NCBI GenBank assembly: GCA_947632545.1
Contig: CANRPP010000012.1
Span: 1 to 33,124 of the forward strand
Direction of reading: 5' to 3'
DNA from: an uncultured Bacilli bacterium
GTDB taxonomy: Bacteria; Bacillota_I; Bacilli_A; RF39; UBA660
DNA: 33,124 bases
Shown piece by piece: positions 1 through 33,124 of this stretch. The notes beneath the pieces were generated by a model that was not told the origin of the DNA, ran no database searches, and saw nothing but the letters and a program-made list of their open reading frames with translations. Position numbers and translations under genes: made by a program. The stretch's first letter is position 1. Every line of letters starts with the position of its first letter.

Positions 1-122
1 CTTTTTTTCAAAAAAAGATACTATTTTTTTATTTTTTTTACTTTATTTACGAGAACTTTCAACTAAAAAGAGACATCTATCATCATTCGTGACGTTATCT
101 CTTAATTTAACGTTTATAACAT
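1..122. other. Short unexplained terminal region
   Basis: No gene with a start codon and ribosome binding site could be supported here. The minus strand has an open stretch ending near residue string VESSRK and a TAA stop, but it lacks a start. It also has a possible bulged hairpin around 66-107 (AAGAG and ACGTC pairing with GATGT and CTCTT) followed by five Ts. The content is a little less AT-rich than ordinary spacers in this window. It may be part of a leader or terminator of a gene beyond the window edge. Confidence 0.3.
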
Positions 123-145
123 AAAAAAAGCGAAGTTTTTCGCTT
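123..145 (-). terminator. Rho-independent terminator of the gtrA unit
   Basis: Reading the minus strand, AAGCGAA, a 4-nt loop and TTCGCTT form a perfect 7-bp stem followed by a run of Ts. It lies 3 bases after the stop of the preceding minus-strand gene and closes that unit. Confidence 0.85.
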
Positions 146-148
146 ATA

Positions 149-910
149 TTATTTAACAAGTTCAATACTTTTAAATATATAATTATTATTTTCACTATCA
201 TAATTATATGTATATTTATAATTATTTACTTTTTCATAATCAACTGCAATATCAAATACGTTACCATCAATACCTTGTATTACTGAATTATTATCATTTG
301 TGTTATAAACTTTTTTAGTTACTTCTTCAATATTTGCAACTGCTACTGTTATATAAATATTTTTATCAGTTTGTTCTGCTTTTACAATATATCTAACTGT
401 CTTTAATGGATTACATGTCCTATTACATACTGTTTGTACTTCTCTATATACTTGATTTGCAGAATCGAAAATAATATTAGGACATATATTAGTCATATTA
501 ATATCACTAAGATTTATAGTACTTCCAAATAATATTTTAGAGGCTTGTTGAAATTTTTCTTCTGTAAAAGTTATATTACCATCTATTTTTTTACCATATG
601 CTTCTTGGGCTACTAAAGCTCTTTTATAATTATCATCCATATCATTAGCAGTAAGTATAGACTTTTTATATAAATAGGAATTAATTCCACAACCATCATC
701 ATAATCTATTCTCGATATTAATTCATTAACTAATACACCACTAGTATTTAAACTTTTTACATCTGTATTAACTTGAGTTTTTCCTTTATTAACATAAACT
801 GTTAAATAATAATAAGATAATCCTGCACCAATTAGTAAAAATGCAATACATAGTAAAAATATACCAAACCCTTTATTACTTTTCTTTTCTCTTATCTCAA
901 CCTCTTCCAT
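149..910 (-). CDS. Membrane-anchored protein of unknown function, exported domain
   Basis: This 253-aa protein is not recognised. A charged N-terminus (MEEVEIREKKSNKG) precedes one hydrophobic segment at about residues 15-36, and the rest is polar, so a single-pass protein with an extracytoplasmic domain is inferred. That domain contains several cysteines, including CNRTC and DGCG motifs, which could form disulfides outside the cell. The start is placed at the ATG at 910: an upstream in-frame GTG at 919 falls inside the GAGGTG ribosome binding site, so it is unlikely to be used. The gene is the last of a unit with gtrA and a GT2 glycosyltransferase, 26 bp after gtrA, and ends at a strong terminator. 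The context suggests a role in surface glycan biogenesis, but this rests only on the neighbours. Confidence 0.75.
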   Translation of the reverse strand: MEEVEIREKKSNKGFGIFLLCIAFLLIGAGLSYYYLTVYVNKGKTQVNTDVKSLNTSGVLVNELISRIDYDDGCGINSYLYKKSILTANDMDDNYKRALVAQEAYGKKIDGNITFTEEKFQQASKILFGSTINLSDINMTNICPNIIFDSANQVYREVQTVCNRTCNPLKTVRYIVKAEQTDKNIYITVAVANIEEVTKKVYNTNDNNSVIQGIDGNVFDIAVDYEKVNNYKYTYNYDSENNNYIFKSIELVK

Positions 911-936
911 ATTCTTCACCTCAATTATTAATATTA

Positions 937-1335
937 TTACTCTAAAAATAACTTTCTAGTCACAAAATTAAATACCATAACAAAACATGTTGCGATAACT
1001 TTACCTATTAGATAATATATATTAAACATACTTATAGTAATCCACATTATTAAATTATTTAATAAAAGACCGATTACACTAAAAAATAAAAATGTTATAT
1101 ATGTCTTCTTTTTATTTTTCTTCTCATCTACTACAAATACAAAACGTACACTTGCTAAATAATTATATGTATTTGCAATACAAAATGAAAGTGTATTAGC
1201 AATAATTACTGGAATATGTAAAACTTCTTTAAAAATAGTAATACATAAAAAATCAATTACTGTAGCAACTCCACCAACAATTCCAAATTTAAAGATTTGT
1301 AAAAATAAGTTCTTTTTATCTATAGTTTTACTCAT
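937..1335 (-). CDS. GtrA-family membrane protein
   Basis: This 132-aa protein has four hydrophobic segments (about residues 14-34, 40-60, 78-97 and 103-125) and the GtrA hallmark start FGIVGGVATVIDF. The family (PF04138) includes proposed flippases or accessory proteins for polyprenyl-phosphate-linked sugars, used in O-antigen glucosylation, arabinogalactan and teichoic acid glycosylation. The length is typical. The ATG at 1335 follows a clear AAAGGAGA ribosome binding site. It sits 20 bp downstream of a DPM1/GtrB-like glycosyltransferase. That pairing is classic for making a lipid-linked monosaccharide and presenting it outside. Substrate sugar cannot be told from sequence. Confidence 0.9.
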   Translation of the reverse strand: MSKTIDKKNLFLQIFKFGIVGGVATVIDFLCITIFKEVLHIPVIIANTLSFCIANTYNYLASVRFVFVVDEKKNKKKTYITFLFFSVIGLLLNNLIMWITISMFNIYYLIGKVIATCFVMVFNFVTRKLFLE

Positions 1336-1355
1336 AAATGTTCTCCTTTTAATAA

Positions 1356-2069
1356 TTACTTATCACTTATTTTATATTTTGCAATACAATAAAGCGCTCT
1401 AAAGCCATCAAAAATATTTATCTTTTTTCCTTCTTTTACAGTACGTGGATAATAAGAAATAGGTACTTCTACTAATTTTATTTTTTTCTTTGAAAGTTTT
1501 GCTGTTATTTCAGGTTCAAATCCAAAACGTTTTTCTTTTATATCAATACTTTTAATTATTTCTGATTTAAAAGCTTTATAACAAGTTTCCATATCAGTAA
1601 CATTTAAACCTGTCATTAAATTAGATAATTTTGTTAAAATTTTATTTGCTAATTGATTAGTTATATATCCTTTTGAATCACCATTTAAAAATCTAGATCC
1701 ATAACAAACATCAGCTTTTCCATCAAAAATAGGTTTTACAACATTTGGTATTTCCATTGGATCATATTCAAAATCTGCATCTTGAACAATAATAACATCT
1801 CCAGTAGTCTCTTTAAAACCAGTTTTTAACGCTCCACCCTTTCCTTGATTAACATCATGGTATAAAATTTTGTCAATATATTTTTTACCTTGCTTTTTTA
1901 ATATATCTCTAGTTCCATCAGTTGAATAATCATCGACTACTATCAATTCAATATCAACATTATCTATTTTTAATTTTCTTACTTTTTTTAATACTTCAAT
2001 AATTAATGCTTTTTCATTATAAACTGGCATAACTATTGATAATTTTTTATTTTTTACCGATTTTTTCAT
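1356..2069 (-). CDS. GT2 family glycosyltransferase, polyprenyl-phosphate sugar synthase type (DPM1/GtrB-like)
   Basis: This 237-aa family 2 glycosyltransferase has the GT-A fold signatures SIVMPVYNE at the N-terminus, VVDDYSTDGT (the DDxSxDGT nucleotide-binding motif, about residues 44-53) and QDADFEYDP (the DxD metal-binding motif, about 96-104), followed by YGSRF. It lacks C-terminal membrane segments, like the short DPM1-type enzymes that transfer a sugar from a nucleotide donor to a polyprenyl phosphate on the inner membrane face. It is the first gene of a unit with gtrA, supporting a GtrB-like job. The start ATG has an AGGAG site 10 nt upstream. A promoter is visible at 2101-2129. The sugar is unknown; glucose or mannose are family precedents. 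Confidence 0.88.
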   Translation of the reverse strand: MKKSVKNKKLSIVMPVYNEKALIIEVLKKVRKLKIDNVDIELIVVDDYSTDGTRDILKKQGKKYIDKILYHDVNQGKGGALKTGFKETTGDVIIVQDADFEYDPMEIPNVVKPIFDGKADVCYGSRFLNGDSKGYITNQLANKILTKLSNLMTGLNVTDMETCYKAFKSEIIKSIDIKEKRFGFEPEITAKLSKKKIKLVEVPISYYPRTVKEGKKINIFDGFRALYCIAKYKISDK

Positions 2070-2100
2070 ACTATCATTACTCCTAATATATTACTTTTAA

Positions 2101-2129
2101 AGTATAACATATCTAAATACTATAAACAA
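2101..2129 (-). promoter_or_regulatory. Sigma-A type promoter of the GT2-gtrA unit
   Basis: On the minus strand there is TTGTTT, a 17-bp spacer and TATACT, with TG one base before the -10 (extended -10). It lies between the terminator of the kinase-fusion gene and the GT2 start, so the GT2-gtrA-unknown unit can be transcribed independently. Confidence 0.6.
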
Positions 2130-2140
2130 TAAATTTATTA

Positions 2141-2167
2141 CAAAAAGAAAAGGAATTTATTCCTTTT
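2141..2167 (-). terminator. Rho-independent terminator after the kinase-nucleotidyltransferase gene
   Basis: The minus strand has AAAAGGAA, a 4-nt loop and TTCCTTTT, an 8-bp perfect stem followed by CTTTTTG. It starts 8 bases after the stop codon. Confidence 0.75.
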
Positions 2168-2174
2168 AATTAAA

Positions 2175-4097
2175 TTATTTCATTTTTTTAATTAATGTTT
2201 TTTTATAAGAATCAACATTTCCTACATCAAGCATTTCGCCATCAGGAATAAATGCAATCATTCCTTGTTTTTCTCTAATGGAATCTAAAACTGTTGTTAA
2301 TTGATATTCACCATATTCCGTATTACCATTGTCTATATTAGTTTTTAATTCTTTAAATACTTCTGGTGTTAAAATATATTCACCAAATACACTATAGTAT
2401 TTTTTTTCATTATTTTTAATAGTATATAAATACTCCTTTGCATAAGCATCACTTGGTTTTTCATACATTTTATCTACTACAAAATAATTATTATTTCCAT
2501 CAATTGTTCCTGATAAAATTCCATATTTAGATACATCTTTTAAATCAACTTCACATACTGAAACAGTTAACTTTTCTGTTTTAGCAAAGTTTTCTAATAA
2601 CTGTTGTGTACAATTTTTATCATTAGATGTCATATATAACTGATCTCCCAATACTAAAAGTACCGGATCATCTGAAGCAAACTCGCTGCATAGTGAAACC
2701 GCATGGCCTAAACCTAACTTTTCATCTTGATAAATATAACTTATCTTTTTACCTATTCTTCTAATTTTTCTATCATAATCAAACATTTCAGAAGAAAGTT
2801 TATTAGCATATCCATTACTTAATTTCTGATTAAAGAAATTATCATAATATTTTTGATCATCTTTATCTATTACTAAACAAATTTCTTCAATACCCGCTGT
2901 ATCTAGTTCTTCTAGAATTGACATTATCGCAGGTTTTATAAAACCATCAGAATCTATTATTGGTAAAAATGATTTCTTTATCAATTTAGTAATAGGATAC
3001 ATTCTAGTACCATTTCCCGCTACAGGGATAATAGCTTTAGTAACAGGTTTTGTTTTATTTAAAGTTAATGTATAAGCATTAAAATTTAATTCTTGTTCCA
3101 TATATTCTTTCATTAATTTTTGACTTTCTTTGTCTTTAGCAAGGAATTGGACTATACCATCTCCTTGAGAACCAACTCCTTTACCACCATAACTTAAAGT
3201 CTTTAATTTTTCATCTTTTAAAACTCTATGTAATATAGGAGAAGTTAATTCTTTTGGACAAGCAGGAGAAACATATTTATCAAATTGTTCTTGAGCTTTT
3301 ATCATTAACTTACCAAGGCCTTCTACATCTCCTTTTTCTATACATTCTAAACTACTAAAAATAATTTTTTTATTTAGTTCTCCTAAACATTTTTGAACAT
3401 TTCTGTCAATTTGATTTTGAGCAAATGGAAAACATTTATTTAAATCACCAAGTATTTTTATAGTATCTTTTTTTGCATTCAAATCTGCAAAAACGTAATG
3501 CAAATCTTTTCCGATTTTAATATTTTGAACATCTAATTTATCTCCGTCAAAACTCATTAAAACTGGCACTTTACCAAAAGCACATACTTGATCAAGTCTA
3601 CCACATCTAGATGGAGTTAATACCTCACCATTATAGGCAGTATTCATCTCTCCAATAGTATTTAAATGTAGATTATATATTTTATTAAACGCTCTAGCTA
3701 CTAAAACACAAATTGCAGCACTTGATGATAAGCCTTTTTTCATTGGTAAAGTGGAATTATTAATAGTTATATCAAGACCATTAACATTATACTGTTCCTT
3801 AACATATAGGGCAACTCCTGCTGCATAACACCAAAAGTCATCTTTCTCTGCAATCTTTTTGAGTTCATTTATTTCCATTTTACATTTAAAAGACTTTTTA
3901 GAATCATTTTTAAATCTTACTATAAAATTTTCAGCCATTTTAGCTGTAGCATATATTCCTTGCTCAATACCAGTTACAATAGCATAACCCTTTTCTATTC
4001 TGTTATTAACCATTCTATATCTACCTGCCCAGTCACTATGTTCACCAAGTAAACATAATCTTCCTGGAACAAATAAATCTATCTTTTTATCTGTCAT
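2175..4097 (-). CDS. GHMP sugar kinase fused to a sugar-1-phosphate nucleotidyltransferase
   Basis: This 640-aa protein joins two enzymes. Residues about 5-345 are a GHMP kinase resembling galactokinase: PGRLCLLGEHSDW (substrate motif), GLSSSAA (ATP loop, about 122-128) and SYGGKGVGSQGDG (motif 3). Residues about 353-640 are a GalU/RmlA-like nucleotidyltransferase with AIIPVAGNGTRMYP, a Lys-containing SFLPII segment, YQDEKLGLGHA and LVLGDQLY. The parts would phosphorylate a free sugar at C1 and then activate it to an NDP-sugar, probably UDP-sugar given the GalU-type YQDExLGLGHA motif. The order is the reverse of Bacteroides Fkp, in which the pyrophosphorylase comes first. The start is taken as ATG at 4097; an in-frame TTG at 4109 abuts AAAGGA and is too close to serve as start. 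It lies 50 bp after rmlB. The actual sugar, galactose or a relative, is inferred only. Confidence 0.85.
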   Translation of the reverse strand: MTDKKIDLFVPGRLCLLGEHSDWAGRYRMVNNRIEKGYAIVTGIEQGIYATAKMAENFIVRFKNDSKKSFKCKMEINELKKIAEKDDFWCYAAGVALYVKEQYNVNGLDITINNSTLPMKKGLSSSAAICVLVARAFNKIYNLHLNTIGEMNTAYNGEVLTPSRCGRLDQVCAFGKVPVLMSFDGDKLDVQNIKIGKDLHYVFADLNAKKDTIKILGDLNKCFPFAQNQIDRNVQKCLGELNKKIIFSSLECIEKGDVEGLGKLMIKAQEQFDKYVSPACPKELTSPILHRVLKDEKLKTLSYGGKGVGSQGDGIVQFLAKDKESQKLMKEYMEQELNFNAYTLTLNKTKPVTKAIIPVAGNGTRMYPITKLIKKSFLPIIDSDGFIKPAIMSILEELDTAGIEEICLVIDKDDQKYYDNFFNQKLSNGYANKLSSEMFDYDRKIRRIGKKISYIYQDEKLGLGHAVSLCSEFASDDPVLLVLGDQLYMTSNDKNCTQQLLENFAKTEKLTVSVCEVDLKDVSKYGILSGTIDGNNNYFVVDKMYEKPSDAYAKEYLYTIKNNEKKYYSVFGEYILTPEVFKELKTNIDNGNTEYGEYQLTTVLDSIREKQGMIAFIPDGEMLDVGNVDSYKKTLIKKMK

Positions 4098-4147
4098 TTT
4101 ACTTTCCAATCCTTTTACTGATATTAAAATTTAAATAGTTACCTATA

Positions 4148-5158
4148 TTAAGCTCTTTTTTGATAAGCTTTTTTATATTCTCCAGATAATATATTATCAA
4201 TCCATTCTGTATTATCTAGATACCACTTAACAGTTTCTTCAATACCTTTTTCAAATGTATAAGTTCTGTCCCATCCAAGTTCTTTTTCTGCTTTTGTTGA
4301 ATCAATCGCATATCTTAAATCATGACCTTTTCTATCTTCAACAAAAGTAATTAAATCTTCACTTTTACCCATTAACTTTAGAATAGTTTTAACAACCTCT
4401 AAATTATTTCTTTCAGAATGACCACCAAGATTATAAACTTCTCCTACTTTTCCATTTCTAACAATTAAATCTACTCCAATATTATGATCTATAACATGAA
4501 TCCAATCTCTTACATTTGCACCTTTTCCATAAACAGGAATTTTTTCATTTTTTAATGCTTTAGAAATAACAACTGGAATAAGTTTTTCTGGGAATTGATA
4601 TGGTCCATAGTTATTTGAACATCTACTAATTGTAACAGGTAATCCAAAAGTCCTATGATATGCAAAAACTAATAAATCGGCACCTGCTTTAGATGATGAA
4701 TATGGACTTGATGTATGAATTGGTGTATCTTCAGTAAATTTTAAATCTGGTCTGTCAAGTGGCAAATCTCCATATACTTCATCAGTAGATACTTGATGAT
4801 ATCTTTTAATATTATATTTTAAAGACGCATCCATAAGTACTTGTGTTCCTATTATATTAGTAGTTAAAAATATACCTGGATTTTTAATAGAATTATCAAC
4901 ATGAGATTCTGCTGCGAAGTTAATTACTACATCAAACTTTTCTTCATTAAATAATTTATCAATAAAATCTCTATCTGTAATATCTCCTTTAACAAATTTA
5001 TAATTAGATTTCCCCTCTAAATCTTTTATATTATTATAATTACCTGCATAAGTTAATGCATCTAAACATACAAAATAATCTTCACTATATTTATTAACTA
5101 CATAATGCATATAATTACTTCCTATAAATCCGGCTCCTCCAGTAACTAAAAATTTCAT
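4148..5158 (-). CDS. rmlB: dTDP-glucose 4,6-dehydratase
   Basis: This 336-aa short-chain dehydrogenase/reductase has the NAD-binding motif TGGAGFIGSNY at residues 6-16, the segment AAESHVD, the STDEVYGDL catalytic stretch and the YSSSK (YxxxK) pair, all as in RmlB. It converts dTDP-glucose to dTDP-4-keto-6-deoxyglucose, the second step of dTDP-rhamnose synthesis. Length is normal. A GGAGG site 8 nt before the ATG supports the start. It is separated from rmlA and rmlCD by galE and a terminator, so the rhamnose genes are split over two transcription units. It is followed by the kinase-nucleotidyltransferase gene in the same unit. Confidence 0.95.
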   Translation of the reverse strand: MKFLVTGGAGFIGSNYMHYVVNKYSEDYFVCLDALTYAGNYNNIKDLEGKSNYKFVKGDITDRDFIDKLFNEEKFDVVINFAAESHVDNSIKNPGIFLTTNIIGTQVLMDASLKYNIKRYHQVSTDEVYGDLPLDRPDLKFTEDTPIHTSSPYSSSKAGADLLVFAYHRTFGLPVTISRCSNNYGPYQFPEKLIPVVISKALKNEKIPVYGKGANVRDWIHVIDHNIGVDLIVRNGKVGEVYNLGGHSERNNLEVVKTILKLMGKSEDLITFVEDRKGHDLRYAIDSTKAEKELGWDRTYTFEKGIEETVKWYLDNTEWIDNILSGEYKKAYQKRA

Positions 5159-5175
5159 ATAATACCTCCAAATAT

Positions 5176-5204
5176 ATTATATAAAAAAAAAAAAGATAGG
5201 TAAA
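5176..5204 (-). promoter_or_regulatory. Possible promoter of the rmlB unit
   Basis: The minus strand shows TTTACC, a 17-bp spacer containing a 12-T run, and TATAAT, followed by the rmlB ribosome binding site. It lies downstream of the galE terminator. Confidence 0.5.
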
Positions 5205-5257
5205 GATAAATCTATTAATATAATAAATATTTTCTTTATAATTAATGTATTAAAATA

Positions 5258-5287
5258 CAAAAAGAAACTATAGTAATTATAGCTTCT
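5258..5287 (-). terminator. Rho-independent terminator after galE
   Basis: On the minus strand AGAAGCTATA, a 5-nt loop and TATAGTTTCT form a 10-bp stem with one G-U pair, followed by TTTTTG. It lies about 90 bases past the restored galE stop at 5378 and has no other gene to serve. Confidence 0.75.
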
Positions 5288-5377
5288 TATAATTTTTTGA
5301 AATATTTTATTATTTCTAACTCTATTTTAATAAATAAGATAAAGATAAACCAAATATAGAAACTATATTAATACTAT

Positions 5378-6384
5378 TTAATTACAATTTTTATTTTCAT
5401 AATTCCATGAATCACGTACCATATCATCTAGATTTTTTTCTGCTTTAAAACCTAATTCTTTTTCTGCTTTTGTAACATCAGAATAACACTGTGCGATATC
5501 TCCTTCTCTTCTTCCTACAATTTTATATTTTATTTTATACCATTTACTTTTTCAAAAGTATTAATCATATCTAAAACACTATAACCAGTACCTGTTCCTA
5601 GATTATAAATATATAAACCACCTTTTTCTTTTTCTAATTTTTCTACTGCTTTAATATGTCCTTTAGCAAGATCAACTACATGAATATAATCTCTAACTCC
5701 TGTACCATCTGGAGTATTATAGTCATTACCAAATACAGATAAACACTCAAGTTCTCCTGATGCTACTTTAGATATGTATGGCATTAAATTAGCAGGAATA
5801 CCATTAGGATCTTCTCCAATTAAGCCAGAATAATGTGCACCAACTGGATTAAAATATCTTAAAATACATATATCCCATGATTTATCAGAATTATATAAAT
5901 CCTTTAAAATTTGTTCAACAAATAATTTACTTGTTCCATATGGATTAGTAGTACCACCTGTTTTAGCAGCCTCTGAAATTGGAACAGATTTAGGAGTTCC
6001 ATATACAGTAGCACTACTACTGAATACTAATCTTTTACAGTTATATTTTTTCATAACATTAAGTAAATTTAAAACACTACTAACATTATTAATATAATAT
6101 TCAATTGGTAGTTTTATAGATTCACCTACTGCTTTATATGCTGCAAAATCTATAACACAATCTATTTTATTTTCAGAAAATATCTTATTCAGTAAATTTT
6201 TATCTAACATATTTCCTTCGTAGAACTTAATATTTTTACCCGTAATTTTATAAATTTTATCTAAAACTTCTTTCTTACTATTACTAAAATCATCAAGTCC
6301 TACTACATCATAACCATTATTTAAAAGTTCTACACATGTATGAGAACCAATATAACCTGAACAGCCTGTTACAAATATTTTCAT
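5378..6384 (-). pseudogene. galE: UDP-glucose 4-epimerase split by a one-base frameshift
   Basis: The first 284 codons (6384 down to a TAA at 5530) read as GalE: MKIFVTGCSGYIGSH (NAD-binding), SSSATVYG, the catalytic YGTSK at about residue 150, and RDYIHVVDLAKGH. The ORF stops just after FEKVNGIK. In another frame, directly downstream, the missing GalE C-terminus continues: IVGRREGDIAQCYSDVTKAE and then DDMVRDSW, ending at a TAA at 5378. Adding one A to the AAAA run at 5533-5536 (minus strand) would restore a 335-aa protein of normal length. GalE interconverts UDP-glucose and UDP-galactose. The start is ATG 6384, with AGGTGG 5 nt upstream; an in-frame GTG at 6393 lies in that site. It could be a true pseudogene, or a sequencing or assembly error in an A-run. 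Confidence 0.88.
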
Positions 6385-6401
6385 ATTAACCACCTATTAT
6401 A

Positions 6402-6430
6402 ATTATAAAAATTAATTTTTACAAAAGCAA
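6402..6430 (-). promoter_or_regulatory. Sigma-A type promoter of galE
   Basis: The minus strand has TTGCTT, a 17-bp spacer and TATAAT. It lies between the rmlCD terminator and the galE ribosome binding site, so galE can be a separate unit. Confidence 0.65.
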
Positions 6431-6450
6431 GTACAATAATATCATATATA

Positions 6451-6476
6451 AAAAAGAATTAATATTAATTCTTTTT
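6451..6476 (-). terminator. Terminator overlapping the rmlCD stop codon
   Basis: A perfect 26-bp palindrome made of AAAAAGAATTAAT and its complement spans the end of rmlCD, including its TAA. On the minus strand it gives a stem followed by a T-rich tail. Because it is purely A/T plus one G-C pair per arm it may be leaky. Confidence 0.6.
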
Positions 6477-7925
6477 TGATTTACATAAAACAGGGTTATG
6501 TTTTACTAATTCTTTACAATATCTATCAGTAGCATCTTGCCATGAAGGTAACATATCAAATCCTGCTTCTTTTAATTTATCTTTACTTAATTTAGAATTT
6601 CTTGGACGATATGCTTGTTTAGCACCAGTAAGTTCAATATATTCTTCTGTTGTTACAGGATTAACTTTAACATCTAGGTTATTACTCTCGAAAATATATT
6701 TAGCAAACTCAGCCCATGAACAATACCCATCATTATTTACATGATATGTGCCATATTTATCAGTATGAGCCATTTCAACTAAAACTCTTGCAAGATCAAC
6801 TGTATAAGTAGGACTTCCAATTTGATCATCAACTACTGCAAGACAATTTTTTGTTTTAGATAAATTTATCATAGTCTTAATAAAATTATTACCATTAATG
6901 CCAAATACCCAAGAAATTCTTGTAATGAAATGTTTTGGATTACGTCTAACTTCTTCTTCACCTTCATATTTAGTTTTTCCATAAACACTCATTGGATTTA
7001 CACTATCATCTTCTTTATAAGTACCCTCTTTTTTACCATCAAATACATAATCTGTTGACATATAAATTAATTTTGCGCCTACTTCAATAGATGCATCTGT
7101 TATATTTTTAGTACCTACTACATTAATATCTCTTACTTTATCTTCTAAATCCTCTGCTTTATCAACTGCAGTCCAAGCTGCACAATGAAATATTACATCA
7201 GGTTTATAACTATTAATTATATCAAAGACTTGATCTCTATTTGTAATATCCATTTCATCGATATCTAATGCAAGATAATCTGTTTCTCCTCTTTCTTCTA
7301 ATTCTCTTACAATATCATAACCAAGTTGACCTTTATAACCTGTAATTAAATATTTAGTTTTTTGACGATTAAATACTGTTTCACACTCTTCTAAAGTTTC
7401 ACGTACTTTATCTTTTTCAGATAAAATTGGTTCTTTAATATCGTATTCCCTAAATATATCTTCCCAAGGAATTTGAAGAGCAGGATCATTCCACAAAATT
7501 CCATCTTCATATTTTGGCATATACTTATTATCTACAAAATATTCAAATAGTGAATTATCTTCTAAACATAAATAAGCATGTGCAAAACCACGAGGAACAT
7601 ATAAACATCTACCATTTTCAGGTGTTAATAAAACTTTAGTATATTGTCCATATGTCTTAGAGTCACGTCTCATATCTACAACAACATCAATAACTGACCC
7701 TCTAACACATCTAACAACTTTTGCTTGACAATATGGATTTTTTTGAAAATGAAGTCCACGTAAAACTCCCTTCTCACTTTTAGAATCACTAATTTGTTTT
7801 TGTTTAGCAAAACCAGCTTCTTTTAATTGTTCCTCTGTAATTGATTCAAAAAAGCCTCTATCATCCCCAAATCTTTGAGGTTCTAATATATAACAATCTA
7901 ATAAATTTGTTTCAATCTTTTTCAT
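6465..7925 (-). CDS. rmlCD: Fused dTDP-4-dehydrorhamnose 3,5-epimerase and dTDP-4-dehydrorhamnose reductase
   Basis: This 486-aa protein carries the last two steps of dTDP-L-rhamnose synthesis in one chain. Residues about 1-180 are RmlC: DDRGFFES, GVLRGLHFQ (catalytic His), VVVDMRRDS and GFAHAYL. Residues about 190-486 are RmlD, an NADPH-dependent reductase: YLITGYKGQLG, STDYVFDG and the SVYGKTKYEGE motif with the YxxxK catalytic pair. The start is ATG 7925 with AGGAGG 8 nt upstream; a TTG at 7943 lies before the binding site. The ATG overlaps the rmlA stop as TAATG, implying translational coupling. Reaction: epimerise dTDP-4-keto-6-deoxyglucose at C3 and C5, then reduce it to dTDP-L-rhamnose. 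Confidence 0.93.
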   Translation of the reverse strand: MKKIETNLLDCYILEPQRFGDDRGFFESITEEQLKEAGFAKQKQISDSKSEKGVLRGLHFQKNPYCQAKVVRCVRGSVIDVVVDMRRDSKTYGQYTKVLLTPENGRCLYVPRGFAHAYLCLEDNSLFEYFVDNKYMPKYEDGILWNDPALQIPWEDIFREYDIKEPILSEKDKVRETLEECETVFNRQKTKYLITGYKGQLGYDIVRELEERGETDYLALDIDEMDITNRDQVFDIINSYKPDVIFHCAAWTAVDKAEDLEDKVRDINVVGTKNITDASIEVGAKLIYMSTDYVFDGKKEGTYKEDDSVNPMSVYGKTKYEGEEEVRRNPKHFITRISWVFGINGNNFIKTMINLSKTKNCLAVVDDQIGSPTYTVDLARVLVEMAHTDKYGTYHVNNDGYCSWAEFAKYIFESNNLDVKVNPVTTEEYIELTGAKQAYRPRNSKLSKDKLKEAGFDMLPSWQDATDRYCKELVKHNPVLCKSKKN

Positions 7926-8848
7926 TATGAATTCCTCCTGCAATATTTAACCTTTACTTTTTCTTTTTTAACTTTTTCTTTACTTACTTCTAATAAATGC
8001 TGTCCATATGTATTTTTTTTCATTAATTCTGCTTGTTCTAAAAGAATCTCTTTAGATAACCAACCATTCTTATAACCTATTTCTTCAGGACAACAAATAG
8101 TAACATTTTGGTTTTTCTGGACAATTCCAACAAACTGTGATGCTTCAGATAAACTTGCAAAAGTACCTGTATCAAACCAACCATAACCAGTATTTAAAGT
8201 AATAACTTCAAGTCTTTCTTCTTCAAGAAATAATCTATTTAAATCTGTTATTTCTAACTCTCCTCTTGCAGATGGTTTTAAAGTTTTAGCTTTTTCTATA
8301 ACGCTATTATCATAGAAATATAAGCCTGTAATTGCATACTGACTCTTTGGATGCTCTGGTTTTTCTTCAACACTTAAAACTTTGCCTGTTGCTTTATCAA
8401 ATTCTACGATTCCAAATCGTTCTGGATCATCTACATGATATCCAAATACAGTTGCTTTATTTTCTTTGGCATTTTTCTTTGCTCTTAATAAATCATGAGC
8501 AAGGCCTGAACCATAAAAAATATTATCTCCTAGAATCATTGCTACACTATCATCACCTATAAACTCTTCACCTAATATAAATGCTTGAGCAAGTCCATCA
8601 GGTGATGGTTGTACTTTATAGCTTAAATTTATTCCAAATTTAGAGCCATCTCCTAATAATGATTGAAACCTAGGTAAATCAGTTGGTGTTGATATAATCA
8701 AAATATCTTTAATTTCTGCTTGCATTAAAACAGATAATGGATAATATATCATTGGTTTATCATATATTGGCATTAACTGCTTAGATGTAACCTGTGTTAA
8801 TGGATAAAGTCTAGTACCAGACCCTCCTGCTAAAATAATTCCTTTCAT
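7925..8848 (-). CDS. rmlA: Glucose-1-phosphate thymidylyltransferase
   Basis: This 307-aa enzyme makes dTDP-glucose from glucose-1-phosphate and dTTP. The signature [18 protein letters not shown] is at the very N-terminus, followed by [25 protein letters not shown] (metal-binding Asp) and VEEKP. The length is slightly above the usual 290: the C-terminus ends in a Lys/Val-rich repeat ([12 protein letters not shown]), which looks like low-complexity drift. The start has a GGGAGG site and overlaps the upstream glycosyltransferase stop as ATGA, while its own stop overlaps rmlCD as TAATG. The three genes are thus tightly coupled. Confidence 0.96.
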
Positions 8849-9711
8849 TTTTTTAAACCTCCCTTAAATAAACATCTTATATATAAAATTACTAATGATA
8901 ACTTATTAGTAAAATCTAACCATTTTAATTCCTTATCTGTAGCCTCTAAATATTCTTTTACAAAATATCTTTGACTCTTTTTTAATTCCTTATATTTATT
9001 AATTCTATTTATATTTTTATCAATTGTAACTGAATGATTATGAACAATAACCACATTATTATCTACTGCTACTTGCATATCAATATTTTCAAGTTTTTTA
9101 GATAAAATTTGCTCTTCATAGTATAAAAATGTGGCTTCATCAAAATAGCCTATTTCTTTTAAAACTTTACCACTTACACAAAAGAAACAACCAGATACTA
9201 CTCCAACTATTGATAAATCCTCTTTATAATGTTCTTCACCATAGAATATTTCTTTTCGATATTTTCTACTTATTAATGGTAAATTAAACTTTATCTCATC
9301 TTTTATAGTAGGTAACATCCAACCTCTATTGAGACTTCTATTTTCTACAATTGTTGGACCAACTACAGCAATAGAATGTTTACCTATATCATTACTTAAT
9401 TTCTTTAAATCTTCTTCTTTATTAAGAATAACATCAGAATTAGAAAAAATTATATTACAAGTTTTTAATTTTTTAATAACTTCTTTAGCACCAAGATTAA
9501 GTCCTGCTGCATAACCTTTATTTTCTTCTGCCTCTATAATCTTAATTTTTTTATTTTCATATTTTTTTAAACTTTTTAAAGAATTATCAGTAGATTTATT
9601 ATCTACAACAACAATAAAATCCAATGATTTATAATCTTTTATATTATTTAACAAAGAAATAGTCGTCTTGTAATCATTATAATTAATAATTACCATACCT
9701 AATTTTGCCAT
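8845..9711 (-). CDS. GT2 family glycosyltransferase, rhamnosyltransferase-like
   Basis: This 288-aa family 2 glycosyltransferase resembles WbbL/RfbN-type rhamnosyltransferases: [12 protein letters not shown] at the N-terminus, VDNKSTDNS (nucleotide-binding), [18 protein letters not shown] (DxD position, here NSD) and [19 protein letters not shown] with YYEE following (acceptor-side motif). It would act in the cytoplasm, moving L-rhamnose from dTDP-L-rhamnose onto a lipid-linked acceptor. It is the first gene of the unit that makes dTDP-rhamnose, with a promoter just upstream and a 4-bp stop/start overlap with rmlA, which is the main reason for naming the donor. The donor sugar remains an inference. 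Confidence 0.88.
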
Positions 9712-9734
9712 GTAATTCTCCTCTTACCAATTTA

Positions 9735-9763
9735 ATTATAAATCAAATAACTCTTTAATGCAA
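9735..9763 (-). promoter_or_regulatory. Promoter of the rhamnosyltransferase-rmlA-rmlCD operon
   Basis: The minus strand has TTGCAT, exactly 17 bp, and TATAAT. The expected start lies some 15 bases before the GT2 ATG, leaving a short leader with GAGGAG. Confidence 0.75.
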
Positions 9764-9853
9764 CAAATAATAAGTAACATAAACTAATGATTATTTATTT
9801 TTTTATATTTTATAAGTATAATTTTTATAACTAAAATAGCCATGAATTTATAG

Positions 9854-9882
9854 TTGAAAAAAATCATATTATTGGATATAAT
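9854..9882 (+). promoter_or_regulatory. Promoter of the LCP-family gene
   Basis: TTGAAA, a 17-bp spacer and TATAAT lie 35 bases upstream of the LCP start codon, which has GGAGG as ribosome binding site. It diverges from the rhamnose operon promoter about 90 bp away. Confidence 0.75.
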
Positions 9883-9916
9883 AAATATTAGCAGAATAAA
9901 AACTGGAGGTTATTAA

Positions 9917-11881
9917 ATGTCAGAAGATATTATTGAATTAAGAGAAAAGAAAAGAAAAAAATCAAGTATAGTATCACTAGTATTTTTTATAATATCATTA
10001 ATTACTAGTGGATATTTAATTTATAATATATTTTTACTAAATGGAATTGAAAATTTAATAAGGTACATAATAATAGGAATATTACTTTTAATAGATTTAA
10101 TAGCATTTATAAAAATAAGAATTATTTGGAAAAATAAAACTCCTAAAAAGAAAAAGAAGAAAGAATCCAAAAGAATTGGATTTATAACATTTCTAATTTT
10201 ATATTCAATTATATGTACAATAATAGGAATTACTATATCATATTTTTTAGGTACTATTGATAGTTTAAATAAAAAATATGTAACATACTCTTCTAGTTTA
10301 ATAACTTTAAGTGATAATGAAGCAGAAAAGATAAAAGATATAAAAGATTATAAAATAGGAATATTAAAAGATAAAAAATCTCCTGAAGGATATATAATTC
10401 CACAAGAAATTATAAAGGAAAATAAATTACATGATGAAAATGATATAACTGAATATGAAAGTTATACAGAAATGATTTCTGATTTATATACAAAAGATTT
10501 AGATGCTATATTTGTAGCAACTGATTACCCAAGTATATATAGCAATATCGCAGGTTATGAAAATATCCAAAATGAAACTAAAATAATAATATCTAAAGAA
10601 AAAGAAATGAAAAAATCAGATACATCTGATGAAGAAAATGCATCTACTGGTAAATCAATAAAAGAGCCATTTACAATTCTTTTAATGGGAATTGATTCAA
10701 CAGATGAAGTTTTAGCAAAAAATGCAGTAGCTAATGGTGATTCACTAATTTTAATAACATTTAACCCTAAAACATTAAATGCAACAATGTTATCAATACC
10801 AAGAGATAGTTATGTTCCAATTGCATGTTGGCCTAGTAAAGAGGAAAATAAAATCACTCATGCCGCTGCTTATGGAAATGATTGCATGATTAATACAATT
10901 GAAGACTTTTTAGATATTGATATAGATTATTATGCAAAAATAAACTTTAAAGGATTAGTTCATTTAGTAGATGCTTTAGGTGGTATCGATGTAGAAGTAC
11001 CACAAGACTTATGTACAGATGATTCATCACGTGGCGGTAAAGTATGTATAGAAGAAGGAATGCAACACTTAAATGGTGAAGAAGCATTAGTTCTTTCTAG
11101 AAATAGAAAACAACTTGCTAATGGAGACTTTGGTAGAGGTCAAAATCAACAGTTAGTTATTCAAGCCTTATTAGAAAAAATTAAATCAATAAAAAGTGTT
11201 AACCAATTTACAAAAGTATTTAATACAATAGCTAATAGCCTAGATACAAATCTTACTCAAAAACAAATCTTATCATTTTATAGTATTGCAAAAGACATAG
11301 CAAAAGTTGGTTTAAGTAGTAATAGTTCTAATATAGTAAATATTCAACAATTATATTTACAAGGATACGGCGCTATGATATATGATAAAAGAATGAGAAT
11401 GGAATTATATGATTACGTTCCAAATACATATAGTGTAAAAGATATAATCGCAGCAATGAAAAAGAATCTTGAACTAAACAAACATAAACAAATTAAAACA
11501 TTTAAATTTTCTATAAATAAACCATATGAAAAAGAAATAATTGGATATGGTCCATATAAATCAACATTTAATGCTTCTAAATATAAAACTAAACCTGTAG
11601 AAGAAAAAAATACTAAAAGCTGTGGTCTAAATGAAGAATTAGGTGCTGATGGAGTTAGTTGTGTATGTAAATATGGTTATACAAAAAATAATGGTGTATG
11701 TGTAAGTGATGACGAATTATATAGTAATAAAAAAGAGGAAGAAGTTGAAGATGAGACTGATGATATTGATGATGAAGATTCAAATAATTCAGGCACTGAT
11801 ACTGATAGCGGTAACCCTGGAGGAAGTCAACCACCTACTACCCCACCTAAAGAAGAGTCAAATCCAGTTCCAACAGAATAA
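9917..11881 (+). CDS. LCP-family (LytR-CpsA-Psr) protein with extra binding-like domain and cysteine-rich tail
   Basis: This 654-aa membrane protein has three hydrophobic segments in the first 115 residues (about 17-37, 49-69, 89-111), an exported region at about 125-230 resembling part of a periplasmic binding-protein fold (VGxLK-like YKIGILKDK, then DAIFVATDYPS), and the LCP catalytic domain at about 250-430: FTILLMGIDS, MLSIPRDSYV (key Arg), VDALGGIDVEVP and LVLSRNRKQ. LCP enzymes transfer glycopolymers from lipid carriers to peptidoglycan or proteins on the cell surface. After the LCP domain comes a CGLNEEL...CVCKYGY...GVCV segment (about 569-596) resembling an EGF-like module, then an acidic and a Pro-rich tail. 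It diverges from rhamnose genes, so attachment of a rhamnose-containing polymer is plausible. The insert's ligand is unknown. Confidence 0.9.
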   Translation: MSEDIIELREKKRKKSSIVSLVFFIISLITSGYLIYNIFLLNGIENLIRYIIIGILLLIDLIAFIKIRIIWKNKTPKKKKKKESKRIGFITFLILYSIICTIIGITISYFLGTIDSLNKKYVTYSSSLITLSDNEAEKIKDIKDYKIGILKDKKSPEGYIIPQEIIKENKLHDENDITEYESYTEMISDLYTKDLDAIFVATDYPSIYSNIAGYENIQNETKIIISKEKEMKKSDTSDEENASTGKSIKEPFTILLMGIDSTDEVLAKNAVANGDSLILITFNPKTLNATMLSIPRDSYVPIACWPSKEENKITHAAAYGNDCMINTIEDFLDIDIDYYAKINFKGLVHLVDALGGIDVEVPQDLCTDDSSRGGKVCIEEGMQHLNGEEALVLSRNRKQLANGDFGRGQNQQLVIQALLEKIKSIKSVNQFTKVFNTIANSLDTNLTQKQILSFYSIAKDIAKVGLSSNSSNIVNIQQLYLQGYGAMIYDKRMRMELYDYVPNTYSVKDIIAAMKKNLELNKHKQIKTFKFSINKPYEKEIIGYGPYKSTFNASKYKTKPVEEKNTKSCGLNEELGADGVSCVCKYGYTKNNGVCVSDDELYSNKKEEEVEDETDDIDDEDSNNSGTDTDSGNPGGSQPPTTPPKEESNPVPTE

Positions 11882-11882
11882 T

Positions 11883-11914
11883 AAAAAGTTCATATCAATT
11901 GATATGAACTTTTT
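11883..11914. terminator. Bidirectional terminator between converging genes
   Basis: A perfect palindrome centred at 11898/11899 (AGTTCATATC with its complement) is flanked by A-runs on one side and T-runs on the other. It can end the LCP transcript on the plus strand and the DUF5684-like gene transcript on the minus strand. Confidence 0.88.
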
Positions 11915-12316
11915 TTATACACTTTGTGTATTTCCAACATATTTTGAACTTCCTAATCCTAATATTAACATAAATATTGGATTTAAGAAAATTAGTCCTA
12001 TGGCAAAACCAGTACCTTTACCATATGCTTTAGCAAGATTTACATATAGCATTATCTGAATTATAAGATTAGCAACTGGAATCATATACAATAGAATTAG
12101 CCATGGACTCATTCCAGATATTTGGAATAATACAACAACATTATATATTGGAATTAATGATGCCCATCCTGGTTTACTTGCTTTAGTAAATAAGCGCCAC
12201 ATAGCAACAATTCTTATTATACTTACTATTACTAAAATAACAGTTAATATTCCTAATATTGCTCCTCCTGCAGTACTAGCTGCAACAGAACTATATGATG
12301 TGTCATAATTATACAT
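11915..12316 (-). CDS. Small DUF5684-like multi-pass membrane protein
   Basis: This 133-aa protein has about four hydrophobic segments and the pattern WRLFTKASKPGWASLIPIYN, typical of DUF5684 proteins, which are often found next to signal peptidase or cell-envelope genes; no biochemical role is established. The ATG at 12316 follows GGAGGAG with 8 nt spacing. The gene is monocistronic: the dut terminator lies upstream and a bidirectional terminator overlaps its end. Family assignment is from the W-x-x-F-x-K-A-x-K-P-G-W pattern seen here. Confidence 0.75.
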   Translation of the reverse strand: MYNYDTSYSSVAASTAGGAILGILTVILVIVSIIRIVAMWRLFTKASKPGWASLIPIYNVVVLFQISGMSPWLILLYMIPVANLIIQIMLYVNLAKAYGKGTGFAIGLIFLNPIFMLILGLGSSKYVGNTQSV

Positions 12317-12339
12317 CTTACTTACTCCTCCTTTATTTT

Positions 12340-12369
12340 AATATAACATAATTATGATTATTAAGTAAA
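12340..12369 (-). promoter_or_regulatory. Possible promoter of the DUF5684-like gene
   Basis: The minus strand shows TTTACT, an 18-bp spacer and TATATT just after the dut terminator. The match is moderate. Confidence 0.4.
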
Positions 12370-12370
12370 G

Positions 12371-12391
12371 AAAAAAATCCTTTCGGATTTT
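12371..12391 (-). terminator. Rho-independent terminator of the nrdD-nrdG-dut operon
   Basis: The minus strand has AAAATCC, a GAAA tetraloop and GGATTTT followed by Ts. It begins within the dut stop codon. Confidence 0.85.
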
Positions 12392-12845
12392 ATTTGTCAG
12401 TAGAACCAAAGCCACCAGAACGCATACCTTCAGCTTTATCATCGTCTACAGTTAAATATTTTTGAAAAATTACTTGTCCTATAACATCACCTTTTTTTAC
12501 TTCTAAATCGTGATCAGAAAAGTTAAAATATTGAAAATAGAAATGACCTTCATTAGATTCATTATTATAATAATCACTATCAATTATACCTATACTATTA
12601 GCCATAACAAAACCTTTTTTAGGTCCACTACTTCTATTTACTAACATATAGTATTCATCTTCACCACAATATGCTTTTAATCCTGTTGGAATAAGAGTTG
12701 GCTTTGTACCAAATTTATATGCAGGAATTACTACATCTTCAGCAGCTTCTACATCATAGCCTGCTGAATATTTTGTTTTCCTAACAGGTAAATTAATTCC
12801 CTTATCTTTATATTCTTCTACTACTTCAAAACCTCTACTGCGCAT
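12390..12845 (-). CDS. dut: dUTP diphosphatase (trimeric dUTPase family)
   Basis: This 151-aa protein carries the five dUTPase motifs in order: SAGYDVEA, NRSSGPKKG, GIIDSDYY (with the catalytic Asp), GDVIGQVIFQK and RSGGFGST at the C-terminus. It would hydrolyse dUTP to dUMP and diphosphate, keeping uracil out of DNA and feeding dTMP synthesis. A short insertion rich in Asn and Glu follows motif 3. The start ATG lies inside the end of nrdG (11-bp overlap), with AAGGAG 9 nt upstream, so the two are translated together. Being with the anaerobic reductase genes fits a nucleotide-metabolism unit. dCTP deaminase relatives share the fold, but the motif set fits dUTPase best. Confidence 0.9.
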   Translation of the reverse strand: MRSRGFEVVEEYKDKGINLPVRKTKYSAGYDVEAAEDVVIPAYKFGTKPTLIPTGLKAYCGEDEYYMLVNRSSGPKKGFVMANSIGIIDSDYYNNESNEGHFYFQYFNFSDHDLEVKKGDVIGQVIFQKYLTVDDDKAEGMRSGGFGSTDK

Positions 12846-13386
12846 TTATTTTTTCTCCTTCTTTTTTCATTTCATATTCAATTAATTTATTTTGTTTTAA
12901 ACTCTTTTTTACATCTATTATTCTTTGATTAGAACTACCCCTAAAGTATAAAGTTCTATTTAATAAATTTTCAATAAATCTACCATCTACTAATACATCA
13001 ATATATAATAAAAATTCCCTCGTAAAATCATTTTCTTTATACATTTTATCCATTATTTCTTTATCAAATAAATAGCCTGTATAACACCAAATACTTTTAT
13101 TAGGATACTTCTCTTTTACTTTCCTAAGTAAAGGTAAAAGTCCCTTTTGATTATCAGGCCACATAGGTTCTCCTCCTAAAAGAGTTAAACCATTTATATA
13201 ATCATAATCTAAAGAATTTAAAATTTCTTCTATTTCTTCATCACCAAATTTTTTTCCATAATTGTAATCCCAAGCTTCTTCATTAAAACATCCTTTACAA
13301 TGATGAGGACAACCACTAACAAAGAGGGTTACTCTAACTCCCTCTCCGTTTGCGATATCATATTTTTTTATTTCAGCGTAATGCAT
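12835..13386 (-). CDS. nrdG: Anaerobic ribonucleotide reductase activating protein (radical SAM)
   Basis: This 183-aa radical SAM enzyme has the cluster-binding CPHHCKGC (CxxxCxxC) near residue 30 and the LGGEPM SAM-binding stretch. It uses a [4Fe-4S] cluster and S-adenosylmethionine to make the glycyl radical on NrdD. The length is somewhat above the usual 155-175, with a Lys-rich C-terminal tail. A GGAGGAG site precedes the ATG and the gene follows nrdD by 8 bp, its normal partner. The last 11 bases overlap dut. Confidence 0.95.
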   Translation of the reverse strand: MHYAEIKKYDIANGEGVRVTLFVSGCPHHCKGCFNEEAWDYNYGKKFGDEEIEEILNSLDYDYINGLTLLGGEPMWPDNQKGLLPLLRKVKEKYPNKSIWCYTGYLFDKEIMDKMYKENDFTREFLLYIDVLVDGRFIENLLNRTLYFRGSSNQRIIDVKKSLKQNKLIEYEMKKEGEKINAQ

Positions 13387-13394
13387 AACTCCTC

Positions 13395-15518
13395 CTATAA
13401 ATGAGTTACTCTAGCTTTTATTTCTTTAGTTTTACCTACATTCCAGAAATTTTCACCTAAATAACCACATGTACGTCTAGCTACATTCATTTTTTGTTTA
13501 TCTTTGTTTCCACATTCTGGACATTCCCATTCAAAATCATCATTAATTTTAATTTCTCCAGTATATCCACAAACATGGCAATAGTCAGATTTAGTATTAA
13601 ATTCAGCATATTGAATATTATCATATATGAACTTAACTACTTCTTCCATAGCTTTTAAGTTTTTCTCCATATTTGGAACTTCAACATATGAGATACATCC
13701 ACCTGATGAAATTGGTTGAAATTGACTTTCAAATTTAAATTTAGAAAATGCATCTATTTTTTCTCTAACATCAACATGATAACTATTTGTATAATATCCT
13801 TTATCAGTTATATCTTTAATAGTACCATATTTTTCTTTATCAATTCTTGCAAAACGATAACATAAACTTTCAGCTGGTGTACCATATAAAGCAAAACCAA
13901 GACCTGATTCTTTTTTCCAATCATCACATTTTTTTCTCATATATTTCATAACTTTTAATGCAAATTGTTCTCCTTCAGGATCAGTTTGTGGAACTCCTTT
14001 TATTAACATAGTTAATTCATATAATCCAATATATCCTAAAGATAATGTAGAATATCCATTTTTAAGATATTTATCAATTTTTTCACCTTTTTTAAGACGT
14101 GCGATTGCTCCATATTGCCAATGAATTGGAGATGTATCACTAAGTGTACCAAGTAATGCCTCATGTCTACACATTAATGCTTCACGACATAATTCCAATC
14201 TTTCTTCAAATAATTTCCAGAAAGTTTCTTCATCCTTTTCAGCAGCAAGTCCAATTTGAGGTAAATTAATTGAAACAACACCTTGATTAAACCTACCTTC
14301 AAATTTATAATTTCCATCCTTATCTTTCCATGGAGATAAGAAACTTCTACATCCCATAGGACTAAATACATTTCCTTTATAATTTTTACGCATTTCTTTA
14401 GCACTTATATAATCAGGATACATTCTTTTAGCAGAACATCTAACTGCAAGTTTTGTTAAGTAATCATATTTACCACCTTTTAAGCAGTTATTTTCATCTA
14501 AAACATAAACAAGTTTAGGGAATGCTGGAGTAATATATACACCTTTTTCATTTTTAATACCTTCATATCTTTGACTAATAACTTCTTCAAAAAGCATAGC
14601 ATTCTCTTCTATATATGGATCATCATCTTTTAGATGCATAAATAATGTTACAAAAGGTGATTGTCCATTAGTAGTCATTAATGTATTAATCTGATATTGA
14701 ATAGTTTGTACACCTGCTTTTACTTCATCTTTTAATCTATCCATTGCAAGGGATTCAATAACTTCTTTTGATAATTCTTTATGTTTTTTCTTAATATTTT
14801 TAATAAACTTATCTTTACTCTTTCTAATATATTTACCTAAATGAGATAAATCAACAGATTGTCCTCCATATTGATTTGATGCTACTGCTGCAATTATCTG
14901 AGTAGTTACAGTACAAGCAACTTGAAAACTTTTAGGTGATTCTATCATTTTACCATTCATTACTGTACCATTATCTAGCATATCTTCAATATTTATTAAA
15001 CAACAATTGAATATTGGTTGTACAAAGTAATCTGCATCATGGAAATGTAAAATTCCTTCATCATGAGCTTTACTAATCTTTTCTGGAAGTAAAATCCTAC
15101 GTGTTAAATCACGTGATACTTCACCTGCTATATAATCTCTTTGTGTAGAAGCAAGTGTTGTAGATTTATTAGAATTTTCTTCTGCTAACTCCTTATTTGT
15201 ATTTTTAATTAAACTTAAAATAGATTCATCTGTTGTATTAGCCTTTCTAACTAAAGCTCTAGTATATCTATATGTAATATACTCCTTTGCTAAAGCATAT
15301 TTACCTAATCCCATTATTTTTTCTTCTATTAAATCTTGAATGTCTTCAACTACCATTCTTTTCTTATTTAAGCCTTCAATATACTTAATAATATTTTCTA
15401 TTTGACGATCTGTAATTCTATCGTCTTCTGGGACACAAACATTCGCCTTTCCAATTGCTATTCTTATTTTCTCTCTGTCGTAATCAACACTTTTACCATC
15501 TCTTTTTATGACTTTCAT
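13395..15518 (-). CDS. nrdD: Anaerobic (class III) ribonucleoside-triphosphate reductase
   Basis: This 707-aa protein reduces ribonucleoside triphosphates to deoxyribonucleotides in the absence of oxygen. Visible are the N-terminal ATP-cone (MKVIKRDGK to about residue 90, sensing ATP/dATP), active-site segments FNCCLINIEDM and GCRSFLSPW, two CxxC pairs of a zinc site near the end (CHVCG and CPECG), and the glycyl radical motif RRTCGYLG about 30 residues from the C-terminus. All key elements look intact. A GAGAGG site supports the start. It leads the operon nrdD-nrdG-dut and is divergent from a Crp/Fnr-type regulator; a palindrome between them may be the control site. It implies anaerobic growth. 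Confidence 0.97.
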   Translation of the reverse strand: MKVIKRDGKSVDYDREKIRIAIGKANVCVPEDDRITDRQIENIIKYIEGLNKKRMVVEDIQDLIEEKIMGLGKYALAKEYITYRYTRALVRKANTTDESILSLIKNTNKELAEENSNKSTTLASTQRDYIAGEVSRDLTRRILLPEKISKAHDEGILHFHDADYFVQPIFNCCLINIEDMLDNGTVMNGKMIESPKSFQVACTVTTQIIAAVASNQYGGQSVDLSHLGKYIRKSKDKFIKNIKKKHKELSKEVIESLAMDRLKDEVKAGVQTIQYQINTLMTTNGQSPFVTLFMHLKDDDPYIEENAMLFEEVISQRYEGIKNEKGVYITPAFPKLVYVLDENNCLKGGKYDYLTKLAVRCSAKRMYPDYISAKEMRKNYKGNVFSPMGCRSFLSPWKDKDGNYKFEGRFNQGVVSINLPQIGLAAEKDEETFWKLFEERLELCREALMCRHEALLGTLSDTSPIHWQYGAIARLKKGEKIDKYLKNGYSTLSLGYIGLYELTMLIKGVPQTDPEGEQFALKVMKYMRKKCDDWKKESGLGFALYGTPAESLCYRFARIDKEKYGTIKDITDKGYYTNSYHVDVREKIDAFSKFKFESQFQPISSGGCISYVEVPNMEKNLKAMEEVVKFIYDNIQYAEFNTKSDYCHVCGYTGEIKINDDFEWECPECGNKDKQKMNVARRTCGYLGENFWNVGKTKEIKARVTHL

Positions 15519-15548
15519 AATATACCTCTCTTTCTACCTTACATTTAA

Positions 15549-15554
15549 ATCATA
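15549..15554 (-). promoter_or_regulatory. Possible -10 element of the nrdD operon
   Basis: TATGAT on the minus strand has no good -35 at 16-18 bp. A start about 7 bases downstream would place the 16-bp palindrome at -41.5, the typical site of class II activation by Crp/Fnr proteins. Confidence 0.4.
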
Positions 15555-15575
15555 TTTCTAATTTTTAATTTTTTC

Positions 15576-15591
15576 TGTTGCAATTGCAACA
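15576..15591. promoter_or_regulatory. 16-bp palindromic operator candidate for the Crp/Fnr-type regulator
   Basis: TGTTGCAATTGCAACA is a perfect inverted repeat between divergent nrdD and the regulator. Its left half supplies the -35 (TTGCAA) of the regulator promoter, so binding there would block that promoter. Crp/Fnr dimers bind such repeats, although this exact sequence is not tied to a known member here. Confidence 0.65.
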
Positions 15592-15606
15592 ATTTTACAT
15601 TATAAT
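15578..15606 (+). promoter_or_regulatory. Promoter of the Crp/Fnr-type regulator
   Basis: TTGCAA, a 17-bp spacer and TATAAT precede the gene, whose ribosome binding site is AGAGGTG. The -35 is embedded in the palindrome at 15576-15591, suggesting autorepression. Confidence 0.7.
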
Positions 15607-15635
15607 TTAATTATAAAAAAAAGAGGTGTTTCAAA

Positions 15636-16274
15636 ATGCTTGAAAAATATAGGATTTATGAAAATATTGAGGAAAAAGATTTAAAAAAATTATTAACTAC
15701 TTTACAGTCAAGTACACACTTTTATAAAACTGATCAAACAATAATCTATTCTTTAGGTAATAGAGATATTATTGGAATTATTGAACAAGGTACTGCTAAT
15801 TTAATGCGTTTTGACTTTGATGGAAAAAGAACTATTATAGAAGAAATGTCAACAGGAGATATTTTTTCTGATATGTTTATATCAACAAATAGTAGTGAAT
15901 TATCAGTAATTGCTACAACTGATTGTAAAGTAACCTTTATAGAATATAATGAATTAATAAGAGAATGTCAAACTAATAATAAAACAGCGCCAATTTTATT
16001 AGACAACTTAATAAAATTAATATCAGAAAAGCTTGTAAAAAGAAATCAAAGAATTGAATTATTAACAAAAAGAAGTATTAGGGCTAAACTATTACATTAT
16101 TTTGAAACTGAAAGTAAAAAATTGAATTCAAAATCATTCAATTTAAAATATTCATATACTGATTTAGCAGATTATCTATCTGTTGATAGAAGTGCAATGA
16201 TGCGAGAAATAAAAAATTTAAAAGATGATAAACTAATAACAGATGTCAATAAAAAAATAACTATTTTATATTAA
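15636..16274 (+). CDS. Crp/Fnr-family transcription regulator
   Basis: This 212-aa protein has an N-terminal cyclic-nucleotide-binding-like beta-barrel (about residues 20-120, with IGIIEQGTANLMRFDFDGK and SVIATTDCKV) and a C-terminal winged helix-turn-helix at about 145-205. The recognition helix is near SVDRSAMMREIKNL. It lacks the N-terminal cysteine cluster of FNR proper, so oxygen sensing by an iron-sulfur cluster as in FNR is not supported; the effector is unknown. It is divergent from nrdD, sharing a 16-bp palindrome, which suggests control of the anaerobic reductase operon and of itself. An AGAGGTG site lies 7 nt before the ATG. Confidence 0.88.
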   Translation: MLEKYRIYENIEEKDLKKLLTTLQSSTHFYKTDQTIIYSLGNRDIIGIIEQGTANLMRFDFDGKRTIIEEMSTGDIFSDMFISTNSSELSVIATTDCKVTFIEYNELIRECQTNNKTAPILLDNLIKLISEKLVKRNQRIELLTKRSIRAKLLHYFETESKKLNSKSFNLKYSYTDLADYLSVDRSAMMREIKNLKDDKLITDVNKKITILY

Positions 16275-16287
16275 TAGTTATTTTTTT
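16251..16287. terminator. Bidirectional terminator between regulator and unknown gene
   Basis: A perfect 15-bp stem (AAAAAAATAACTATT with its complement) and a 7-nt loop overlaps the last codons of the regulator and the stop of the converging gene. T-runs on both strands allow termination both ways. Confidence 0.85.
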
Positions 16288-17711
16288 ACATTATTAGTCT
16301 TTTTATATTCTTTTGCTTTTTTTAACTCATATTCATATTTTGGTAATTTAGATTCTATATTCTGTAAACTATTTGATAACATATCTCTCCATATTGTTTT
16401 ATCATCATCTGGTGCTACTATAGCTTCTTCATATATTTCATCCATTTCACTAATTTGATCTTCTATACCATATGCTTCTTGATAATATATCAATTTATCT
16501 CTTTTTGCTTTATATCTTTCAATAGGATCTTTTATTTTCTTTAATCCTCTATCAAATAATGTTTTAATAAGCCCCGTGCTAATATCAATTTTTAGCATCA
16601 ATGAAGCACAATATAAAACTTCTTCTTCACATAGAGGTTTAATAACTTTACCATCATGTATATTGAAATATTGTTCTATTTCTTTCCTAATTTCTTTATA
16701 TTCAGAATCTGTAATTCCCATTTTTATTTGTTGTACTTTTGGTACAACAATCTTTTTTTCATCTTCGCATACAAGTTGTTTTCTTAATATATTTCTAGCA
16801 ATACTAACAAATTTATTAGTAACACCTAGGCCCTTTAATGCAGATATAACTTTATCAAATGATTCCTCATCAAAATTTTGTAATTTTCCATTTTGATCTA
16901 ATTTATCAAAATAATGTTCTTTAATTATATTATGCATTTCTATTATTGAACTAATTTCTATAATTGAATTCTCTTCTTTCAGTTTAATAGAATCTAGTAA
17001 AACTTTTTTCTGTTTTTTCTCTAATTCTGATAAATCACTATCATCACTAGTAATTAAATATAAATATTCATCATTTGTTATTACATCAATAGCTTCTTTA
17101 TCAGTAAAACCTACTTGTTCTACAGTAATAATTGAATAGAATTCTAACTCGTTATTATTATTAATTTCCTTAGTTAAATCTAAATTAGCATTTCTCCAAA
17201 TAATATCCATTACTGCATAAAATTGTTCATCTTTAGATAAATTACAATTTCCAATAATCTCACTAAATTGGTTAAATTCACTAAATATAATATCGTCTTC
17301 TATCCACTTATCATATGGTTTTTCTAATAATCTAATAGTAGAATTCCTATCTACAAGTGATTTTATTAAGTTAAATATTTCTTCCTTAAGAATATTTGAA
17401 TTTATAGGAAAATGAAAATTTTTATTAATACTATTTATTTTTTCAATACATTTGTAAAAATTAACATAGTATAATACAATTTGAGAAGTTAAATCAGCAA
17501 TATCCATATTTTTATCTTTTATAAGATTAATTACAAAGTCTTTAGTATCGTTAAACATTGCATTGCATAACTGTCTACAGTATTTTTTATTATATTTTAT
17601 ACTATTAATAACATCATTAATTAACTTATTATTTAAAGATGAAATAATACTAGAACTTTTTTCTATTCTATCTTTATTTATTTTTGCTATAACGTTTTCT
17701 AAATTATACAT
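16278..17711 (-). CDS. Unknown 477-aa, probably cytosolic helical protein
   Basis: I do not recognise this protein. It has no signal peptide or membrane segment, is rich in Lys, Glu, Ile and Asn, and looks mostly alpha-helical. The C-terminal third has a charged stretch (KKAKEYKKTNNVKK at the end). No clear catalytic motif is visible; a few conserved-looking spots are KPLCEEEVLYCASLML and IWRDMLSNSLQNIES. The ATG follows GGGGGAG and a very good promoter is present at 17738-17766, so it is likely a real and well expressed monocistronic gene. It is closed by a bidirectional terminator. The gene's neighbours (regulator, cation efflux protein) do not reveal a role. Confidence 0.75.
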   Translation of the reverse strand: MYNLENVIAKINKDRIEKSSSIISSLNNKLINDVINSIKYNKKYCRQLCNAMFNDTKDFVINLIKDKNMDIADLTSQIVLYYVNFYKCIEKINSINKNFHFPINSNILKEEIFNLIKSLVDRNSTIRLLEKPYDKWIEDDIIFSEFNQFSEIIGNCNLSKDEQFYAVMDIIWRNANLDLTKEINNNNELEFYSIITVEQVGFTDKEAIDVITNDEYLYLITSDDSDLSELEKKQKKVLLDSIKLKEENSIIEISSIIEMHNIIKEHYFDKLDQNGKLQNFDEESFDKVISALKGLGVTNKFVSIARNILRKQLVCEDEKKIVVPKVQQIKMGITDSEYKEIRKEIEQYFNIHDGKVIKPLCEEEVLYCASLMLKIDISTGLIKTLFDRGLKKIKDPIERYKAKRDKLIYYQEAYGIEDQISEMDEIYEEAIVAPDDDKTIWRDMLSNSLQNIESKLPKYEYELKKAKEYKKTNNVKK

Positions 17712-17737
17712 TATAACTCCCCCATTTCAAGTTATAT

Positions 17738-17766
17738 ATTATAGCATAAAGAAAAAAATAATGCAA
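17738..17766 (-). promoter_or_regulatory. Promoter of the unknown 477-aa gene
   Basis: The minus strand has TTGCAT, 17 bp, then TGCTATAAT, an extended -10. The -35 is part of the terminator stem of the preceding gene. Confidence 0.75.
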
Positions 17767-17778
17767 AAAAATTGCATT
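17752..17778 (-). terminator. Rho-independent terminator of the cation efflux gene
   Basis: The minus strand has AATGCAA, a 5-T loop, TTGCATT, A and a run of seven Ts, 3 bases after the stop codon. Its 3' arm is also the -35 region of the next gene. Confidence 0.75.
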
Positions 17779-17781
17779 TTT

Positions 17782-18648
17782 TTATATATTAATTTTATTA
17801 GTTACATAAATAGTTACATATTTAATATTAAGTGATCTATGTCTTATAATATCTCTTCGTAAATTATTTTCAATTGTACTTACTTGTCTTAAGTTAAGTT
17901 TTGAATCAAGTTCTAAATTTAATTGTAATTTATAGTAAGATCCATATTTTATTAAATCTATATCTATATCTTTTACTCCCTTTTTAGATTTAATAAAATC
18001 TCTTACTTTGTTAATTTTATTATCTTCTTCTTCTACTTCTCCAATAAGTGATAAAGAGTTATCTGCAACTATAGTAAATGATGTTTTTAAAACAATTAAT
18101 CCTATTAATATAGAACCTACAATATCAGAATACTTTAAGATATAAAATTCATTTGAAAATTGAAGTAAAATTGTAATTATAACAACTCCTATAGTAGAAT
18201 ATAAATCAGCCATTGATTCTTTTACAGAAGTTATTAATACCTGACTATGTATCTTATCACCTATTTTATGCATTATAACTATAGCACTTAACTTTAATAT
18301 AAATACAACTATAAGTAACATTAACACACTAATAGGTGGAATAGTAGACTTTTTAAAGAAACTACTAATAACTATATAAATACCTAATAACAAAAGGACT
18401 ATTCCTACAAATAAATTAGTTAGATATTCTACTTTACCAAAACCAAAAGGATGATATTTAGTTGGTTTCTTTTTTGATATTTTAGCACCTATTAAACAGA
18501 CAATATCAGTAATAAAATCACTAAAAGTATGCATACCATCTGCAAATAAAGAACCTAAATTAAATATTACTCCACCTACTATTTTAATAACGGATATTAT
18601 AAAGTTATTAATCATACTATAAATTAATGTTTTAAATTCGAGACTCAT
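17782..18648 (-). CDS. Cation diffusion facilitator family transporter
   Basis: This 288-aa protein exports divalent metals such as Zn2+, Mn2+ or Fe2+ by proton antiport. It shows six hydrophobic segments, the FADGMHTFSDFITD motif (HxxxD metal site in the second helix, about residues 38-50), HPFGFGKVE after it, and a C-terminal cytoplasmic domain with a charged metal-responsive fold (about 205-288). The start is ATG 18648: GTG 18657 is within the AAGGTG binding site and would put the start on top of it. The metal is not deducible. It has its own unit between terminators. Confidence 0.9.
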   Translation of the reverse strand: MSLEFKTLIYSMINNFIISVIKIVGGVIFNLGSLFADGMHTFSDFITDIVCLIGAKISKKKPTKYHPFGFGKVEYLTNLFVGIVLLLLGIYIVISSFFKKSTIPPISVLMLLIVVFILKLSAIVIMHKIGDKIHSQVLITSVKESMADLYSTIGVVIITILLQFSNEFYILKYSDIVGSILIGLIVLKTSFTIVADNSLSLIGEVEEEDNKINKVRDFIKSKKGVKDIDIDLIKYGSYYKLQLNLELDSKLNLRQVSTIENNLRRDIIRHRSLNIKYVTIYVTNKINI

Positions 18649-18686
18649 TCTTATCACCTTAATAATATTCTATCACAAATCAAATT

Positions 18687-18709
18687 AAAAATAAGATTAT
18701 TTAATCTTA
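18687..18709 (-). terminator. Rho-independent terminator of the cinA-like gene
   Basis: The minus strand has TAAGATTA and TAATCTTA around a short A-rich loop, followed by TTTTT. It lies 35 bases past the stop of the cinA-like gene. Confidence 0.65.
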
Positions 18710-18743
18710 CTTTACAAATTATTATATAAAGTAACTCTTCTTA

Positions 18744-19208
18744 TTATAATTTAGAATTAAGCATTTCTATTACTTTATTTATAACTAGTTTCTTATTTTC
18801 ATGTCTTGTCTTATCTAATACTTTTATTTTATCATTAGTGTACGTATTATTATCTCTATCATAAATACTTATAAATACAATATTATCTTCACCATACAAA
18901 TTATTAGGATCAATTCTATTTAATTTACCAGTAATACCTATACCATAATTACTATTTGAAAAATTAGATATATTTTTACTCATTTCTTCTGCAACTTCCA
19001 TACTATAAACACTATATTTTGAAATAATTTTATTATCTACTCCCATTTTAATCTTATATTCATTTGAATATGTTACAGCACTAAATTTTAATATTTCACT
19101 AGCGCCTTCTATATCAGTAATACTACTAGCTAAAGCCCCTCCTGTACAAGATTCCATTGTTGATATTGTTTTCTTAATTTTTATTAATTTATCTACTATA
19201 TCTTTCAT
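18744..19208 (-). CDS. Stand-alone CinA C-terminal domain protein, nicotinamide-nucleotide amidase-like
   Basis: This 154-aa protein matches the CinA_C/PncC family, which hydrolyses NMN to nicotinate mononucleotide: TMESCTGGALASSITDI (catalytic Ser segment), SAVTYSNEYK, and SKYSVYSMEVAEEM. The later glycine-rich loop that is usually SGIAGPxGG is here GITGKLNRIDPNN, so it departs from the consensus at a substrate-binding loop and activity is uncertain. The N-terminal domain of full CinA is absent, as is common for stand-alone PncC. AAAGGAG precedes the ATG. Confidence 0.8.
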   Translation of the reverse strand: MKDIVDKLIKIKKTISTMESCTGGALASSITDIEGASEILKFSAVTYSNEYKIKMGVDNKIISKYSVYSMEVAEEMSKNISNFSNSNYGIGITGKLNRIDPNNLYGEDNIVFISIYDRDNNTYTNDKIKVLDKTRHENKKLVINKVIEMLNSKL

Positions 19209-19367
19209 ATATGCTCCTTTTATATATCTATTTTATCATAAATATAGCCCATCACTAATTATTATTTTATTATATTTATCTAAATTACTTTTAATTAAAC
19301 CAGATAATATATTAAAAAAGGAAATATTTGTAAATACTATATTTTTTAATTTTTAAATATACTACTA
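19209..19367. other. AT-rich spacer between fic and cinA-like genes
   Basis: This 159-bp spacer contains no supported gene. A ten-codon ATG frame near 19220-19250 lacks a ribosome binding site. A weak promoter-like TAAAAT is seen close to the cinA-like gene, but without a convincing -35. No clear terminator for fic was found. Confidence 0.5.
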
Positions 19368-20510
19368 TTATCCTATAAATCTATCTATCTTTAAGTATTT
19401 AATTTTTCTCTTATCAATATTAACTAAATCTTTATTAATACCAATATTAAAATTATGATAATTATTATTTATATAACTATTTGTATTACTACCCTTTACA
19501 ATAATATCTTTATTAATTAGAGGTTTGATTTTTTCTTCTATTATAGTACTAACTCTTTGATGATTATTAAATCTATTATAAGTAGTTGCTAGATCTTTAG
19601 CAGTTAAATTACTATTAGTAGTTAATAGATATTCTATCATTTGTAAATCATTTTTTGTTAAATCATTATTAGTATTTTTTGATATTTGCTCTATAATACT
19701 TTCTTTTTCTAATTCTAGTAAAGTATTTTGTAACATATATTTTAAAAATAATGTTATATCATCTGTTTCTCTAGTTACAATTAAATTTTTTTCATAATCA
19801 GCTTGAGAAAAAGCAATTGCCCTATTAAAGATAACATATGGATAACTTTTTTGATTTAATAAATACCACATAGCTACAGTTCTACTTGTTCTTCCATTTA
19901 CATCTGGATATGGATGAATATGAACAAAATAAAAATGTAATATTTGCGATTTTATAAAACTATTAATTTCACTATCATTAAGAAAAGGACTATTAGTATA
20001 TTCTAAAAAATAGTTAACATACAAATCTATCTTTTCTGGTTTTATACCTTCATAATAATTATTACCTAAATTTCTTCCTTTTAAAATATAAACTGGTTTT
20101 GTTCTATAATATGTACCCATACTAGTTTTATCATAATTATTTAAAATACCATCACTTAATAGTAAATATAACTCTCTCAAACTCTCTTTATTAATATCTT
20201 TATGCGTTAAAATATATTGATATCCATGATATAGGTTAATTATTCTTTTCTTTTCTACTGTGGAAATCATTGTTTTATTTTTAATAACTTCATCTATTAA
20301 AGTTAAATCATCAGTAATACCTTCAATTGTATTATTAGATTTTATCTCTTGTGACATCATTGCATGTTTTGCAAAAGAAAGCGAATAAATACTACTATTA
20401 TAATCTAAAAATTTTAAAATATCTTCTTTATATTTATTTAAATAATTATAGTTAACATGTAATCTTCTATAATCATCTAATTTTAAATAAGATAAATCAA
20501 CCTTATTCAT
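19368..20510 (-). CDS. Fic-family protein with winged-helix tail
   Basis: This 380-aa protein has the Fic core motif as HPYPDVNGRTSR (consensus HPFx(D/E)GNGRxxR), with catalytic His present, Asn-Gly-Arg retained, but Val at the usual Gly. Fic proteins transfer AMP or other phosphate groups onto target proteins. An N-terminal stretch NNTIEGI resembles the inhibitory helix (S/T)xxxE(G/N), and residues about 285-345 look like a winged helix (LTAKDLATTYN region). The ATG follows AGAGGTG. The target is unknown. The gene begins immediately after the terminator of the ABC exporter operon and may carry a leader hairpin. Confidence 0.87.
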   Translation of the reverse strand: MNKVDLSYLKLDDYRRLHVNYNYLNKYKEDILKFLDYNSSIYSLSFAKHAMMSQEIKSNNTIEGITDDLTLIDEVIKNKTMISTVEKKRIINLYHGYQYILTHKDINKESLRELYLLLSDGILNNYDKTSMGTYYRTKPVYILKGRNLGNNYYEGIKPEKIDLYVNYFLEYTNSPFLNDSEINSFIKSQILHFYFVHIHPYPDVNGRTSRTVAMWYLLNQKSYPYVIFNRAIAFSQADYEKNLIVTRETDDITLFLKYMLQNTLLELEKESIIEQISKNTNNDLTKNDLQMIEYLLTTNSNLTAKDLATTYNRFNNHQRVSTIIEEKIKPLINKDIIVKGSNTNSYINNNYHNFNIGINKDLVNIDKRKIKYLKIDRFIG

Positions 20511-20522
20511 AAAAACACCTCT

Positions 20523-20548
20523 AAAAAAAAGAAGAAATAATTTCTTCT
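20523..20548 (-). terminator. Terminator after the ABC exporter operon, also in the fic leader
   Basis: The minus strand has AGAAGAA, a 5-nt loop, TTCTTCT and seven Ts directly before the AGAGGTG ribosome binding site of fic. It ends the marR-abc-abc transcript. Confidence 0.8.
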
Positions 20549-20557
20549 AGTGTAAAT

Positions 20558-20585
20558 ATTATACCATAATATTTTTATAATTCAA
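20558..20585 (-). promoter_or_regulatory. Possible fic promoter upstream of the terminator
   Basis: The minus strand has TTGAAT, 16 bp, and TGGTATAAT (extended -10), overlapping the end of the ABC gene. Transcripts from here would meet the terminator hairpin at once. Confidence 0.5.
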
Positions 20586-22731
20586 ATTGTGAGTTATATA
20601 ATTCTGCGTAAAAGCCATTCTTTTCCATAAGTTCATTATGATTTCCTGTTTCTACTATATTACCATCCCTCATAACTAGAATTAAATCAGCATTTTTTAT
20701 AGTAGATAATCTATGGGCAATTATAAAAGAAGTTCTTCCAACAGTTAATTTATCCATAGCTTTCCCAACTAATTCTTCTGTTCTTGTATCGACATTAGAA
20801 GTTGCCTCATCTAGAATTAAGAATGGTGCATCTTCAATCATTCCACGTGCAATAGTTAAAAGTTGTTTTTGACCTTGACTAATTGAATCATTATCGCTTA
20901 ATACTGCATCCAATCCACCTGGCAATGTTTTAACAAAGTGATCAACTCCAACAGTTTTTAAAGCTTTCCAGATATCTTCATCACTAACATTTTTTTTATT
21001 AAATTTAATATTATCACGTACAGTTCCATCAAATAACCAAGTGTCTTGTAGTACCATTATAAATAAATCATGAATATTATTTCTAGTTAAATCTTTTGTT
21101 GATACTCCATCTATTAATATTTCTCCATCGGCTATTTCATAAAATTTCATAAGTAAATTAACCATAGTTGTTTTTCCTGCACCAGTTGGACCAACTATTG
21201 CAATCTTTTCACCTGATTTTACCTTTGCATTAAAATCTTTTATTATTACTCTATCATCATTATAAGAGAATTTAACATTTTTAAATTCTATATTACCTTT
21301 TACTTTTTCTTTATCTAATTTACCTTTTAGTTTTTCTTCATTAACCATTTCTTGTTCATCTAAAAATTCAAATACTCTTTCACTAGCAGCAGCCGTAGAT
21401 TGTAGTCCTGTCATAGCTTGAGCAATTTGTGATAGTGGATTTGTAAATAATCTTATATAAATCATAAATGCTACTATAACACCAAAAGATATAATATCAT
21501 TCATAGCAAGTAAAGCTCCAACTACACAAACAGCAACATAACCAAAGTTACCAATGAATCCCATAACAGGAGGCATTAAACCAGATAAAAATTGACTCTT
21601 TTTATTACATGTATATAAATTTTTATTATACAAATTAAATTCTTTTAAAGCATCTTCAGTACCATTATATGCTCTTACAATATTATGACCAGAATATACT
21701 TCCTCAATATGACCATTTAATTTACCAAGTTCAACTTGTCTTTGATTAAAATATTTTTGAGATTTACTAAGTATTAAAAACATAAATACAAATCCAAATA
21801 AACTAGATATTATTGCAGTTATAGCCATTATCCAATTTGTATAAAACATCATTATAATAGAACCTAAAAATAAAGTTATACTAGTAACTAAAGACCCTAT
21901 ACTTTGATTCATATTCATAGCAATAGAATCAACATCATTAGTTACCCTTGATAAAATATCACCCATTTCATGATTATCAAAATAACGAAGTGGTAAATTA
22001 TTAATTTTTAAAGTTATTTTACTTCTTAAGCTTCTTGCAAAATTATTAGATACTGTACATAATAAAAATCCTTGAATATAGTTAAATAATGCACTACATA
22101 AATATAAAATAACAAGTAATAATCCAATAGATTTAACCTCTTTCATATTTATACTAGGTTCTATTAATTTATAAATAGATTTAGGTAATTTATCAAATGA
22201 AGATAATATTTTATCAGTATCTTTTTCATCTTTAAAAGATTTTAATATATTTAAACATTTTAATTGATCTTTACCAGTTATTGTTACTCCATCTATTTTT
22301 ATATCATCAAGTAACATAATCATAATATCTTCTGGTATTAAAGACATTATTTCTTCTTTATCACTACTATTCATTTTAGCCATTGCTTCACTAAATTGTT
22401 GTTTATCTTCATTACTAATCTTATTTGATGTCATAATTTCTGGAATTTTAGTAGCCATTTTATTTTTATCACTCAAATTAGCTGTAATTTTTTTAGTAAC
22501 TTCTTCTAATTTTTCAGTTTTAGGGCTAATACCTTTAGTAATTGTATCTGTTAAATCTGATAGTTTATTAGGTGCGATTAACGCTATAACAGCGCTAATC
22601 ATTGCAAGTGATAAGGCAATACCAAGTAGTAAATGCCATTTTTTTAAACTACCAAGTAATCTTTTCATTGACCCTTTAAAATCTTTAGACTTTTCGGGCA
22701 TTCGTCCTCTAGGTCCCATTGGTCTAGGCAT
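20575..22731 (-). CDS. ABC exporter half, ATPase fused to membrane domain, with large extracytoplasmic insert
   Basis: This 718-aa type IV ABC exporter has TM1 near residue 33-53, an insert of about 145 residues (56-200) rather than a short loop, TM2 to TM6 at about 201-430, and an ATPase domain with GPTGAGKTT (Walker A, about 514), ISQGQKQ (signature, altered from LSGGQ) and FLILDEATSNVD (Walker B with catalytic Glu), then AHRLST. It is the consensus-Glu partner of the overlapping upstream gene, whose Walker B ends in Asp, and together they form a heterodimer of the BmrC/BmrD or TM287/TM288 kind. Such exporters pump drugs, lipids or peptides. Its start overlaps that gene by 8 bp and has GGAGGAG. 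Substrate is unknown. Confidence 0.93.
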   Translation of the reverse strand: MPRPMGPRGRMPEKSKDFKGSMKRLLGSLKKWHLLLGIALSLAMISAVIALIAPNKLSDLTDTITKGISPKTEKLEEVTKKITANLSDKNKMATKIPEIMTSNKISNEDKQQFSEAMAKMNSSDKEEIMSLIPEDIMIMLLDDIKIDGVTITGKDQLKCLNILKSFKDEKDTDKILSSFDKLPKSIYKLIEPSINMKEVKSIGLLLVILYLCSALFNYIQGFLLCTVSNNFARSLRSKITLKINNLPLRYFDNHEMGDILSRVTNDVDSIAMNMNQSIGSLVTSITLFLGSIIMMFYTNWIMAITAIISSLFGFVFMFLILSKSQKYFNQRQVELGKLNGHIEEVYSGHNIVRAYNGTEDALKEFNLYNKNLYTCNKKSQFLSGLMPPVMGFIGNFGYVAVCVVGALLAMNDIISFGVIVAFMIYIRLFTNPLSQIAQAMTGLQSTAAASERVFEFLDEQEMVNEEKLKGKLDKEKVKGNIEFKNVKFSYNDDRVIIKDFNAKVKSGEKIAIVGPTGAGKTTMVNLLMKFYEIADGEILIDGVSTKDLTRNNIHDLFIMVLQDTWLFDGTVRDNIKFNKKNVSDEDIWKALKTVGVDHFVKTLPGGLDAVLSDNDSISQGQKQLLTIARGMIEDAPFLILDEATSNVDTRTEELVGKAMDKLTVGRTSFIIAHRLSTIKNADLILVMRDGNIVETGNHNELMEKNGFYAELYNSQFEL

Positions 22732-24484
22732 TTTCTAACTCCTCCTTTGAAAGTTGTGATAAAGCAATTTCTTTATACACACTACATTTTTTAAGTAATT
22801 CTTTATGTGTTCCAATTCCAACACATTCTCCCTTATCAAGTACAACTATTTTATCAGCATTTATAATAGTACCTATTCTTTGAGCAACTATCATACTAGT
22901 AGCATTTTTAGTATATTTTTTTAATTCTCTTCTTAATACTGCATCAGTTTTAAAATCAAGTGCAGAAAAGGAATCATCAAATATATATATTTCAGGATCT
23001 CTTGCTATAGCACGAGCAATGGCAAGTCTTTGTTTTTGACCTCCAGAAATATTTGTACCCCCACGTGCTACTACTGAATCATATGTATCTTTCATATTCT
23101 TAACAAATTCAGTTCCTTGAGCAACATCTATAGCTTTTTTGATTTTATCTTTAGTAATTTCTCCTTTTCCATTTGTACCATATGCGACATTTTCAGAAAC
23201 AGTAGCAGTAAACATGAAAGCTTTTTGAGGAACATAACCTAATTTATTATTTAATGTCTCTAACTTATAGTCTTTTACATTAATACCATCTACCAAAATT
23301 TCTCCATCTGTTACATCATAAAATCTAGGTACTAAATTAATTAAAGTTGATTTTCCACTTCCTGTAGAACCAATAAATGCAATAGTTTCTCCTTTATTAA
23401 CTTTAAAAGAAATATTTTTTAATATATATTCATCTGCATCTGGATATTTAAATGAAACATTTTTAAATTCCACAGTTCCAATCTCTTTAGAATCTCCATC
23501 AAAATTACCATCCGATATGGATATTTCACAATCTAATACTTCGTTAATACGTTTAGCAGAAATATTAGCACGAGGAATCATCATAAATATCATTGCAAGC
23601 ATTAAAAATGACATAATTACTTGCATTCCATAACTTGAAAATACTACCATATCACTAAATAGATTAAGCTTACCAGATATATTCATACTTTGTAATAAAA
23701 AAGTACCTATTAAATAAATTCCTAATGTTTGAGCATGCATTACTAAATTCATTACTGGATTCATAATTGCAAAACATCTTTGATTAAAAAGTTGATTATT
23801 TGTAAGACTATTATTAACATCATTAAATCTATCTTCTTGAAATTTTTCTGCATTAAAAGCACGTATAACTCTAATACCTGTTAAATTTTCACGTGTAACT
23901 CCATTAACTTTATCAATAAGTTTTTGAACAATACTAAATCTAGGAAGAACTATTATCATTAAAGTTATTACTGTAGCTAATAAAAGTATTACACAAGCAC
24001 CTGTTAAAGCACTTAATTCTACACTCTTATTTAGAATTTTACTAATTGCCCATACTGCCATAATAGGTGCTTTAATAAATGCTTGAAGACCCATCGCAAT
24101 AAGCATTTCAAGTTGAGTAACATCATTTGTAGTTCTAGTAATTAAACTACTTGTTCTAAAATTTTTCATCTCTGCAGTACTAAATTTTTCTACCTTATCA
24201 AATATTAACTTTCTAATTGACATAGAAAAACTAGAAGATATAGATGCTGCTAAATAACCAACAACAATTGATGCAGCTAAACTACCAAAAGCACATAAAA
24301 TCATATATAAACCTTGTGTCAAAATATCTTTCATTGTACTATTATCTGTTTGAATAAGTTTTGTAATTTCACTCATATAATCAGGTAATCTTAACTCAAA
24401 AAATACATTAACAACAACTAAAGCAATACAAATTAAAATTATAAATATTTCTTTTTTCGTAAAATTTTTAAATAGTTTAATCAT
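22724..24484 (-). CDS. ABC exporter half with degenerate Walker B
   Basis: This 586-aa protein has six membrane helices (about 12-300) and an ATPase domain: GSTGSGKST (Walker A), ISGGQKQRLAIARA (signature), and YIFDDSFSALD (Walker B, Asp where the catalytic Glu should be). This substitution is the standard degenerate site in heterodimeric exporters. Its partner, the gene immediately downstream and overlapping by 8 bp, has the Glu. It follows marR by 37 bp. A GGAG site is 9 nt before the ATG. Function: membrane efflux, substrate unknown. Confidence 0.93.
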   Translation of the reverse strand: MIKLFKNFTKKEIFIILICIALVVVNVFFELRLPDYMSEITKLIQTDNSTMKDILTQGLYMILCAFGSLAASIVVGYLAASISSSFSMSIRKLIFDKVEKFSTAEMKNFRTSSLITRTTNDVTQLEMLIAMGLQAFIKAPIMAVWAISKILNKSVELSALTGACVILLLATVITLMIIVLPRFSIVQKLIDKVNGVTRENLTGIRVIRAFNAEKFQEDRFNDVNNSLTNNQLFNQRCFAIMNPVMNLVMHAQTLGIYLIGTFLLQSMNISGKLNLFSDMVVFSSYGMQVIMSFLMLAMIFMMIPRANISAKRINEVLDCEISISDGNFDGDSKEIGTVEFKNVSFKYPDADEYILKNISFKVNKGETIAFIGSTGSGKSTLINLVPRFYDVTDGEILVDGINVKDYKLETLNNKLGYVPQKAFMFTATVSENVAYGTNGKGEITKDKIKKAIDVAQGTEFVKNMKDTYDSVVARGGTNISGGQKQRLAIARAIARDPEIYIFDDSFSALDFKTDAVLRRELKKYTKNATSMIVAQRIGTIINADKIVVLDKGECVGIGTHKELLKKCSVYKEIALSQLSKEELENA

Positions 24485-24521
24485 ATATCATAACTCCAAT
24501 CTCTATATTATATTTAAAACT

Positions 24522-24962
24522 TTATTTATTATAACTATCAATATTATTTTTCATTTTAGTAATAATATCTAAAAATAATTCAATTTCTTTATCTGTTAAA
24601 TCTTTAGCTAAAATATCATTTATTTCTATAATTCTTTTTTTAGCATTAAAAAATATTTCTTTAGCACTATCATTTAAAATAATCTGTTTACTTCTTAAAT
24701 CATTACTATCTGGAATTCTCTTTATCAATGAATTTTTTTCCATTGTCATTAAAACACTAGATATAGTTGCTCTTCTAGAATGTAATACTTTTTCCAAATC
24801 TTTTTGATAAATTTTTTTATCATTAGAATTTAATATATATTCTATTATTTCTACTTGTGTTGGTGGAATAAATTCAACTTTTCCATTAAAAAGACTTTTA
24901 GCAACTGATTTATTTAAAGATTTTATTCTAAATAATATATTATTATTTTTTATAATAATCAC
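24522..24962 (-). CDS. MarR-family transcription regulator
   Basis: This protein of about 146 aa is a MarR-type winged helix-turn-helix protein: IPPTQVEIIEYIL, the DNA-binding stretch KDLEKVLHSRRATISSVLMTMEKNSLIKR with RIPDSNDLRSKQIIL as the wing, and long helices at both ends for dimerisation. It is first in the operon with the two ABC exporter genes, as MarR repressors of efflux pumps commonly are. The start is uncertain: the GTG at 24962 lies inside the GAGGTG ribosome binding site, and no in-frame ATG follows closely, so an ATT or ATA start near 24953-24956 is possible. A strong promoter with palindromes is just upstream. Confidence 0.88.
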   Translation of the reverse strand: MIIIKNNNILFRIKSLNKSVAKSLFNGKVEFIPPTQVEIIEYILNSNDKKIYQKDLEKVLHSRRATISSVLMTMEKNSLIKRIPDSNDLRSKQIILNDSAKEIFFNAKKRIIEINDILAKDLTDKEIELFLDIITKMKNNIDSYNK

Positions 24963-24969
24963 CTCTTTT

Positions 24970-24983
24970 GTAAGCTGCCTTAC
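24970..24983. promoter_or_regulatory. Possible MarR operator overlapping the transcription start
   Basis: GTAAGCTGCCTTAC has 5-bp arms (GTAAG and CTTAC) around a 4-base centre, between the -10 and the ribosome binding site. A second imperfect palindrome around TATTTAAATA lies in the promoter spacer (about 24998-25008). Confidence 0.4.
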
Positions 24984-24985
24984 TA

Positions 24986-25014
24986 ATTTTATAATAGTAT
25001 TTAAATATTGTCAA
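24986..25014 (-). promoter_or_regulatory. Promoter of the marR-abc-abc operon
   Basis: The minus strand has a perfect TTGACA, 17 bp, and TAAAAT. Confidence 0.8.
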
Positions 25015-25035
25015 GAAAACAAAATAATTTATAAA

Positions 25036-25067
25036 GAAAAAAATGTCTATTTTTTGTTATAGACATT
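25036..25067 (-). terminator. Rho-independent terminator of the Rel/SpoT gene
   Basis: The minus strand has AATGTCTAT, an 8-nt loop and ATAGACATT, then Ts. It follows the stop by a few bases. Confidence 0.85.
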
Positions 25068-25071
25068 AATA

Positions 25072-26508
25072 TTATTTATTAAATTCCTTTATTTTTCTTT
25101 TAGCTCTAGTAGTAACGGCTTTATCTATCCAATCTGCACGTGGACCAAATGATAAATCATCAGTTACTATTTTAACTCTATCTTTATTTTGTAATTTATA
25201 ATCAATTGGAACAGATTCATCATTCACAAAAGCCCCTACCATAGTATTACCTATATTTGTATGTATTTTATAGGCAAAATCAATTGGAGTAGCACCTTTT
25301 GGTAATTCGATTATATCTCCCTTTGTTGTATAAACATAAACCTTATCTGCAAATAATTCAGTTTTAACTTGATTAACAAATTCTTGATTATCTCCAAACA
25401 TTGAATTTATTTCAGTAAGAGATTTAAAAAATTGAAATTTTTCCTTCAAATCTTTTTGCATAATATCTCTAGCATTACCTTTTTGTTTATACCAATATGC
25501 AGTAAGTCCAAAAGATGCTACTATATCCATATCAAACGTTCTTATTTGAGTTTGTACTAATCTATCATCAGGTCCAAAAACTGTTGTATGCAAACTTTTA
25601 TACATATTTGTTTTTGGATTACAAATATAATCTTTAAATTTATCATTAATAGGATGATATTCATTATGAATAAATCCCAATGTTCTATAACAATTATCAA
25701 CTTCATCAACCATTATCTTTAAAGCAAGTAAATCATGAATATCAGAAATTTTATTACCATCATTTAATCTTTTATATATACCATATATATTTTTAGTTCT
25801 TATTTTTATCTCATTTGGTATATTTTTATCATTTAATAAAGTTTGAATTTTATAAAGCATTTCTTTTAAACAAGAATCACTAGATTCTTCTACTTTTATT
25901 TTTATTTCTTCAATTTGTTTATACATATCAGGTTTTAAATACTGTAAAGATAAATCTTCAAGTTCAGATTTAATTCTATAGGCACCTATATAATAAGCTA
26001 GAGGTACAAATATTTCCATTGTTTCTAGTGAATTTTCTTTTTGTTTAAATAAAGATTTAAATTGTAAAGTTCTCATATTATGTAGTCTATCCGCCAATTT
26101 TATTATTATAATTCTTACATCATCTGTTAATCCTGTTATTATTTTTCTTGTATTAGCATAATTTTGAGCTTGTTTTGAAGAAAAATTCATTTTTGCAAGT
26201 TTAGTTACTCCATCAACTAAATTAGCAATATCTTGATTAAAGTCATGAGCAATATCTTCTTTTGTAATATTAGTATCTTCTATTGTATCATGTAATAAGC
26301 CTGCACAAATAGTATCTTTATCCGCATGCATATCAGCTAAAATATACGCAACATTTAAGGGATGACTTATATATGGGTCTCCACTTTGTCTCATCTGCCC
26401 AGAGTGCAAATTATCTGCATAATTATATGCATTTTTAACAAATTCAATATCTTCTTTTTTATACTCATGTAGTTTATTAATTAAATCATTTAAAGTAATA
26501 TTAGTCAT
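25072..26508 (-). CDS. Short Rel/SpoT homologue, intact hydrolase and altered synthetase site
   Basis: This 478-aa protein has the (p)ppGpp hydrolase HD domain (about 25-190): ISHPLNV with His49, LLHDTIEDT (HDxxED, 73-78) and KLADRLHN (Asp140), all present. The synthetase domain (about 235-345) keeps RTKNIYGIYKRL and KDYICNPK, but the catalytic-Glu motif normally VEVQIRT reads VQTQIRT (Gln319), and NGYQSLHT is NMYKSLHT. A TGS domain (about 385-447) follows and the protein ends soon after, without the zinc-finger and ACT regions of a roughly 730-aa RelA/SpoT. Predicted to degrade rather than make the alarmone. It has a GGAGGTG site, its own promoter and an upstream small ORF with a hairpin. 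Confidence 0.9.
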   Translation of the reverse strand: MTNITLNDLINKLHEYKKEDIEFVKNAYNYADNLHSGQMRQSGDPYISHPLNVAYILADMHADKDTICAGLLHDTIEDTNITKEDIAHDFNQDIANLVDGVTKLAKMNFSSKQAQNYANTRKIITGLTDDVRIIIIKLADRLHNMRTLQFKSLFKQKENSLETMEIFVPLAYYIGAYRIKSELEDLSLQYLKPDMYKQIEEIKIKVEESSDSCLKEMLYKIQTLLNDKNIPNEIKIRTKNIYGIYKRLNDGNKISDIHDLLALKIMVDEVDNCYRTLGFIHNEYHPINDKFKDYICNPKTNMYKSLHTTVFGPDDRLVQTQIRTFDMDIVASFGLTAYWYKQKGNARDIMQKDLKEKFQFFKSLTEINSMFGDNQEFVNQVKTELFADKVYVYTTKGDIIELPKGATPIDFAYKIHTNIGNTMVGAFVNDESVPIDYKLQNKDRVKIVTDDLSFGPRADWIDKAVTTRAKRKIKEFNK

Positions 26509-26524
26509 TTATAAACACCTCCAA

Positions 26525-26569
26525 AATCAAAAAGGCGGCTAAAAAGCAAAATACTTTTTAGTCACCTTT
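26525..26569 (-). terminator. Terminator-like hairpin in the leader of the Rel/SpoT gene
   Basis: The minus strand has a 16-bp arm AAAGGTGACTAAAAAG pairing with CTTTTTAGCCGCCTTT (one mismatch, one G-U), a 7-nt loop, then TTTTTGATTTTGG leading straight to the ribosome binding site. The stop codon of the upstream small ORF lies in the first arm. It may be an attenuator. Confidence 0.65.
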
Positions 26570-26653
26570 ATAAGAGAACACAGTAATTTTATGAAATTTT
26601 ATTATATAATCAAAAATATCATTTAATTTTAATCCATAAATCTCTTTTATCAT
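26558..26653 (-). CDS. Small ORF of 31 codons upstream of the Rel/SpoT gene
   Basis: A 31-aa frame starting MIKEIYGLKLNDIFDYI and ending FSYKGD, then TAA, has a good AGGAG ribosome binding site 8 nt before its ATG and lies downstream of a clear promoter. Its stop codon is inside the 5' arm of the terminator-like hairpin. It is followed by the Rel/SpoT gene. I do not recognise it; it could be a leader peptide or a small protein. No in-frame run of one amino acid that would mark classic attenuation is evident. Confidence 0.55.
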   Translation of the reverse strand: MIKEIYGLKLNDIFDYIIKFHKITVFSYKGD

Positions 26654-26682
26654 AATTATTACTCCTAAAATAACTTTTATTA

Positions 26683-26711
26683 ATCTTATTACTTATTTTA
26701 ATAAAAGTCAA
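26683..26711 (-). promoter_or_regulatory. Promoter of the small ORF-Rel/SpoT unit
   Basis: The minus strand has TTGACT, 17 bp, and TAAGAT. It ends about 30 bases before the small ORF ATG and just after the HD-domain gene stop. Confidence 0.65.
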
Positions 26712-26727
26712 TAGAATATTTAAAAAA

Positions 26728-27189
26728 TTATATTCTTATATATGTTAACATTTCCCACAAAGTACATATTTTATCCGCTGCACAAACTATTATACTTTCT
26801 TTATATTTAGGTAATTTTATATTCAATGGAAACATATGTCTTTGAATAATATCTTTCTCTATTGGATTTAATAAAAAATCTCTTTCTGCATTATTTAAAG
26901 CTATTTTAGCATGTCTAAATCCATGAAGATTATGATTTTCATCTTTTACATGCCAGTCATATAAGAAATAATCATGCAATAAAGCACCTCTTATTAGTGC
27001 TCTTTTATTAACGTTTAAATTTAATTTTTTAGATATATAAACGCTAAGACATGCTACCCCAAAGCAATGTTCAAATACACTAACATCAGCATGTTGAATA
27101 TATTTTTTCTCAACATCTATATTTTTAGAGGTAACAATATCTTTACCATAATATATGACAACACTTTCCATGTTTGTTAATTTTCTCAT
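26728..27189 (-). CDS. HD-domain hydrolase-like protein
   Basis: This 153-aa protein has an HD-superfamily metal site: EHCFGVACLSVYI (His), ALLHDYFLYDWH (HD pair) and later GFRHAKIAL and AADKICTLWEM (Asp). These are seen in small HD phosphohydrolases that act on nucleotides, phosphate monoesters or other substrates. The substrate is not deducible. The start has AAGGA 9 nt upstream. It is the gene just before the Rel/SpoT unit, with a promoter between them, and follows the DUF4186 gene by 83 bp. Confidence 0.82.
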   Translation of the reverse strand: MRKLTNMESVVIYYGKDIVTSKNIDVEKKYIQHADVSVFEHCFGVACLSVYISKKLNLNVNKRALIRGALLHDYFLYDWHVKDENHNLHGFRHAKIALNNAERDFLLNPIEKDIIQRHMFPLNIKLPKYKESIIVCAADKICTLWEMLTYIRI

Positions 27190-27272
27190 ACTACCAAATC
27201 CTTCATAATAATTATACTATAACATAATATATATTTATAGTATTTAATTAAAATAAAGTGTAAAGCAAATTT

Positions 27273-27638
27273 TTATTTATAATTATTCATTTCATTATTA
27301 ATCCAAGTAAATATAAGATTAGTAATATATTTTTTTTGATAATCAGTTAATTCTACATTTTTAGGAAACTTATGCCATTTATATAGGCAAGATCTACAAC
27401 ATGTTGCAGTAGCATGTTGAGCAATAAAAACAGGATGTCCATTAACAGGCGTTTGCCTACCATCATTTTCTATATATTTAGGAGCAAGTCTTTTAGATAT
27501 AAATTCATTTATATGCTTATATATAGTATCATAACCCTTTAAAATTATATATTCTCTATCTTCATCATTTAAATGAAAACTACTCCTAAACTTAGACTTA
27601 GAAAGTTTATAAAGTACTTTATCTATATCATTTTGCAT
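27273..27638 (-). CDS. DUF4186-family protein
   Basis: This 121-aa protein has the DUF4186 pattern: KFRSSFHLNDEDREYI, RLAPKYIENDGRQTPVNGHP, VFIAQHATATCCRSC and KWHK. The conserved His and Cys in HATATCCRSC could bind a metal. Function is unknown for the family. The start ATG has no convincing ribosome binding site but lies 8 bp after the Rpn gene stop, so it may be translated by coupling. Confidence 0.85.
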   Translation of the reverse strand: MQNDIDKVLYKLSKSKFRSSFHLNDEDREYIILKGYDTIYKHINEFISKRLAPKYIENDGRQTPVNGHPVFIAQHATATCCRSCLYKWHKFPKNVELTDYQKKYITNLIFTWINNEMNNYK

Positions 27639-27646
27639 AGCACAAT

Positions 27647-28591
27647 TTATAATTTCTCTATTTCCCTTTTTGTTAAACCTGTATATTTTAAGATAGTTTC
27701 TATATCAATATTATCTTCTTTCATCTTTTTGGCTATAGATATAGAGTTTTCTTTTTTACCTTGCTCTAATCCTTGTTCTAATCCTTCTTTACGTCCTTCC
27801 TTAAGCCCTTCTTTACGTCCTTCCTTAAGCCCTTCCTTACGTCCTTCTACGAGTCCCTCTTTATGTCCTTCTCTACGCCCTTCTCTATGTCCTTCTTCTA
27901 TTGCTTCTGTTCTCAAAGAGTTTTCTATTTTCTCATTATCTTCTTCCGCACTCATGTATTCTCTAAATTCTACTTCTTCATTTACCCTTTCTATTTCACT
28001 CATATACTTTAACACCATCCTATCTTTTTTTGATAGATTCTCTAACTCTTCTGGTTGTAAGTTTAACATCATTATATATTTATTTTCTTCTATCTCTTTT
28101 TCATCCTTATTGTACCAAATTTCCATATATTTATCCATATTTATTTCATATATTATTAAGTTATTTATATATTTATTTTTATCTTCATCTTGGACCATAT
28201 ATTTTCTTATTAATTCTTTATATTTTAGTCCATAACTTATATTTATTTGTACTACTAATGTATTCTCATTATATGATTCTCCTTTTTTAGTACTATGGGA
28301 ATATATATCACATATATATGAAAAGTTTCTTGGTTTTACATAACTTTCTGTACTTGTATTTACTTCTACTTCTATATATCCTATATTTGTTTTTAAGTTT
28401 AGATCTAGATGTTTTCTTTTTACATTTACATTATCTACATTTCTTTCTAGATTTAAATATTTTATTTCTTCTATTTTTACTTTTAGAATACTTTCTAATA
28501 ATTTTTCTAATATATCTTTATTATTTTCATTCATAAAGACTTCTTTAAATGCCCTATCATATCTACAGGTATAAAATTTTTCTTTTGTCAT
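27647..28591 (-). CDS. Rpn-type PD-(D/E)XK nuclease-family protein with tandem EG-repeat tail
   Basis: This 314-aa protein starts with a PD-(D/E)XK transposase/Rpn-type domain (residues about 1-235): DRAFKEVF, then RKHLDLNLKTNIGYIEVEVN with the Asp and the ExE nuclease-site pattern, and IYSHSTKKGESY. The Rpn family promotes RecA-independent recombination as a DNA nuclease. Residues about 225-280 are repeats of EG with R/K and L (EGRKEGLK style), encoded by six 24-bp units. The C-terminus ends in a short helical segment (ILKYTGLTKREIEKL). An AAGGAG site supports the start. Confidence 0.85.
   Translation of the reverse strand: MTKEKFYTCRYDRAFKEVFMNENNKDILEKLLESILKVKIEEIKYLNLERNVDNVNVKRKHLDLNLKTNIGYIEVEVNTSTESYVKPRNFSYICDIYSHSTKKGESYNENTLVVQINISYGLKYKELIRKYMVQDEDKNKYINNLIIYEINMDKYMEIWYNKDEKEIEENKYIMMLNLQPEELENLSKKDRMVLKYMSEIERVNEEVEFREYMSAEEDNEKIENSLRTEAIEEGHREGRREGHKEGLVEGRKEGLKEGRKEGLKEGRKEGLEQGLEQGKKENSISIAKKMKEDNIDIETILKYTGLTKREIEKL
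27759..27902. repeat. Six tandem 24-bp repeats in the Rpn-type gene
   Basis: Units at 27759, 27783, 27807, 27831, 27855 and 27879; the second and third (27783-27806 and 27807-27830) are identical and the rest diverge. Each unit encodes eight residues made of two EG-containing tetrads. They keep the reading frame, so copy number can change without frameshift. Confidence 0.85.
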
Positions 28592-28623
28592 ATCATTTCT
28601 CCTTTTTTATATATTTTTCACAC

Positions 28624-28662
28624 TAAAAAACTCCTTTTGCTTTATTATTTGCAAAAGAAGTT
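28624..28662 (-). terminator. Second terminator after the MacB-like gene
   Basis: The minus strand has AACTTCTTTTGC and GCAAAAGGAGTT (one G-U) around a 10-nt loop, with TTTTTT following. It is downstream of the terminator at 28691-28722, giving a tandem pair. Confidence 0.8.
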
Positions 28663-28690
28663 TGTTTTCCCTTACTTTTTTTATTTTTTA

Positions 28691-28722
28691 TAAAAAAAGT
28701 GAATAAAATTTCCTATTCACTT
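28691..28722 (-). terminator. Rho-independent terminator overlapping the MacB-like stop
   Basis: The minus strand has AAGTGAATA and TATTCACTT around an 8-nt loop, then seven Ts. The 5' arm includes the last codons and stop of the MacB-like gene. Confidence 0.85.
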
Positions 28723-31259
28723 CTTAAAGATTCTACTGGATCTTTTTTACTAGCTATTCTAGCTGGAATTAATCCTGCAATCATTGTAAGTACCACACTT
28801 ATAATTATTAATATTATTGCCCCACCAACTGGTAATTTAGCAATATTACTAATATCTACCATCTTTTTAATAAGTATATTTATCGGAATATTTAAAATAA
28901 TAGTTACTACTATACCAAGTACTCCAGCAACAAAACCTTCTATTAAAGTTTCTGCTTTAAATACACGTGAAATATCTTTTTTAGATGCACCTATTGCTCT
29001 TAAAATTCCAATTTCTTTAGTTCTTTCAATTACTGATATATATGTTATTATAGCAATCATAATAGAAGATACTATTAAGCTTATTGCAACAAATGCAATT
29101 AAAACACTACTAACAACATTAACTATAGTAGATACTGAAGACATCATAACACCTACCATATCAGTATATTCTATTTTATCTTTTTTCTTTTTACCTTTAT
29201 TATATTTTTTAATAATATTTGTAATTTCTTCTTTAGAATCAAAATCTTTTGGATATATTTTAATTGTATCTGGATTATCTTTATCTGAAATACCAAGTTT
29301 GGCTAAATTATCTTCATATGTTGCAGTAGCATTTTCAGTATATGACTTCATATATAAAGCAAGTTCATCCTCACTCATATTTTGCATTGCTTGTATTTGC
29401 TCATAACTTAAACTATTAATATCAAATTTAGTATTTTCTTGGAATTTACCACCCGTAAATATATTAATGTCTTTATTTTCTTTTTGTTCTTTTGCAATTT
29501 CAGTTTCATTTATTTTTTCTACTAAATGAGTCATTAAATCAGGTCTATATAAAACTATACCAGAAGAAGCTGTATTAACAATAGCATCTTTATTAGGTTT
29601 AACTATACCAACTATTTTTATATCTTCACTACTTGCTATTACATCTTTCATATAATCTTCATTATCACTCATATTAACCCATATATTATTATTCTTTTGA
29701 TAATATGAAGTATTTAAAACTAATTTATAAGTTAGACCAACTAAATCTTTAGTATTATATGAAGTATCTTTAAATTTAACTTTCTTACCACTAGTCATAT
29801 TAGAAAATTGTTCTTTTAATTCACTTTGATCTAATATACCTAAACTATATAAAGTATAATCAGGTATTTCTAAATTTTCTCCTACTACTAATACCATTTC
29901 ATTATAATTTTTAGGCCAAGCACCATCAACTAATTCATATTGCTCTTGATTTAATTTTTCATTATCAATCATTTCACTAAATACATCATAATTAGACATA
30001 TAACCACTATAAGCACTTGATATATTACTTGTTCCCATACCAATTGCATCAAACACAGTAGTTGGATTTACTTGAGTGATATTTTCAGTATCATTTTTAT
30101 ATAAGTTTAAAGTAACATTATAACCATATTGAATGCTTGTAGTATAATCTTTTATATTTGTTTTATTACTTTCTATATATTCTTTAAATCCTTTAATATC
30201 ATTTCTTTTTACTTCTTCTGACATAGTAGTAAACATATCACCCATTATATTAAATGAATGAATTTTATTATCTTTATAATCTTTACTTTCATTTTGTCCA
30301 GATAATTGTTTTATCAATTCAGACATATCAATAGATTCTTTTTCTATAGTTAAAGGATAAGAACTTAATGTTTCTTTTTCTGTATTATCTATATAATTTT
30401 GAATACCATTTGATAGTGATAAGATTAATGATATTCCAATAATTCCAATAGATCCTGCAAAGGCTGTTAAAATAGTTCTACCCTTTTTAGTCATTAAATT
30501 ATTTAATGATAGTGATAAAGCTGTTTTCATAGACATACTTTTCTTTTTAGACTTTTTACTATCAGTTTCTTTTTCATTATTTTTATATGGATTACTATCT
30601 CCCATAATAACCCCATCTTTTAATTCAATAATTCTAGTAGAGTATTCTTCTGCTAATTCTTTATTATGAGTAACCATAATGACTAATCTATCTTTAGCAA
30701 CTTCTTTTAATAATTCCATAATTTGAGTACTTGTTTTAGAATCAAGTGCTCCTGTAGGCTCATCTGCCATAATTATTTCAGGATTATTAACAAGGGCACG
30801 AGCTATCGCAACACGTTGCATTTGCCCTCCTGATAATTGATTAGGTCTTTTATTAATATGTTTTTCTAAACCAACTTCTTTTAATGCTTTTTTAGCACGT
30901 CTTTTTCGCTCTTTAGAAGAAACTCCAGATAAAGTAAGCGCTAATTCTACATTTGATAAAATAGATTGATGTGGAATTAAATTATAACTTTGAAATACAA
31001 AACCTACACGATGATTTCTATAGCTATCCCAATCTTTATCCCTATATTTTTTAGTACTAACATTATTAATAATTAAGTCCCCTGTAGTATATTTATCAAG
31101 GCCACCTATAATATTAAGCAATGTAGTCTTACCAGAACCACTAGGTCCTAAAATTGATACAAATTCACATTTTCTAAAACTGATACTAACACTATCAAGT
31201 GCCTTTTGTTTAAAATTATCAGTTTCATATATCTTACTTATATTTTTTAAATCAAGCAT
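28713..31259 (-). CDS. MacB-like ABC transporter, ATPase fused to FtsX-type permease
   Basis: This 848-aa protein has an N-terminal ATPase of the MacB/LolD class (residues about 1-225: GPSGSGKTT Walker [15 protein letters not shown] signature, [12 protein letters not shown] Walker B) and then a permease: first TM at about 260-285, a large extracytoplasmic domain (about 290-690), and three TMs near the C-terminus (about 690-840). It fits the mechanotransmission class used for peptide, lipoprotein or toxin handling, not typical solute transport. The ATG follows AAGGGTG. Two candidate promoters are upstream at 31314-31342 and 31289-31297. Substrate unknown. Confidence 0.92.
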
Positions 31260-31288
31260 ATTATCACCCTTAAAAACAAATATATATA

Positions 31289-31342
31289 ATTATATCACAA
31301 ATATATGAAAATTATTATAAAAGAATTTAAAATAATGATCAA
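31289..31342 (-). promoter_or_regulatory. Promoters of the MacB-like gene
   Basis: The minus strand has TTGATC, 17 bp and TATAAT (31314-31342), and nearer the gene an extended -10 TGATATAAT at 31289-31297 without a good -35. Nothing else is recognised in the 160-bp spacer. Confidence 0.55.
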
Positions 31343-31422
31343 CTTCTTTCAAAATTAAATAAATTTTATATTAATAATATAACTAAATAAAAATTATTTA
31401 AAGTTATAAATATACTTATTAT

Positions 31423-33124
31423 CTAACTACCTTTTAATTTACAAGCATACTCACAAGCTGCGTTTACAGTTGAATTTTTAGGTGGTCTACTAGAAGCAGA
31501 ATTTTTAATACTATGAAACCATGGATTATCATCTCTATTTAAGCCTGCTCCACCTTGACCTTTATAAAAAGTCCAACCATGAACAAATAAACTTGATTTT
31601 TCTGGAACTATATTAGTATCATCACATATTTCATATACATACCAGTTATTTTTATAACCATTTTCTAGTTTACATGCTTTTTCACCATTTTCAGATTTAT
31701 TATAAACTATAGCAGCTGTAGGGTCACCAGTATGATCATAGCCTTTAGAATTTACAGCATCTATTATTTCTTCAACTTTATTGAATTCATTAGTTACATA
31801 ATCATATGAGCAATTACAATGCCATAAACCAAAATTAAATTCTTTATATGGATGTCCACCATAATTCTTAGAACCATCTATATCACATTGTTTTGTTATT
31901 ATTGAATCCCATTTATAAATTCTAACATCAGGATCTTTATTTAGGCAATCATATTTTTTATAACTTAAAAGCTTATCAGATCTTCGAATATTACCTGCTT
32001 TATCCCATACATATAAATAATAATATTTATTAAAGTTTTTACTTGTTATACTTTTAGAAACTATCGCACTAGGTCCACTTTTACTTTCTTTTTCAGATTC
32101 TGCATCTTTAGAATTGGTTTTTTGTGAAAATGCATATCCTGCTAATCCACTTTCACCATCAGATATATCAGCATTAAATTCATTAGGTTTTGGTAGTTTC
32201 CCTCCAATAGTATTACCAATATTTTGTGGACAGTCTCCCTTAACAAAATTATTTATATTTGGTGGGGTTTTATCTATTTTAACAGTCTGATTAGCTGGGC
32301 ATGTTGTACTATTACCTAAATTATCATAAAATGTTCCACCATTATTAACATCATTAGCTCCTGCTTTATCTGTGGACATGGCAGACTCATATTTATGACT
32401 CAAAGAATATTTTTTACAGCCGCTACCACTATCTGAACATTTTGCAGTTATTGTTCTAGAACCATTCGTCCAACCACTATTTCCTCCTGAAACCGTACAT
32501 GTTGGACCTTGTTTATCTACATTTGTATATTGAACATCACAACTTTCTTCATTTCCAGCTTTATCTTTTACTGTAGTAATATTAAAGTTAAGTTTACTGT
32601 TGTTTGTTTTACCTTCTTCTACTTTTACATATATTTTTTCTGGACCACTTGTATCATTAGTACATCCACTATATATATCTCTACAAGTTCTTACAGCTGT
32701 ATAAGAAGATGCATTAGTCCAATCATTATACCTAATTGCATTTTTTGGTTCAAAATCAGTTTTTTCAGTACTACAACTTGGTAATTCTCTATCTAAATAA
32801 ACTATCGTATCACAATATCCTAAATTTCCAGCTTTATCTTCTATAGCTCCATACCATTTTTGTCCTTTATTATCTGTATCTTGATCTTGATACTTACTAA
32901 TTTCACCTTTTTCTGAAATATTATTACTTAATAAACTTCTATTTTTTTCGTATTCTGTTTTTTCTAATCTATTTTTCCATTTATTTGTTTCTGTTATTTT
33001 CATTTTTAATGTAACTACATTATTACCATTTGCAAATTTATTTGAACTTTTATACCAATATACATCTTTTAAACCTTCAACTTTATTTCCTTTTTCTCCG
33101 TCTAATGATATTTTACATTTTGGT
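31423..33124 (-). CDS. 3' part of a cysteine-rich surface protein with Ig-like repeats
   Basis: The reading frame is open to the window edge, with no stop between 33003 and 33124, so the 5' end lies outside. At least 567 residues are visible. The N-terminal half of the visible part has about three repeats of the form D-x-x-P-P/S-C, W-T-N, C-x-D-x-x-SGC, D-K-A-G-N and C, resembling bacterial Ig-like domains with internal disulfides. The last 200 residues are a different, Cys- and Trp-rich domain (CNCSYDY, CKLENGY, CEYACKLKGS at the end). No LPXTG-like sorting motif or C-terminal membrane segment is seen, so anchoring must be from the missing N-terminus. It is likely an exported adhesin-like or surface protein. 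No clear terminator follows. Confidence 0.8.
   Translation of the reverse strand, partial: PKCKISLDGEKGNKVEGLKDVYWYKSSNKFANGNNVVTLKMKITETNKWKNRLEKTEYEKNRSLLSNNISEKGEISKYQDQDTDNKGQKWYGAIEDKAGNLGYCDTIVYLDRELPSCSTEKTDFEPKNAIRYNDWTNASSYTAVRTCRDIYSGCTNDTSGPEKIYVKVEEGKTNNSKLNFNITTVKDKAGNEESCDVQYTNVDKQGPTCTVSGGNSGWTNGSRTITAKCSDSGSGCKKYSLSHKYESAMSTDKAGANDVNNGGTFYDNLGNSTTCPANQTVKIDKTPPNINNFVKGDCPQNIGNTIGGKLPKPNEFNADISDGESGLAGYAFSQKTNSKDAESEKESKSGPSAIVSKSITSKNFNKYYYLYVWDKAGNIRRSDKLLSYKKYDCLNKDPDVRIYKWDSIITKQCDIDGSKNYGGHPYKEFNFGLWHCNCSYDYVTNEFNKVEEIIDAVNSKGYDHTGDPTAAIVYNKSENGEKACKLENGYKNNWYVYEICDDTNIVPEKSSLFVHGWTFYKGQGGAGLNRDDNPWFHSIKNSASSRPPKNSTVNAACEYACKLKGS

Follow-up and report, generated by a model that had tools for sequence, protein, structure and literature searches.

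In the pyrBI leader of E. coli, the leader ORF ends at or in the terminator, and ribosome occupancy of this region gives readthrough with no need for an antiterminator. Leader peptides of the trp/his type are encoded by short ORFs rich in the codons of one amino acid, followed in the classical cases by a terminator. Most discussion of how (p)ppGpp is controlled centers on the activity of the enzymes.

The vmlR gene of Bacillus subtilis is preceded by a three-codon upstream ORF (uORF) at which stalling releases an antiterminator (PMC9226507). In Actinobacteria, Cys-rich leader peptides lie upstream of cys operons, without a clear terminator (PMC1262725). A small literature search limited to open-access papers found no attenuator upstream of a Rel/SpoT gene.

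The locus described here lies in a 33,124-nucleotide stretch of a contig from an uncultured Bacilli bacterium (CANRPP010000012.1), the whole of which is referred to as the window. It is like pyrBI in that the uORF stops at or inside the terminator hairpin, a feature common in its own genome, and in that readthrough is proposed to follow from ribosome occupancy, with no antiterminator needed. Unlike pyrBI, the target is a rel gene, most members of the family carry Cys codons and a helix that sequesters the ribosome-binding site (RBS), and in this lineage transcription may not be coupled to translation. As in vmlR, a stem encloses the uORF and an intrinsic terminator stands between it and the gene; both systems belong to Firmicutes and have a link to (p)ppGpp (PMC9226507). 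The locus differs from vmlR in that stalling is expected to terminate transcription, and folding predicts no antiterminator. Compared with the amino-acid leader peptides, the target is an alarmone enzyme and not a biosynthesis gene, and the predicted sign is reversed.

The leader and the short Rel paralogue

The original prediction for this locus named a promoter, an AGGAG site, a 31-codon ORF, a hairpin with a T-run and the RBS of rel, in that order, with the stop codon of the ORF in the first arm of the hairpin. All of these elements are seen on the minus strand, and the stop codon does fall within the first arm (Table 1). The core arms of the hairpin span 16 positions with one mismatch and one G-U pair. 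In folding, the hairpin forms with a pairing probability of 0.82; a simple terminator scan reported no terminator in this stretch. The hairpin lies 80 nucleotides from the start codon, and the frame stays open to it in 4.9% of shuffles of the uORF interior. The promoter-like hexamers match at 9 of 12 positions, and such hexamers occur at near background density (47 found vs. 39 expected). A search of Rfam 15, T-box and other riboswitches included, gave no match above the gathering score in the window. A 153-amino-acid HD-domain protein (PF01966) is encoded on the same strand at 26728-27189 and ends just 5’ of the leader promoter.

Table 1. Coordinates of the leader and of the short rel gene in the window.
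Feature	Position	Strand	Details
Promoter-like sequence TTGACT-N17-TAAGAT	26683..26711	minus	TTGACT at 26711-26706, 17-nucleotide spacer, TAAGAT at 26688-26683
Predicted transcription start	near 26676	minus	from the position of the promoter-like sequence
uORF Shine-Dalgarno AGGAG	26662..26666	minus	from sequence
uORF, 31 codons	26558..26653	minus	ATG at 26653, stop TAA at 26560-26558
uORF peptide MIKEIYGLKLNDIFDYIIKFHKITVFSYKGD		minus	translation of the 31 codons
Intrinsic terminator hairpin	26527..26573	minus	encloses the uORF stop; from folding
Terminator arm 1 AAAGGTGACTAAAAAG	26569-26554	minus	holds the uORF stop
Terminator arm 2 CTTTTTAGCCGCCTTT	26546-26531	minus	core arm
Terminator T-run	26533-26529	minus	from sequence
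Possible RBS-sequestering pairing	26582..26663	minus	AGUAAU (26663-26658) with AUUACU (26587-26582); from folding
rel Shine-Dalgarno GGAGG	26518..26522	minus	from sequence
Short rel paralogue, 478 aa	25072..26508	minus	ATG at 26508; HD_4, RelA_SpoT and TGS, no ACT

The 478-amino-acid Rel protein contains HD_4, RelA_SpoT and TGS domains and ends where full-length Rel continues. Its hydrolase motif (HDxxED) is intact, with the sequence HDTIED and the flanking His and Asp residues present. Its synthetase motif is QTQIRT, whereas that of Rel is ExQIRT. Gln replaces the catalytic Glu in all 61 leader-bearing paralogues matched by motif search and in five more with slightly altered motifs, read by eye; two further leader-bearing entries are too short for this motif to be read. 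The catalytic Glu that marks a bifunctional Rel is thus missing from the short Rels wherever the motif is readable. It is kept in 15 of 15 full-length Rel sequences checked, among them the second Rel of the window’s own genome, which lies on another contig. In the Rel of Streptococcus equisimilis, Gln in place of the catalytic Glu abolishes synthesis. The short Rel looks like a hydrolase-only paralogue, able only to destroy (p)ppGpp, and its motifs agree with the earlier description of the gene product as an alarmone hydrolase.

RshC is a second-copy long RSH of six Bacillus strains (PMC3153485). The short Rel is like RshC in being a second Rel copy that keeps TGS and is missing most of the C-terminal domains. 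It is unlike RshC in belonging to a set that comes from uncultured Bacilli and has Gln at the position of the catalytic Glu; the two were compared by description. One relative (G034) has two short-Rel copies (L002 on contig C6 and L031 on contig C34), each 87% identical to that of the window. The upstream region of one of these copies is ended by a contig edge.

Three other proteins of the window were noted by eye. A fused RmlC-RmlD-like protein (6465-7943) lies in a sugar-nucleotide cluster, and a 644-amino-acid protein (2175-4109) has the look of a sugar kinase-nucleotidyltransferase fusion. The third, of 314 amino acids (27647-28591), resembles Rpn-type nucleases, and its KEGLKEGRKEG repeat tract leaves a long open frame on the opposite strand.

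Conservation of the leader and the base rate of its features

Short-Rel loci were drawn from anonymous relatives and public genome contigs; all genomes are draft assemblies, and the leaders share ancestry. A terminator is present in 77 of 92 distinct short-Rel upstream regions. The full order of promoter, uORF with a Shine-Dalgarno sequence and a stop at or near the terminator, terminator and rel is found at 69 of the 92 loci. A few further loci show the leader by eye, and about a quarter of the distinct loci are without it under the strict filter. L033 was judged doubtful and removed from the 69, and the later tests used the other 68 leaders, which fall into 53 clusters sharing less than 60% nucleotide identity. 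The leader is absent upstream of all 15 full-length Rel genes examined. It occurs mainly in one clade of the Rel tree (69 of 76 rows), a quick tree with several weak forks. One divergent short Rel (L036, G026:C9) has a promoter and a terminator-like hairpin with no uORF 5’ of the gene.

A best promoter score of 10 of 12 or higher occurs in 72% of leaders vs. 7% of shuffles, and the median distance from the -10 box to the uORF is 31 nucleotides. In many relatives the ORF, the position of its stop and the hairpin are jointly kept before rel, and the original prediction withstands the conservation check that it had set itself. An ORF and then an intrinsic terminator before a gene, kept together, have the anatomy of a leader-peptide attenuator in the broad sense, for which readthrough would depend on translation of the leader. 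The leader as an observation is strong because it is conserved; taken alone, the stop within the hairpin and the promoter hexamers are weak.

The uORFs are 17 to 56 codons long and open to the hairpin over the 53 divergent clusters; a shuffled interior stays open in 9% of trials. Their peptides cannot be aligned between clusters. This lack of alignment, while the order with rel persists, makes it very improbable that the ORF is simply a small gene, with a terminator of its own, that happens to lie beside rel and encodes a functional peptide, an alternative that had been raised at the outset. Such a gene would account for the good RBS, the promoter of its own and the recurrence of Cys, Ser and hydrophobic residues in the peptides. 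It would not account for four relatives in which the uORF frame crosses the hairpin and closes only at the rel RBS or just beyond it.

The position of the stop codon proved to be less distinctive. Of the leaders, 82% have a stop at or inside the hairpin; among ordinary terminators compared over an equal range, the figure is 61% (p = 2e-5). This enrichment is the weaker evidence because the leader search itself demanded a stop near the hairpin. The base rate in the window’s own genome was taken from 1,003,210 bases (about 1.0 Mb), read as stretches, with terminators of at least 8 kcal/mol. There, 53% of 248 terminator-followed genes have their stop at or inside the hairpin. The feature was rejected as decisive evidence, since ordinary terminators of the same genome share it. 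In B. subtilis, stops so placed are associated with an RNA polymerase that moves ahead of the ribosomes (reviewed in PMC7858274), and their frequency here may mean that transcription runs ahead of translation in this lineage as well.

A mechanical leader filter applied to the same genome was passed by 7 of 962 genes, that of the window included. The hairpins of the other six are weaker than the window’s. Three of these candidates, which precede genes identified by eye as S10-like, DnaI-like and TatD-like, were inspected and look like chance.

Cysteine codons and predicted RNA folding

In the region 66 to 15 nucleotides before the hairpin, 10.1% of in-frame codons encode Cys, vs. 3.2 and 3.8% in the other two frames (p = 1e-6; one leader per cluster). 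This is about tenfold higher than the 1.0% of Cys codons in the proteome, for which one genome served as reference. The frame test rejects a by-product of base composition, and a by-product of the RBS helix was not supported (odds ratio 1.26, p = 0.25). Like the anatomy, the conservation, the frame constraint and the Glu-to-Gln change, the enrichment is read from the sequences themselves. Worth noting is that the uORF of the window has no Cys codon, as one of eight Cys-free clusters among the 53. The enrichment for one amino acid’s codons that marks trp/his-type leaders is therefore seen for Cys across the family and is absent from the window’s uORF.

No cysteine synthase match was found in the window’s own genome or in 99 of 117 family genomes. 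Because most family genomes have no such match, cysteine may be supplied from outside in these Bacilli.

A ribosome footprint was modeled as a 30-nucleotide mask walked along each uORF of the 68 leaders. The predicted probability of the terminator is about 0.93 until the P site is about 18 nucleotides from the hairpin and then falls to near 0. A ribosome waiting at the leader Cys codons would leave the hairpin uncovered. The original suggestion that a finishing ribosome melts the hairpin agrees with this folding, in which only a ribosome that has reached the ORF’s end is predicted to remove the terminator.

No antiterminator is predicted: in the 68 leaders, no ribosome position before the last 18 nucleotides lowers the terminator probability. 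The mutually exclusive antiterminator and terminator of trp/his-type attenuators are thus missing from the folding. The same result makes it very unlikely that the leader works by classical or antibiotic-type attenuation as in vmlR, where a ribosome stalled in the uORF frees an antiterminator and the gene is turned on. That arrangement is known from resistance genes of Firmicutes, and there too a uORF enclosed in a stem precedes the terminator (PMC9226507); here, no alternative structure weakens the terminator at those positions.

Across the family, the RBS and start codon of the uORF are predicted to pair with the last stretch before the terminator. The pairing is 0.60 in native leaders vs. 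0.28 with shuffled interiors (p = 8e-11), a value that, like most p values here, treats leaders as independent. With one leader per cluster, 22 of 53 leaders pair better with their own partner than with swapped partners at the 10% level (p = 2e-9). The mean z of RBS pairing is -0.11 for 898 ordinary genes vs. -1.80 for the leaders. The pairing of the window’s own leader is at chance level (z = +0.26). All of these structures, the RBS helix and the absence of an antiterminator included, are model predictions.

These results bear on the reading of the uORF as a passive spacer or decoy, with a terminator that sets a low, constant level of rel without translational regulation. Stop codons inside terminators are ordinary in this genome, and in genomes of this kind the ribosomes may lag behind RNA polymerase (PMC7858274), both as a passive spacer would have it. 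A passive terminator would not be expected to carry frames of 17 to 56 codons open to the hairpin in all these clusters, a frame-specific enrichment of Cys or a covarying RBS helix, and this reading is considered unlikely.

Proposed regulation and its meaning

The leader is probably a ribosome-controlled transcription attenuator, in which completed translation of the uORF permits readthrough into the hydrolase-only Rel paralogue. Transcription from the leader’s own promoter would halt by default at the hairpin before rel. A ribosome that loads early and finishes the uORF would occupy the first arm of the hairpin, block the terminator and let the polymerase enter rel; in a few relatives, the translating ribosome would run right through the hairpin. 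Failed initiation or an earlier stall would allow the terminator to form. In most relatives, the stall site is probably the Cys codons 15 to 66 nucleotides before the hairpin, and once the terminator has formed, the bases immediately before it could pair with, and so close, the RBS of the uORF. Good translation would then lead to (p)ppGpp hydrolase being made. Under poor translation the hydrolase would be withheld, and (p)ppGpp from full-length Rel would accumulate.

We infer the sign of the response and its trigger, and also that readthrough follows from ribosome occupancy. The original view that the state of translation controls the gene gains from the conservation, the hydrolase-like gene and the footprint folding, and it loses the stop within the hairpin as an argument, that feature being ordinary in this genome. 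The comparison suggests that the cell’s ability to translate decides whether a Rel-type hydrolase is made. In the relatives, the translation state that is sensed may be more specific, involving the Cys codons and the RBS-sequestering helix.

The chief doubt about the attenuator concerns the timing of ribosome arrival. The distance from start codon to hairpin has a median of 93 nucleotides across the leaders, and in E. coli, a terminator located in the first 100 bp of a coding region remains effective (PMC4824070). Because the uORF is short and transcription may outrun translation, the ribosome may often arrive too late without a polymerase pause. Polymerase pausing would help; the NusG pause motif TTNTTT, the only pause motif examined, is not enriched in the leaders.

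The same critical timing, set by a short uORF, would suit a sensor of polymerase speed of the pyrBI kind, in which the uORF is always translated and a slow polymerase (for example, at low GTP) lets the ribosome catch up. The leader also resembles pyrBI in having its stop at the hairpin and no predicted antiterminator. Such a sensor would leave the in-frame Cys codons and the RBS helix unexplained, the lack of TTNTTT enrichment speaks against it as well, and it is rated as quite unlikely. Under it, low GTP would give more hydrolase, a negative feedback on (p)ppGpp. Because this sign is opposite to that of the translation-controlled attenuator, the sign given above for the (p)ppGpp response is to be read as conditional.

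A fuller proposal for these gut Bacilli, most of which show no cysteine synthase match, is offered tentatively. Their leader might be an attenuator of reversed sign, in which only a ribosome past the Cys-rich stretch opens the way to the hydrolase and the helix closes the leader RBS after the polymerase has passed. Cysteine supply and translation capacity would together govern how much (p)ppGpp is broken down, through transcription and with no regulatory protein involved.

A conserved leader through which transcription of a hydrolase-only Rel depends on translation of a uORF would form a feed-forward or bistable switch in the stringent response. The setting is a reduced-genome lineage, known here from metagenome assemblies alone. 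The leader would also bear on whether ribosome-coupled attenuation works where transcription is thought to outrun translation.
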